A stretch of 55,476 nt of DNA from Terriglobia bacterium (GTDB lineage Bacteria; Acidobacteriota; Terriglobia; JAIQFV01), in contig JAIQFV010000022.1 in assembly GCA_020073085.1 (NCBI GenBank), positions 1 through 55,476 on the forward strand, given 5' to 3'. This document shows, piece after piece, positions 1 through 55,476 of the stretch (its first letter is position 1; every line of letters begins with the position of its first letter). Under the pieces are notes generated by a model. It had not been told where the DNA came from. It saw nothing but the letters and a program-made list of their open reading frames with translations, and ran no database searches. The translations under genes and the position numbers were made by a program.

Positions 1-138
1 CCTATCGGGTTGAGCCTCGCGCCCGCAAACGCCGCCCCAAGAACTTTCCGCTGTTAACCGCACCCCGAAAACTGTATAAAGAAATCCGTCACCGCAATCA
101 GTACCGAAAAAACCCTTAACTTAGTGCCATTCGGGACA
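1..138 (+). mobile_element. Right (3') end of an IS4-family insertion sequence
   Basis: The window opens inside an insertion sequence. The coding end of a transposase is followed by a short non-coding tail. The segment at 126-138 read on the minus strand (TGTCCCGAATGGC) resembles TGTCCAAATTAGC at 55197-55209 (9 of 13 positions), so these are probably the right and left terminal inverted repeats of the same kind of element. The element is cut by the window edge. The exact outer boundary is uncertain by a few bases. Confidence 0.7.
3..119 (+). CDS. IS4-family transposase, C-terminal fragment (5' end outside window)
   Basis: An open frame enters from the left edge and ends with TAA after 38 codons. 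The peptide begins YRVEPRARKRRPKNFPLL and ends in a basic tail (KEIRHRNQYRKNP). This is the usual C-terminal end of IS4-family DDE transposases that carry an N-terminal DUF4372 domain. The catalytic domain lies outside the window. The 5' part of a transposase of the same type is found at the right end of the window in the same orientation, so the two ends are probably separate copies of one IS. Confidence 0.8.
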   Translation, partial: YRVEPRARKRRPKNFPLLTAPRKLYKEIRHRNQYRKNP

Positions 139-229
139 GCCGCCATTCTCAAGGATGTTCGAAGAACACGGCGACTGCCCCTGATTTCGGATACGACTTG
201 CCTTCTATTGGATAACTGTGCGCCTGACG

Positions 230-1345
230 TTAAGGGATTGCCGCAACGATCTGCTGAAAACGGGAATAGAGGGGGGTTTTTTCCAAAAACTCTAATTGTC
301 GACCATATAGCAAGCCGAAACCGCAACCTTGGCCTTCTGGGTCCTGAAGGACAAAATAGAACGATCGCTCCCAGGTCATTTTCTGGTAAAGAGATTGGGT
401 CCAATTCGCTATCGACCACTCTGGCTCCGAGCATGTTCCGTTCCGATAGTTAAATTCAGTCAGCCAGATCCGTCTTTGGACGCCTAGGCCCACCATCTTA
501 TTCCACACTTTCGAAACGGCGCTTACCTGAGCTCTTTCATCAATGCTGTAATTGTGAATCGAAAACGTCTCAAAGAAAGAGGGAAAATACCGCAGTAACG
601 AATCGGTCCACCCCGATAACCAATTCATACAGTGATTCCAATAATCGCACGTGTACCCTTCATTTCCTCCAGAAGGGGTAAAAATATCAGGACCAATCAT
701 TCTCGCACTTGGGATGGCTGTCGTGATCGCGTTGTGGCCTGGAAACTGAATGAGATCCATGTATTCACTGACGAGGCCCGTTGGATTAAGAGGGCTCTGG
801 GGGCTGAAATTCTCGGCCAGATTCGGTTCGTTCCAGAGGATCCAGTTTGTAACGTCGGGATAGCGAGTTGCGATGTTGTAAGCGAAGTCATACCAGTTGT
901 CCTTGAATATCTGTTTGTGATTAGTGTAGATGATTCCACACGGGGCTTCAAAACCATCACAAGGATTACCTCCCGCCCAGGTGGGGTGACGGTCGAGTCT
1001 GATCACAATCTAAATGTTTCTTGCGCGCATCTCGTTTACTACCTGATCTAGAACGACAAAGTTGTAGTTGTGCCATGCCTGAACCGTTGGACCAAAGTAA
1101 CTCTGGGGCCCTTGCGGAGTCGGGGTTGAACCGTTCGGCTCCGACCACGTCCATAAAACCTCAAGAACTACCCAATTGACCCCCGTTCCTTGGAGTTTCT
1201 GAGCCTGGTTTTGAATTTCGGCGGTCGTCCAATCAGTCTGATTCGCGCCCTGCCAAAAAACTCCATGTCTGGTCCCGCCATAAGCGGGAGATATGCACGA
1301 GGCAAGAAGAATGGCAGCCATTATTCCGACGATAAGTGTTCTCAT
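230..1345 (-). pseudogene. Secreted clan GH-A glycoside hydrolase interrupted by one in-frame TAG
   Basis: Two open frames in the same phase (1010-1345 and 230-1006) are separated only by a TAG codon at 1012-1010. Read through, they give one protein of about 371 residues. It starts MRTLIVGIMAAILLASC with a good Shine-Dalgarno (AAAGGAGT, about 7 nt before the ATG) and a signal peptide with a lipobox-like Cys. The second half has WILWNEPN, the beta-4 acid/base Glu of clan A (cellulase-like TIM barrels), and IWLTEFNY, the beta-7 nucleophile Glu. Both catalytic residues are intact, so the loss is recent, or TAG is read through. The codon could come from AAG (Lys) or CAG (Gln) by one change. Translation could restart at GTG 1006, but that product lacks the signal peptide and the first barrel strands. 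Family and substrate cannot be fixed by eye (GH5- or GH39-like). Confidence 0.75.
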
Positions 1346-2062
1346 GTTTGACTCCTTTGTTATTGAAAAGTTTGGATTATCAATTAACATCCGGTTTGAA
1401 GTCTAATGGGGGTAATTCCAACAATGACCACAACGTTAAAAAGAAACTAAAGAGACCGACTCGGAAGCCGGGCGCCGTTGATCACACATACTATTAACGT
1501 CCTTGTCGTGTATCAAGGGACAGCCTCAAGATTGTGGGTAGGGGGCTAGCAAAGTTGCTTAGGCCCCTCTCTGTTGCCGCGTTCACGAGAGTTACAGCCT
1601 CCACCGTCAATGAGGATACTAATTCTGCGGCTGACATCTGTCTGTCCTAAATGGGACATCCATTCGGTTTCATGGCGGAGCACCTCTGTTACTGTGGGCA
1701 CCCTGGACTGGATGCGGACAGTGAGCAGGAAAGTGGGATGGAATCCCTAGCATCTAGACATCTTGATTGGGGGAGAATCTCAGTCAGCACCTGCATGGCT
1801 GCACTAGCATTTCAGCGACTAGCAAGCCTGCTATGCAAAGATTCAAAAGGCAGTGGTGCAATTCATCCGAGAGTGAGACTTTCGCTCTTTTCTGGGGATG
1901 GCGATTGAGTGCTTTTGAGGATTCTATTGTTGGCGGGGACTTTGAAGTTAGGAGGATTCTAGGGATCAGAACCACGTATTCAATATCCCATGCAAGATTA
2001 CTTCCACGCCCGAGGGATCTTGCCCTCGGGTTTCTTATTGAATAAACCCGCGGCCCCGAGGC
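1346..2062. other. Gene-poor stretch
   Basis: About 717 bases without a convincing gene. Short open frames occur on the plus strand between 1651 and 2045, but they show no family motif and one runs through the terminator at 2009-2034. The only clear structure is that terminator. No tRNA or repeat family was recognised. Confidence 0.5.
2009..2034 (+). terminator. Rho-independent terminator without an obvious gene upstream
   Basis: A perfect 8-bp stem CCCGAGGG / CCCTCGGG with a 6-nt loop (ATCTTG) is followed by TTTCTTATT on the plus strand. There is no T tract on the minus side, so it does not serve the minus-strand TPR gene that ends at 2063. No plus-strand gene is recognised upstream. Confidence 0.6.
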
Positions 2063-2986
2063 CTATTGGGACTTGCTTTGAGGCCTGGCGGCCATGGATT
2101 TCGCTGCGGAGATGGCTCGCCGGACCACGTTGGCATCATCCGCATTGGGGGCCAGCTTCAGGTACAATTCGTACTCCCGGACCGCGTCATTGTATTTCTT
2201 CTGAAGGGTATAAACGTCCCCCAAACCTTCATGAGGATCCGCATAGGCAGGATCGATGGAGGCTGCCTTCTCAAATTCCTTGATCGCCTCTTCGTAGTTC
2301 TTCTCATCTTTAAGCAGCAGTCCCAGGTTATTGCGCGCCACTGCCAGGTTGGGATTGATCTTTAATGCCGCCAGGTAGTGGGCCTTGCCCTCCGCCGCGA
2401 CACCCCGGACGGCATAGACATTTCCCAGATCCACCTCGACATCAGCCGCGTTGGGATTCAGGGCGAGTGCCGCCTTGAAGGCCTTGATGGCATCATCGAA
2501 CCGGTTCAGGCGTGCATAGGTGTTACCGAGACGATGGCTGGCTTCCTCCAACTTGGGATCCAGTTTCACGGCCTGTTGGAATTCCAGCAACGCGTCGCCC
2601 ACGCGGCCCCGCTTGTAGAGCAGGTTTCCATATTGAAGGTGCGCCCCCGGACACTTGGGATCATTGTCTACGGCCCCCTTCAGAATCTTGGCCGCATCGT
2701 CCACCTTCTCCTGCTTCAGGAGGGCAGTGGCCCGGTCGATATCGGGCTGGGAGGGACAAGGCGCGGGGGCCTGCTGCGCCACGAAATGAGCGGGGAGGAG
2801 CATCGCTGCCAGCAACAAAAAAAGAAAATGCCGGGAGGAACACAACTTATACGATGTTTTCACGCCGGGCGCTTTACCCCTTCCCCCCACGCCTTGGGAG
2901 CCGCTTCGCGGCTTGATTTCTCTTGCGGGCTCGTTTCCGAGCTTTAAATCAGATCTCCGGATTGAACTGAATCGTTGAGACGTCAT
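2063..2986 (-). CDS. Tetratricopeptide-repeat protein, probably exported
   Basis: The 307-residue frame has a hydrophobic segment (LFLLLAAMLLPAHFV, around residues 54-68) followed by AQQ and then about six TPR units of 34 residues to the C-terminus. Repeated signs are A-x-x-L/Y-G-N-x-Y and paired helices ending in NP or DP, e.g. ALALNPNAADVEVDLGNVY. TPR proteins are scaffolds for protein-protein contacts; no enzymatic domain is present. The first ATG overlaps the stop of the upstream gene (ATGA), which suggests translational coupling, but it leaves an odd 50-residue basic leader before the signal segment. A GTG at the residues VKTSYKL, just before the hydrophobic stretch, is a plausible alternative start, though it has no good RBS. 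The partner protein is unknown. Confidence 0.75.
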   Translation of the reverse strand: MTSQRFSSIRRSDLKLGNEPAREIKPRSGSQGVGGRGKAPGVKTSYKLCSSRHFLFLLLAAMLLPAHFVAQQAPAPCPSQPDIDRATALLKQEKVDDAAKILKGAVDNDPKCPGAHLQYGNLLYKRGRVGDALLEFQQAVKLDPKLEEASHRLGNTYARLNRFDDAIKAFKAALALNPNAADVEVDLGNVYAVRGVAAEGKAHYLAALKINPNLAVARNNLGLLLKDEKNYEEAIKEFEKAASIDPAYADPHEGLGDVYTLQKKYNDAVREYELYLKLAPNADDANVVRRAISAAKSMAARPQSKSQ

Positions 2987-3432
2987 TTGATGATGTCAAC
3001 CTTCGTGTCGAGTGTATATTTCAAATGGGCGGGAGTGCGCCGGTCGAAGTAAATGTGGCCGTCTAACATCACTTTGAATTGAGCGGTGCCGCCGGGAGGA
3101 ATGGTCTGTTTTAACTCGCTTTGCGGCGTCCCGGGAACCGGCTGGGCCCGAAAGCTCGTGCCTTTGCTGTCGTCAATCTCGATCTTGGAGGCATCAAAGG
3201 TGGCCGGATCTTCTCCCCGGTTTTGCACCGTCATCGTCATAAACCAGTTCTTGCCGACAACATTCTTCCACTGGTCTGTAAAACTGTTAATCGTCACGTA
3301 GAGGTCCTGCTGATGCCACACCACACCGGCCAGGCTCTTGTAATTCACGACGTCTAAGGCGAGCACCATTGAAGCCGTTAAAGCCAGAACCAACACAACC
3401 GCTGAAAACATCCACTTCATGCTCAATTTCAT
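2983..3432 (-). CDS. Small secreted protein of unknown function
   Basis: A 149-residue protein. It has a clear signal peptide (MKLSMKWMFSAVVLVLALTASMVLA, cleavage near residue 25) and a beta-rich mature part. Phrases such as WFMTMTVQNRGEDPATFDASKIEIDD and TIPPGGTAQFKVMLDG resemble the immunoglobulin-like fold of DUF4352-type extracellular proteins, but I do not recognise the family firmly. The ATG at 3432 is chosen because AAGGAG lies 8 nt upstream; the in-frame GTG two codons earlier is too close to it. It is followed by the TPR gene with a 4-bp ATGA overlap, so the two are probably one transcription unit and may act together in the cell envelope. Confidence 0.7.
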   Translation of the reverse strand: MKLSMKWMFSAVVLVLALTASMVLALDVVNYKSLAGVVWHQQDLYVTINSFTDQWKNVVGKNWFMTMTVQNRGEDPATFDASKIEIDDSKGTSFRAQPVPGTPQSELKQTIPPGGTAQFKVMLDGHIYFDRRTPAHLKYTLDTKVDIIK

Positions 3433-3563
3433 GGCCACGTCTCCTTATTGGGAAATTTCGAAAACCGACGCGGTGGCGCACAGCGCTCCGCGGTGGACGC
3501 CCTGCGCAGGAAGGGCGTCATGGGCAGGGCGCACGGCTGTGCGCCCCTACAACCTCAAAAACC

Positions 3564-5093
3564 TCAAAACACCGGCGCTGCGAATTTTTCGAGGACCGCC
3601 GCAGAGGCCTTTTCCACATCCGCGTGGAGCGAATTTCCGTGGGCATCCATCGTCACGATGGCCGGAAAATCGTGAACACGCAGATGCCACATGGCCTCCG
3701 GAATCCCGAAATCCAGAAGATCGACCCCGAGGACCTCATCCACGCATCGGGCATAGTATTGGGCCGCCCCCCCAATGGCGTTCAAATAGACGGCGCCCGC
3801 CTCTTTCAGTCCCGTCAAAGTCTTCGCTCCCATGCCGCCCTTGCCAATTACGGCGCGGATGCCATAGCGCTTGATGATCTCGGCTTGGTAGGGTTCCTCA
3901 CGGATGGAGGTCGTCGGACCGGCTGCGACCACTTTCCAGGTCCCATTGTTCTTCAGCATGACGGGCCCGCAGTGGTAAATGATGTGTCCTTGAAGGCTGG
4001 CGGGCGGCTCATGCTTCATGAGATAAGAGTGCACCGCATCCCGCCCGGTGAACATTTCACCGCTGATCATGACGACATCACCCACTCGGAGGGAACGAAT
4101 CCTCTCCTCGTTGATCGGCGCCTCCAGGCGCACTTCCTTGCCCGTGCTGGTGAACCCCTCTCCCACCGACATCTTCCGGGGTGGTTGAGTGGCGTCCCGA
4201 TAGAGCCACCGCTTGATGACACCCGTCCTGGCGTCCAACACAACGCCCAGCCGGCGGAAGGCCCAGCAATCATAAGCCACCGTCACGAAGAAACAGGCGG
4301 GCAGACGATTGACCGCAGCGATTTTACAGCCGATCAGTGTGGCGTTGCCCCCAAATCCCATCGTACCGATGCCTAAGAGATTGGACGTCTTCAGAATGTA
4401 ATCTTCGAGTCTTGCTAACTCCGGGTTGGGGTTGACATCATCGAGCGTCCGGAACAGCTGCTGCTTCGCCATGGTGTACCCCTGCATCCGATCGCCCCCG
4501 ATGCAAACTCCGATCGCCCCGGCGCTGCAACCGTGCCCTTGCGCCTGCCAGACCGCATGGAGGAGACACTTGCGAACCCCCTCGAGGCTTCGATCCGTGC
4601 GGCCCAGGTGAGGCAGCTCGCACGGCACGGAGTATTGAATGTTCTTGTTTTCGCATCCGCCGCCTTTCAACAGCAGCTTGACTTCAATCTCTTCCTCATT
4701 CTCCCACTGCTCGAAATGAACGGTGGGAGTGCCCGGGCCGAGGTTGTTTCCGGAGTTCTTGCCCGTGATGGAGTCCACCGAATTGGGGCGCAGCTTCCCT
4801 CGCCGTGTGGCATCCTCAAGCGCCGCCGCAATGTCCTTCTTCATTTCCATCTGATTGGCCCCGACCGGGGTGCGTATTTCAAACGTCGGCCAACCGGTGT
4901 CCTGACAGATGGGTCCTTCACAGGATTCCGCCATGTCGATGTTTGTCCCGATCACGTTGAGCGCCTGGGAGGACTGGCTTGCTGGAATTTCTTCAGCCAT
5001 CGTACGCGCCATCGCCTCGCGGACGTCCGCAGGAAGATCGCTGGATGTCCTGATAATCAGATCCAACATGCTGTCCTTGAATGATAGCAACAT
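3564..5093 (-). CDS. fumA: Fumarate hydratase, class I (Fe-S, fused alpha and beta domains)
   Basis: The product interconverts fumarate and (S)-malate in the citric acid cycle using an oxygen-sensitive [4Fe-4S] cluster. The 509-residue length fits the single-chain class I form. The N-terminal (alpha) domain has CQDTGWP (residues 63-69), GGGCENK (144-150) and a Cys/Gly-rich stretch before IGGDRMQGYTMAK; these hold the expected cluster cysteines. The C-terminal (beta) domain has ISGEMFTGRDAVH, YHCGPVM, AAGPTTSIRE and VIGKGGMG, typical of the fumarase/tartrate dehydratase family. A strong GAGGAG lies about 7 nt before the ATG at 5093, while a longer frame to 5162 has no RBS. L(+)-tartrate dehydratase is a related alternative but is usually two separate chains. 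It appears to be transcribed alone. Confidence 0.9.
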   Translation of the reverse strand: MLLSFKDSMLDLIIRTSSDLPADVREAMARTMAEEIPASQSSQALNVIGTNIDMAESCEGPICQDTGWPTFEIRTPVGANQMEMKKDIAAALEDATRRGKLRPNSVDSITGKNSGNNLGPGTPTVHFEQWENEEEIEVKLLLKGGGCENKNIQYSVPCELPHLGRTDRSLEGVRKCLLHAVWQAQGHGCSAGAIGVCIGGDRMQGYTMAKQQLFRTLDDVNPNPELARLEDYILKTSNLLGIGTMGFGGNATLIGCKIAAVNRLPACFFVTVAYDCWAFRRLGVVLDARTGVIKRWLYRDATQPPRKMSVGEGFTSTGKEVRLEAPINEERIRSLRVGDVVMISGEMFTGRDAVHSYLMKHEPPASLQGHIIYHCGPVMLKNNGTWKVVAAGPTTSIREEPYQAEIIKRYGIRAVIGKGGMGAKTLTGLKEAGAVYLNAIGGAAQYYARCVDEVLGVDLLDFGIPEAMWHLRVHDFPAIVTMDAHGNSLHADVEKASAAVLEKFAAPVF

Positions 5094-5271
5094 GAAGCAC
5101 CTCTCCTCGTTTATGAAATAACCCTGGGGAACCTCTCGATCGGTCCGCTTTTCGAGAGGCAAATGGATTTTCTCACAAACTTAGCTTCCATGCGATGGGT
5201 TTTCGCAAGGCCGCCTTGCAGGCCATCAGGAGAGGCCCTCCGGCGGAGCGTCTGAATAAACCAAGAATCCC

Positions 5272-5472
5272 CTAACTCACTTCGATCCGGGTTCCATCCG
5301 GCTTGTATTCGTAGATCTTTCCTGCTTCTTCATCCCGGGTTCTTTTATGTGAGCCGTCACACCACGGCTGAGGATCCGGGCCCTGCCAGTTCGTCGAAAG
5401 CCCACAACGGCAAACCCATTGTTCGCCCACCTGGATGGGGCCTTGCGCTTCATGAATCACCTTGCGAGCCAT
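5272..5472 (-). CDS. CDGSH-type [2Fe-2S] protein
   Basis: A 66-residue protein with the core C-x-C ... W-C-D-G-S-H-K (CRCG near residues 21-24, WCDGSHK near 37-43). This is the mitoNEET-type motif, in which three Cys and one His bind a [2Fe-2S] cluster. Such small single-domain proteins are thought to take part in electron or cluster transfer; the exact partner is unknown. AAGGAG lies about 7 nt before the ATG. It sits between the class I fumarase and the KOR operon, both Fe-S enzymes, which fits a role in Fe-S or redox metabolism, but that link is inferred from position only. Confidence 0.9.
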   Translation of the reverse strand: MARKVIHEAQGPIQVGEQWVCRCGLSTNWQGPDPQPWCDGSHKRTRDEEAGKIYEYKPDGTRIEVS

Positions 5473-5982
5473 AGAGAATCTCCTTCTTGAATGATGTTTG
5501 CAAATTCGCCACCAGAATTACTCTGATGTGAATTCCTCATGAGTCCATTTTTCCCTGAATTTTTTGCTTGCATTATGGCACAATTGCCGTGATAGCATTG
5601 TAATGTTTAGAACGCAGTGCGCCTGAGAACTGGAGGGCGCATCAATGGTGAACAGGAGGCAATAGGATCAAATTTCATCTGAATTTGGAGCCCGCTGATT
5701 CAACAGACCGGCTTATCCATTAAAATTTCGTCCTTTAATCGTATTTTCTGACAACCTCTGTTGTCTGTTCTGGTTTCAAGCGGTTCTCCCTCCTTTAGAT
5801 AAATTAGACCTTTTCGGTATAAATTCCTGAACCTCCCCTCATCCACCCCGCATCGCGGGGGTCGATCGGCAAATGCAAGTCGAGCGTGGCAGATGCCCTT
5901 TTTGTGAAAAATTGAACAATTCTGATTGATGGGAGCACCTGACTGCGGTGTTCCGCGACAAGAAACTGAGAGGAAAATTCTA
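5473..5982. other. Divergent intergenic region between the CDGSH gene and the kor operon
   Basis: About 510 bases. It must hold promoters for both directions. A TATAAA at 5818-5823 upstream of korD with a poor -35 is possible but weak. I could not find a confident operator or hairpin. Confidence 0.35.
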
Positions 5983-6297
5983 ATGATCCCCTACTCTGAA
6001 CTTTCTCCGGATGCTGAGATAGAAATCCTGGAAGGGAAGCTGGCCATTGTGAAGGATCTCTGCAAGGGATGCTCCTTCTGTATCGAATTCTGTCCCAAGC
6101 ATGTGCTGGCGATTTCCAAGGATTTTAATAAAAAGGGCTACCATCCGCCCGTCGTCAAAGAGGCGATGTCCTGCAGCAACTGCAAGCTCTGCGAATACTA
6201 TTGTCCTGAGTTTGCCATTTATACGCCTGCTGGAAGTGAAAAGAAGAAACCCAAACAGAAAACGACGGTGACAGCGAAGGAGGTGCGCCATGAGTGA
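5983..6297 (+). CDS. korD: 2-oxoglutarate:ferredoxin oxidoreductase, 2x[4Fe-4S] ferredoxin (delta) subunit
   Basis: A 104-residue polyferredoxin subunit. It has two CxxCxxCxxxC(P) motifs at Cys 27/30/33/37 and 64/67/70/74, giving two [4Fe-4S] clusters that pass electrons from the catalytic subunits to ferredoxin. The C-terminus is Lys-rich. The ATG at 5983 follows GAGAGGAA by about 10 nt and begins MIPYSELSPDAEIEI; the frame is open further upstream but without support. It overlaps korA by 8 bp, so translation is coupled. It is the first gene of korDABC. Confidence 0.85.
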   Translation: MIPYSELSPDAEIEILEGKLAIVKDLCKGCSFCIEFCPKHVLAISKDFNKKGYHPPVVKEAMSCSNCKLCEYYCPEFAIYTPAGSEKKKPKQKTTVTAKEVRHE

Positions 6298-7489
6298 CCA
6301 GCGGTCGGTTTTGACGGGTGAACACTTTGTCAACGGAGACTGGGCTTGTGCCGAGGGCGGGTTGGCGGCAGGGTGCAAGTTTTTTGCCGGTTATCCCATC
6401 ACGCCGGCGACTGAGATTGCGGAGCGAATGTCGAAGCGCCTTCCGGAAGTGGGAGGGGTGTTTATCCAGATGGAGGACGAGATTGCTTCCATGAACGCCA
6501 TCCTGGGAGCCTCCTGGGGGGGCGCGAAATCGATGACCTCCACCTCGGGTCCTGGGTTCAGCCTGATGATGGAGAATTTTGGATTGGGGATCATGACCGA
6601 GACCCCCTGTGTGCTGGTCAACGTGCAGCGAGGCGGCCCTTCCACCGGTCTGCCGACCCTGGTCGGCCAGGCCGACATGATGCAGGCGCGCTGGGGCTCA
6701 CACGGTGATTACGAAGTCATCGCTCTGGCGCCTCAGTCCCCTCAAGAATGTTTTGACCTCACCATTGAAGCGTTCAACCTCTCCGAAAGCTTCCGCATTC
6801 CGGTGCTGGTGATGAGCGATGAGGTGGTGGGTCACATGACGGAGAAGGTGGTGGTGCCGAAGCCGGAAGATATTCGCCTTGTGTCCCGCCGCAAACCTTC
6901 AGTGCCGCGGGACGAGTTCAAGGCCTTTCAGCCGCGGGAAGACCTGGTGCCGGAAATGTGCACCGCGGGAGAAGGCTACTATGTGCATGTGACGGGACTG
7001 ACTCACAATGAAAAAGGGTATCCGGTCGTGACCGCGGAAGCTCAAGAGCGACTGGTTCACCGCCTGGTGGATAAGATCCGGCTCAACGCGGACCGCATTA
7101 TCCGGGTCCAGGAAGAAAACCTCTCCGACGCCGACGTCATCGTGATTTCTTACGGGATCTCGGCGAGAACCGCCAAGAGTGCAGTCGCTATGGCCCGGGC
7201 CAAGGGCTACCGGGTGGGATTCCTGCGGCTCATTACGGTTTGGCCTTTCCCGGAAAAAATGATCCGGGAACTGGCGCGCAAGGTGTCCGCCTTTGTCGTT
7301 CCGGAAATCAATTTTGGACAGATCGCGCGGGAAGTCGAACGGTGTGCCGGGGGGCGGGCCCGGACCATTGCGGTCACCCACGCGGGCGGCGCCATTCATC
7401 ATCCGGAGAAGGTTCTGTCGGTGATCGAAGAGGCCATCCGGGTGAAGTCCGGCAGCGGGCTTGTCGAAGAAACCCTCGTACTTCGCTGA
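6290..7489 (+). CDS. korA: 2-oxoglutarate:ferredoxin oxidoreductase, alpha subunit
   Basis: A 399-residue subunit of the CoA-dependent oxidoreductase that converts a 2-oxoacid plus CoA to acyl-CoA and CO2, reducing ferredoxin. It has GNxACAEG-like NGDWACAEGGLAAG near residues 15-28, the family signature GYPITPATE at 34-42, the Glu-containing MEDEIASMNAILGASW, and STSGPGFSLMMEN. The length and domain order (pyrimidine-binding domain I, then domain II) fit the alpha chain of the four-subunit KOR/VOR type. The 2-oxoglutarate preference is the usual one for this subfamily; 2-ketoisovalerate (VOR) cannot be excluded. With fumarase nearby, a role in an oxidative or reductive citric acid cycle is likely. 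Confidence 0.85.
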   Translation: MSDQRSVLTGEHFVNGDWACAEGGLAAGCKFFAGYPITPATEIAERMSKRLPEVGGVFIQMEDEIASMNAILGASWGGAKSMTSTSGPGFSLMMENFGLGIMTETPCVLVNVQRGGPSTGLPTLVGQADMMQARWGSHGDYEVIALAPQSPQECFDLTIEAFNLSESFRIPVLVMSDEVVGHMTEKVVVPKPEDIRLVSRRKPSVPRDEFKAFQPREDLVPEMCTAGEGYYVHVTGLTHNEKGYPVVTAEAQERLVHRLVDKIRLNADRIIRVQEENLSDADVIVISYGISARTAKSAVAMARAKGYRVGFLRLITVWPFPEKMIRELARKVSAFVVPEINFGQIAREVERCAGGRARTIAVTHAGGAIHHPEKVLSVIEEAIRVKSGSGLVEETLVLR

Positions 7490-7540
7490 TCTGTCCCGCT
7501 TGATAAAAAATTTGGCGAAAAAAGACAGGGAGAATAGATT

Positions 7541-8416
7541 ATGGGCGCTCTCATTGAAGATGCAGTGATTGACAATGAAACCATGGTGGAACGGTTCTTG
7601 AGAATGGACCGTCTGCCCCACATTTGGTGTCCCGGCTGCGGCATTGGAACTGCCCTGCGCTCCACCATCGAGGCTTTGGCGGACATGGACGTCCCGCAGG
7701 AGGATTTTGCCGTGGTCTCGGGCATCGGTTGTACGGCGCGCGTCGCGGGCTATTTGAAACTGGATTCCTTCCACACCACGCACGGACGCTCCATCCCCTT
7801 TGCCACGGGACTAAAGCTGGCGAATCCCAAGCTGAAGGTCTTTGTCTTCAGCGGGGATGGAGACCTGTTTGCCATCGGTGGAAACCATCTGATTCATGCG
7901 GCGCGGCGCAACATGGACTTGAAGGTCATCTGCGTGAATAACTTTATTTACGGCATGACGGGCGGCCAGGTGGGCTGCACGACCCCGACTCATTCGAAGA
8001 CCTCGACCTCCCCCTACGGCAATTACGAGCCGCCTTTCAACCTGTGCTTCCTCGCGGCGGCCGCCGGCGCAGTGTACGTGGCACGATGGACTACTTTTCA
8101 CGTCCGCCAGATTAAACGCAGCGTGGAAGAGGCGTTCGCAAAGCGCGGTTTCAGTTTCATCGAGATTATCTCGCCATGTCCGACCGTGTTTGGCAGCCGC
8201 AATGGTTTCCCCACCGGGCTCGACATGATGAAATACTTCAAAGCCAACTCGCTCACCGTGGCGGGCGCCGACCCGCGGGATGTGGATATCGAGTTGGGCG
8301 GGAAGATCAAGGTCGGCAAGTTCGTGGATAACGAGCGCCCCTCCTTCCAGGACCGGCTCTCGGAGATGTGGGGCGACCTCGGGCTGGAAGAAAGCCGGAT
8401 CGTCGAGGCCGAGTAA
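7541..8416 (+). CDS. korB: 2-oxoglutarate:ferredoxin oxidoreductase, beta subunit (thiamine diphosphate-binding)
   Basis: A 291-residue chain that carries the thiamine diphosphate site. WCPGCGIG at residues 29-36 starts the domain. The ThDP/Mg signature is GDGD (105-108) followed by VNNFIYGMTGGQVG (132-145). SPYGNYEPPFN and FIEIISPCPTVFGSRNG are also typical of KorB. AGGGAG precedes the ATG by about 10 nt. It lies 51 bp after korA and 28 bp before korC in the same operon. Confidence 0.88.
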   Translation: MGALIEDAVIDNETMVERFLRMDRLPHIWCPGCGIGTALRSTIEALADMDVPQEDFAVVSGIGCTARVAGYLKLDSFHTTHGRSIPFATGLKLANPKLKVFVFSGDGDLFAIGGNHLIHAARRNMDLKVICVNNFIYGMTGGQVGCTTPTHSKTSTSPYGNYEPPFNLCFLAAAAGAVYVARWTTFHVRQIKRSVEEAFAKRGFSFIEIISPCPTVFGSRNGFPTGLDMMKYFKANSLTVAGADPRDVDIELGGKIKVGKFVDNERPSFQDRLSEMWGDLGLEESRIVEAE

Positions 8417-8444
8417 GAAAAATCGTTTACTGGAGAATTGACCT

Positions 8445-8981
8445 ATGGCACGGACAGAAGTTCGAGTTTCAGGATTTGGCGGACAGGGCATCATCCTCTC
8501 CGGTTACATCATCGGCAAGGCGGCCGCGATCTTCGACAAGAAGAACGCCACCATGACACAGGCATATGGTCCGGAATCCCGCGGAGGCGCCTGCTCCGCC
8601 CAGGTGGTGATCTCGGAAGAAGAGATCAACGATCCGGAAGTCAGCACCCCGAACGTGGTGGTCGCCATGTCCCAGGAAGCCTTCACAACCTTCACAAAGG
8701 ATCTCGCCCCCGGGTGCACCATCCTGATCGATGAGGACCTGGTCAAGCCCGGGGCGGGTCAGGATAAACTTTTTGCCGTACCCGCAATGCGGCTTGCGGA
8801 GGAGATGGGCAAGAAAGTCGTGGCGAATATCATCATGCTGGGCTTCTTCGCCGGAAAAACCGATGTGGTGAGCCGCGAGGCCATGGAACAGGCCATCCAG
8901 TCTTCTGTCCCGGCTCGCTTCGCGGAGTTGAACCTGCAAGCGTTTCGGCGGGGATACGAGCTGGCCGTTGCCGCAGCCTGA
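8445..8981 (+). CDS. korC: 2-oxoglutarate:ferredoxin oxidoreductase, gamma subunit
   Basis: A 178-residue chain of the gamma (catalytic domain III) type. The start is RVSGFGGQGIILSGYIIGKAA, with the Gly-rich GFGGQG that touches CoA/ThDP, then TQAYGPESRGGACSAQVVIS. Both are signatures of the OFOR gamma family. It is the last gene of korDABC. No convincing rho-independent terminator follows; the downstream region is rich in palindromes. Confidence 0.87.
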   Translation: MARTEVRVSGFGGQGIILSGYIIGKAAAIFDKKNATMTQAYGPESRGGACSAQVVISEEEINDPEVSTPNVVVAMSQEAFTTFTKDLAPGCTILIDEDLVKPGAGQDKLFAVPAMRLAEEMGKKVVANIIMLGFFAGKTDVVSREAMEQAIQSSVPARFAELNLQAFRRGYELAVAAA

Positions 8982-9247
8982 GACGTTTTGTCAAACCTCT
9001 GAGGACGGCCCCTGTCCGCGGGCCGGAATAAACGCCCGGATGTTTGATCCGAATCCACGAGAGGACCACCTTCTCCCGGCCTATCCGTAGTTTCTGCATT
9101 TTACTTATCCCTTTCCATTACCCCCCCGATCAATGTCCCTTCTGGATTTGTTGAGGGAGAGAAGCGAACCATGCGTGCGCCAAGGTTGCGGGAGGAGCCC
9201 ACCACAAGAAGGAGGATGCTGTGAGGAAGCGTATTTTTTGCCGACAG

Positions 9248-9267
9248 CACCCCGATTCATCGGGGTG
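9248..9267. repeat. Palindromic repeat, copy 1
   Basis: CACCCCGATTCATCGGGGTG: a 9-bp stem with a 2-nt loop. The same sequence occurs again at 9431-9450, and a shorter relative at 9297-9312. It can fold in RNA on either strand and has no T tract, so it is not a normal terminator. Confidence 0.7.
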
Positions 9268-9296
9268 TTCTCCGTCCTCTGCTCTTTCCTCCATTC

Positions 9297-9312
9297 AACC
9301 GATTCATCGGTT
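9297..9312. repeat. Palindromic repeat, diverged copy
   Basis: AACCGATTCATCGGTT: a 7-bp stem around the same TC loop and CGATTCATCG core as the two larger palindromes on either side. Confidence 0.6.
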
Positions 9313-9429
9313 TTGATTCGGGCGAATGCGACCCGTCACGAACACTCCAACGAGCCTTCCTTTCCATGTCTCGTGGAGTTCCTGCAAAACCGTTGGAAAC
9401 GGTTTCTATTGCCTTCTGTAGACTCGTCA

Positions 9430-9451
9430 GCACCCCGATTCATCGGGGTGC
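9430..9451. repeat. Palindromic repeat, copy 2
   Basis: A 10-bp stem (GCACCCCGAT / ATCGGGGTGC) with loop TC. Its inner 20 bases are identical to copy 1 at 9248-9267. It lies about 80 bases after the mtnC stop on that gene's downstream side. Confidence 0.7.
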
Positions 9452-9534
9452 TCCTGAATTTTCTTAGGATGGATCACACGCTGGGAATGACCAAAGGACA
9501 CAGGTGGGAAGAATTCTTTCAAGGACGGGGGACC

Positions 9535-10266
9535 TCAGAGATTCAATTCCGCGAAGCTCCGAATGACCGGGTGTTTCGACGCTTCAGACTGTTCACGGTT
9601 TCCCGGGCGCTGACACAGCGCGGTGCGCATACCCGACGTCAACGCCGCACTGAGTTCTGAAGTGACGTCCGAAATGAAAAAGATTGCGGAAACCGGGCAT
9701 TCGAGCGCGATTGCGATGCGCCGATAACTTTGTGGGTCTGTTTTTGTCCCCGTGGTCGTGTCGAAATATCCTTTAATGAATTTCGTCAAGTCTCCCGCTT
9801 CGGTATGGGCAAACAAAAGCTTCTGGGCGAGAACGCTGCCGGAGGAATAGATGCAAATGTCGATCGACCGGGCATGCCAGGCGGCCAGGGCGGGAGGGAC
9901 ATCCGGAAAAACCTGGCTTCGCAGCGCCCCTGCCCGATAGCCGTCCTGCCAGATCTTTCCCTGAAGCGACTTCAGACCGGTTGATTTCCGGTCCTGGTCC
10001 ATCAGCCAGAGAAAGTAAGCTAGGACGGATTCCAGGCGGGGTGCCTCCGGGGAGCCGGGCAAGTCTGGCGGCTGGAGTCCGCGAAGCTTGTCTTCCGCAT
10101 GTTCCTTGAGCAGGAGAGAAACATCCGATTGAACTTCTTCTGCTGAGAAATGGGCGGCAAGAAAATTTTGAACGTGCTTGCGCGCGTAGGGAAACAGGAC
10201 CTGGTAGACGAAGTTGATCGGTGTCGTTGTGCCCTCTATGTCCAGCAGAACTGCGTGGACCGGCAT
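9535..10266 (-). CDS. mtnC: Enolase-phosphatase E1 of methionine salvage
   Basis: A 243-residue HAD-superfamily enzyme. It enolises 2,3-diketo-5-methylthiopentyl-1-phosphate and removes the phosphate to give the acireductone that MtnD uses. HAD motif I is VLLDIEGTTTPI (Asp9, Glu11), which has the E1-specific form. Motif II is YSSGSVLAQK, motif III the Lys region around GTKTDPQSY, and motif IV FISDVTSEL. The start is uncertain: ATG 10266 (MPVHAVLLDIEG) fits the family N-terminus and lies 20 bp after the mtnD stop, but no Shine-Dalgarno is visible; the frame is open to 10335, overlapping mtnD. It is the third gene of mtnB-mtnD-mtnC. Confidence 0.9.
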   Translation of the reverse strand: MPVHAVLLDIEGTTTPINFVYQVLFPYARKHVQNFLAAHFSAEEVQSDVSLLLKEHAEDKLRGLQPPDLPGSPEAPRLESVLAYFLWLMDQDRKSTGLKSLQGKIWQDGYRAGALRSQVFPDVPPALAAWHARSIDICIYSSGSVLAQKLLFAHTEAGDLTKFIKGYFDTTTGTKTDPQSYRRIAIALECPVSAIFFISDVTSELSAALTSGMRTALCQRPGNREQSEASKHPVIRSFAELNL

Positions 10267-10286
10267 GACGCGAGGGGGGGGTGTGG

Positions 10287-10856
10287 TCACGAGGCGGACA
10301 TTTGCCGGGCGGGGAGATACGAGGAGCCCAGGCACACGGGCTGATAGCGCTCGTCCATGCCGCTGTTGGTGTATTGGGGCGTCCAGCCTGCCGGATCCTG
10401 GAAGAGCCGGATGGCACGGATTTCACGGTCTGCGCAAAGATTGAACCAGTGCCAGGTCCCGCGAGGAACCCGGATCAAATCGCCGGCGTGGACTTCGATC
10501 GTCACCACGGGCCCTAGCCGCGGCCGGATACTAAAGACCCCCCGGCCGTGGATGACGAAACGGACCTCATCTTCGTCGTGCCAGTGCTCGCGCCGGAATT
10601 TTTCCAGCATGGCGTCGAGATCGGGGGTCTGGGGGTTCACATCGATGACATCGGCCGTGACGTAACGGCCACGAGCCATCAGGGTCCTGATTTCCTCCTG
10701 GTAAGCGGTGAGAATCTCATCCGCAGGGGCGTCCGGCGCAATGGGGTGCGAGGGGATCCAGTTATCATACTCAATCCCCACGCCGGCCAAATATTTCCTG
10801 ATAGCATCGGGATCAATCAGGACCCGCCCTTTCCCGGATGGGGTGACAATCGACAT
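10287..10856 (-). CDS. mtnD: Acireductone dioxygenase
   Basis: A 189-residue cupin. It oxidises the acireductone made by MtnC to 2-keto-4-methylthiobutyrate plus formate (Fe form), or off-pathway products plus CO (Ni form). The metal ligands are visible in [11 protein letters not shown] (His91, His93, Glu97) and in PRGTWHWF (His136). HGRGVFSIR and HAGDLIRVP form the usual cupin strands. Sequence alone does not tell which metal is used. It lies between mtnB and mtnC in one transcription unit. Confidence 0.92.
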
Positions 10857-10980
10857 AAATCAACCTCTAGCAAAGAAAAGCTGCTGAATGTGGTCTAACG
10901 CTCGTTTAAGAAGATGAGGGGCACTCGTACACGCATCTCAGATCTCAAATCTCCTGCCTCAACCCTCTTCCAAACAGGGT

Positions 10981-11640
10981 TCAGGACCGTCCCGTCCTTC
11001 CGACTGCCTCCAGCAAGAACTCGAGGATCTCGACGTGACGCTTCGCCTCTTCGAGGCTTCGTCCCCAGGTATACAGTCCATGTCGCCGGATGAGAAATCC
11101 GTGGCAGGTGGGGTGCTGGATCAACTGTTCCTCCAGGGAGAATGCCAGCTCCTGCATGCTCTGGAAATTTTCTACGACGGGCAGCCACTCGCGATGCTCG
11201 TGGGTGCGAACCCCTTCCAGGCCTTTCAGCATCTCGTACCCTTCGATCCGCACCCCGCCTTCATCCGCGAACCGTTCGGAGAGGACCGTGCTCCAGATCG
11301 AATGGGTATGCAGGACCGCCCTCGCCTCGCGCAATCGTACCAGGGTCAGGTGAAGGTGCGTCTCGGCGGAAGGCTGTCCGCGGCCGTGAAGGACATTCCC
11401 ATGGGCGTCGACTTGCAGAATATGCTCGGGACTCAGCACGCCCTTGTCGACCCCGCTCGAGGTAATGGCCAGTCGCAAAGGATTTCGGTACAGGACGGCG
11501 CTAAAGTTGCCGCTGGTTCCCAGGACCCAACCTCGGTGATAAAAGCCACGCCCTATCTCCGCAAGCCTCCCTGCAAATTCCATGAAGCTGGCGGATTCTT
11601 CGGGAGGATTTGACACCAGATATCGTTGCGGTTTTGCCAT
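10981..11640 (-). CDS. mtnB: Methylthioribulose-1-phosphate dehydratase
   Basis: A 219-residue class II aldolase-family protein. It dehydrates 5-methylthioribulose-1-phosphate to the diketo compound used by MtnC. GTSGNFS (41-47) is the phosphate-binding loop. The metal ligands are His111 and His113 (HTHS) with a further His in RRHGLYTWG (His187), and Glu94 in SAETHLHL is in the catalytic position. The ATG 11640 has AAGGGAG about 11 nt upstream; the longer frame to 11733 lacks support. First gene of mtnBDC; the earlier steps (MTA phosphorylase, mtnA) and the final aminotransferase are not in the window. Confidence 0.9.
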
Positions 11641-12019
11641 GGCGCTTATTGCTCCCTTGGAATGAAGAAAGTCTTCCGACCCTTTCGGAGAATTCGACCG
11701 GGATCTTTCTGCGGGATCTGCTATCCCTACCATCTTCCTGTGTTTTAGGCCAATAAGTATAAACCTTCAGGGAAGGAAATTCACGTGGTTATTTCGGCGG
11801 CGACCATATGAAATCAAATATGACAATTGTCCCATAAAGCGTCGATTTTGGAAGGTTCCTACTGTAGACCACCGTTGCAAATTAATTGTTCTGGAAACCC
11901 CTTTGCGCGACTGTACCCAGGGCGGTTCCGCCCCGCCTTCGCGGGACGGATTGCCCTGGGCTGATGAATTTAGCCCTTTCAGGGCAAGGGATTTGATCGA
12001 TGCCGCTGTTCATTCAATT
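11641..12019. other. Intergenic region with a degenerate palindrome cluster
   Basis: About 380 bases upstream of mtnB and downstream of the M28 peptidase gene. No gene. From about 11912 to 11985 it carries nested complementary blocks: CCCAGGGCGG matched by a later CCCTGGGC, then GCCCTTTCAGGGC. This pattern resembles the interspersed hairpin repeats common in Planctomycetes/Verrucomicrobia/Acidobacteria-type genomes. A promoter for mtnB was not identified with confidence. Confidence 0.45.
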
Positions 12020-13708
12020 TCACTTCATCATCGCCACGCGTCGTGCCCGGAATTCGCTGTGGGCGCTCCATTCGGGCCAGGTCGAGGCATTGGCGACATC
12101 TTCACCGACTTCAAACAATAATTGCAGATATTGAACGGCGCCACTGAGGTCCCAACTGGGGTCAAACATGTCGGCGGGCTTATGATAGCGCTTGGTGGTG
12201 TAGTCCCGGCGCTGCTCGATCCCCCAGCCTTCGGGTCGCCCGACGAAATCGACGCCCGAACTGGGATCAAGCGAGGGCACCCCGACCTGGGCAAAGCTGA
12301 AGTGATCGGACCGGAAGTACCCGCCTTTTTCCGGTTCCGCGTCCGGTTTGACAACGAGGCCGGACTCCGTCGCGTATTTCTTGACGATGTCATCGAGGTT
12401 CGATTGGCCGTAGCCGATGACGGTAATGTCCTTGGTCTTGCCGAGCACATTCAACCCATCCATGTTGATATTGGCGGCCGTCTTGTTGAGAGGATAAATG
12501 GGGTGCCTGGCATAATAAAGCGAGCCCAGCAGTCCCTTCTCTTCCGCGGTGACTGAGAGAAAGAGGATCGAGCGTCGCGGGGGTGTGGGGAGCAGGGAAT
12601 AGGCCTTCGCAATTTCGACCAGCCCGGCGACCCCGGAAGCGTTGTCCCGCGCCCCATGAAAGATTTCCTTCCCCTCCGGGGTCTCGCGCATCCCGAGATG
12701 ATCCCAATGAGCGGTGTAGATGACCCACTCCTTCTTCCCCTCAGGGTCGCTGCCTTCGATCTTTCCCACCACATTGTTGGAGTTAATCACGCGGTCCTTA
12801 ACTTTCAAGCTGAGCTGTGCCTTGACGCCGAGGTCCACAGGCTTGAAATCGCGGGAGACCGCCGCCTTCTTCATCTCCTCAAAATCTTTTCCCGCCATGT
12901 TGAACAACTGGACAGCGCGGTCGTGGGTGATCCAGGCTTCGATGGCGACCTTGGACATCCCCTTGTCCTTGGAGACGAGGGTAAACTGCTCGCCGCTCCA
13001 GCTGCCCTTCACGACCTCCCAGGGATACGCGGCCGGCTCCGTCTCGTGAACGATGATGCAACCCGCGGCGCCTTTGCGAGCCGCCTCCTCATACTTGTAA
13101 GTCCACCGGCCATAATAGGTCATGGCCTTGCCCCCGAACGTTTTCGGATCGAGCTTGGTGGGATCCTTGGGATCCGATACCGGGGGATCGTTGATCAGCA
13201 CCACAATCACCTTTCCCTTCACATCAACGCCCTTGAAGTCGTTCCATTTGTACTCCGGCGCCACCACACCATAACCGACAAACACCACGGGGGCGTTAAT
13301 GGACACCTCGGGGGCCTGCCGCTCGGTAAAAGCCATGTAATCGTTCCCGTAACCCAGCTCTTCCTTCTTTTCGCCGCTCGTGAAAACCAGTTTGGCATCG
13401 GTATTTTCAATGGTCTCACCCACCATCGGGACTTTCTGGAAATAAGTGCCGTCGGTGTTGCCGGGCTTAAGTCCGACCTTCTTGAATTGATCGACGATGT
13501 AATGGATTGAGAGTTCTTCGCCTTTCGAGGCCGGGGCGCGGCCCTCATACTCGTCCGATGAGAGCGTTTTGATGACCCCCGAGATTTCGGGTCCATTAAT
13601 GCTGCGCAGGGCCCTTACCTGAGGGCTCATTTTCTCTTTTTCCGCGGCGGTTGCGGCAAGGATTAAGAACAGGAATGCAGTCAGGGCAATGAGGCATTTA
13701 TTCTTCAT
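12020..13708 (-). CDS. Secreted M28-family metallopeptidase with PA domain
   Basis: A 562-residue exported zinc aminopeptidase-type enzyme. The signal peptide is MKNKCLIALTAFLFLILAA. A protease-associated (PA) insert covers about residues 140-290 (FVGYGVVAPEYKWNDFKG, GKVIVVLIND, AARKGAAGCIIVHE). The M28 catalytic domain follows, with the two-zinc ligands and catalytic residues visible: HWD (His334, Asp336), ARDNASG (Asp355), TAEEKG (Glu389/Glu390), NMDG (Asp417) and RYHKPAD (His509). AAGGAG lies 6 nt before the ATG. It probably removes N-terminal residues from peptides outside the inner membrane. It is followed by no close partner; ispG upstream is separated by a repeat element. Confidence 0.9.
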   Translation of the reverse strand: MKNKCLIALTAFLFLILAATAAEKEKMSPQVRALRSINGPEISGVIKTLSSDEYEGRAPASKGEELSIHYIVDQFKKVGLKPGNTDGTYFQKVPMVGETIENTDAKLVFTSGEKKEELGYGNDYMAFTERQAPEVSINAPVVFVGYGVVAPEYKWNDFKGVDVKGKVIVVLINDPPVSDPKDPTKLDPKTFGGKAMTYYGRWTYKYEEAARKGAAGCIIVHETEPAAYPWEVVKGSWSGEQFTLVSKDKGMSKVAIEAWITHDRAVQLFNMAGKDFEEMKKAAVSRDFKPVDLGVKAQLSLKVKDRVINSNNVVGKIEGSDPEGKKEWVIYTAHWDHLGMRETPEGKEIFHGARDNASGVAGLVEIAKAYSLLPTPPRRSILFLSVTAEEKGLLGSLYYARHPIYPLNKTAANINMDGLNVLGKTKDITVIGYGQSNLDDIVKKYATESGLVVKPDAEPEKGGYFRSDHFSFAQVGVPSLDPSSGVDFVGRPEGWGIEQRRDYTTKRYHKPADMFDPSWDLSGAVQYLQLLFEVGEDVANASTWPEWSAHSEFRARRVAMMK

Positions 13709-13767
13709 CGATATCTCCTTAGGATTTGAAGGAAATCATGGGGTGCACAAAAGGGGCGAGCGGAACA

Positions 13768-13828
13768 GGGACAGACACCATTTCGTAAGCAACTTTGCAG
13801 GAATGGCAGCAAGGCAGGCGTCTGTCCC
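13768..13828. repeat. REP-like inverted repeat GGGACAGACACC, copy 1
   Basis: GGGACAGACACC at 13768-13779 is matched by GGCGTCTGTCCC at 13817-13828 (11 of 12 positions pair). A near-identical element is at 36893-36952. TTCTTTTTT follows on the plus strand. It lies between ispG and the M28 gene. Confidence 0.75.
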
Positions 13829-13871
13829 TTCTTTTTTCGCGTTAGTGCGAAGGGGATGAGGGAACGAATCC

Positions 13872-15113
13872 TCAACGCCCTTGCAGGTTTGCAGCATGAA
13901 CACCAAAGTGGGACTCCAAGTACTGGTTCAGAATGCGGTTAAAGTCCTGGGCGATGGTTTCACCCTTTAAGGTGACGAACAGCTTCCCGTCGACGTAGAC
14001 GGGAGCCTTCGGCTCCTCGCCGCTTCCCGGAAGCGAGATCCCGATGTGCGCGTGCTTCGACTCACCGGGCCCGTTCACCACGCAACCCATCACCGCGACC
14101 CGCAACTCTTCGACACCGGAATACTTCTCACGCCACACCGGCATTTGCTCGCGGAGGTAGGTTTGAATCCGGTCGGCCAGCTCCTGGAAGAATGTCGACG
14201 TGGTGCGGCCGCATCCCGGACAGGCGGTAACCTGCGGGGAGAAACTGCGAATTCCCAGGGACTGCAAAATCTGTTGAGCGACGTGCACTTCTTCCGTCCG
14301 GTCGCCCTGGGGGGCGGGCGTCAGCGACACCCGGATCGTATCGCCAATCCCTTCCTGGAGAAGCACGCTCATCGCCGCGGTCGAAGCCACGATGCCCTTC
14401 GCCCCCATGCCGGCTTCCGTCAGGCCGAGATGCAGCGGCAGGTCGCAGCGGACGGCCAGGCGACGGTAGACATCAATGAGATCCTGGACTCCCGAGACTT
14501 TCGCACTCAAGATGATCTTGTCATGGGCCAGGCCGTAGCTTTCTGCCATTTCCGCGGAGCGCAACGCGCTTTCCACGATCGCGCCGAGGGTGACCTCGCG
14601 CGCGGCAAGGGGCTCCGCCAACCGGGCATTTTCATCCATCATCTGAGTCAACAGCGACGGGTCCAGCGATCCCCAGTTGACTCCTATGCGGACGGGCCGG
14701 CCCTCGTCCCGTGCCACCTCAATCATGGTCTTGAAATTCTCGTCATGCTTCCTGCCGACCCCCACGTTCCCCGGGTTAATGCGGTATTTGGCCAGCGCCC
14801 GGGCACATTCCTTGTAACGGGTGAGAAGCAAGTGGCCGTTGTAATGAAAATCGCCGATGAGCGGGGCCTCCACTCCGAGATCATCCAGGCGACGACGGAT
14901 CTCCGGCACGGCCCGGGCGGCCTCATCCACGTTTACGGTGATACGGACCCACTCGCTGCCGGCGCGGGCCAGGGCCGCGCACTGGTCCACGGTCGCCGTG
15001 ACATCGGCGGTGTCGGTGTTGGTCATCGATTGGACGACGATGGGATGACACGAACCCACGACGGATTGGCCGATGGACACATTGCTCGTCTGTCGCCTTT
15101 GGATCGTTGCCAT
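13872..15113 (-). CDS. ispG: 4-hydroxy-3-methylbut-2-enyl diphosphate synthase (flavodoxin/ferredoxin), IspG
   Basis: A 413-residue Fe-S enzyme of the MEP isoprenoid pathway. It reductively converts MEcPP to HMBPP in the cytoplasm. The N-terminal TIM barrel is clear ([43 protein letters not shown]). The C-terminal domain carries the cluster ligands Cys298, Cys301 (TACPGCGRT), Cys344 ([10 protein letters not shown]) and the conserved Glu351, the same Cys-to-Glu spacing of 7 as in E. coli. The start ATG 15113 lies one base after the stop of cyaY; translation is therefore coupled. A longer frame to 15212 overlaps cyaY and is rejected. Confidence 0.95.
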
Positions 15114-15114
15114 C

Positions 15115-15450
15115 TTAGATCGCGACCGCCTCGCCGAGACCCATCTGCTCGCTGATGAGCCGTCCCAGAGCCTGGTCAATGGGCTCGCCCGATTTTTCGT
15201 GCACAAATCCATTGACCGGGTCGGACCAATTGAATTTAAAGCTGGTCGTCCGCGCCGACAGCCAGAGTTGCTTGGCGGGGGGGTTGGCGCTCAGGACGAA
15301 CGTGCCCGGATGAGGGTCATCAAAATGCAGCTTGATCGTCCCCTCCCCGGCTTCCACCTCCATGTCCATGTCGGCCGAAGCCTGGTTCAATCGCTCCTCC
15401 AGGTCAGCCAGGGCTTGTTCGGCCCGCTCTGCGAACTCCGCATCATTCAT
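15115..15450 (-). CDS. cyaY: Frataxin-like iron-binding protein CyaY
   Basis: A 111-residue protein with the frataxin fold. It has an acidic N-terminal helix ([20 protein letters not shown]), then beta strands with [14 protein letters not shown] and [10 protein letters not shown], matching CyaY of about 106 residues. Frataxins bind iron and tune cysteine desulfurase/IscU cluster assembly. Here the stop is one base before the ATG of ispG, whose product needs a [4Fe-4S] cluster; the pairing suggests cluster supply or repair for IspG, which is inference. There is no strong Shine-Dalgarno before the ATG. Confidence 0.85.
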
Positions 15451-15521
15451 AGATGATTCTCATATGTGATTTAGAAAAATGAATTATACCTGAAAAGCGG
15501 ATCTTCGGCACGCGAGTGGAG

Positions 15522-15711
15522 CAAATTCCAAATCACAAGCACCAAAATCCAAATAAACTCCAATAGACAAGCTCCAAGAACCAAAGCCGCCTCAACCTCC
15601 TGCTTAAAGGCTGCATTGAGTCCGATAGAAGACACGGACCGCCACTTGGCTGTTTGGAATTTGGGTATTGGAGTCTATTTGGATTTTGATGTTTGGAATT
15701 TGGATTTTGTT
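15522..15711. repeat. Inverted-repeat element of CCAAATTCCAAA units, copy A
   Basis: The left arm (15541-15565) and right arm (15666-15690) pair at 23 of 25 positions, with further CCAAAT / ATTTGG units outside them. The whole can fold into a hairpin about 190 bases long. Copies B (16583-16766) and C (31032-31227) have the same plan. The right edge touches the stop codon of the DnaC-like gene. Confidence 0.8.
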
Positions 15712-15713
15712 TT

Positions 15714-16538
15714 TCAGAACCTGTGGTGTGCTTGTTTCACCACCTGACGGAAGTCTTCTCCAGTCATATCGATGGCCTTGCACATTTCGAACAGCCGCGA
15801 CCGCATGCGCACCCCAATGCGATCGGTGAGGGACTCTTCCACAGGATAGTTCTGGGCGGCCCGGTCTTTCTTGCCGCGCCGCATGTCGTCCTCCGGGGCC
15901 GGGCCCCGGGGTTCGGTGTCGAGAAAATTGGTCGTGAGGAGGGTGGTCCTCTTGTCGTTGTAACGGGCGTTCAAGATATAGGCCACGGTATCCTGGACCC
16001 ACAACGACGGCTTGATGGCCCCCAGATCGTCGAGCAGCAGGACATCGACGCTGAGCACCGGCTCGAGAATCGCCATCTCACTGCTCTGGGAGATCGGGTT
16101 ATAGCTGTTCTGGATCTCTTTGAGCAGTTCACGAAAATCATAGAACCGGCACTCGATGTGCTTGTTGATGAGAAGGGACCGGAGAATGGAGACCGCGAGA
16201 TGCGTTTTCCCGACGCCACAGGGACCGATAAACAGCAATCCCACATCGACCAGGGGATACTCCTCCGAGAACTTCCTCGCAAATTCCTTGGCAAATTTCT
16301 GGGAATCGGTTCCCGGGTACGTCCTCGATGTGAAGGTATAACTCTCAAAGGAGCAATGTTCATAACGGCGGGGGATTCGCGCGCTTTTGAGAAGGCGCTG
16401 GACGCGCGTGTCGAGCATGCAGTCGCATCGACGGACCCCCGGGCTGCCGGCTTCGCCCGCCGCCTGGGAACCATCGCTGACCACTGGCGCCCAGCCGGTG
16501 CCGTTGCAGATGGGACAGACTTTGGCTTCTGTGGTCAT
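15714..16538 (-). CDS. DnaC/IstB-like AAA+ ATPase with N-terminal zinc-finger-like motif
   Basis: A 274-residue protein. The N-terminus has CPIC ... CDC (Cys 8, 11, 38, 40), a likely zinc site. The AAA+ core has Walker A GPCGVGKTH (105-113), Walker B VLLLDDLG (166-173) and a sensor-1 LLTTN (200-204). This is the DnaC/DnaI helicase-loader family, which includes IstB of IS21. No istA or IS21 end is nearby and the neighbours are housekeeping genes, so a chromosomal helicase loader is more likely than a transposon part. A CCAAAT-type repeat element lies on both sides. Confidence 0.8.
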   Translation of the reverse strand: MTTEAKVCPICNGTGWAPVVSDGSQAAGEAGSPGVRRCDCMLDTRVQRLLKSARIPRRYEHCSFESYTFTSRTYPGTDSQKFAKEFARKFSEEYPLVDVGLLFIGPCGVGKTHLAVSILRSLLINKHIECRFYDFRELLKEIQNSYNPISQSSEMAILEPVLSVDVLLLDDLGAIKPSLWVQDTVAYILNARYNDKRTTLLTTNFLDTEPRGPAPEDDMRRGKKDRAAQNYPVEESLTDRIGVRMRSRLFEMCKAIDMTGEDFRQVVKQAHHRF

Positions 16539-16582
16539 CTCATTTTACCGGGGATGGAAACAAGAAGATCATGAGTATAGCG

Positions 16583-16766
16583 AAAATCCAAATCACAAAA
16601 TCCAAAATCCAGATAAATTCCAAAATCCAAATTCCAAAAGTAAAATTTCAAAAAATGATGCCTGTATCGGAAGGGTTTATAGGTTGTTCGGAATTTTTCT
16701 CGGCTTCCGTTTGATTCATTGGAATTTGGGTTTTGTTTGGAATTTGGATTTTGGAATTTGGAATTT
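16583..16766. repeat. Inverted-repeat element of CCAAATTCCAAA units, copy B
   Basis: The left arm (about 16583-16640) is built from AATCCAAA/ATTCCAAA units, and the right arm (about 16718-16766) from their complements (TTTGGAATTTGGATTTT). It fills the gap between the AIM24-like gene and the DnaC-like gene. Confidence 0.8.
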
Positions 16767-16770
16767 TTTC

Positions 16771-17517
16771 TTAACTGTCTCCGCTGAGAATATCTCCCAG
16801 AATACTTCCCCCGATCCCGGCGATCCCCTTCTGTTCATCCACCCGCCCATGCGCGGCACTCAGGACCTCTTCTGCCATGCGCGAGAAGGGCAGTGTTTGA
16901 AGGAGGACATGGCCGGGTCCGGTGAGCAGAGCATAGAAAAGCCCTTCGCCCCCGAACAGCGAACGCGTAAAGCCGCCGATGAACTGGATATCATAATCAA
17001 TCGTCGGATCCATGGCCACCAGGCAACCGGTGTCCACGCGCAACTGCTCGCCGGGGGCTAAATCGAACTCCACAAAATTACCACCTGCATGGATAAAGGC
17101 GACTCCGGTCCCGGCGATCTGCTCCAGGATGAACCCTTCGCCGCCAAAGAACCCCGCCCCCAGGCGTTTGGTGAAGGCGACACTGAGGTTGACGTCTCCA
17201 AAGGCGCACAGATAGCTGCGCTTTTGGGCGATGATGGCGCTATTGTTCAAATTGACGGCCTGAACTCTGCCTGGATAAGGGACGGCGAAACCCACTTCTC
17301 CGCCCCGCCCACGGCACTCGAAGGTTGCCATGAACAGCTTCTCGCCCATCAGAAGTTTGCGGGCCAGACCCGAGAGCAGCCCCCCTTTCATGGAAACGTC
17401 CATGTCGACGTCCCCCTTCATGTACAGCATCGCCCCCGGCTCAGCCTGGGCACGGTCGCCCGGAGCAAAGTGAAGTTTGACGGCCTGCATGACATCGCCC
17501 ACAATGGAGTATTGCAT
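16771..17517 (-). CDS. AIM24 / TIGR00266-family protein
   Basis: A 248-residue protein of the AIM24 family (double-psi or biotin-carrier-like beta fold, molecular role unclear). Supporting phrases are MQYSIVGDVMQAVKLHFAPGD at the start, AEPGAMLYMKGDVDMDV, GGEGFILEQIAGTGVAFIHAGG, LAPGEQLRVDTGCLVAMDPTIDYDI and GGEGLFYALLTGPG. The duplicated GGEG blocks are typical. The ATG at 17517 is chosen because GGAGG lies 4 nt upstream and the family starts here; the frame is open to 17673 without an RBS. It follows dnaJ by 160 bases on the same strand. Some relatives are linked to stress or membrane integrity. Confidence 0.85.
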   Translation of the reverse strand: MQYSIVGDVMQAVKLHFAPGDRAQAEPGAMLYMKGDVDMDVSMKGGLLSGLARKLLMGEKLFMATFECRGRGGEVGFAVPYPGRVQAVNLNNSAIIAQKRSYLCAFGDVNLSVAFTKRLGAGFFGGEGFILEQIAGTGVAFIHAGGNFVEFDLAPGEQLRVDTGCLVAMDPTIDYDIQFIGGFTRSLFGGEGLFYALLTGPGHVLLQTLPFSRMAEEVLSAAHGRVDEQKGIAGIGGSILGDILSGDS

Positions 17518-17677
17518 CAGACCTCCGCTGAGAAAAGGATCAACGTGAATTCCGGAATTCAAGCGCAATCCGGTCAAATCCAAGGGCTGCGCGCCGGTGA
17601 GTTCTTTCCCGATCGCTGCCCAGTTTAATGCAGGTCGTGTGCCAGGGGAAGCGTAAATTGAGCAGGCCACCACCGCG

Positions 17678-18859
17678 CTATTTTTGGTCGAATAACTTGG
17701 CGCGAGGATCTCCAGGTTGAAGGCGTTCCAATTCCCGCAGGAGCTCTTTGGTCCGCTCGTCGCTTGCCGACGGCGTAACGACTTGCACCTCGACGACTTG
17801 ATCGCCGCGGGTGGATCCCTTCGAGGATCTGACCCCTTTTCCCGCCAGTCGGAATTTCTGGCCGCTCTCCGTTCCTGCAGGGATCTTCAGAATAGCGCGG
17901 CCGTCGAGAGTGGGCACCTCAATCCGCGCCCCCAGCGCCGCCTCACTCACCGAAATGGGAACCACCGAATGAATGTTGTCCCCGTCCCGTTTGAAGAAAG
18001 GGTGTTCCGAGACCTGAATGACCAGATAGAGATCTCCGGGGGGAATTCCCTCAAGTCCGGATTCCCCCTTGCCGGCCACGCGGAGGCGGGTCCCGGTGTG
18101 CACCCCGGGCGGAATTCTCACCTTGATGGGAACGGATTTCTCGATGCGCCCCAATCCGTGACAGCTCCCGCACACTGAGGGCAATTTTCCAGTCCCCCCG
18201 CAGTGGGGACAGATTGATGAAGCCCTTGAGCGGCCTCGCATCACGTTGATGGTGCCGGTGCCCCCGCATTCGGCGCAGGGTCCTGCGGTTTTGCTCCGGC
18301 CTTTGCCTGTGCCGCCACAACTCGGACACTTTTCCTCGCGGAGGACATTCATGCGGATCTCGGTGCCCCGGATTGAATCCCAAAAGTCCAGTCGGACCGG
18401 GGTTTCAATGTCCCTTCCCCGCATGGGCTCCGAGGGCATCGGCTCCCGCCCGACAGCGCCTTCTCTGAAAAGTTGGGAGAACAGGTCTCTCAAATCGGGC
18501 TTTGGAGACCGGCCCGCACCGGGTCTGAAGGGGCCTTGCCCGCCCCCCGAGAAATCAAAATTGGAAAAATCGAAATTGGAGAAGTCAAACCCGCCCGCGC
18601 CGGGACGCGCCTGCTGCCATGAGCCGTCTGCGAAACGCGGGTCCGCAGTCCCGAATTGATCATACATCTCCCGCTTTTTTGGATCGCTGAGAACTTCGTA
18701 GGCCTCGGAGATCTTCTTGAATTTCTCTTCAGCCGCCTTGTTTCCCGGATTCACATCGGGATGATGCTTGCGGGCGAGTCGTCGGTAGGCCTTCTTGATC
18801 TCGTCCGGTGTGGCCGTTCGCTTTATGCCCAGCCGCTCGTAAAAGTCTTCTTGCGCCAT
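17678..18859 (-). CDS. dnaJ: Chaperone protein DnaJ (Hsp40)
   Basis: A 393-residue co-chaperone that stimulates DnaK ATPase and delivers clients. The J domain spans residues 1-70 with HPD at 33-35. A Gly/Phe region (75-120) contains a tandem FDFSN repeat. The zinc domain has four CxxC motifs at 178-181, 195-198, 217-220 and 230-233, i.e. a complete type I DnaJ. The C-terminal substrate-binding domains follow ([49 protein letters not shown]). The start [11 protein letters not shown] fits the family; an ATG 8 codons upstream is possible because the GGAGG lies 13 nt from the chosen ATG. It is probably transcribed apart from dnaK-hsp20. Confidence 0.93.
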
Positions 18860-19027
18860 ATCGAGTCTTTCGCCTCCACTCATCGACCCCGGTTAAAAGG
18901 AAGGTGTCTCAGCTTGTGGTCATCGGGAAAACAGGGCTGCAACTCTTTATCCGCGAGCAGGAATCCTGCGGTCGAATGGGTGTGGTCACCTCGCCGCGTT
19001 CCCGCGGCGGGGGCTTTGTCAGACGGC

Positions 19028-19063
19028 AAAAAAAACCCGGCAAAACAATCTGCAGGGTCTGCC
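19028..19063 (-). terminator. Terminator after hsp20
   Basis: Directly after the hsp20 TAA, the minus strand reads CTTTGGCA ... TGCCGGG followed by eight T. The stem is 7 bp, of which three are G-U pairs, so it is weak, but the T tract is ideal. It would end the dnaK-hsp20 transcript before dnaJ. Confidence 0.5.
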
Positions 19064-19068
19064 AAAGT

Positions 19069-19518
19069 TTATTCCCGTCTTTCGATGGGAATGATGCGGG
19101 AAGAAGCGGTTCGTTTGGGTAGCGTGATACGGAGGACCCCGTCCGTCAGCTGGGCGTCGACGCGTGTTTCATCAATCTCCGATGAAAACTCAAGAGCGCG
19201 CTGGAACTTTCCCGAGGCACACTCGACCCGGTGATAGTTCTCCTTGGGGATCCCCTGGCTGAGCTTCCGTTCCCCGGAAAGGATAATCTTTCGACCCCGG
19301 ACTTGCAAGTCAATGTCCTCTCGCGATACCCCCGGCAACTCGGCCGTAATGGCGTACTTATCGTCGGTCTCGTAGCAGTCCACCACGGGCGTCCAATACC
19401 CGGCCGAACTGGTCGGCATCAGGGACGTGTCGAAGACGGGCTGCGATTCGTCGAAGAGCGAGTTCAATCTTTTCTGAATCAGCATCAGATCCTTGAGCAA
19501 ATCAGAGGGAGTCGGCAT
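19069..19518 (-). CDS. Hsp20-family small heat shock protein
   Basis: A 149-residue alpha-crystallin-type holdase. The core domain runs from about residue 40 to 140. It opens with WTPVVDCYETDDKYAITAEL and has the LPGVSREDIDLQV strand, FQRALEFSSEIDETRVDAQLTDGVLRITLPK near the C-terminus, and IIPIE as the C-terminal I-x-I motif. ATP-independent binding of unfolding proteins is the known role. It lies 68 bases after dnaK, separated by a strong GC-rich hairpin, and has a possible weak RBS (AAGGAG is not seen; CTCCTTATG precedes). Position between dnaK and dnaJ supports a heat-shock cluster. Confidence 0.9.
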   Translation of the reverse strand: MPTPSDLLKDLMLIQKRLNSLFDESQPVFDTSLMPTSSAGYWTPVVDCYETDDKYAITAELPGVSREDIDLQVRGRKIILSGERKLSQGIPKENYHRVECASGKFQRALEFSSEIDETRVDAQLTDGVLRITLPKRTASSRIIPIERRE

Positions 19519-19538
19519 AAGGAGTCAATAGAAGGAAG

Positions 19539-19564
19539 GGGCGCTCGGACTGATCCGAGCGCCC
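19539..19564 (-). promoter_or_regulatory. Intercistronic hairpin between dnaK and hsp20
   Basis: A perfect 11-bp stem GGGCGCTCGGA / TCCGAGCGCCC with a 4-nt loop. On the dnaK transcript it is followed by CTTCCTTCT, pyrimidine-rich but not a U tract. It could be a leaky terminator or an RNA-stability element that sets the dnaK to hsp20 ratio. Confidence 0.6.
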
Positions 19565-19586
19565 AACGGTTCACCTGAATTCCGGA

Positions 19587-21521
19587 TTATTTTTTCTCGT
19601 CCACATCCACATACTCGGCATCGATGACGTCCCCTTGTTTACCTTCCGGGGGAGGCGCCGTCGCCCCGCCCGCTTCACCTGCCGGTGCGCCGGGCGGAGG
19701 AGCGGCCTGCCCCGCCGTTGCCCCGGCCTGCTTGTACATGGCTTCGGCGAGCTTGTGGGTGGCCGCCGTAAGGGCCTCGACGGCTTGATTGATGCGCTCC
19801 AGGCCGCCTTCTTCCATGGCCTTCTTCGTGTCGGTAATCGCTGCCTCGATGTTCTTGGCATCGGCCTCGGAGACCTTCTCGCGATTCTCCTTCAAGAGTT
19901 TTTCCGTGTTGTACACCATGGAATCGGCGCGGTTCTTGGCCTCGATTTCCTCCCGACGCCGTTTGTCCTCTTCAGCGTGGGCATCGGCGTCCTTCTGCAT
20001 TTGAGAAATCTCATCCTTCTTCAAACCGCTGGAGGCGGTGATCGTGATCTTCTGTTCCTTGCCGGTGCCCAGGTCTTTCGCCTGGACATTCACTATCCCA
20101 TTGGCATCAATATCGAAGGTTACCTCGATTTGCGGGATGCCGCGCGGGGCGGGCGGGAGTCCGATCAAATGGAATTTCCCGAGCGTCCGGTTGTCAGCCG
20201 CCATGGATCGCTCTCCCTGGAGCACGTGCACCTCAACAGAAGTCTGGCTGTCGGCTGCGGTCGAGAAGATCTCACTCTTCCGGGTCGGGATGGTCGTGTT
20301 CCGGGGAATCAGCACCGTATCCACGCCCCCGAGCGTTTCGATCCCGAGCGACAGGGGCGTCACGTCCAGGAGCAACAGATCCTTCACGTCGCCGGCCAGA
20401 ACACCCGCTTGAATCGCCGCGCCTACGCCCACGACCTCATCCGGATTCACGCCCTTGTGGGGTTCCTTTCCGAAAAGGTCCTTCACAATCTGTTGGACGC
20501 GGGGAATACGGGTAGAGCCTCCCACCAGCACGACTTCATCGATGTCGCTCGACTTCAAACCGGCGTCCGCGAGGGCCCGCTGGCACGGTCCCACCGAGCG
20601 TTGCAGAATGTCCTCGCAGAGCTGCTCAAACTTGGAGCGTGTCAGCTTCATCAACAGGTGCTTGGGTCCACTGGCGTCCGCTGTAACAAAGGGGAGATTG
20701 ATTTCCGTCTCCATGGCCGTCGAGAGCTCGCATTTGGCTTTTTCGGCCGCCTCTTTCAAACGCTGCAGAGCCATGCGGTCCTTGGACAGGTCAATCCCCT
20801 GGTCCCGGCGAAATTCTTCCGTGATCCATTCAATGAGGCGATGGTCGATGTTGTCGCCTCCGAGGTGGGTGTCTCCATTCGTGGATTTTACCTCGACAAC
20901 CCCTTCTCCCACTTCGAGGATCGAGATGTCAAAAGTCCCGCCTCCAAAGTCATACACGGCAATGGTTTCATCTTTCTTTTTGTCCAAGCCATAGGCCAAG
21001 GCGGCGGCGGTGGGTTCGTTGACGATTCTAACGACATCCAATCCCGCGATTCGGCCTGCGTCTTTAGTGGCTTGCCGCTGGGAATCGTTAAAATACGCCG
21101 GAACGGTGATCACGGCCTTCTCCACTTTTTGTCCAAGATAGTCTTCAGCGCTCTGCTTCATCTTCTGCAGAATCATGGCGGAGATTTCAGGAGGGGAATA
21201 GTCCTTGCCTGTGATTGAGACATGGGCATCCCCGCCGCCGGCCTGAACCACTTTGTACGGCACCATCTTCATCTCTTCGTTGACTTCATTGTAGCGTCGA
21301 CCCATAAAACGCTTAATCGAGAAAACAGTGTTCTCCGGGTTGGTGATGGCCTGACGCTTGGCCACCTGGCCAACAAGTCGCTCTCCCGACTTGGTGAAGG
21401 CAACCACGGAGGGGGTCGTCCGGCTCCCTTCGGAGTTGGCAATGACCACAGGCTCGCCACCCTCCATGACAGCCACCACGCTGTTGGTAGTTCCCAGGTC
21501 GATTCCGATCGTTTTACTCAT
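19587..21521 (-). CDS. dnaK: Chaperone protein DnaK (Hsp70)
   Basis: A 644-residue Hsp70. The ATPase domain starts [22 protein letters not shown] and has [27 protein letters not shown], the [10 protein letters not shown] motif and the linker [13 protein letters not shown]. The substrate-binding and lid domains follow, and the tail is Ala/Pro/Gly-rich, ending in a DnaK-type acidic end ([11 protein letters not shown]). GGAGG lies 9 nt before the ATG 21521; the frame to 21593 is rejected. Upstream is a near-consensus sigma-70 promoter. No CIRCE element and no grpE or hrcA gene is next to it. Confidence 0.97.
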
Positions 21522-21571
21522 TTTTTCATTCCTCCACGGCGCCAGGGGTATCCCACCCACGCCACTCCCAG

Positions 21572-21600
21572 AAATTAAGATGGGGTCACCCAAATGTCAA
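21572..21600 (-). promoter_or_regulatory. dnaK promoter (sigma-70 type)
   Basis: On the minus strand: TTGACA (21600-21595), a 17-nt spacer, then TAATTT (21577-21572). The start of transcription would be near 21565, leaving a leader of about 44 bases. The spacer contains CCCCATCT, which resembles a sigma-32 -10 box, but the distance to CTTGAC (10 nt) is too short for that sigma factor. Confidence 0.7.
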
Positions 21601-21712
21601 GCACATGAAAACCTTATGCCTTCGGGGCATGAGCAGGCCCTTGCACCGGCGCGGATCCAAAGCTCTTTCACCCCCCGCAGGGGCGCGCTCTCGGTCGGGC
21701 CCGGACACCCTA

Positions 21713-24700
21713 TCAAGGCAAAAGTAAGACCGGCGCTCCATTGTCGCCAAACAGGTTCGTCGTTGTAGTCGAGGCGCCATTGACTCCCAGGAGTATGAAC
21801 TGGGTCCTGAATCCACCGCCATCCGCAATCTGCGGGAAGATCAGGGGCTGCGGAGCGAGTTGATTTGAATCGGCCAGTGGAAACGTGGTGATCAGGAAGT
21901 CATTCCGCGCATTGTTGAGCGAGCGCAGCGTGAGCGCCACAAAGGGAGAGGCTGCGCTGATCTCCAGAACCCCCGTCGTGAAACTGCCCGGCAGCCCGGG
22001 GATGAATTGTCCCGCAAACGCCGCCGTATGGCCGTTGCCGTTGAGCGTGGTCACGTTGCTGCCGGCGAAGGTGCTCCCATCGTTTTGAAACGCCGTCAGG
22101 GTCAGCTGCAGACTGGAGCCGCCGGGACTGGCGATCGCCAACCCGGTGTTGTGTCCCCCCGTCAAATCAACAAAGATCCGCGCCCGGGTCGTCGGGGTGG
22201 CCGAAGGAATCCCCGACTCCGTCACCAGCGCCCCGCCCTGCGTAAAGCTCAACACCCCCGCCCCGACCGGCGCGTTGGGGTTACTCCCGTTGGGTTCCAC
22301 CTGCACCGACCCGGCATTGGCCACCGTCGGGGACCCGTCGCTTTGCAGCGTGAACACCCCCCCCGGGGGGATCGAGTAATCGAAGCTCGATTGCGACGGC
22401 CCGTTGACCTGATGGACGACCAGCGCCGCTCCCGTGTCGGTGAAGAACTTCACCTGCCCGGTCTCGGTCGCCGCAGAGGTGTTCAACAGGATCAGCAGGG
22501 TCTTGTTCCCGTTGCCATCGGCAAACTGGGGGAAGAACACCTTTCCGGTCGGTGCCGCCCGCGTCAGATCCGCAATGGGGGTGCTCGTGAACAGGCTGTT
22601 GTTGCGCTGGTTGGTGGTTTGCCGCAAGCCCAGGATGGACAGCGGCTGGGTGCTGCTAATCTCCAGCGTCCCAAACTGCGTCACGGTGGTGAAATTGGCC
22701 GGCAGCGCAAACCCCGGCGCGAGGTCCTGCAGCTGAGTGACGAACTTGGCCACATGGCTCCCGGGCGCCATGGAAGCTTGTCCCGTGGCCAGCAACGTGG
22801 TTCCAGTGACGTCGCGGAGACTGAAGGTGATCGTCGCCGTGGCGCCGCCCCGGTTCACGATTGCCACCCCGGTGTCCACCGTGATCGTGCCCGCCGGGAA
22901 CTGCGGAGTAGGAGCGGGGACCCCGGTCCGGGAGTCCACAAACAGCTTGGCATGAGTGGTCGCTGGGGAGGAAGGGACCCCGGCTTCGCTCACCACCACA
23001 TTGTTCTGGCTGAAGGTAAAAACCGCTGTCCCGTAAGGCCCATTGCCCGAATTCGTCGTCACCACGCCGTAGCCGGCCTGCACTGAGCCGCTGCCACCGA
23101 TGGTGGTAGCGGTGGCGACACCTCCGCTGGAAACCGAAAGATTCACCTGTGATGAACCGCTGGCGGTGGCGTTTGCCACCAGATCCACTAGATTCGGAGA
23201 CAGGGTGGAACGGCATTCGCCTACGCCAGAGCCCGTGATCGCCTGGATTTGATAAAAGTATTCATACCCTGACGCCACTTCCTGGTCGAGAAAGGAGGTT
23301 ACCCCAGTAAATAAATTATCTCCAGACGTGGGATTCGAACTCCGAGTCGCCGGGTTGATCAGCTTGAAGAAAACACCGTTGCGGCCATAGTAGGACGACG
23401 GTATCGGATCAGTCTCGAAATTGTGACCCGGCTGTGAGGCCGCTGTGCGATACAGCCGATATCCGGTCGCGCCCGCCACAGCATTCCATTGAAGCATAAT
23501 GCCGCCGGAAGCTTGAGCGGTGGCTGTAAAGCTCGTGGGGGCGGACGGTGAACCGGGACCTCCGGGTGCTGTCGAGCAACCCGCTTGAAACCTGACCGCC
23601 TGGGAGCCTTCGATCCCATGCGCCCGGAATGCCTGAAAGATCAAGTCGCCATTGGGTGTGCCGTTCGCCAGGTTTCCATCGTCGTCGTCCACGGCAAGGA
23701 AATTGGTATAGATGCTGCCTGCGCCGTCACTTCCCAGGGCGCTCGTGATGCCGGGGAGCCCGAGATAATAAAGCCGTTCAATCATGAACCAGGCCTGGTT
23801 CGTCCCATAGCGGGTGACCAGAGCCTTGAACAGGTCAAGCACCGAACCCGAGGAGAGATGGCCTTCGCAATGACATTCAAAACCGAGCCTCCCCTTGCAA
23901 GCGTCCGATGTCCTGAGGGTACCACAGGCATTCACTTGATCGTTGCTTTGCAGTCGACCCGTCGTTCCCGCAGGACAGGCACCCGACCCATTATCGTTGC
24001 AGATGAAGATGTTGAAATCCCGAATACCGGTTTGCTGCAGGATTTGAGGCTCCGCCGGGAAGCCGGCAGTGTTGCAGGCATCGCCTTGTGGGAAGCCGTG
24101 GAAAGACGTTCCGGGCGGAAGCGGGGGGAAGCTGTCACCCGGACTCAGGCAGGAACGGTGGGTGTTCAGCCAGGCATCGACATCGGCCAGCCCTTCCCCT
24201 TTGCCCAAATCGCCGGTGTTTCCGTTGGTCTTGGTATGAAAATCCAGGGCATGACCGTATTCATGCGACATGGTATCCGGTTCGGATGCTTGATTGTTCT
24301 CTCCGTCTGGGATGCTACAAGAACCCAAGTCCATGCATTCTTGTCCCCCTGCGTTGGGACAACCAGAATCCCAGAATGCATTGCAGCCGTCATTCACCAG
24401 GACATTGAAGTTTTCATTGAAGAAGGAATCCATGGCGGGGCTGAATCCCTTGAGGAATTTCTGGGCGTGGGTGATAGTAAAGTTGTCGTGAAACCACCCG
24501 TTTCGAGCCCCATGCGTTGCCAGCCCGTTTCCAGGTGCCGGAGAACCCGGACTGGTCGAGCACCGGCCATCGTCAAAGTGTGCAGCAAAAACAACACTCC
24601 CCGAGCTATCGGCGGGGCCCTGCGGAGAATTGCACAAGGGAGTGCCAAACTCCCTCACATTGGTCTGGGCTCCGGAGAGCGCTCCGGAAAATCCTGCAAG

Positions 24701-25942
24701 ACTGAGTCCGGCCGGATCAAAAATTCCACCCGGATTCGTATTGACACTGGTGCTTCCGTTCACCACAGTAAAACGGTCGAACGGGACCAGGTACTCGGGG
24801 GCCTGCTGTCCTCCGCTGTTCACAAACCCCGGGGTGCTAACCGGCCCGCGGGTGTAAATCGCGCCTAAGACCTTGCCTTTCTGATAACGGTTCTGATCGA
24901 ACAGGTCAATCCTCTCGCCGGTGTTCGCATCGACCAGGGCCACCAGCGACCGCACATCGTCCGGAACATGAAACTGAATCCGATACACCAGCTCTGCTGT
25001 ATAGCCCTGCCCCGCTGGCCCGTTATAGAGACCCGTCGGGCCTCCCTCCACCGTGGCACTCCTGGCACGAGCGGACTTGGCAGCCGGTGATTCCACCAAG
25101 GTGATGAACAATTCTGCGGCGTGATCGAGAAGTATATCGGTGTCACTCAGTCCAAGTGATTGCTTCAGACGGCCCACCGCCGCCATCGGCGAGAGCCCGG
25201 GTATCACGGAAATGTTGATGTTGGCGATGCGCTCAGCGTCATAGAGGATCATGTTGCCGTGGCTGATGAACATTGAAACAGAGGAATTCAGGATGGGGAC
25301 CCCGCGATAGTTGTTCTGGAAGACGAGGCGGAACTTGCCCGTTGCGTCTTCCAGCATGCCGCTCGCCGCAGGGTCGAGGGTGAGGGCCGCGGGATCAACC
25401 TTGAGAAGATCCTGATTGTCGGCCAGAAACTGGCGGGCTGTTCTCTCAAGACCATCAATCGTTTCTGTGGAGGCGAGTTTGGATTGCCAGGATGGACCCA
25501 ACTTGGACGCCGACTGGCTCCGCGCCGTAAAGGGCACGCCCTCGCCCATGAAACTCCTGGGCACCATGCTGCGCTCATCCACCAGCACCTGCCATTGCAA
25601 GCCGAACTTGCGCTTGAATCCCATCATGGCCGGGCTGTTGGCATAATCCTCCTGGACCTGTTGGTTCAGTGTTCCCGCTTCGACGCGGCTTTGAGATGTT
25701 TCCGGGATATCCTGGGCGGCCAGCTTGGATCGCTCAAAGCCCGTCTTCCCGGGGTGCTGTTGTCGCCGCAGCTCAGTCGCCTTCTTGGCCCACAAGAGTG
25801 AGCCGGTTGAACTAACCCAAAGAAGTACAAAAATAGCGAAAGGAAGGAGCAGAAAAGAGGGAACTTTCTTCAGGGACTCCCACTTGGGCCAGAGCACATC
25901 GGACGTTCGGATCGAATAGGCAGGTTTCACGGTGAAATTCAC
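21713..25942 (-). CDS. Large secreted M36 (fungalysin)-like metallopeptidase with Fn3 and tandem C-terminal modules
   Basis: A 1409-residue exported protein. A long N-terminus with one hydrophobic segment (residues 28-50) leads to a propeptide with FTP-like sequence (about 140-290). The catalytic domain has HEYGH at 560-564 and a downstream Glu in GKGEGLADV (about 583), i.e. HExxH plus third ligand E as in M36/M4-type zinc peptidases. A fibronectin type III domain follows (about 795-900, PTSFTATAQASGGIMLQW). The last 450 residues are two related beta-rich modules: FTFSQNNVVVSEAGVPS matches SFTQGGALVTESGIPS, and FPQFADGNGNKTLLILLN matches FPQIADGGGFRTQFILLG. GTG 25942 is chosen as start because GAGGAGG lies 6 nt upstream. 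It probably degrades extracellular protein. Confidence 0.85.
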   Translation of the reverse strand: MNFTVKPAYSIRTSDVLWPKWESLKKVPSFLLLPFAIFVLLWVSSTGSLLWAKKATELRRQQHPGKTGFERSKLAAQDIPETSQSRVEAGTLNQQVQEDYANSPAMMGFKRKFGLQWQVLVDERSMVPRSFMGEGVPFTARSQSASKLGPSWQSKLASTETIDGLERTARQFLADNQDLLKVDPAALTLDPAASGMLEDATGKFRLVFQNNYRGVPILNSSVSMFISHGNMILYDAERIANINISVIPGLSPMAAVGRLKQSLGLSDTDILLDHAAELFITLVESPAAKSARARSATVEGGPTGLYNGPAGQGYTAELVYRIQFHVPDDVRSLVALVDANTGERIDLFDQNRYQKGKVLGAIYTRGPVSTPGFVNSGGQQAPEYLVPFDRFTVVNGSTSVNTNPGGIFDPAGLSLAGFSGALSGAQTNVREFGTPLCNSPQGPADSSGSVVFAAHFDDGRCSTSPGSPAPGNGLATHGARNGWFHDNFTITHAQKFLKGFSPAMDSFFNENFNVLVNDGCNAFWDSGCPNAGGQECMDLGSCSIPDGENNQASEPDTMSHEYGHALDFHTKTNGNTGDLGKGEGLADVDAWLNTHRSCLSPGDSFPPLPPGTSFHGFPQGDACNTAGFPAEPQILQQTGIRDFNIFICNDNGSGACPAGTTGRLQSNDQVNACGTLRTSDACKGRLGFECHCEGHLSSGSVLDLFKALVTRYGTNQAWFMIERLYYLGLPGITSALGSDGAGSIYTNFLAVDDDDGNLANGTPNGDLIFQAFRAHGIEGSQAVRFQAGCSTAPGGPGSPSAPTSFTATAQASGGIMLQWNAVAGATGYRLYRTAASQPGHNFETDPIPSSYYGRNGVFFKLINPATRSSNPTSGDNLFTGVTSFLDQEVASGYEYFYQIQAITGSGVGECRSTLSPNLVDLVANATASGSSQVNLSVSSGGVATATTIGGSGSVQAGYGVVTTNSGNGPYGTAVFTFSQNNVVVSEAGVPSSPATTHAKLFVDSRTGVPAPTPQFPAGTITVDTGVAIVNRGGATATITFSLRDVTGTTLLATGQASMAPGSHVAKFVTQLQDLAPGFALPANFTTVTQFGTLEISSTQPLSILGLRQTTNQRNNSLFTSTPIADLTRAAPTGKVFFPQFADGNGNKTLLILLNTSAATETGQVKFFTDTGAALVVHQVNGPSQSSFDYSIPPGGVFTLQSDGSPTVANAGSVQVEPNGSNPNAPVGAGVLSFTQGGALVTESGIPSATPTTRARIFVDLTGGHNTGLAIASPGGSSLQLTLTAFQNDGSTFAGSNVTTLNGNGHTAAFAGQFIPGLPGSFTTGVLEISAASPFVALTLRSLNNARNDFLITTFPLADSNQLAPQPLIFPQIADGGGFRTQFILLGVNGASTTTTNLFGDNGAPVLLLP

Positions 25943-26291
25943 AACTGACCTCCTCACCGGCGAAAAGCGCTACCCGGGCCGGATCTCAAATAGGTTTTAT
26001 GTTTTCGCGCTGTTCTTTGACCAAAGCAGCGCGTCGTGTCAGAATAATAGAAGTTCGCGACTACAATCCATGACCAGGGTGTTTTCTCATTTCCGGCATC
26101 AGTTCGGAAGAGCGATTCCGGGTGTTCGTGAGTCAATGGTCAGTTTCTTTAGTGTTGGGAATGGCTGCTCCGCTTGGGACCTGACCGGAGGCCGCGACCT
26201 TCGAATCTCTTTCAAAGCGGACACCGATTGACCCGGTGAGTCTCGGACAGAGGACAATCCTTGTGGAACGAGCACATTTCTTAAGCGGAGT
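25943..26291. other. Divergent intergenic region
   Basis: About 350 bases between the M36-like gene (minus) and the hydrolase gene (plus). No confident promoter, operator or repeat was found; both promoters must be here. Confidence 0.35.
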
Positions 26292-27332
26292 ATGTTATCC
26301 AAAATGACCTTCGAACGCCACTCTAAAAGCTTCAGCCCGCCCCCGACGATCCATTTAAGGGCGATTGCGATTCTCGTCATGCTGTCCGCCACGATGTTAT
26401 TCACTGCGTGTGCCTCGCCGGGGGAAAACGAGACGCTTTCGCCCCAGGAGGCCGTCCGGGTTCGCTCCGGACCGGTCGAGGGGCAGTTCGCTGCTGTGGA
26501 GGGCGCGCAGATCTTCTATTTGGATACCCGGCCCGGTGCCTTGGTTGCCCCTGATGAGCCGGGAGTTGGAACCCAAGCGGTTTCACCGGTGATCCTGATC
26601 CACGGGCTGGGCGCCTCCACCTTCAGTTTTCGGCGGAACATTACAGAACTCTCAAAACACGCCCGTGTGATCGCGCTCGATTTGAAAGGATTTGGTTTTT
26701 CGAAGGAGTATTCCAACCGGGATTTCTCATTTAAGGCCGAATCCGACATTGTGGTGGCCCTTCTGGACAGACTGAAAATTCCACGTGCCACGCTGGTGGG
26801 CCACTCGCTGGGAGGGACGATTGCCGCCCGAGTGGCCGCGGTCTACCCGCAGCGGATCGATCGCCTCGTGCTCATCGACAGCGCCACGCTCTACATCACG
26901 CGCCCTTTCGTGACCCGGCTCCTGCATGGCCGGATGTTTAGCAGCCTGGCCTATCAACTGGCGGGACCCGATCGGCAGCGGGTTCGCAAGCTGCTGCTCA
27001 AGTCGTACGCAGACAAATCCAAAGTCTCGGACGCCGATGTCGAAGGCTACTACTTTCCTTTCACCATAAAAAACTCCGCCGAAGCATTGCGCCTCTTTCT
27101 GACCACCTCCAATCCCAATGAGAATGCGCTTTTCGCCCGGATCCAGGCACCCACTCTGATCCTGTGGGGAGCGGAGGATTCCTTCATCGATCCCAGCGTC
27201 CGCGATTTCCTGCATCGCCAGATCAAGAATTCAACAGTCAAAGTCATCGAGGGGGCCGGCCACGCCCTGATGGAGGAAAAACCGGAGGCGGTCAATCAGG
27301 GGATCATTCAGTTCATTCAGAGGGGAGAGTGA
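26292..27332 (+). CDS. Alpha/beta-hydrolase, probable lipoprotein
   Basis: A 346-residue protein. A signal sequence ends MLFTAC (Cys40), which resembles a lipobox although Phe at -3 is unusual. The hydrolase domain has the oxyanion HGLGAS (104-109), the nucleophile elbow GHSLGG (Ser172), the acid in LILWGAEDSFI and His in EGAGHALMEEKPE. It is a serine hydrolase or esterase of unknown substrate, anchored outside the inner membrane. The end overlaps the convergent glycosyltransferase gene by 20 bases. The start is uncertain: GGAG lies immediately before ATG 26292, and ATG 26304 is an alternative. Confidence 0.8.
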   Translation: MLSKMTFERHSKSFSPPPTIHLRAIAILVMLSATMLFTACASPGENETLSPQEAVRVRSGPVEGQFAAVEGAQIFYLDTRPGALVAPDEPGVGTQAVSPVILIHGLGASTFSFRRNITELSKHARVIALDLKGFGFSKEYSNRDFSFKAESDIVVALLDRLKIPRATLVGHSLGGTIAARVAAVYPQRIDRLVLIDSATLYITRPFVTRLLHGRMFSSLAYQLAGPDRQRVRKLLLKSYADKSKVSDADVEGYYFPFTIKNSAEALRLFLTTSNPNENALFARIQAPTLILWGAEDSFIDPSVRDFLHRQIKNSTVKVIEGAGHALMEEKPEAVNQGIIQFIQRGE

Positions 27333-28611
27333 TATTCGTCGAGGCGTGTGATCGGCCTGGTCGCCCTGCATTCCCAGGTTCCTGTCGCTCGGTGTGATGA
27401 ATGGCCTGTTCAGATGAGACTGAGGAGGGTGTGGGGACATAGGATGCCGGGTTTTTCTTCAGGATCACCTCCGCCAATCGCGCGGCGGCATCGGGTTTTG
27501 CGAGGGCGCGGGTGGCGATTTGCATCTCATTTAGGTTTGCCTTTGAGTTCTCGAAGAGCGAATCGAGTGCGGGCCTCAGCTGGGATATCGATTGGACCGC
27601 CCGGGCAGCCCCATGCCGGGCCAGAAACTCGGCGTTCTTTTCCTCGTGCCCGGGGATGGGATTGACAAAAACCATGGGAAGACCTATCGCCAGCGCCTCC
27701 GTGGTGGCCAATCCGCCCGGCTTGGAAATGAAGCAATCCGCCACTGTCATCAATTCCGGGATGAAATCAACAAAGCCAAAGATTTGGAGGGAACTTCGAT
27801 TGTCCCCCCGATTCTCGCTGCCGCGGGCATCCCGGCTCTCTGTGAGCCGCTCGAGCTGATGGCGGACTCCCTCGTTGTGCCCTGCCACGGCGAGGATTTG
27901 ATAGGTCCGCTCGCTGCGCATCAGGTCGGCAACCACCTGGTCCAATTCCCCAAAGCCCACGCTGCCGCCCATCACCAACAAGGTCGCGACATCCGGTCGT
28001 AAGCCGAATCGAGCGCAGAGAGTTGACCGGTCCCGGGGTGTCTGAAACTGGGAGGCGATGGGAATTCCGCTGGCCAGAACCCCCGCGCGATCCACACCGA
28101 GGCCAATGAGCCTTTCGAATAACTCGCGGTGGGCCACTACCAGCAGATCGGCCGGGGTCTTCGACCAGATGGGATGAACGTCGTAGTCCGTGATAACGGA
28201 AATGATCCGGGTTTTCGCAGAGCTGCGCCGCGAAAGCAGGTAGGCCAACTCATGGCAATTAATCTGAGTTGAAACGATGGTCTCGGGCGCAAACTGTCTC
28301 ATCCGCTCCACGAGCCGAGGGTTCCCGTGCTCGAGCAGGACCCGGGGGGCCGCAAACTTCCTTCCCTCAAATAGGGAGTTCTGATACAGGAAACGCCACA
28401 TCCAAGGGGCGCGTTCAATGAGGAACTCATAACCCTGAAACTGAATCACGCGGAACAGGGGGGAAACGAGTTGTTTGATGTCCAACACCTCGGTTTGACA
28501 CGATGGCTCCAGTTTGTGCAAAGCTTCAGCGACGGCCTCGGCAGCGCGCAAATGGCCTGAACCGAGGGACGCGGCGAGCAACAGGATCCTCTTTGCAGGG
28601 TGTGTGGACAT
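27313..28611 (-). CDS. GT28-type lipid glycosyltransferase (MGDG synthase/UgtP-like)
   Basis: A 432-residue protein. The N-terminal domain begins RILLLAASLGSGHLRAAEAV, the start of the MGDG synthase family, with ISVITDYDVHPIW. The C-terminal domain has VMGGSVGFGELDQ and SKPGGLATTEALAIGLPMV, the nucleotide-sugar site of GT28. It most likely adds a sugar from UDP-hexose to diacylglycerol or a similar lipid at the inner face of the membrane. The PAP2-family phosphatase just upstream on the same strand (82-base gap) may make the lipid acceptor or a related lipid. Its 3' end overlaps the convergent hydrolase gene. Confidence 0.8.
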   Translation of the reverse strand: MSTHPAKRILLLAASLGSGHLRAAEAVAEALHKLEPSCQTEVLDIKQLVSPLFRVIQFQGYEFLIERAPWMWRFLYQNSLFEGRKFAAPRVLLEHGNPRLVERMRQFAPETIVSTQINCHELAYLLSRRSSAKTRIISVITDYDVHPIWSKTPADLLVVAHRELFERLIGLGVDRAGVLASGIPIASQFQTPRDRSTLCARFGLRPDVATLLVMGGSVGFGELDQVVADLMRSERTYQILAVAGHNEGVRHQLERLTESRDARGSENRGDNRSSLQIFGFVDFIPELMTVADCFISKPGGLATTEALAIGLPMVFVNPIPGHEEKNAEFLARHGAARAVQSISQLRPALDSLFENSKANLNEMQIATRALAKPDAAARLAEVILKKNPASYVPTPSSVSSEQAIHHTERQEPGNAGRPGRSHASTNITLPSE

Positions 28612-28693
28612 GGCGGGACGGTCGTCTGTGACCGTGGAGTACTGACTTCAAATTCGGGTGCCGTCCGCGCTCTCGGCGGTGTAGTCTTCCACC

Positions 28694-29545
28694 TTAAGCG
28701 GAAATCTTGTCGGTGGCGAACTGCCTCAGTTGCTCAAAACGCAGAGCGGCTCGCGAGAACATTGAAGGGGCATAGCTGAATGAAAGCGAGCCGCAGAGGA
28801 TGGCAGCGACACCGCCCGACAGGAGGTCGAGCGGCCAATGAATGCCCAGGTACAGGGTCGAGACGATCACCATCAATGATGCGAGAGTTGCCAGCAGCGC
28901 CACCCTGCTCCTTCCGGATCGCCAGGCGGCCATCGCAATCAGCAATGCCAGCGAGGTATGAAAACTCGGGAAACAATTGTCCAGGGCGCTGATCGACCGG
29001 AAATGTTCCATGACGAGAGGGCTGATACGGTCGATCAGGAGCCGGACATGCGGATCGCTGACCCAGACCTCATTCACCGGAAAAAACAGATAAAAGGGAA
29101 GTACAAACAGCAAATTGGTAAAGTAGGCAGCCACGAGGAATTGTGCCACCTCTTCCCGGTTATCGTAAACCAGCACAAAAAACACCGCGAACATGATTGC
29201 CGGAAAGATCCAGATATACGTGTAGGTAAACAGATAAGTCGCCACCACACTGCGGTGCCGCTGAATATGCTCCACCCAAGTGGTTCCAAAACGGGATACG
29301 AAGGGAGTGTAATCTTTCTGGATGGCCTGGGTGACCCGGGCGTCGAAGTGTGCTTCGACGTAGTCAATGAGTGAAACGACCAATGCAGCCAGCAGACAAA
29401 GAACGTAACCGGTCTGCGGCAGGCGTTCACGAATCTGCCGGAAGATCTCTCCCATCGGAATGCGGGGAACCATCAATCTGACCAGCAAGAGGATCGTACC
29501 CACCAGGATGATGGTTTGTACAATCGAGTATTCGAACCTGATCAC
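28694..29545 (-). CDS. PAP2-family membrane phosphatase
   Basis: A 283-residue integral membrane protein with about six hydrophobic segments. The PAP2 motifs are CFPSFHTS (191-198) and STLYLGIHWPLDLLSGG (229-245), with the catalytic His residues; the first PAP2 motif (KxxxxxxRP) is not obvious. It is similar in plan to Aur1/inositol-phosphoceramide synthase-type PAP2 proteins, so a lipid phosphate or a phospho-head-group transfer is the likely reaction. GTG 29545 is taken as start because GGAGGGG lies just upstream. It precedes the lipid glycosyltransferase on the same strand. Confidence 0.78.
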   Translation of the reverse strand: MIRFEYSIVQTIILVGTILLLVRLMVPRIPMGEIFRQIRERLPQTGYVLCLLAALVVSLIDYVEAHFDARVTQAIQKDYTPFVSRFGTTWVEHIQRHRSVVATYLFTYTYIWIFPAIMFAVFFVLVYDNREEVAQFLVAAYFTNLLFVLPFYLFFPVNEVWVSDPHVRLLIDRISPLVMEHFRSISALDNCFPSFHTSLALLIAMAAWRSGRSRVALLATLASLMVIVSTLYLGIHWPLDLLSGGVAAILCGSLSFSYAPSMFSRAALRFEQLRQFATDKISA

Positions 29546-29748
29546 AATCCCCTCCGAAAGCGTGCGTGGGGGCAAACGCGGTGTTTCCCACTCGCACACG
29601 TCAACGCTTGTTCTCTCTAATCATCACATCTTATCGAGGTGGGGAGAGATCGTCAACTGCCGCGGGCATACAAACAAGCCACGGGGATGGAGGCAAAAGC
29701 GGCTTTTTTCGATCCGTCGAAGATCTGGAAGAGTTTTAAAGACAGGGG

Positions 29749-30963
29749 TTATTCGTAGCGCAAGGCGTCAATCGGATCCAGGGTGGCGGCCTTGTGGGCG
29801 GGGTAATAGCCAAACACCATTCCCACGAAGGCCGAGACGCTGAGCCCCACAAGGATAGCGATCAATGAAATCACCGTTGGCCATTCGAGGACGTTGCTGA
29901 TAACGGCAGAGGAGGCGATCCCCAGGCCCACTCCGATCACCCCTCCCACCACGGTCAGGGTCACCGCCTCAATCAGAAACTGGAGGCGGACATCACTCTG
30001 GTGAGCGCCCACAGCCATCCGCAGGCCGATCTCGCGGGTGCGCTCGGTGACGGTGACCAGCATGATATTCATCGTGTTGATGCCGCCGATGAACAGCGCC
30101 AACGAGGCCACGGTGGCCAGCAGCAGGGTCATGATCCGGTTGGTCTCATTCACCATCTCCGCAATCTCGGTGTAATCCCGGATCGAGAAATCGTCGGGTT
30201 GGTCGGAGCGAAGATGATGGCGCTGACGCATCAGGGAGGTGATCTGGTCCTTGGCCATCCCGATTTGTTCGCGACTCACCACTGAGATGTACATGTCCTT
30301 GATGTAGCGGATGCCCAGCATCTTGCGCTGGGCCGTGGTCCACGGAATGATAATGTTGTCATCCTGGTCGGATCCCGTCACGCTGCTTCCTTTGGTTTCC
30401 AACACGCCCACGACCTTGTAAGGATTGCCGCGAATCCGGATGGTTTCCCCGACCGGATTCTTGCCCTCGGGGAAGAGCTGGTCGACGATCGTTTGGCCCA
30501 ACACGGCGACCTTTTCAGCTGACGAGATGTCGGATTCAGAAAAATAATCCCCCTTGACCACATTCCAATGGCGGATGAGCCGATAATCCAGGTCAACGCC
30601 GTTGACCTGGGTATTCCAGTTGTGGTCTTCAAAACCCACCTGGGCGCGAAAATCCACATTGGGAGAAGCCAGCGCCACGGAGGGACACTGGTTCCGCACT
30701 GCCACCACGTCTTCGAACATCATGGTGTTGAACGCCGTTCGGACGCCCTGGATCTGCCGATTGCCGGCCTCCACGAACAGCATGTTCGTGCCCATGCTTT
30801 CCAACTTTTGAATCACTGCCCGGTTGGCGCCATCTCCAATGGAGACCATCGCGATGACCGCCGCAATGCCGATCGAAATGCCCAGCAGGGTAAGGGTCGC
30901 CCGCAGTTTGTGGCGCCCCAGCGCTTTCCATGCGGTAAAGATATTGATTCTCAGCCACTGCAT
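29749..30963 (-). CDS. MacB/FtsX-type ABC transporter permease, without adjacent ATPase
   Basis: A 404-residue protein. One N-terminal membrane helix (LRATLTLLGISIGIAAVIAMVSIG) is followed by a large periplasmic MacB_PCD domain (about 50-245) and three C-terminal helices of the FtsX domain (LLLATVASLALFIGGINTMNIML, TREIGLRMAVGAH, PAHKAATLDPIDALRYE). This is the permease half of a MacAB/LolCDE-like system for lipoproteins, peptides or drugs. No ATPase or membrane-fusion gene is next to it, so it either borrows a distant ATPase or the partner lies elsewhere. Confidence 0.85.
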   Translation of the reverse strand: MQWLRINIFTAWKALGRHKLRATLTLLGISIGIAAVIAMVSIGDGANRAVIQKLESMGTNMLFVEAGNRQIQGVRTAFNTMMFEDVVAVRNQCPSVALASPNVDFRAQVGFEDHNWNTQVNGVDLDYRLIRHWNVVKGDYFSESDISSAEKVAVLGQTIVDQLFPEGKNPVGETIRIRGNPYKVVGVLETKGSSVTGSDQDDNIIIPWTTAQRKMLGIRYIKDMYISVVSREQIGMAKDQITSLMRQRHHLRSDQPDDFSIRDYTEIAEMVNETNRIMTLLLATVASLALFIGGINTMNIMLVTVTERTREIGLRMAVGAHQSDVRLQFLIEAVTLTVVGGVIGVGLGIASSAVISNVLEWPTVISLIAILVGLSVSAFVGMVFGYYPAHKAATLDPIDALRYE

Positions 30964-31031
30964 TGTCGCAACCTCTCGATCGGACTCCTCAATAAGGACG
31001 TCAGAAGGTCCCTGTCCGTTGCAGTTTAGAA

Positions 31032-31227
31032 TCTAAATTCCAAATACCAATAGCCAAATTCCAAGTAAAATCCAAAAACCAAATTCCAAACAGAGTCCAA
31101 ATTACAGGAAAAACTTAATGATCATGTGCAAATGGAGCGTCAGCTCCTGTTGTTTTGCCTCCGCCTTTGTTTGGCATGTTTGGAATTTGGTTTTTATTTG
31201 GAATTTGGAATTTGAAATTGGAATTTT
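31032..31227. repeat. Inverted-repeat element of CCAAATTCCAAA units, copy C
   Basis: It fills most of the gap between the permease gene and the DUF1259 gene. The left arm has CAAATACCAATAGCCAAATTCC-like units and the right arm TTTGGAATTTGG units. The right junction (CCGCC..TTTG..TTGGC.TGTTTGGAAT) is similar to copy A, so they are one element family. Confidence 0.75.
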
Positions 31228-31241
31228 ACTCCGACTCCTCA

Positions 31242-32171
31242 TCAATGTTTCAGATTAACGTGGTCCAGTGCGCTCCGGATCCCGGCGGCGATCCTTACCG
31301 CCGGTCCTTCTCCCCAGAAATGCAGGAAGAACAGGCGCGGGTCCTCGTCCAACATGTGATTGTGAAGGGCGGTCACGGAAATTCCCGCAGATCGAAGGGC
31401 CTGGATCACAGGGTTGACTTCGCTGGCGATGAGCACAAAGTCGCCCGTGGTCGCGACCCCTTCGGGGGCATCCTGAATGTTAATGAAATTGGCGGTCCCC
31501 ATCAGCGGGGGAATCTCCTCTCCGTGCGCACGGATGGTTTCAGCCCGCGGAAAACCGAAAGAGAGCACTCCAGCACTCTCAGAGCCCTTCCTCCCCAGGA
31601 TTTCCTCGATTTTCTTGCCGTCGAATTTGATGGCTTGAGCGGTGGACTTCTTCACGGCATCTGAGTGCGGGCCCAGTGCCAGCGGAGTAGCCGTCGTCGC
31701 GAGCGCAGCCTTCAAGGTTTTTGCAAGGGTTTCGGCGTTGCCGTGCGCCATGTAATGCATGTACATCACGTGGGGGGTCTCGCCGAGCAGGTGGTTGTGG
31801 AGGGCGGAGATCATGACGCCGCCGGCTTCAAGCCGGTCCACCACCCCTTCGATTTCACCCTGCAGGAGCACAAGGTCACCCATCATGGTGGCAGAGTCTT
31901 CAGTCCCTGTGAACGCCACCCAGGAACCCAGGGCCAATCCCGGCTTTAGCGTCACTCCCCCCAGCGTCACCTTCAGGTCAGTGCGGGGAAATCCGAACTT
32001 TACAGTCCCCCCACTGTAAGTTCCTGTCCTTCCCAATACCGCTTCGACCTTCTTCCAGGAAGTCGCTTCACCTTCTGCCAAAGAAAGGGCCGGCGGGAGG
32101 ACCAAGAGCGTGGCCATTGAGACGATACAAAGAATACGGAACCATGTCGAAAATCTATTCATCGAGTTCAT
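31242..32171 (-). CDS. DUF1259 (LppY/LpqO-type) secreted protein
   Basis: A 309-residue protein with a signal peptide (MNSMNRFSTWFRILCIVSMA ... LSLAEG). It contains two copies of the same domain of about 130 residues. The first has VLGRTGTYSGGTVKFGFPRTD and SALHNHLLGETPHVMYMHYMAHG; the second ILGRKGSESAGVLSFGFPRAE and TALHNHMLDEDPRLFFLHFWGEG. The HNHxL..E.P......H core looks like a metal site, but no activity is known. AAGGAG lies 6 nt before the ATG. It is in the same direction as the chr operon but separated from it by a repeat element. Confidence 0.8.
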   Translation of the reverse strand: MNSMNRFSTWFRILCIVSMATLLVLPPALSLAEGEATSWKKVEAVLGRTGTYSGGTVKFGFPRTDLKVTLGGVTLKPGLALGSWVAFTGTEDSATMMGDLVLLQGEIEGVVDRLEAGGVMISALHNHLLGETPHVMYMHYMAHGNAETLAKTLKAALATTATPLALGPHSDAVKKSTAQAIKFDGKKIEEILGRKGSESAGVLSFGFPRAETIRAHGEEIPPLMGTANFINIQDAPEGVATTGDFVLIASEVNPVIQALRSAGISVTALHNHMLDEDPRLFFLHFWGEGPAVRIAAGIRSALDHVNLKH

Positions 32172-32192
32172 TGTGGACTCCTTGTTTAAGAT

Positions 32193-32437
32193 CAGTTGTC
32201 AGTTCTCAGTTGTCAGTGAAGAGCGAGACTTGAGCGGTTTGACAGTGACGCCAGACGGCAGAGATAAGGAGGGGGACCTCAATCACAACCGACCACTCAA
32301 TTCCTCTCTTTCGATGTCCGCCAAACTGGATCCGAATCTCGTACGCAGTCAGATTGGAAGACCATAGAGCTGAACAGTTTTTCAACTGACAACTGGCAAC
32401 CGACAACTAACCTCTGACAACTGGTTACTGGCAACTG
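32193..32437. repeat. CAGTTGYCAGT-unit inverted-repeat element, copy 1
   Basis: The left arm (32193-32216) is built of CAGTTGTCAGTTCTCAG units and the right arm (about 32383-32437) of CAACTGACAACTGGCAAC units, flanking about 165 bases of unique sequence. The left inner junction CAGTGAAGAGCGAGAC matches CAGTGAAAGGCGAGAC in copy 2 (35629-35934). The right edge almost touches the stop of the chrB C-domain gene. Confidence 0.75.
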
Positions 32438-32441
32438 TTCT

Positions 32442-32873
32442 TCACTGCTTGCAGAATTCATACAACGCATCATAAACCGGAAATTGTTTTTCCAGGCGCT
32501 CTTCATCGGAGGTGCAGGTCTTGGAAAACCCATTGGCGATGGCGTAGAGTCCCGCGCTTTCAGGCGCGGCATGCATTTCACGGGGGATGTCCGCGCCATG
32601 CACGATGAGAGCGAGTCGTGCCAGGGCTGGATTCCCCTTTAAATGGAATTCTTCGAGGATGGTTTCAAACGAACAGTATCCATCGCGATGATTCAACTTA
32701 ACACCCGGATTTTTTGGGACGTCAAAGGGCGTTGCCTCGAGGTCCCGGGACCGCTCCAGGATCACCGCCTCCTGGACAAAGATGAATTCCGCGCTCGGAT
32801 CGATAAAGCGTTTGATCAGCCAAGGGCAGGCCACCCGATCGACCTTTACATTTTCTCGAGTAATCCATTTCAT
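32442..32873 (-). CDS. ChrB C-terminal-domain protein (chromate-resistance type)
   Basis: A 143-residue single-domain protein. WITRENVKVDRVACPWLIKRFIDP opens it, then the acidic/His pattern ATPFDVPKNP and LNHRDGYCSFETILEEF, then VHGADIPREMHAAPESAGLYAIANGF. This is the ChrB C-terminal domain. The neighbouring longer ChrB has the same domain after an N-terminal domain. It is the third gene of the operon; its ATG overlaps the MFS stop by 4 bases. The function of the isolated domain is unknown; a role in chromate or oxyanion response is inferred from family name and context. Confidence 0.8.
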   Translation of the reverse strand: MKWITRENVKVDRVACPWLIKRFIDPSAEFIFVQEAVILERSRDLEATPFDVPKNPGVKLNHRDGYCSFETILEEFHLKGNPALARLALIVHGADIPREMHAAPESAGLYAIANGFSKTCTSDEERLEKQFPVYDALYEFCKQ

Positions 32874-34081
32874 GCATTCACCTCCTGGGTCTTATCATGA
32901 ACAGAAACGAGAAAGAAGAGGGCTCCCGCTACCCCGCAGAGAAAGGCAGCGTGGAATGTGGCGTTGGGTGAAAGGATGTGCCAGAGCCATCCTCCGACCG
33001 CGGCCGCCGGGGTCACCGAAATGTTCCGGATAAAGTAGTAAAGCCCGACATGACGTCCCCGGCATTGTTCATCCGCAAAGTTCACAATCATCGCCTTCCG
33101 CGCTGGTTCCCCGAACTCGCGGAGGCCTCCGACCACAAAGGCGCCGAACATTTGCGGGAAGCTCCGGGCATGCGCCACCATCAGGGGGAAAAGGGCGAAG
33201 CAGATGAATGTGAAAAATACGAGCGGCTTCCGTCCGACGCGGGAGGCCAAAGCAGCCGCCGGGAGATACCCCGCGATGGCGGTGGTCATTTGGACGCCGA
33301 CCAGCAGTCCAAATTGTTTCGGGTTCAGGCCAATGATGTTGATGGCGTAAATCACGATAAAGATCTCGGCGATCCCCTCCGCGAGTCTCGCGAGAATGTC
33401 GGAAAACAGGAGCTGCTTGAGGACGGGCGAAAAACTCCGGAAGAGCAGGACCATCCCGCCGGCGGGACGGGAAAGCGAGGATGGAGTTTGAAGATAGAAC
33501 CTCTGTTGAAGGATCATGGCGAACAGAGCCATCAGGACGGCGACGGCCAGCCCCGTCCGGACTCCGCGAACCATCCCCTCACGAGCGATCAGCAGTCCCC
33601 CCAGGACGGGGGCAATGACGATGGGCAGTCGTTTCAGCAACGATTGCCACGAAAACCCCAGCGTCCTTCGCTCGCTGGACAGGGAGGCTCCGATCGCGGC
33701 GAAGATGGCAGGGGACCCCAGGGACGACCAGCTCATGACAAATAAAACTCCGATGAAAAGCATCCACGGTCGCGAGCTGAGCAAGTAGATGACATAGCCA
33801 CAAGCCGCCATCCCGGCGAATAGGGTCAAAGCCTGCCGTTCGCCCAGTCGATCAGACAGGACTCCTCCGGGGTATTGATAAACCGCGTCGAGGAAATCCT
33901 TGAAGGTGCCAAAGACGGCAATCAGGGCGATGGAGCCGCCCAGGGCTTCCAGGTACTTCGGGAGAAAACTGTTCCAAAGCTCTTCCCCAAAAGCGACCAG
34001 AAAAACGGCGACTGACAGGATGATGACGTTGCGTTCAATGGAAGACGATTTCCGCAGGCTCAGGGAATTCACCGGGTTCAC
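32870..34081 (-). CDS. MFS transporter in the chrB operon
   Basis: A 403-residue major facilitator with about twelve membrane helices. The helix 2-3 loop carries the GVLSDRLGERQA form of motif A. The second half has GLLVGVQMTTAIAGYLPAAALASRVGRKP. The gene overlaps chrB upstream (4 bp) and the ChrB-domain gene downstream (4 bp), so the three are translated together. A ChrA chromate transporter is the usual companion of chrB; here the MFS protein takes that place. The substrate is not known. It could export chromate or another oxyanion, or a metabolite. Confidence 0.82.
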   Translation of the reverse strand: MNPVNSLSLRKSSSIERNVIILSVAVFLVAFGEELWNSFLPKYLEALGGSIALIAVFGTFKDFLDAVYQYPGGVLSDRLGERQALTLFAGMAACGYVIYLLSSRPWMLFIGVLFVMSWSSLGSPAIFAAIGASLSSERRTLGFSWQSLLKRLPIVIAPVLGGLLIAREGMVRGVRTGLAVAVLMALFAMILQQRFYLQTPSSLSRPAGGMVLLFRSFSPVLKQLLFSDILARLAEGIAEIFIVIYAINIIGLNPKQFGLLVGVQMTTAIAGYLPAAALASRVGRKPLVFFTFICFALFPLMVAHARSFPQMFGAFVVGGLREFGEPARKAMIVNFADEQCRGRHVGLYYFIRNISVTPAAAVGGWLWHILSPNATFHAAFLCGVAGALFFLVSVHDKTQEVNA

Positions 34082-35121
34082 TTCGGCACTCTTCCGGATG
34101 ACGGAGGTTTCACTCGTCCCGGGGGGTGTCCCCCTTTAGAATTGTGCTTTTGTTTCAAGTATCCGTAAAGTCGGTTGAATAGCTGGAGCCCCGCTTCCAG
34201 CCGCTTGGAATCCTCTTTGATTGCCGCACAAAGCGACTGGATGACGAGGTTGAATCCTGCGGCTTCGGCTCGACCAAACTTCTCGTCTTTGAGATCGACG
34301 TCGTGGACGATTTCAGCGATCTCCGTGAGAGCCGAATCGGAGTGCAACTGAAATCGCTTGACGAAGGTCTCAAAAGTGCAATCGTCCCCGTGATGACTGA
34401 ATTCCGCACCAAAGCAATCGAAGGGGACCGGGCCGCGGGGGATCCGGCCTTCTGCTGCAAAGATCATTTTAGCCTTCGGATCGATAAAACGGCGGATCAG
34501 CCAGGCCGACGCCAGGCGGTCAATATGCAGGTCACGGCGCGTCACCCAGGTCTTGCCCTGGAACTGATTCGGGGTGCAACGTTCGCTTGAGGGGGAAGTG
34601 GGGGAGGTCTCAGGGCTCGAGCTGCGCAGTGTTTGCAATCGCCGTCCGAGGCGGGCCACTTGCTTCTCCACGGCGCGGGCCCGGTTTGAGCGAAAGAAAT
34701 CCACGCGCCGGATCCGCTCGAGCGACGACTTCAAATCTTCCCAGTCCGAAAGCAGTTTCTTCGTCCGTTGCGGGGAGAGGGGCGTCCGGTCGAGGATCGC
34801 GTCCAGTTTCCGCCCCAGGGTTCCCGACTGCTGCAATAGATCCGTGTAGTCAGCGTCCCGGGACGCCTGGAACCGCTTCCTGAGTTCCTGGTCTTCCTGT
34901 GGCCTCAAGGCTTTCGAAAGAAAAACCGACGCCTCGCCGCCGGCGTCGCGAATCTGCTGCGAGAGCCACTCGAAGTCTTCATGCTGGTCTCTGGAATAAG
35001 GAAGGACGTAGACCGAGTTGCGATGCAGCACCGCCCCCATCTTCTTCAGGGCGCGCCAGATCCTGACGCGCGCCTGCGACGGTTGCGGGGGAATCTGATG
35101 CACAAGAAAGAGCCAGCGCAT
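34078..35121 (-). CDS. chrB: ChrB-like protein (N- and C-terminal domains)
   Basis: A 347-residue protein with both ChrB domains. The N-terminal part (MRWLFLVHQIPPQPSQARVRIWRAL, VLPYSRDQHEDFEWLSQQI) resembles the winged-helix-like/DNA-related N-domain; the C-terminal part (RDLHIDRLASAWLIRRFIDPKAKMIF, HGDDCTFETFVKRF, IAEIVHDVDLKDEKFG) matches the same domain as the small ChrB protein. In some bacteria ChrB senses chromate and regulates the chr operon. The start ATG 35121 is 27 bases after the predicted transcription start, without a Shine-Dalgarno; a TTG two codons earlier is in frame. It is the first gene of the three-gene operon. Confidence 0.83.
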   Translation of the reverse strand: MRWLFLVHQIPPQPSQARVRIWRALKKMGAVLHRNSVYVLPYSRDQHEDFEWLSQQIRDAGGEASVFLSKALRPQEDQELRKRFQASRDADYTDLLQQSGTLGRKLDAILDRTPLSPQRTKKLLSDWEDLKSSLERIRRVDFFRSNRARAVEKQVARLGRRLQTLRSSSPETSPTSPSSERCTPNQFQGKTWVTRRDLHIDRLASAWLIRRFIDPKAKMIFAAEGRIPRGPVPFDCFGAEFSHHGDDCTFETFVKRFQLHSDSALTEIAEIVHDVDLKDEKFGRAEAAGFNLVIQSLCAAIKEDSKRLEAGLQLFNRLYGYLKQKHNSKGGHPPGRVKPPSSGRVPK

Positions 35122-35138
35122 AGTCAATTTGTGATGGC

Positions 35139-35171
35139 GTAACGATCGTTACATAGATTAACGAATGTTAC
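35139..35171 (-). promoter_or_regulatory. Two palindromic operators at the chrB promoter
   Basis: Operator 1 is GTAACGATCGTTAC (35139-35152), a perfect 14-bp palindrome over the transcription start. Operator 2 is TTAACGAATGTTAC (35158-35171), one half-site identical and the other with one change, over the -10 and spacer. Their centres are 19 bp apart, close to two helical turns. The shape (GTAAC-N4-GTTAC) is like TetR-family operators. No TetR gene is in the window; ChrB itself is another candidate. Confidence 0.7.
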
Positions 35172-35183
35172 ATACCTTGTCAA
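35155..35183 (-). promoter_or_regulatory. chrB operon promoter
   Basis: Minus strand: TTGACA (35183-35178), a 17-nt spacer, TAATCT (35160-35155). This is close to the sigma-70 consensus. Operator 2 overlaps it and operator 1 lies just downstream, so repressor binding would block RNA polymerase. Confidence 0.75.
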
Positions 35184-35218
35184 GATCACCCGTCTTCGGG
35201 GAGTCGGTTCAAAAGTAT

Positions 35219-35248
35219 TTGACACTCGCTGCCGACTTTTGCTACCTT
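35219..35248 (+). promoter_or_regulatory. Promoter of the cobalamin-riboswitch operon
   Basis: Plus strand: TTGACA (35219-35224), an 18-nt spacer, TACCTT (35243-35248). The predicted start near 35256 is just upstream of the riboswitch. It is back to back with the chrB promoter; the two -35 boxes are 35 bp apart. Confidence 0.65.
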
Positions 35249-35274
35249 GAAAAGGCATTGTGATCTTTCTCAGC

Positions 35275-35466
35275 GGTTTCAGGTACTCCGAAAGGTCGGA
35301 GTCAAAAAGGGAACGCCGTGAAAGTCGGCGACGGTCGCGCCACTGTGAGACCACGCTTCCGGGTTCAAAACCACTGTTCCTCACGCACTGAGCGGGACGG
35401 GATGGGAAGGTGAGAACGCAACCGAGAGTGGCCAAGTCAGGAGACCTGCCTGGAACCAGCGAAACC
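35275..35466 (+). promoter_or_regulatory. Cobalamin (AdoCbl) riboswitch
   Basis: The outer stem P1 is GGTTTC (35275-35280) paired with GAAACC (35461-35466). Inside are the conserved blocks GGGAACGCCGTGAAAGTC, GCGCCACTGTGA and CAGGAGACCTGCC (35438-35450), which are the hallmarks of the class. With the terminator at 35585 it most likely reduces transcription of the btu genes when cobalamin is plentiful. Confidence 0.92.
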
Positions 35467-35584
35467 TAGGAACTGAAGCCAGGGGCTCGGCATCCCGAGC
35501 GATGCCCCAAAGCTTCTCTCCTTCAGGTTCACGACTCCAAAGTTGTGCTCTTCGCGTCAAAGGGCCCGTGGACAAAGTTTATTG

Positions 35585-35626
35585 CCCCGTGCGTTTTCCT
35601 ACGAAGATGCACGGGGTATTTTTTTA
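35585..35626 (+). terminator. Rho-independent terminator downstream of the riboswitch
   Basis: CCCCGTGC (35585-35592) and GCACGGGG (35609-35616) form an 8-bp stem, followed by TATTTTTTTA. It lies about 120 bases after the aptamer and about 215 bases before btuF, as expected for ligand-controlled premature termination. Confidence 0.85.
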
Positions 35627-35628
35627 TT

Positions 35629-35934
35629 AGTTGTCAGTTGCCAGGTCTCAGTTGTCAGAAGGCAGTTCTCAGTTCCCAGTTGCCAGTGAAAGGCGAGACG
35701 TCACAGGTCAGAATGCAATGTCAATGATCAAAGGGCTTCGTCATTTTTTGTCGATTGACTCACTACTCTCCCTGCCTCGCGGTCCCCAGGCTTCCAGGAG
35801 TGGGGATGTGTTGGTTGTCAGGCCCAAACCTTCCGAATTGATGGATGCTCCAACTGACAACTGGGAACTGGCAACTGCGAACTGGCAACTGAGAACCGCC
35901 CTTGGACAACTGGCAACTCGCAACTGGCAACTGG
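35629..35934. repeat. CAGTTGYCAGT-unit inverted-repeat element, copy 2, running into btuF
   Basis: The left arm (35629-35690) has CAGTTGCCAG, CAGTTGTCAG and CAGTTCTCAG units; the right arm (35851-35934) is built of AACTGGCAACT-type units. About 160 bases lie between. The right arm is inside the btuF reading frame and encodes the repeating NWEL/NWQL residues. A separate TTCTGGC-type tract follows (35935-35974). Confidence 0.8.
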
Positions 35935-36821
35935 TTTCTTCTTTCTGGCTTCTGGCTTCCTGCCTCTGGCTTCTTATCGTTTTTCCCCAGATCACCACCG
36001 CTGCCACACACCCAGTCATCGACGAAACCGGCCGCACGGTGATGGTTCCCGAACGTCCCCGGCGCATCATTTCCATCGCCCCGAGTGTCACTGAAATCCT
36101 TTACGCCCTTGGTTTGGACCAGAGAGTGGTGGGCCGGAGCGATTATTGCGATTTCCCTCCCGAGGTCCGGCAGAAGCCCAGCGTGGGGGGATTGATCGAT
36201 CCCAACATCGAGGTCATCGTCTCCCTGCATCCGGACCTGGTGATCGGAACGCCTGAGATAAACAAGATTGCTGTGGCGGACGAGTTGGCGCGTTTTGGGA
36301 TTCCTCTTTACGGGGTGCACACGACCTCTCTCAAGGATGTCTTCCGCGCCCTGGAGGATGTAGGGACGTTGGCCGGGAACCAGGCCCAGGCCGACGTCCT
36401 CGTTCATTCACTTCGGGAACGCCGGGACGCGGTCGTGAAGCAGGTGGCAGGACTGCCCCGGCCCCGGGTGCTCTACCTGGTTTGGTACAACCCGATCAGC
36501 GTGCCGGGACGCGGGGCCTATATCACAGATCTTATTTCGCTCGCGGGGGGGGATTCGATCAGCGGCGATCTTAAACAGGATTGGGCGCAATTGTCGCTGG
36601 AAGAAATAGTGCAACGCGACCCGGAAATCATCCTTCTTCCGAGAAACAACGGAAATTCTCCCGCGATCGATCAATTGAGATCGTGGCCGGGCTGGAGCCG
36701 CACGACGGCTGTTCGAACAAACCGGGTCTTCGAAGTTGAGGACAATGCCAGCCGCCCGGGTCCGCGGCTTTTGGACGCCCTGGAACAGTTTGCAGAGTTT
36801 TTCCATCCCGCAGCCAAGTAA
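35841..36821 (+). CDS. btuF: Periplasmic cobalamin-binding protein BtuF-like
   Basis: A 326-residue substrate-binding protein of the BtuF/FhuD type. The mature domain is clear: HPVIDETGRTVMVPERPRRIISIAPSVTEILYALG, VGRSDYCDFPPEV, a long connecting helix, and VLYLVWYNPISVPG. It would hand cobalamin to BtuCD. The N-terminus is odd: residues 5-31 (DNWEL, ANWQL, GQLATRNWQL) are encoded by the repeat element, and the hydrophobic core SSFWLLASCLWLLIVF by a TTCTGGC-type tract. Cleavage would be after TTAA (about residue 55). The start is uncertain; ATG 35841 has no Shine-Dalgarno and starts upstream (to 35631) are open. It follows the riboswitch and terminator and leads btuF-btuC-btuD-btuB. Confidence 0.82.
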   Translation: MDAPTDNWELATANWQLRTALGQLATRNWQLVSSFWLLASCLWLLIVFPQITTAATHPVIDETGRTVMVPERPRRIISIAPSVTEILYALGLDQRVVGRSDYCDFPPEVRQKPSVGGLIDPNIEVIVSLHPDLVIGTPEINKIAVADELARFGIPLYGVHTTSLKDVFRALEDVGTLAGNQAQADVLVHSLRERRDAVVKQVAGLPRPRVLYLVWYNPISVPGRGAYITDLISLAGGDSISGDLKQDWAQLSLEEIVQRDPEIILLPRNNGNSPAIDQLRSWPGWSRTTAVRTNRVFEVEDNASRPGPRLLDALEQFAEFFHPAAK

Positions 36822-36892
36822 AAGATCAAGGTTGTTTGCTACGGTCTCTTATGCTCCGAGATCGCACCGAAGGGGATGAAGATCAAACACGA

Positions 36893-36952
36893 AGGGACAG
36901 ACACCGGCTGTGAAGGGTATTGGAGGTATGTGAGAGTGAGGTGTCTGTCCCT
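36893..36952. repeat. REP-like inverted repeat GGGACAGACACC, copy 2
   Basis: AGGGACAGACACC (36893-36905) and GGTGTCTGTCCCT (36940-36952) form a perfect 13-bp inverted repeat with a 34-nt centre. It lies between btuF and btuC. The same pair is found near 13768-13828. Confidence 0.8.
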
Positions 36953-37000
36953 AATGTGTCCGGAACTCCCGGCGTCTCTGCGGTGAACAAGACTTCGAAA

Positions 37001-38017
37001 ATGCTGACTCGAAAGAAAATGGCGGTGCGCCTGCTCCTGCTGCTCCTGCTGCTGGCAGGGATGATGGGGGTCGCCTTGTCCATCGGCAGCACGCACATCC
37101 CTCTTGTCACAGTATTCAAGACTGTTTCGGCACAGCTGGTCCATCCTCGCGCGCACTCAACCTCGGAGACTTCCACGATACTCTTCAGCCTGCGGATGCC
37201 GAGGATCTATCTCGCCATGCTGGTCGGGATGGCGTTGGCGGTGGCGGGCGCCAGTTTTCAAGCGCTCTTGAGAAACCCTCTGGCCGATCCCCATATTCTG
37301 GGTGTTTCCAGTGGTGCCGCGCTGGCAGCCATTCTATCGATTGCTTTTGCGGGTCGCTGGGGAATCCCTACGCCTGTCGCTGCTTTTGTCGGGGGGTTGA
37401 TCACCATCGTGCTGGTTTACACCCTGGGAAGCCGGAAGGGAAGGGTCTCCGCGCACACCTTGATTCTCGCAGGGATCATCGTGGCGTCATTCTTTTCCTC
37501 CGTCATCATTTTCATTCAACCCTTTCTCAGCGGAGGCCAGTTACGCGAGACGACGTTCTGGCTCACGGGGAACTTCAGCAGCGTCCAAGTACCCTCCATG
37601 AAATGGGTTTCACTGGTAACACTCGCCACGATGGTCTTGATCTACCGCTTTGCAGGCGATCTCAATGTCATGCTCATTGGCGAGCAGGAAGCCGCCCACT
37701 TGGGGGTGCCGGTTGAATGGGTGAAGCGGGCGATCTTTGTCCTGGCGGCCCTGCTGACCGGCCTGGCAGTTTCGCTGAGCGGCTCCATCGGGTTTGTGGG
37801 GTTGATCGTTCCGCACATCGCTCGAATGCTCTTCGGCAATGACTATCGCCTGCTGCTGCCGTCGACGGCCATCCTGGGGGCCATGTTGACTTTGCTGGCT
37901 GATCTGATCGCACGAACCATCGTCGCACCCACGGAACTTCCCGTCGGGGCCATTACGGCGCTGGCTGGGGCCCCGGTGTTCATCTACCTGCTGAGACGCG
38001 ATCGGACGGAGGATTGA
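37001..38017 (+). CDS. btuC: Cobalamin ABC transporter permease BtuC-like (FecCD family)
   Basis: A 338-residue permease with about ten membrane helices. Family marks are RMPRIYLAMLVGMALAVAGASFQALLRNPLADPHILGVSSGAALAAI near the start and GFVGLIVPHIARMLFGNDYRLLLPSTAILGA, LIARTIVAPTELPVGAITALAGAPVFIYLLRR at the end, which contact the ATPase. ATG 37001 (MLTRKKMAVRLL) is chosen on charge before the first helix; there is no clear RBS and the frame is open to 36920 through the GGGACAGACACC repeat. It overlaps or abuts btuD (btuD GTG is 2 bases after its stop). Confidence 0.88.
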   Translation: MLTRKKMAVRLLLLLLLLAGMMGVALSIGSTHIPLVTVFKTVSAQLVHPRAHSTSETSTILFSLRMPRIYLAMLVGMALAVAGASFQALLRNPLADPHILGVSSGAALAAILSIAFAGRWGIPTPVAAFVGGLITIVLVYTLGSRKGRVSAHTLILAGIIVASFFSSVIIFIQPFLSGGQLRETTFWLTGNFSSVQVPSMKWVSLVTLATMVLIYRFAGDLNVMLIGEQEAAHLGVPVEWVKRAIFVLAALLTGLAVSLSGSIGFVGLIVPHIARMLFGNDYRLLLPSTAILGAMLTLLADLIARTIVAPTELPVGAITALAGAPVFIYLLRRDRTED

Positions 38018-38019
38018 CG

Positions 38020-38868
38020 GTGATCTCTTCCCATTCACAACCCCGGATGGATGTGCATCCACTCGCCGGCGGCAGCTCTCTTGAGGTTCACCAATTGGGT
38101 GTGAAAGTGGGCAACTTTCAGCTTCATCCCGTTTCCTTCGCCATGAGTAATTCCGAAGTAACGGCGATTGTGGGGCCGAACGGCTCGGGAAAATCGACCT
38201 TGGTCAAACTGGTGAGCGGGACGCTCCGGCCCGCCTCGGGATGGGCCCGATGGAACGGGGTGGACATTCATCGAATGGGGCATCGTGAGCGGGCGAGACA
38301 GATTGCGGTAGTGGCCCAGGAAAGCGCGTTGCATTTTCCCATGACCGTTTTGGAATACTGTCTGCTGGCACGCCATCCCTTTCTCGATGGATTGCAACTG
38401 GCATCAAGCGAAGACCTGGCCATTGTGCGACGGTCTCTCGATATGACTAAGGCCGCGGTCTTCGAGCGGCGATGGATGAACGAACTTTCGGGCGGTGAAC
38501 GCCAGCGGGTCATTTTGGCCCGCGCCCTGGCTCAAACCCCAGGACTGCTCCTGCTGGATGAGCCGACCCTCAACCTCGATGTCGCGTTTCAGATGGGGCT
38601 TCTGAAGTTGGTCGAACGGCTGGCGCGGGAGCACGGCATGGCCGTCCTCATGGTTACCCACGAACTCAACCTCGCCGCCGAATTTGCGAACCGCATTCTG
38701 CTCCTGAATGGGGGTATTCCCCTCGCATTTGGATCGCCGGGTGAGGTGTTGACCGAGGAGCGGCTTCGGGAGGTTTTTGATTCCGATCTCCTGGTCGACC
38801 GGAACCCCGTCTCCGGCGTGGCGCGGGTGACCCTTCTGAGGGGGAGAAGATCAGAGATTAAGGAGTAA
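38020..38868 (+). CDS. btuD: Cobalamin ABC transporter ATPase BtuD-like
   Basis: A 282-residue ABC ATPase. Walker A is GPNGSGKST (52-60), the Q-loop VVAQESALHF (98-107), the signature LSGGERQR (156-163), Walker B LLLLDEP (177-183) and the H-loop VTHEL (His214). The family is the FecE/BtuD type that powers FecCD permeases. GTG 38020 is chosen since GGAGG lies 7 nt upstream; a TTG at 38014 overlapping the btuC stop is the alternative. It lies between btuC and the TonB receptor. Confidence 0.88.
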   Translation: MISSHSQPRMDVHPLAGGSSLEVHQLGVKVGNFQLHPVSFAMSNSEVTAIVGPNGSGKSTLVKLVSGTLRPASGWARWNGVDIHRMGHRERARQIAVVAQESALHFPMTVLEYCLLARHPFLDGLQLASSEDLAIVRRSLDMTKAAVFERRWMNELSGGERQRVILARALAQTPGLLLLDEPTLNLDVAFQMGLLKLVERLAREHGMAVLMVTHELNLAAEFANRILLLNGGIPLAFGSPGEVLTEERLREVFDSDLLVDRNPVSGVARVTLLRGRRSEIKE

Positions 38869-38876
38869 GACGATGT

Positions 38877-38945
38877 CACCGCAGAGACGCGGCGGACACA
38901 GAGAAAAGCTGTCCAGGACAACTCCGCGCCTTCTGCGTCTCGGCG
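38877..38945. repeat. CCGCAGAGACGC-type inverted repeat, copy 1
   Basis: CACCGCAGAGACGC (38877-38890) and GCGTCTCGGCG (38935-38945) are complementary at most positions. Related sequence is at 41387-41493, and a half copy (GGCGTCTCTGCGGTG) lies at 36969-36983 before btuC. It fills the gap between btuD and btuB. Confidence 0.65.
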
Positions 38946-39028
38946 TTGAATGAAAATGGATGTTTGAATTACCCATGCACCTTCACCCGTCTTTCGTCAG
39001 AGGGATGTTTTGAGATTTGGAGGGAATG

Positions 39029-41335
39029 ATGAATAGAAACCATCGCGTTTTCAGCCACCCGTTGCACATCGCTGTCTTCTGCTTTTTATGGATTGTTTTA
39101 CAGGTTCCCCTCCTCGCCCAGGCCAGCGTGATTGAGGGTCAAATCAAAGATCCCTCCGGGGCGGTTATTCGAGGCGCTCAAGTCAGTTGCATCGATGCCC
39201 TGGGGACCACGCTATTCCACTGGACCGACGGCCAGGGGCGGTTCCGGTTCGAGGTTTCGGCAGGGACGGAGTACCAGCTGATCGTCAGTCAGACCGGATT
39301 TGCTTCAGGGATGGTGACCGTCGATCCACTGAAGCCCGGTCAGACCCGGTCTGTCGAGATAAACCTTCAACTGAGCGCCCGAACGGATACCGTCCTGGTC
39401 AGCGCGTCGTTGATCGACCAGCCGATGGGGCAGGTGGGAAATTCCGTCAGCGTCATTACCGGGGAGGACTTGAAAAACTCTGCCACTCCGCTGGTCCAGG
39501 ATGCGTTGCGGGAGGTCCCGGGGCTCGCGGTGAGTTCGGCTGGCCGCCGCGGGGGCACGACCTCGATTTTCGCGCGGGGAGGAAACGCGAATTACGACCT
39601 GGTGCTGCTGGACGGCGTGAAGCTCAACGACTTTGGGGGAGGGCTGGGCTTCGATTTCGCGCATCTGGTGGCGGATGATGTGGAACGCATTGAAGTCGTG
39701 CGCGGTCCGCAGAGCGCGCTCTACGGATCGGAGGCGGTTGGGGCGACCATCAATGTCATCACCGAGCGCGGGGAGGGGACGCCCCGGTACTCGTTTCAAG
39801 CCGAAGGCGGCAGCTACTTGCTGCGGCGCTGGAGCACGGGCGCGAATGGTCTGACGCGAGGCGTGAACTGGGCCCTGAACCTGTCGCGCATGGACTCCGA
39901 CGGGGCCAACTTTAACGACAACTACCGCGACCAGAATGCGTCCGGGCGAATCGGCCTCGAATTGTCGCCCCGGACCCACGCCGCGTTCCATTTCAATCTC
40001 AATGCCAACGACGCGGGCGCTCCGGGGGCCTACGGCAGCGATCCCAACGGCACCTTCTTCGGCCTCGATCAGCAGTCCCGCGACAAGAACAATGACTATG
40101 TTTATGGGGCAGACATCGAGCATGAATTCTCTTCAAGGTTCAGACAACGCCTGGAGGGAGATTTCCTCTCGCGTAATTTTCGATTTCTGAGCCCTTCGCT
40201 GGGAGATTCGTTCAGCGACAACTTTCGTGCGTCCCTTCGCAGCGAAAGTGATGTCCTCCTTTTCCCCGGTGACACCCTCGCCTTCGGGTTTGAATACCAG
40301 CGGGAGCGGTTTTTGAATAATTTTGTGACCGATCCGACGGGTCAGGTCTTCGCTCTACACCGGAACAATCTTGGATACTTCGTCGAAAACCAGTGGAACT
40401 GGCAGCAACGGTTCTTCCTGACGGCCGGCGTGCGAATCGAAAATTTCAGGACCGACGAAATCCTTGCCGTCCCGTTTTCGCACGACCAGAATTTCCCGGC
40501 ATCCTCCCTGGTCTCCACCAACCCAAGGGTGTCGGCATCCTATTTTATTCGGCCCGGGTCGATGGATCACGCGTTCAGCTATGCCAAGCTGCACGGTTCA
40601 GCGGGGACCGGCATCCGTGCTCCGAATGGATTTGAGCTGGCATTCACCAGCAATCCCCGGCTGCGTCCCGAACGCTCCTTGAGTTTTGACGCGGGCGCCG
40701 AGGTGTCCTTGTGGAACTCGCGGGGACTCTTTGATGTCACCTACTTCTACAACCGATTCGAGGACCAGATCGTTACCCTGACGGGGGATCTGCGCCAGCT
40801 CTCCACCTTCAGCTCCGACAACCTGGGCAACGCACGCGCGCAGGGCATGGAGGTTACAGTGAGCGTGCGGCCCAGTTCAAAGATCCGTTTGGGCGGCCAG
40901 TACACCTATTTGAATTCCGAAATCCTCTCGCTGAACGGCGATCCCGGCCGCGCCCAATCGATCTTCAAAGTCGGCGATCCGCTGATCCGCCGCCCGGCTC
41001 ACTCAGGCTCTCTCTTTGCCACGTGGACCCATCGGCGTCTTGTCCTTTCTCTCGATGCGATGATGCGGGGTAGAACGACCGACACGGATCCGAACCTGGG
41101 AACATTTGCCTGCGATTTGGGGCTGCCGTGCATTCTCAAGAACCCCGGCTTTGTTGTTGCCAACGTCGGGGGATCATACGAATTCGCCAGCGGGGTCACC
41201 TGGTATGCGCGCGTCAACAATTTCTTGAACCAGAGATATGAAGAGGTACTGGGATTCCCCGCTTATCGCTTGAATTTTGTCTCCGGGGTGCGGGTGAACC
41301 TGGGTGGAGAAAGTGGACTTCATCTGAAGAGATGA
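39029..41335 (+). CDS. btuB: TonB-dependent outer-membrane receptor, BtuB-like
   Basis: A 768-residue receptor. A signal peptide (about 32 residues) precedes a carboxypeptidase-regulatory-like domain (SVIEGQIKDPSGAVIRGAQVSC, about 33-115), then a TonB box DTVLVSA (120-126, compare DTLVVTA of E. coli BtuB), the plug (EVPGLAVSSAGRRGGTTSIFARGGNANYDLVLLDGVKLND) and a 22-strand-type barrel to NLGGESGLHLKR. GGAGG lies 6 nt before ATG 39029. The gene follows the riboswitch-controlled btuFCD set, so cobalamin or a corrinoid is the likely substrate. The extra N-terminal domain is common in Bacteroidetes/Acidobacteria receptors. Confidence 0.88.
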   Translation: MNRNHRVFSHPLHIAVFCFLWIVLQVPLLAQASVIEGQIKDPSGAVIRGAQVSCIDALGTTLFHWTDGQGRFRFEVSAGTEYQLIVSQTGFASGMVTVDPLKPGQTRSVEINLQLSARTDTVLVSASLIDQPMGQVGNSVSVITGEDLKNSATPLVQDALREVPGLAVSSAGRRGGTTSIFARGGNANYDLVLLDGVKLNDFGGGLGFDFAHLVADDVERIEVVRGPQSALYGSEAVGATINVITERGEGTPRYSFQAEGGSYLLRRWSTGANGLTRGVNWALNLSRMDSDGANFNDNYRDQNASGRIGLELSPRTHAAFHFNLNANDAGAPGAYGSDPNGTFFGLDQQSRDKNNDYVYGADIEHEFSSRFRQRLEGDFLSRNFRFLSPSLGDSFSDNFRASLRSESDVLLFPGDTLAFGFEYQRERFLNNFVTDPTGQVFALHRNNLGYFVENQWNWQQRFFLTAGVRIENFRTDEILAVPFSHDQNFPASSLVSTNPRVSASYFIRPGSMDHAFSYAKLHGSAGTGIRAPNGFELAFTSNPRLRPERSLSFDAGAEVSLWNSRGLFDVTYFYNRFEDQIVTLTGDLRQLSTFSSDNLGNARAQGMEVTVSVRPSSKIRLGGQYTYLNSEILSLNGDPGRAQSIFKVGDPLIRRPAHSGSLFATWTHRRLVLSLDAMMRGRTTDTDPNLGTFACDLGLPCILKNPGFVVANVGGSYEFASGVTWYARVNNFLNQRYEEVLGFPAYRLNFVSGVRVNLGGESGLHLKR

Positions 41336-41386
41336 ATGCGGGTCATCAATTGCGAAGTGCGAATTTCGGAGTGCGGAATAAGAACG

Positions 41387-41493
41387 AACCGCAGAGTTCG
41401 CTGAGGAGACGCCAAGCACGCAAAAAGAATGCCGGCGCGATACGGCCCAGGGGTTCTTGCGATCTTTGCGCCTCCATTGCGGTCTTTGCGGTT
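41387..41493. repeat. CCGCAGAG-type inverted repeat, copy 2
   Basis: AACCGCAGAG (41387-41396) is matched by CTTTGCGGTT (41484-41493), 9 of 10 positions. The inner part has GGAGACGCCAAGC and CTTTGCGCCTCC. It lies between convergent btuB and the MOSC gene. Confidence 0.65.
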
Positions 41494-41559
41494 AACCGCG
41501 GTACTGAATTCTACGGCGCCAATTCATTTTCGGTAGACCCGTATTTGAGGCTATGTGAA

Positions 41560-42393
41560 TCAATCAGTGGCCAGAATTTCGACAGAATCCCCTATCGAAA
41601 TCGTCCCGAGATTCAAATGATTGAAATTGCGCCCGAACACGACACCGTCCGCGCCGCCCGGGTGCCGACGGTAGGTGGCCAGGGTGCGGAGCGGTTCCTT
41701 GCCCCGCTCGGCGGTCTCCTGATTAGTCGCGGTGGTTGGACAGCGTGCGCACAGCCCCTGGCCCTCGAGAAGGACGTTGCCGACCCGGATCAAGGCCATT
41801 TGATCCTCCTGATATGGCGAGCATCCCTCAAGGACGATGTTGGGCCGAAACCGGTTCATCGGGAGGGCCTCGGAAAGACGTCTGTTAAGATCATCCAGTG
41901 AAGCTTGAGAGATGATGAGAAACGGATAGCCATCGGCAAAGGCCAGCTGCGAATCTCCCATTTTGGCCCGCCGGACGTGTTGGCTTGACATTCGCATGAG
42001 GCGATACTTCCCGGGTCTCTCCCTTCCAAGCAATTCACTCAGCCAACGGGAAACCTCTTCGCCTTGATCGACGCCGCGAGCATGATGCTCCCAGACCTGC
42101 ACCTCATCTTCCGGCGTATCGGGGCCATCGAGGGGAACCGAGATTGAGCTCAGGCCGGGAGCGGTGAGGACCAGGTGCCCGTCCCGCATGGCGGCGTCTA
42201 CCAGGCACATTGTCCGGACTTCGACACCAGCATCCGACGATTGACGCTGTGCCACAAACATTCCCCGTTCGTCCACCACCATCCATTCGCGGTCATATGG
42301 AATCCCCCGCACGCCAATCTCGGCGCGGGTGAGCGGCTTGCTCTTCACGGACTTCACGGGATGATAAAAAATACTGCTGACTGTGATGGCCAT
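41560..42393 (-). CDS. MOSC domain protein (YcbX/YiiM type)
   Basis: A 277-residue protein. The MOSC N-terminal beta-barrel domain spans about 1-120 (VSSIFYHPVKSVKSKPLTRAEIGVRGIPYDREWMVVDERGMF). The MOSC domain follows, with MNRFRPNIVLEG, the Cys-containing GLCARCPTTATNQETAE, and DGVVFGRNFNHLNLGTISIGD. MOSC proteins bind molybdenum cofactor or related sulfur groups and often reduce N-hydroxylated compounds or deliver sulfur. Which of these holds here is not visible. The ATG 42393 begins the family's usual N-terminus (MAITVSSIFYHPVKS). It is divergent from the BtuF-like gene with 200 bases between. Confidence 0.85.
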   Translation of the reverse strand: MAITVSSIFYHPVKSVKSKPLTRAEIGVRGIPYDREWMVVDERGMFVAQRQSSDAGVEVRTMCLVDAAMRDGHLVLTAPGLSSISVPLDGPDTPEDEVQVWEHHARGVDQGEEVSRWLSELLGRERPGKYRLMRMSSQHVRRAKMGDSQLAFADGYPFLIISQASLDDLNRRLSEALPMNRFRPNIVLEGCSPYQEDQMALIRVGNVLLEGQGLCARCPTTATNQETAERGKEPLRTLATYRRHPGGADGVVFGRNFNHLNLGTISIGDSVEILATD

Positions 42394-42591
42394 TCTGCCC
42401 CGATGTCCCCCATTTTTGGGATACATCTTCCTTGATGAATCGTGAGGATACCAAAAATGATGGCCGCGTTGAATTTTGATTTCACTCGGCGTGATCGGCG
42501 CCATGTTTGGACTGAAATCGCTTTCCACAGCCCGAAAAAAAAGAATATCGCCGATTCCGGTTCGTGATTAGAATGGGGCTTGCCCCAAGCC

Positions 42592-43512
42592 ATGAAAATC
42601 GTTTCCCTGCTTCCCAGCGCCACCGAAATTGTATACGCCCTCGGTTTGGGCGATGACCTGGTCGCCGTGTCCCATGAGTGCGACTTTCCGCCCTCGGCCC
42701 GGGTCAAGCCCCGGATTACCCGCGCCCTGGTGGACTCAGACCAGCCATGTGAAACGATCGACCGCGAGGTCAAGGAAAAGCTGCATGAGGCCGGCACACT
42801 ATATGATTTGGATTTCGAACTCCTCGAGCGCCTGCAGCCGGATCTGGTCCTGACTCAACAACTGTGCAGTGTGTGCGCTGTCTCGTACGACTCTGTGAAA
42901 GACGCGGTCAAGGGTTTGGTCCATTCGCCGCAGGTGGTCAATCTGGAGCCCCTGGGCTTGCAGGATATTCTTGAAAATATCCGAACCGTAGCCCGATTGA
43001 CCGGGTGTTCCGAACGAGGCGAAGCAGTCATCAGCTCGCTTGAGCGCCGTGTCGACCGGGTGAAATCGCTGGTCTCGCGGATTGACAGGCGCCCGCGGAC
43101 CTTCCTGATGGAATGGCTTCATCCCCCGTTCTCCGGGGGTCATTGGAATGGTGAATTAGTCACGATTGCTGGTGGAGTGGATGGAATCGCGAAGGCGGGT
43201 CACCCCTCGCGTCGGGTGGAGTGGAAAGAGATCCTCGATTTTGCCCCTGAAATCGTTGTGATCAGTTGCTGCGGATTCTCGATTGACCGGACGTTGCGCG
43301 AAATTGCGCCGTTGAAGGAGGTCGACGAGTGGCACCGACTTCCGGCCGTTCTCAACGAGCGCGTCTTCATTGCCGACGGGAACCAGTACTTCAGCCGCCC
43401 GGGACCGCGCATCGTCGACAGCCTCGAGATGCTGGCCGTGATGATTCACCCGGGACTCGCCCCCGAGTATCAATTTCAGTCGAAGGCGTTTCTCCAACTC
43501 AAACATGATTAG
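42592..43512 (+). CDS. Signal-less BtuF-like cobalamin-binding family protein
   Basis: A 306-residue protein of the same family as BtuF (MKIVSLLPSATEIVYALGLGDDLVAVSHECDFPP), but with no signal peptide. It has LCSVCAVSYDSVK and FLMEWLHPPFSGGHWNGELV, and ends before GPRIVDSLEMLAVMIHPGL. It would stay in the cytoplasm, so it is not the periplasmic binder for BtuCD. Relatives are often annotated cobalamin-binding or ABC substrate-binding proteins. It lies about 1.3 kb after btuB, beyond the MOSC gene, and the riboswitch is not directly upstream. Function is unknown. Confidence 0.8.
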   Translation: MKIVSLLPSATEIVYALGLGDDLVAVSHECDFPPSARVKPRITRALVDSDQPCETIDREVKEKLHEAGTLYDLDFELLERLQPDLVLTQQLCSVCAVSYDSVKDAVKGLVHSPQVVNLEPLGLQDILENIRTVARLTGCSERGEAVISSLERRVDRVKSLVSRIDRRPRTFLMEWLHPPFSGGHWNGELVTIAGGVDGIAKAGHPSRRVEWKEILDFAPEIVVISCCGFSIDRTLREIAPLKEVDEWHRLPAVLNERVFIADGNQYFSRPGPRIVDSLEMLAVMIHPGLAPEYQFQSKAFLQLKHD

Positions 43513-43644
43513 GCACAGAAGAGGCGCTTCGCCGCTAGAGACCCTCGCCAACCAGGATCTCCCGGATAAGAACAAATCACTCCGGGATTCCGGAGCGGTT
43601 GCTGTTTCTGGAATTTGAGGGTGTAAAGAACGATATCGGCTGAG

Positions 43645-46035
43645 CTACCGTCGGCCTGATCTTGGAGAGCCGGACGCGCGTCCCCCACCGCCGCCACTCG
43701 AACGGGATTCGCCCCGAGGGGCGGGAGCGCTACGGAACGAGGGGGAAGGGGCCGAATAATGAGGTGCGGAGTAATTTGGTCTTGAAAATTCCTGCCGCGG
43801 CATAGAGGGTGCTGAGTAGGTCTGACGTGGCGCTGAGTAACTCGGACTGGGCGCCGCATACCGGGGCGCGACGGGCGAAGGCGCAGAATAGCGAGGCGCT
43901 TCGTATCTCGGCGAAGGAGCGGAGTAACTGGTTCTTCCTGCCGGGGGGGTATAACTCGGACGCATATCATTCCGGTTGACAGGGGGCGGATTGTAGGATG
44001 ACTTATAGGAGTTGGGCCCCACCCGCTCGATTCGTCCTGTTCCCTCGGGATTGTAGCTGGGGCGGTTGCTGTCAAAGGAAGAGCGCGCACTGTTGCGCGC
44101 TCCCGGATTCTGTTCCGCATAATTCCTCCACTGCGACCCTGGCTCGTTGCGCAGTGAAGAGCTGGTCTTCGGTTTATCGGTCCTCGTCGTCTTATCCTCA
44201 CTTCGAGACGGTGAGGATGGAGTACTCGGCCTCGATTCCGGACGAACCACTTCCTGTCGAGGCGCTGTCCCGCGAGAGTCGTTGCTTCGAGGCGCCTGGA
44301 CTGCAGGAGCTTGCGGTCGGGCTCCCTCACTCCGGCCTCCGGTGACCGACGATGGAACTGGAACCCCCTGGTTCCGAATTTCAGAGCGTCCGTTGGCCCC
44401 ACCGCTGCCTCCAGAATAAGGAGTCCGGATCGCCGGCGCTTGAGTCGCCCCGCGGTTGACTCCTTCGCCCCGCACGCCCGAAGAGGCCCCCGCCGCGGTC
44501 CCGGCAGGATTAATCACTTCACCCCGACGTCCCATGTTCTCTCGATTATTGATGACGGCGCCATTGCCTCTCGATCCTGCGCCGATCGCATTCCGATTCG
44601 CCCCCACCGCGGTTCCCGCGCCTCCAAAAGGTGGACCCGATCGCAGGGCGTCACCCGGTCGTGCGCCAGTTCCGCGAATGCCATCCTGACGGGTCCACCC
44701 CTTCGTGTCGGAGGCGATTCGAGTTGCCGAGCTGTTTGCAAAAGAGGACGGCCTCAACACTTCCGAGCCTGAAACCCGTTCTACGCGTGGACGCAAGCCT
44801 AACTGCAGGTTGTTGTTGGAGGTGACCTGCGAGATAACCTCACGATTTCGCACCATACTCTGTCGCGTGATGACGTTATGGTTGAACACGTTATTGTTCA
44901 CCACAACGATCCGGTCGTTGAAAAAGTTGCGAGGGCGGAAGGTGTGGATGTTGAAGAACGCACTCCCAAAGAAGAAGCGGTCAAAGGGTGAAAACGGGCA
45001 CCATCCTACAAAAGTTCCAAAGTTGAAAAAGAACGCCCGGTGGGGACTAAAGAACCCGAACGAAGTCCCGGGGCACCATGCCCAACCGAAGCCCGAAAAC
45101 CACTCCCAGCCGCCATAGTGGTAGGGGAGCCAACCCCAGGGTTCATAAGAGACCCAGGAATAGCCCAGGCTTGGATACCACGCCCAACGGCCGTAGCTGT
45201 AAGGTACCCAGCCATCATCGACGTTATATGGAAACCACACGTACCCGTAGCCGTTCTGGTATACCCAGTGTCCATAGTGATCGAGATCGTAGGCCCCGTA
45301 GTTGACTGAGGACGGCAGGTAATGATAGCTGCTGGAACGAGCAAGGTAATCATCCCGATCGGAGTTCCAGCGATCCCAGTCATCGCGACCGGCGGCCCGT
45401 CCCAGGTAATATTGGGCGTTGTCGCCATTCGGAAGCGAGAAAAGCTCGTTGGCGCGCACCGTTGCATTGCCGGCGTTGCTGTTGACTTGGACCTCCCCTC
45501 GAAAGACCGTCAAATCATCCCGGTCGTCGACTTCCAGACGGAAACGGGCGCCTCCGTTATAGCTGTCAGCCGCCAGCGCGGGGGTTGTCACTCGAAAGGT
45601 GTCGTTGTAACTCTGACGGACATTGAAGTAGGCGAGCCCTTGGCTCAGGAAGACTTGGGTGTATCGACCGTTCGAAGACTGGTCGAGCTGCTGGACTTCG
45701 AAAACACTGTTGGAGGCCAGGCGCACATAGGACCCGTCGTCAAATTCGATCTCTGCCCGGCCTTGAGCGCCCACCCACAAACGGTCCCCCACCAAAAGGG
45801 GGGCGTTGATGGTGGCATCCAGCCATTCGTCATTGGGTCCATGCTGGAGTGAAACGTCGCCTTCCACCAGGCTGAGGCGCAAAACGCGGCCCTGATAACC
45901 CTCATCCCCATTCTGGCCACTTTGCTCATTCGGTGGATACGAAAGATCCTGAGTCCAGGAAAAACCGGTTGCGAAAAGCAAAAATGCAAGTATTAAGGCG
46001 CTGTTGGTAATTACTTTGAATGTGAGCCGTTTCAT
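43645..46035 (-). CDS. Secreted FecR-domain protein with Trp/Tyr repeats and Pro/Ser-rich tail
   Basis: A 796-residue exported protein. A signal peptide is followed by a FecR-type domain (about 50-190, VLRLSLVEGDVSLQHGPNDEWLDA ... GDRLWVGAQGRAEIEFDDGS). The middle (about 225-380) is rich in Trp, Tyr and Phe with phrases such as YGHWVYQNGYGYVWFP, YGRWAWYPSLGYSWVSYEPWGWLPYHYGGWEW, resembling DUF6600. The last 350 residues are low-complexity, with many YSAPSP and Ser/Pro/Arg/Gly stretches and a GGGGGR end. No sigma/anti-sigma partner gene is adjacent, so it is probably a surface or periplasmic structural protein and not a FecI regulator. Confidence 0.8.
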   Translation of the reverse strand: MKRLTFKVITNSALILAFLLFATGFSWTQDLSYPPNEQSGQNGDEGYQGRVLRLSLVEGDVSLQHGPNDEWLDATINAPLLVGDRLWVGAQGRAEIEFDDGSYVRLASNSVFEVQQLDQSSNGRYTQVFLSQGLAYFNVRQSYNDTFRVTTPALAADSYNGGARFRLEVDDRDDLTVFRGEVQVNSNAGNATVRANELFSLPNGDNAQYYLGRAAGRDDWDRWNSDRDDYLARSSSYHYLPSSVNYGAYDLDHYGHWVYQNGYGYVWFPYNVDDGWVPYSYGRWAWYPSLGYSWVSYEPWGWLPYHYGGWEWFSGFGWAWCPGTSFGFFSPHRAFFFNFGTFVGWCPFSPFDRFFFGSAFFNIHTFRPRNFFNDRIVVVNNNVFNHNVITRQSMVRNREVISQVTSNNNLQLGLRPRVERVSGSEVLRPSSFANSSATRIASDTKGWTRQDGIRGTGARPGDALRSGPPFGGAGTAVGANRNAIGAGSRGNGAVINNRENMGRRGEVINPAGTAAGASSGVRGEGVNRGATQAPAIRTPYSGGSGGANGRSEIRNQGVPVPSSVTGGRSEGARPQAPAVQAPRSNDSRGTAPRQEVVRPESRPSTPSSPSRSEDKTTRTDKPKTSSSLRNEPGSQWRNYAEQNPGARNSARSSFDSNRPSYNPEGTGRIERVGPNSYKSSYNPPPVNRNDMRPSYTPPAGRTSYSAPSPRYEAPRYSAPSPVAPRYAAPSPSYSAPRQTYSAPSMPRQEFSRPNYSAPHYSAPSPSFRSAPAPRGESRSSGGGGGRASGSPRSGRR

Positions 46036-46657
46036 CTCTGGCCACCCCCTCGGGCTCTTGTCCTGCCCTACTCGCCTAGATGTAAATTATAAGTCCTGGG
46101 TTGTCATTCTTGTACTTATTTTTTAGGGGTTTGGTGGACTTTGGCCAGGAGACACGACGGTGTTCGTCTGAACTTGCGGAGAGACAATCTTGTACGTGCT
46201 CTCTGGTGTTGGACACTGACAATCACAGACGAATGCTGGGGCGGCCTTGGTCCTGAATTGGCCCTGAAAACGACCTGACGAATTCCGGTGAAAATCAGCC
46301 CTCCAGTTGACGGGAAGATTGCGTTTTCCGGCACCATTGGCTGGTCAAACTGCAAACGTGCTGAGATGTCACTTCAGAGGCGTTTCGTTCCAGTCAGTTC
46401 GATTGACAATTTGACGGGATTCAATATAATCAAAGGGTTTTCGGCCATCCGGGGCACAATGCAATCAGCTCATCCGAAGACTAAGGAGGAGAAGAAGTCA
46501 ATCTCCTTTTGCAGGCCTGCCGTATCATTACTGTGGATGGATGAGCGTGCTTGAAGGCCGATAGTTCTCCTTCGCAATACTTAAAACGAGCGATGCGGGA
46601 AGGCGACTCCCTGGGCTCGTAACTCAGGATCCAGCGAATTCAGCAAGGATTGTCCTC
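46036..46657. other. Divergent intergenic region
   Basis: About 620 bases between the FecR-domain gene (minus) and the GT2 gene (plus). It holds the plus-strand promoter at 46403-46430. A TATAAT on the minus strand (46091-46086) could be the -10 of the FecR-domain gene but its -35 is poor. Nothing else stands out. Confidence 0.5.
46403..46430 (+). promoter_or_regulatory. Consensus sigma-70 promoter upstream of the GT2 gene
   Basis: TTGACA (46403-46408), a 16-nt spacer, TATAAT (46425-46430): both hexamers are perfect. The transcript would have a leader of about 220 bases before ATG 46658. Confidence 0.75.
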
Positions 46658-48298
46658 ATGTGGTTCCAGCTCTGGTTGCTTCTGGCAACGGCACCTTTGA
46701 CCCCGTGGCAGAAGACGTTGCGTCAGTTCTTCCCCCGCGATCGCTTTGTGGGGTTGTATCAGACCAACTGGTTTGATCTGGCGTTCCTCATCCCCTATTT
46801 CACGGTGCTGGTTATTCTGGCGATGTATGGCCTTCACCGCTATCACCTTGTGTTCCTCTACTTCAAGCATCGTGCCAACCGGGCGAAGATCAAGGAGCAT
46901 TTCATCGAGCTCCCGCGTGTGACGATTCAACTGCCGATCTTTAACGAGCGGTACGTCGTGGAGCGCCTCGTGGAGGCCACGAGCGGCATGAACTATCCGG
47001 TGGAGTTGTTGGAGATCCAGGTCCTGGATGACTCCACCGACGAAACGCAGCAGATCGCAGCCGACGTGGTGGAGCGCTACCGCAAGACCGGATTGAATAT
47101 CTCTTATCACCACCGTGAAAATCGGGCAGGATTCAAGGCCGGGGCGCTTGAGGCGGGGCTGAAGTTGGCCAGCGGCGAATTCATCGCCATTTTCGACGCG
47201 GATTTTATGCCGCCCCCCGAGTTTCTCAATCAGACGATTCACTATTTCACCAGCACGGAAGTGGGCATGGTGCAGACCCGGTGGGGACACATCAACCGGA
47301 ACTATTCTTTCCTCACCCAGGTGGAGTCGATTCTGCTGGACGGCCATTTTGTGATCGAGCATGGCGCTCGTTACGTCGCGGAGCGCTTCTTCAACTTCAA
47401 CGGGACGGCAGGCATCTGGCGTCGCAAAGCGATCGAGACCTCGGGGGGTTGGGAGCACGACACGCTCACCGAAGACACCGATCTCAGCTACCGCGCCCAA
47501 ATGCGCGGCTGGAAGTTCGTGTATGTTCCGGAAGTGGTGTGCGATGCCGAACTGCCCGTGGAAATGACTTCCTTCAAAGTGCAGCAGTTCCGGTGGGCCA
47601 AGGGGCTGATTCAATGCGCGAAGAAGGACCTGCCCATGATCCTGAGGGCCAAACTGCCGTTGCGGGTGAAGATTGAGGCCTTCTTCCACCTCACCGCGAA
47701 CATCGCCTACCCCCTCATGGTCGTTCTCTCCCTGGTGCTGCTTCCCGCGACCATTGTCCGGTTTTACCAGGGGTGGACACAGATGCTGTGGATTGACCTT
47801 CCTTTGTTTCTGGCTTCCACCTTCTCCGTTTCCTCCTTTTATCTTGTCTCGCAGCGCGAGTTGTTCCCTGATTCATGGTGGCGAAAAATCAAGTATCTTC
47901 CCTTTCTGATGGCGACAGGCATCGGGCTGTCGGTGTCGAATTCCCGGGCTGTCGTGGAGGCCTTGCTGGGGATCCAAACCAGCTTCAAGCGGACCCCGAA
48001 ATACCGCATTGAGAGCCAGCGTGACAGATGGACGGTAAAGAAATACCGGCGCCGGAGCGGGTATACGCCTTACATTGAACTGCTCCTGGGGATCTATTTT
48101 GCGTTGACGGTGTATTACCTGATTATGAACGAAGATTACGCGGTGACGCCCTTCTTGATCCTTTTCGTGATTGGATACCTTTATACCGGATTCATGTCGC
48201 TGCTGCAGACCTACGTGGAGAATTTGCGCGCCATGAGGCAGGCTCTTGTGGAACAGTTTGCGGCCTTGTTCCCCAAGCACACCGCAAAGGTCGGATGA
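46658..48298 (+). CDS. Processive family 2 glycosyltransferase, membrane-bound
   Basis: A 546-residue cellulose/mannan-synthase-like enzyme. Two or three membrane helices lead in (about 38-60). The GT-A domain has LDDSTDE (123-129), FDADFMPP (179-186), TEDTDL (271-276) and QQFRW (309-313), i.e. D, DxD, TED and QxxRW of processive GT2 enzymes. Several helices follow. It probably makes a beta-linked polysaccharide and extrudes it through the inner membrane; the polymer is unknown. AAGGA lies 8 nt before ATG 46658, and a terminator follows at 48442-48475. No bcsB/C or other synthase subunit is adjacent. Confidence 0.85.
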   Translation: MWFQLWLLLATAPLTPWQKTLRQFFPRDRFVGLYQTNWFDLAFLIPYFTVLVILAMYGLHRYHLVFLYFKHRANRAKIKEHFIELPRVTIQLPIFNERYVVERLVEATSGMNYPVELLEIQVLDDSTDETQQIAADVVERYRKTGLNISYHHRENRAGFKAGALEAGLKLASGEFIAIFDADFMPPPEFLNQTIHYFTSTEVGMVQTRWGHINRNYSFLTQVESILLDGHFVIEHGARYVAERFFNFNGTAGIWRRKAIETSGGWEHDTLTEDTDLSYRAQMRGWKFVYVPEVVCDAELPVEMTSFKVQQFRWAKGLIQCAKKDLPMILRAKLPLRVKIEAFFHLTANIAYPLMVVLSLVLLPATIVRFYQGWTQMLWIDLPLFLASTFSVSSFYLVSQRELFPDSWWRKIKYLPFLMATGIGLSVSNSRAVVEALLGIQTSFKRTPKYRIESQRDRWTVKKYRRRSGYTPYIELLLGIYFALTVYYLIMNEDYAVTPFLILFVIGYLYTGFMSLLQTYVENLRAMRQALVEQFAALFPKHTAKVG

Positions 48299-48441
48299 AC
48301 ACATCCGGGAGGACTGAAGAGGTGCTCAAGCGTGCACGCTGACTCGAGAACCACCGCGGGACATCGACCCAGGGCGACCGGACGGAGCGGTCCGATCCCG
48401 ATCTCTGTCCGTGTCGTGCCTCGAAGTGTGTGAAGGATCCT

Positions 48442-48475
48442 CCCAGCCATGCGATTAGCTGCGCTGGGTTTTTTA
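48442..48475 (+). terminator. Rho-independent terminator between the GT2 and Xaa-Pro aminopeptidase genes
   Basis: CCCAGC (48442-48447) and GCTGGG (48463-48468) form the stem, followed by TTTTTT on the plus strand. It ends the glycosyltransferase transcript; the peptidase ATG is about 50 bases downstream. Confidence 0.75.
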
Positions 48476-48526
48476 TTGCGCTTTTGCTTGAACAATTCAC
48501 TCGAGAACATATGGGGGAGTCCAGGA

Positions 48527-49921
48527 ATGCAACTCAACTCTAAGGCGCGGTGGGCTTGTGCGTGGATGGCCGGATTTTCCCTTTTCTTGGCCGTGCCGTC
48601 GGCGCTGAGCTGGGGAGTGGAAAAAGAGCCCATGGAGGTCTACCGGGCCCGGCGCGCGGCAGTCATGGATAAACTGAAGGACGGAGTCATTGTCGTCTTT
48701 GGATTGAAGGAATCGGAGCAGTCCGATGCGGATTTGACCCGGTTCCGGCAGGATGACTACTTCTATTACCTTTCGGGATGGGATGAACCCGGGGCCATTC
48801 TGATGCTGCTCCCCAAAGGGCGCCAGAACATCGCCACGGCCATGTTTCCGGGCGAGCAGACCCACCGGGAAATCCTTTTCCTCGCCAACCGGGATCTCGC
48901 GCGGGAACGGTGGACCGGGCCGAAGCTGGGGCCGATGGACAAGCAGGCGCCCACGTGGACGGGATTCCCGCTGGTGCTGCCGCTCGATCGCTTTCCCACC
49001 GAGATGAGCAGTGCCCTGAGCACGGGCCAGGTTGTCTACACGATCTTTCCACCGGCGACGGCGAACCTGCGACTTTCCCGGGAGCAGGAAAAGGTGGAAC
49101 AATTGAAAACCCTGGCGCCCTTTGCCGAGATTCGTGACGCTCGAAACGCCATCGACAGTCTCCGGCAGGTCAAGAGCAAATCGGAAGTTACCCTTCTGCA
49201 GAAGGCTGTTGACGCGTCCGTGGATGCCCATCTGGCGGCCATGAAAGCGATCAAACCGGGGGTTTTCGAATACCAGGTGGCAGCGCTGCTCAAGTACACG
49301 TGGGAAAATGAGGGTTGCGAGCGCGCCGCCTATGCGCCCATCGTCGGTTCGGGATTCGACTCCACGGTGCTGCACTACAATCAGGACGACCAGGCCATCA
49401 AGAGCGATCAAACGGTGGTTGTTGACGCCGCCGGTGAATTCAGCGGATATGCCGCCGACATTACCCGGACGTACCCGGCCAGCGGAAAATTTACGGAACG
49501 CCAAAAGCAGATTTACGAACTGGTGCTGGGGGCCCAGGAGGAGGCCGTCCATGCCATCGTCCCGGGCAAAACCCTGTTGCGCGGTTTGACCCCGGTCGTG
49601 AAAGATTATTTCAGGAAGAGTCCCTTGCGGGGGCCGAAGGGCGAGGGCGATACGCTGGATCATTACTTCATTCACGGGACCGGACACTGGCTGGGCCTGG
49701 CGGTCCACGACGTGGGCGACTACAACCGGCCGATTGACAAGAACATGATCTTTACCATCGAACCCGGACTCTATATTCCGGAAGAGAACCTGGGGGTCCG
49801 CATCGAAGATGATTACATGGTCACGGAGGAAGGAAAGGTCGTCAAGCTTTCGTCGCGGCTCCCCAGCTCGATCCAGGAAATTGAACGATTGATGTCAGGC
49901 TCGAGCCCGAAAGGCCGTTAG
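48527..49921 (+). CDS. pepP: Xaa-Pro aminopeptidase, M24B family, exported
   Basis: A 464-residue protein. The signal peptide is MQLNSKARWACAWMAGFSLFLAVPSALSW. An N-terminal creatinase-like domain (EVYRARRAAVMDKLKDG ... LSGWDEPGAILMLLPKG) is followed by the M24 pita-bread domain. The two-metal ligands are visible as Asp in VVVDAAGEFSGYAADITRTY, His in FIHGTGHWLGLAVHDVG, Glu in FTIEPGLYI and Glu in VRIEDDYMV. It removes N-terminal residues before proline. ATG 48527 has GGGGGAG 7 nt upstream; a longer frame to 48449 includes the terminator and is rejected. EF-P, a proline-stall factor, is next, 78 bases away; such peptidases often sit beside efp. Confidence 0.88.
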   Translation: MQLNSKARWACAWMAGFSLFLAVPSALSWGVEKEPMEVYRARRAAVMDKLKDGVIVVFGLKESEQSDADLTRFRQDDYFYYLSGWDEPGAILMLLPKGRQNIATAMFPGEQTHREILFLANRDLARERWTGPKLGPMDKQAPTWTGFPLVLPLDRFPTEMSSALSTGQVVYTIFPPATANLRLSREQEKVEQLKTLAPFAEIRDARNAIDSLRQVKSKSEVTLLQKAVDASVDAHLAAMKAIKPGVFEYQVAALLKYTWENEGCERAAYAPIVGSGFDSTVLHYNQDDQAIKSDQTVVVDAAGEFSGYAADITRTYPASGKFTERQKQIYELVLGAQEEAVHAIVPGKTLLRGLTPVVKDYFRKSPLRGPKGEGDTLDHYFIHGTGHWLGLAVHDVGDYNRPIDKNMIFTIEPGLYIPEENLGVRIEDDYMVTEEGKVVKLSSRLPSSIQEIERLMSGSSPKGR

Positions 49922-49999
49922 GGACGGCGATCTCAGCGCGCCGGGATGTGTCGCCGGGAGTTCAGGACAAGATTCAATTCAAGGGAGGATTTTTAAAAT

Positions 50000-50563
50000 A
50001 TGTTTGTCATGGGTAACGATTTACGGCGTGGGATGCTGATCCGGCATAATAATGAACTGCACAAGGTGTTCAGCGTGGAACATCGCACTCCCGGGAACCT
50101 TCGGGCTTTTGTACAGGCCAAAATCCGCAATGTGCGAACCGGCGCCATGTTCGAACACCGATTCCGCTCACAGGATTCCGTCGAGAAGGTCAACGTGGAT
50201 GAGTCGGAGATGGAATACTTGTACAAGGATGGGACGAATTACTTCTTCATGGACACGAAGACCTACGAGCAGACCAACATTTCCGAGGACATGCTCGGGG
50301 AAGACGCGAACTACTTGACCCCCAACCTGAAGGTCCAGATCATGGTCTTTGAGGGGCGACCTATTGGCATCGAGTTGCCCGCGACGGTGGACCTCAAGGT
50401 GGTGGAAGTGGAGCCCGGGTTGAAGTCCGCCACCGTCTCGAATGTCGGGAAGCCCGCCAAACTTGAAACCGGGCTTACCGTTCAGGTTCCCGCGTTCATC
50501 GATGCGGGTGAGGTGATCCGCGTTGACACGGAAGAGGGAAAGTACCTGGAGCGGGTGCGATAA
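50000..50563 (+). CDS. efp: Elongation factor P
   Basis: A 187-residue translation factor. It binds between the P and E sites and helps the ribosome through polyproline. KOW, OB and C-terminal domains are all present: DLRRGMLIRHNNELHKVFSVEHRTPGNLRAF, then MEYLYKDGTNYFFMD and IGIELPATVDLKVVEVEPGLKSATVSNVGKPAKLETGLTVQVP. The loop tip that usually has a modified Lys or an Arg (PGKGQA or PGRNNA) is PGNLRAF here, with Asn at the tip position. AGGGAGG lies 11 nt before the ATG. The next gene, selA, is convergent. Confidence 0.95.
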   Translation: MFVMGNDLRRGMLIRHNNELHKVFSVEHRTPGNLRAFVQAKIRNVRTGAMFEHRFRSQDSVEKVNVDESEMEYLYKDGTNYFFMDTKTYEQTNISEDMLGEDANYLTPNLKVQIMVFEGRPIGIELPATVDLKVVEVEPGLKSATVSNVGKPAKLETGLTVQVPAFIDAGEVIRVDTEEGKYLERVR

Positions 50564-50658
50564 GGCAGTTGGGATCAATGGGAATCCTGTGGCGAACAGG
50601 GATTCATAGGATGAGCAGGATGGAACGGAATAAGTCAGGTTTTTGAACAGGCAAGTTT

Positions 50659-52179
50659 TTAGGCAAGAGGTTTTGACTCTCTGCCCGCAAGCCCGGAGAC
50701 ATCCGAGTACTCCATCTCTCCCTTGGCCAATCCCACCAGAGCCCGAGCGATTTCCTCTTCTTCGCCGGCGCTCACGGTTCTCAAATCCAGAAGCGCCTGA
50801 TTCCCTTCGACTCGCGCCAGGATCGGAATCCGCCAACGGCGGAGGTGGCTTTCGACCGCCCGGGCAGAGTGTCGCGTGCCGGTGATGGCTATCAGCAGGG
50901 TATGAATCTCCTGGCCGGGGGTTGACCCTCCACCAATCACGGAAGTGCCCGGCAGAACCCGGAGGGTCAGGCTTCCTTGCGGTTTCGCCGATTCTTCAAC
51001 ACGTTGAATCAATTGTTTCGCGCGAGTTTCAATGTGGTCTTGTGATTCAAAGATCATCATGACCGTCGGCACTTGAGTGCGCTCTTCGTGTCGGAGGTAG
51101 GGAAGGATCGTGGCCTCAAGGGCGGCCATCGTCAGCTTGTCGACCCGAAGGGCCCGGTAAAGCGGATTCGTCCGAAGCTGCGCGAGGATTTTCTTGCGGC
51201 CCACCAGGATGCCCGCCTGGGGTCCACCGAGGAGTTTATCGCCGCTGAAGGTGATCACGTCCACGCCCGCCTTCAGGCTGTCAGCGACGGTGGGTTCGCC
51301 GGTGATTCCAGTCCCGCTCAAATCAACAAGGCATCCGCTGCCGAGGTCCTCCACCAGGAGCAGGCGCCGGCGGTGTGCAAGCCGGACCAATTCTTCGAGT
51401 GGCGGCTGTTCCGAAAAGCCGACCATCTTGAAGTTACTGCGATGGACCCTGAGGATGACTCTCGTTTGGGCGTTGATGGCCCGGGTGTAATCGCTGACCC
51501 GGGTGCGATTGGTGGTTCCCACTTCACGCAACACGGCGCCGCTTTTCCCCATGATTTCAGGGATTCGAAACGAACCCCCGATTTCCACTAGCTCTCCCCG
51601 CGAAACAATGACCTCGCCTCCCTCCGCCAGTGAATTGAGCACTAACAGAACAGCGGCGGCACAATTGTTCACCACCAATCCGGCTTCACATCGGAGCAGC
51701 ACTGTCAACAAACGCTCGGCGTGCACATCGCGATTTCCACGCGTGTTCCTTTCTAAATCGAATTCCAGGTTGGAGTATCCGGAAGCCACTTCCCGGATAC
51801 GCTCCAGGGCCGCAGGCGACAGCGGTGAGCGGCCAAGATTCGTGTGGAGCACCACGCCGGTGGCGTTGATCACTCTCCGCAGTGAGGGCGAAAACCGGCG
51901 CTCCAGCGTGGAAAGTACCCGGGGAGAGATCTCAGCCAGCGCTGGAGTAAAATCGGGTTCGGGCAACCGTCCGGCTCGAATGCGATTGCGAAGGGTTTGT
52001 ACCTCCCGGCGCAACTCTTCCACTACGGCTTCATGCGGGAACCTGTGTGAATGGTCGCGGAGCTCAGGGGCGAGCAGCAACTGGTCGATCGCCGGAATCC
52101 TCCGCAGGAGAGACGCCGCAGTTCCGGCCGATCGCGTCGAGGTCCTCTTTTTTATTGAAGGAGAAAGAGTTATGGGCAT
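50659..52179 (-). CDS. selA: L-seryl-tRNA(Sec) selenium transferase SelA
   Basis: A 506-residue PLP enzyme. It converts Ser-tRNA(Sec) to Sec-tRNA(Sec) with selenophosphate. The N-terminal domain (IPAIDQLLLAPELRD, VQTLRNRIRAG) is followed by the fold-type I core with INATGVVLHTNLGRSPLS, SNLEFDLERNTRGNRDVH, VNNCAAAVLLVLNSLAEGGEVIVSRGELVEIGGSFRIPEIM and the PLP Lys in TFSGDKLLGGPQAGI. The start is uncertain: ATG 52179 is chosen for MPITLSPSIKKR, but longer frames to 52242 are open and no strong RBS is seen. SelB, SelD and tRNA(Sec) are not in the window. Confidence 0.93.
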   Translation of the reverse strand: MPITLSPSIKKRTSTRSAGTAASLLRRIPAIDQLLLAPELRDHSHRFPHEAVVEELRREVQTLRNRIRAGRLPEPDFTPALAEISPRVLSTLERRFSPSLRRVINATGVVLHTNLGRSPLSPAALERIREVASGYSNLEFDLERNTRGNRDVHAERLLTVLLRCEAGLVVNNCAAAVLLVLNSLAEGGEVIVSRGELVEIGGSFRIPEIMGKSGAVLREVGTTNRTRVSDYTRAINAQTRVILRVHRSNFKMVGFSEQPPLEELVRLAHRRRLLLVEDLGSGCLVDLSGTGITGEPTVADSLKAGVDVITFSGDKLLGGPQAGILVGRKKILAQLRTNPLYRALRVDKLTMAALEATILPYLRHEERTQVPTVMMIFESQDHIETRAKQLIQRVEESAKPQGSLTLRVLPGTSVIGGGSTPGQEIHTLLIAITGTRHSARAVESHLRRWRIPILARVEGNQALLDLRTVSAGEEEEIARALVGLAKGEMEYSDVSGLAGRESKPLA

Positions 52180-52492
52180 TCGACCATTCAACCACATTGA
52201 AATTTCAGGTGTCAACTTTTTGATTGAGAGAGCTTTCTGCAATTGCTTTTGACTTGCTCGAGGAGATGAAAGGTTATCAAATCGTAGGATTTCATTCTCA
52301 AACGCCGAGTCCTTTCGACAGGCCGTGATTCAAGTCATCTCGCCGATTCAGCGGCGCCTCAACAAGAATAGAAATTCTGCAGCCTCATTCATCGGTTCGA
52401 GTTCAGCGGGATCAGGAGGCATTTATTGATTTTCGAGAGGGAATGAGGCCCGTATGGGTCGTGGGGTCGGGAACCCGAAGTCGCCTCCAGGA

Positions 52493-54403
52493 CTACAAGT
52501 TTCGTTTTCTCAACTCCTGCAGTTGTCGTTGGCACATTGTGACCGTAACGATGCCACGAATTTCCGGGCTTTTGACCGTGTTGACAATTCCGAGGGCTGT
52601 CCAGAAATGGGCGAGGTTAAACCCGGAGGCCATCGCTCTCAGGCCGAACCCAGAGGTTCCATAAGTGAAATCAGGGAGCGTGAATCCGGAAAAACGCATG
52701 AGTCGCGGTGCCCGCTCGTCTACCGAAGCAGATACCGGGAATCGATTGAGCAGCTTCACAACGTCGGCCAGTGTCACCAGGGCAGCGGCGTTATCGAATT
52801 CCGCGTAGCTTGACACAAGTCCCAAGGCAATGTGAGTCCACTCCTCGTTGGGTTCAGCGCCAGTCACAAGTGATCGAGCCTCCTGCAAGTACTGGCTCGC
52901 CAACGCAGTGTTTTTCGCCTTTGTCAGTATTTGGGCGGTGACGATCAAGGAGACAGCTCGCTGCGCCGGATCGTTGTTCGTAAGGCACAACTCGTGGGCC
53001 TTCGCGAACTGTCCGGCGATAGCAAAATGGACAGCCGCGCGGTAGCTAAGATAGTTTGTTACATCCTCCTTCAGCCTTTTGTCACTGATCTTCCCCGCCA
53101 AGGCCCACCCCCGCGAGTATGTGCCAGGCATTGTGGCAATAGCGGCTCGGGCGTAAAGGATGTTCTGCGCCAGGACATCCGTCTCCTTTTCGGCCTTCTC
53201 CACCAGTGCATCGACTTGCCGCGCGGCAAGGTCCTCCTTGCTCTCTCCCTTATGTGGATAGACAGTTGGAATATCGGAAAGAGGTGGTGCGGGCGACGTT
53301 GAAAAATTGGCTATGGCTTCGAGCTTCTGGGCACGCGTATCGAGTTCGGCAGCTCGCGCCGGAAGGATCTCAGACATTCGAGGAGATAGCACGCCAATGG
53401 TGCTGATTTGTTGTCGCGCAGCCAATTGGAGGTCTTCCCCCTTAGCTGGCAATGGCGCATTAATGAGCAGATCAGCCGCCAAGTTCAGGAAATCAATCCC
53501 CAGTGCCGGGTTCAGATCCCCCGCGGCGGTGATCCGAATGGGGTTCCGGGTTACCCCCAGCTGCCTGCGTCCCGGATCATCTTCCGTGTTTGCCGCAAAG
53601 ACGCGGCCAGGGGTGAAAACATAGGAGTAAAGGACAAGGAGTTCGTTCGGATCGAGCAGGCCCGAGCTTCGCAGACGACGGAGAGCTGCCCGGAAGACGC
53701 CTTGGGCCAGGTCGAAGTCCTTCTCATGAAGATTCAGGAGCACATACTGCAATCCGAAAGAAATACCATCTTGAAGGCTGTCGATGGCCAATTCTGCTGT
53801 GACCTGTGGATTGTTAGTGACGCTGGCCGCGGCCATGTCGAGAAGGACCGCACTGCGCCGCGTCCTGTCGTCGAACGCGCCCCGTTTTCGGTCTTTCTCG
53901 TCGGAATCAGCCTCTTGAGACATTTCTTCCAACCACCTCTTTGCCAGTTCAGGGGCTCTTCTTCTGGCCACAAGCAGCACCTCACGCCGGGCTTCGTTTT
54001 TTGGTGACTCATTTCTGATCTTTGCAGAAGTCTGCGAGTCTCTTACTGTGTTAGCAGTTTGCCATGCTTGCACCAAATACCTGCGAGCACCTTCCGTATC
54101 AGATTCCCAAGAGAGGTCGGCAGTCTGAGCCTGAACACGCACTGCGGCAAGGGTGTCTTGCCAGTCCTTCGAGCCGTCAGCGGTCACCCGCAGGATACCA
54201 ATGATTCTTGCTATTACCTCCTGTCGTATCTCCTCGGTCATTGTGTTTTCGGCGGGTTGAGGCGGCGCCTTCGTTTGGGCGTCCAGCCGGGATTCGGCAA
54301 GTTTGCATTGCGGATTAGGTCTGATTTGGGCTCCAGTATTGGTTGCTCCCGCAGGCAGGAGAAGGAGAGCCGAGATGAGAACCGATGGAGCGACTTGTTT
54401 CAT
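52493..54403 (-). CDS. Secreted helical-repeat protein of unknown function
   Basis: A 636-residue protein. The signal peptide is MKQVAPSVLISALLLLPAG. The mature part is all-helical and repetitive, with recurring Ala-rich helices such as AARRYLVQAWQTANTV, RRSAVLLDMAAASVTN and AAIATMPGTYSRGWALAGKISDKRLKEDVTNY, resembling TPR/SEL1-like solenoids, but with no repeats I can name. No enzyme motif was seen. ATG 54403 is chosen because GGAGG lies 5 nt upstream; an open frame to 54616 lacks support. It is 313 bases upstream of selA and not obviously linked. Confidence 0.7.
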   Translation of the reverse strand: MKQVAPSVLISALLLLPAGATNTGAQIRPNPQCKLAESRLDAQTKAPPQPAENTMTEEIRQEVIARIIGILRVTADGSKDWQDTLAAVRVQAQTADLSWESDTEGARRYLVQAWQTANTVRDSQTSAKIRNESPKNEARREVLLVARRRAPELAKRWLEEMSQEADSDEKDRKRGAFDDRTRRSAVLLDMAAASVTNNPQVTAELAIDSLQDGISFGLQYVLLNLHEKDFDLAQGVFRAALRRLRSSGLLDPNELLVLYSYVFTPGRVFAANTEDDPGRRQLGVTRNPIRITAAGDLNPALGIDFLNLAADLLINAPLPAKGEDLQLAARQQISTIGVLSPRMSEILPARAAELDTRAQKLEAIANFSTSPAPPLSDIPTVYPHKGESKEDLAARQVDALVEKAEKETDVLAQNILYARAAIATMPGTYSRGWALAGKISDKRLKEDVTNYLSYRAAVHFAIAGQFAKAHELCLTNNDPAQRAVSLIVTAQILTKAKNTALASQYLQEARSLVTGAEPNEEWTHIALGLVSSYAEFDNAAALVTLADVVKLLNRFPVSASVDERAPRLMRFSGFTLPDFTYGTSGFGLRAMASGFNLAHFWTALGIVNTVKSPEIRGIVTVTMCQRQLQELRKRNL

Positions 54404-54737
54404 TACTGCCTCCTTCATTCCAATATGAGAATGGAACCTGAACCACGAACCATCTCTGACTGCTATCGCGTGATTTGAGACGGACTGGCTAGAAGCGAGA
54501 AAGCAATTGCGGTCAAAGACCTCTTCCCGGGCCACAGCACGTCCGATAACTGACAGTGAGCCTATATCACAAGGATCGCCATATTTCATTGGAGGGAGAG
54601 ATTCAGACCCTGGCAAAAGAAGAGGTTAGAGCCCCCCCATGCCATTACTCTCACAGATCCAGTAAACAACATTCGCGGTGCAGACAAGCATCGAATGGGC
54701 GGTAAAAAAATTTACAGCGCCTTGCGACGATCCTTAT
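54404..54737. other. Intergenic region
   Basis: About 334 bases between the secreted helical protein gene and the redoxin gene. No gene, repeat or confident promoter was seen. Confidence 0.35.
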
Positions 54738-55193
54738 CTATATTGCGTCCAACCATCGAAGGAACTCCTCCTTTGAACCTTCCTCGGTAGTCGCACCTCC
54801 CCATGCTTTCTTCATGATGCCATCTTCCAGGAAGATTTTGATTGGAACTCTTGTGATTCCAAGTTTCAAGGCCAGGCGAAAATCATCATCATAAAAGACT
54901 TTGAAAGGAAACAGCGCTTGGGCGGCTTCAAGCGAAGACTTCTTGTCTCCAAAGGAGATGACTCCGATGAAATCAATGTTGTTACGCTTCTTAACAAGAG
55001 GGTTTAGGAACCGTGCTTCTGTTTTGCATGCGTTGCAGTTTGGAGTGACAAAGACGAGAATCACCTTTCCGCTTCGGAATGCTCGATTCTCAAGTCTGAC
55101 TCCCTGCAAGTCGACCAAGTGCGCCTCAGGGAGCGGTTTTCCGATCATGGTTTGTGGACCTGAGGGTTGTGGGGCGCTTTGCCTTCGACTCAC
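54738..55193 (-). CDS. Redoxin (thioredoxin-fold) protein, probably 5'-truncated by the IS
   Basis: A 151-residue frame with a thioredoxin-like fold. CxxC is TPNCNACKTE (Cys53, Cys56), and RVPIKIFLEDG holds the cis-Pro region. GKPLPEAHLVDLQG is the usual start of TlpA/ResA-type domains. GTG 55193 is the first codon, but the frame stays open into the insertion sequence, whose predicted end is at about 55197. No signal peptide or membrane anchor is left, though relatives often have one. So the native N-terminus has probably been replaced by the IS. It is intact in its core, and a shorter start at MIGKPLP is possible, but expression from an IS promoter would be needed. Confidence 0.65.
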   Translation of the reverse strand: MSRRQSAPQPSGPQTMIGKPLPEAHLVDLQGVRLENRAFRSGKVILVFVTPNCNACKTEARFLNPLVKKRNNIDFIGVISFGDKKSSLEAAQALFPFKVFYDDDFRLALKLGITRVPIKIFLEDGIMKKAWGGATTEEGSKEEFLRWLDAI

Positions 55194-55225
55194 TCTTGTC
55201 CAAATTAGCTTTTTAAAATGAAAGG

Positions 55226-55293
55226 GGTTGAGCCATCACGTGTGATGGATTCGCAGTCCGGAAGATTGCAAATTCACATTCGGAGGCTCAACC
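55226..55293 (+). promoter_or_regulatory. RBS-sequestering hairpin in the IS leader
   Basis: GGTTGAGCC (55226-55234) pairs perfectly with GGCTCAACC (55285-55293). The 3' arm covers part of the Shine-Dalgarno GGAGG (55282-55286) and ends at the GTG start (55294). A smaller hairpin, CCATCAC/GTGATGG (55233-55248), lies inside. RNA that reads in from outside the IS would hide the start site, a known protection in IS10/IS50-type elements. Confidence 0.65.
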
Positions 55294-55476
55294 GTGAACA
55301 CATTTTGCAGCATTTTCAGTCAATTCGCCACGGCGAACTTTTTCCGCGTTGGGAGTTTCAACGCCGGGTACAAGAAAGCCGGGCCGAGCGGCATGCTCGG
55401 GGATTTACCTGTTGGGGCCAGTTCGTGGCCATGCTCTTTTGCCAGTTGGGACGAGCGCAATCGCTGCGCGAGATTT
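55294..55476 (+). CDS. IS4-family transposase, N-terminal fragment with apparent frameshift
   Basis: GGAGG lies 7 nt before GTG 55294, which starts VNTFCSIFSQ. Family homology then continues in another frame: LFPRWEFQRRVQESRAERHARG, followed by FTCWGQFVAMLFCQLGRAQ and SLREI at the window end. This is the DUF4372 N-terminal domain of IS4-type transposases. The two parts would join if one base were restored in ACGGC near 55334 (e.g. to ACGGGC). It is either a real mutation, an error near an assembly end, or a programmed shift. The 3' part is outside the window. Confidence 0.7.
   Translation, partial: MNTFCSIFSQFATANFFRVGSFNAGYKKAGPSGMLGDLPVGASSWPCSFASWDERNRCARF

Follow-up and report, generated by a model that had tools for sequence, protein, structure and literature searches.

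Two palindromes at a chrB promoter of a Terriglobia bacterium are predicted operators for ChrB

Two palindromic sites, O1 and O2, at the chrB promoter of a Terriglobia bacterium are very probably bound as operators by ChrB. The gene for this protein is the first one transcribed from the same promoter, and ChrB would thereby repress its own operon. The prediction is based on sequence comparisons that start from the window, i.e., the whole stretch of 55,476 nucleotides that was analyzed (GenBank assembly GCA_020073085.1, contig JAIQFV010000022.1). The features concerned are as follows.

35178–35183, minus strand: −35 element TTGACA of the chrB promoter, read directly; a 17-bp spacer follows
35158–35171, minus strand: predicted operator O1, GTAACATTCGTTAA, over the −10 element and the spacer, read directly
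35155–35160, minus strand: −10 element TAATCT, read directly, with bases in the right arm of O1
35139–35152, minus strand: predicted operator O2, GTAACGATCGTTAC, a perfect 14-bp palindrome, read directly
34081–35121, minus strand: chrB, 347 amino acids, proposed autorepressor (PF20229, 5e-14; PF09828, 5e-44)
32870–34081, minus strand: MFS transporter (PF07690), second gene of the operon, at the place that chrA holds in most relatives
32442–32873, minus strand: stand-alone ChrB_C protein, third gene (PF09828, 9e-46)
31242–32171, minus strand: DUF1259 protein, probable fourth gene (PF07485, 2e-83; order as in relative L057)

Direct reading of the minus strand confirmed the promoter TTGACA-17-TAATCT that an earlier note had proposed, together with the site overlapping it and the perfect palindrome that follows, the two centres lying at 35164.5 and 35145.5 and thus 19 bp apart. 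The motif GTAAC-N4-GTTAC is exact in O2, and O1 (TTAACGAATGTTAC on the plus strand at 35158–35171) is a copy with one mismatch. Calling the promoter strong, as that note did, goes somewhat too far: its −35 element matches the consensus at 6/6 positions, but its −10 element matches at just 3/6 and a consensus promoter scan gave no entry here. O1 is imperfect in symmetry at the positions that double as the −10 element, and 20 of the 30 exact sites of the window type (class A, see below) have a TANNNT −10 whose register within the right arm is that of O1. Most of the related group also have a further GTTAC 16–19 bp downstream of the site. Based on its position, O2 spans the predicted transcription start at about 35148, and the ATG start codon of chrB at 35121 lies downstream of the whole arrangement. 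The positions of the sites fit blocking of the −10 element and the start point. Cooperative binding at O1 and O2, as the note had supposed, is plausible from the 19-bp spacing.

The window contains a single exact GTAACN4GTTAC, and elsewhere, besides O1 and O2, every match has at least two mismatches. At two mismatches, the window gives 13 matches vs 6.7 expected. Two exact copies are present in the 5.79-Mb genome, one of them O2. The other (L002 1501–1514; genome C40) is located between the tRNA-Tyr and tRNA-Thr genes and is probably a chance occurrence. The tandem O1–O2 pair occurs once genome-wide, with up to three mismatches allowed.

One close relative was found, a Terriglobia genome with a ChrB that is 81% identical. 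Its promoter, TTGACC-17-TATTCT, lies at the same place as that of the window, with GTAACATTCGTTAT as the counterpart of O1 and GTAACGACTGTTAC as the counterpart of O2, again 19 bp apart. Between the two loci the flanks have otherwise diverged, but the promoter, the two palindromes and the distance separating them are kept. With this conservation and with equivalents on chrB promoters across phyla, the identification of the palindromes as repressor operators over a promoter is well supported.

Upstream DNA was compared at about 110 chrB loci, taken from the class and phylum of the window genome and from plasmids. Perfect 5-bp arms 4 bp apart were present in 17 of 46 representatives, compared with 5.9 in shuffled sequences (largest value 12); the palindrome-arm set of 74 genes was gathered with the Ochrobactrum-type query alone, and both queries were used for later sets. 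Other even arm gaps were also enriched upstream of ChrB genes, as expected from the differing half-site lengths among the sites. The nearest ChrBs outside the genus have GTAATACTTATTAC, GTAACACCTGTTAC and GTAACATTTGTTAC at their promoters. Judged by such comparisons, a palindrome of 14 bp is a common feature of chrB promoters, and its half-site varies with the lineage of the ChrB protein. The lineages were told apart by residues 15–19, which gave five protein classes with five site types.

Class A, N/Q/R16: GWAAY-N4-RTTWC (window type)
A15S16V19: GTTAY-N4-RTAAC
Y16V19: GATWC-N4-GWATC
Y16A19: ATAGC-N4-GCTAT
Class E, M/Q/T19 (Proteobacteria, Ochrobactrum type): GTAG-N6-CTAC

In the training set, exact sites of the gene's own class were found in 8/12, 9/28, 5/14, 4/12 and 4/8 genes for the five classes as listed, with one cross-class exact match in total. 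The rule linking lineage and site was fixed in writing before the held-out genes were fetched. Among held-out class-A genes, which are not fully independent because most belong to one bacterial family, 15 of 16 had an exact window-type site (shuffles 0.00). For class E, the site was exact in 5/9 held-out genes and within one mismatch in 7/9 (shuffles 0.30); when three genes seen before the rule was written were removed, these numbers were 3/6 and 4/6. The rule failed in the three held-out cases of class C (1/1) and class D (2/2), and a search for further class-C genes in another class gave no new ones. As judged from these upstream regions, the rule is well supported for class A and fairly supported for class E. 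Three class-A-like genes outside the rule (L148, L155 and L158) each have an exact site.

The site was also present where the N-terminal domain of ChrB occurs by itself. Five genes encoding ChrB_N-only proteins of 180 residues, with no ChrB_C, were read, and no helix-turn-helix family was found in these five proteins. Three of the genes are preceded by an exact site (GTAACCATCGTTAC, GTAACACTCGTTAC and GAAACGGCCGTTAC) and a fourth by a site with one mismatch (GTTACGACCGTTAC); the fifth has the inverted type GTTACCGCCGTAAC near its start and an exact site 261 bp upstream. Since these genes carry the site without a sensor domain, the site follows the N-terminal domain. Actinomycete loci in which the two ChrB domains are encoded by separate genes carry GTAACCACGGTTAC, GAAACCATGGTTAC and GCAACCGTGGTTAC, and as the neighbors differ among all these loci, the common factor is ChrB_N. 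On an E. coli plasmid, GAAACGGCCGTTAC (L184 1448–1461) precedes a ChrB_N-only gene directly upstream of mcr-5.1, and to go by this arrangement the pair may be under ChrB_N control.

The window ChrB combines an N-terminal Cas2-like domain and helices with a C-terminal ChrB_C domain in one protein (PF20229, 52.9 bits, cut-off 23; PF09828, 150.3 bits, cut-off 25). There is no chrA beside it in the operon (31242–35121), an MFS gene standing in its stead, and the close relative likewise has the order chrB, MFS, ChrB_C and DUF1259 and no chrA. The nearest relatives outside the genus show chrB-chrA, chrB-chrA-MFS (L087) or chrB-chrA-MFS-ChrB_C (L086), and by its gene order the window operon resembles the third arrangement minus chrA. 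With no chrA in the operon, the inducer need not be chromate, though the induction residues are kept. A ChrB-regulated operon that answers to a non-chromate signal, with the MFS protein exporting another oxyanion or a drug, is a possibility to be taken seriously, if the less probable one: the MFS exporter occupies the place of chrA in both genomes, and the genes that follow ChrB_N-only regulators include those for MFS proteins and lipid A transferase, among others. However, the window residues R195, R202 and H243, equivalent to the Ochrobactrum residues R180, R187 and H229 that are needed for chromate induction, are all present and invariant in 71 ChrBs; moreover, this reading bears on the inducer and not on the operator.

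Several other features lie next to the operon. Divergent from chrB is a cobalamin riboswitch (35264–35467, plus strand; RF00174, 105 bits), followed on its 3′ side by a terminator-like hairpin (35583–35618) and then by genes for a BtuFCD-type periplasmic binding protein, permease and ATPase and for a TonB receptor. Arrays of an imperfect 7-bp repeat (CAACTGN and its complement), some as inverted arms, are located at 35629–35947, adjoining the riboswitch, and at 32192–32437, in the third intergenic stretch of the chrB operon.

Under the autorepression model, one ChrB dimer, bound at O1, would mask the −10 element, whose bases form the right arm of O1, and another, bound at O2, would mask the start point. 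With RNA polymerase thereby blocked, all four genes (chrB and those for the MFS exporter, the ChrB_C protein and the DUF1259 protein) would be expressed at a low level. Repression would be lifted by an inducer that ChrB_C senses, probably chromate or an oxyanion like it. For the window promoter, we infer dimer binding, repression, cooperativity and inducer alike. It is improbable that the main role of ChrB at these sites is activation or dual regulation, in which it would reshape the promoter on induction without leaving the DNA. Such behavior would agree with gel shifts in which chromate left the Ochrobactrum ChrB bound to DNA, but the Ochrobactrum promoter is constitutive in the absence of ChrB (PMC3817168), and the sharing of bases between O1 and the −10 element and the location of O2 at the predicted start are typical of a repressor.

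The earlier note had seen no repressor gene nearby and had preferred a TetR-type protein, naming ChrB autoregulation as the alternative. The first gene of the promoter, chrB, is itself a member of a repressor family, and the evidence from the compared loci favors autoregulation. A 5-4-5 palindrome resembles many TetR operators in shape, and the genome contains eight TetR_N genes. However, this contig has none of the eight, nor is any of them found within several kb of a GTAACN4GTTAC site with at most one mismatch, and the preference for TetR was dropped for this reason. Moreover, the site tracks chrB genes amid varied neighbors in Acidobacteriota, Pseudomonadota and Actinomycetota, and it is very unlikely that both sites are bound by a TetR-type protein from another locus of the genome. 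That the palindromes are chance resemblances without function is scarcely credible: loose matches are common, as the excess of two-mismatch matches in the window illustrates, but the genome has no second such pair, its spacing and register are conserved in the relative, and 15 of the 16 held-out class-A genes carry the site. A site cannot be recognized at every ChrB gene: for the second full-length ChrB gene of this genome (L050 3151–4053; genome C1:241156), no recognizable operator was found within 400 bp. A chrA-like match is located about 2 kb downstream of that gene.

ChrB autorepression is already known, whereas the definition of the operator, its variants and the operon lacking chrA appear to be new; the literature search returned nothing relevant that links ChrB to PaaX or Cas2 or describes the ChrB operator. 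With a precise predicted operator for the ChrB family, binding can be checked in gel shifts and the targets of the family can be sought. It also predicts the regulator of other resistance genes, mcr-5.1 included, since these are preceded by ChrB_N-only proteins with the same site, and it offers an alternative reading of the published Ochrobactrum repeat. Finally, it raises the question of how a 14-bp palindrome is read by a protein with no visible helix-turn-helix.

Like TetR-family operators, the sites described here are short palindromes over a promoter, but they have no TetR gene nearby, nor does any TetR gene of the genome lie close to such a site. A second comparison is with PaaX. The N-terminal 170 residues of ChrB are predicted to form a Cas2-like fold of the ferredoxin-like kind and, after it, three long helices (model built from five sequences only; mean pLDDT 82.1). 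A model of the whole protein was set aside for fold comparison (mean pLDDT 60.6). The top Foldseek match of the N-terminal model was PaaX of Escherichia coli W (PDB 8a39; E 0.0075), and residues 1–170 aligned best with PaaX 108–280 (Z 7.3, rmsd 5.2), although simple helical bundles score higher; a sequence search of the PDB gave no match. The Pfam family PaaX_M was found in 48 of 71 ChrBs, and the window protein scored just below the cut-off (22.5 vs 24 bits). PaaX differs in having an N-terminal winged helix. No winged-helix family was found in the window ChrB, which begins at the first Cas2-like strand; as this is past the end of the PaaX winged helix, ChrB is without that DNA-binding domain. 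The structural model is thus suggestive of ChrB_N as a PaaX minus its winged helix. Whether ChrB is a sequence-specific repressor with no helix-turn-helix, in which a Cas2-like fold and a helical bundle represent the PaaX core without its winged helix, in which lineages changed the half-site (GTAAC, GTTAT, GATWC, ATAGC, GTAG) and kept the 14-bp palindrome, and of which the 180-residue ChrB_N-only protein is the smallest form, seems to us evenly balanced.

The closest known system is ChrB of Ochrobactrum tritici TnOtChr, which has both the N- and the C-terminal ChrB domain and represses its own promoter; repression is abolished by R18A or R23A, and induction by R180A, R187A or H229A (PMC3817168). 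Residues were mapped via a plasmid gene (L137) whose upstream DNA holds the published 34-bp Ochrobactrum promoter element exactly and whose product agrees with expectation at each of the 14 residues that were mutated there. By this mapping, R18, R23, R180, R187, H229 and H258 of Ochrobactrum correspond to R18, R23, R195, R202, H243 and H273 in the window ChrB, and R18 is present in 71/71 and R23 in 68/71 ChrBs. Covariation was rejected as a means of naming helix 1 (residues 15–22) the DNA reader. Mutual information with the site was equally strong throughout the protein, including ChrB_C, which argues that the pairing of site and residues follows lineage. What would speak for helix 1, by analogy, is the pair of mutants at R18 and R23. 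The two systems differ in that the Ochrobactrum operon is chrBACF and the window operon lacks chrA, and in that the Ochrobactrum element GTAGATCTTATCTCATTATTGTAGTAACATCTAC was published as a longer, 12-9-12 repeat (PMC3817168), compared with palindromes of 14 bp in the window. Binding was retained after three bases of GTAGATCTTATCTCATTATTGTAGTAACATCTAC were altered (PMC3817168). The element ends in the 14 bases GTAGTAACATCTAC, a class-E palindrome of the kind that many other chrB promoters have, and from this correspondence we propose GTAGTAACATCTAC, rather than the 12-9-12 repeat, as the Ochrobactrum operator. The Ochrobactrum promoter carries GTAG-N6-CTAC where that of the window carries GTAAC-N4-GTTAC twice, and both have an inverted repeat overlapping the −10 element and autorepression, which for the window ChrB is our proposal.
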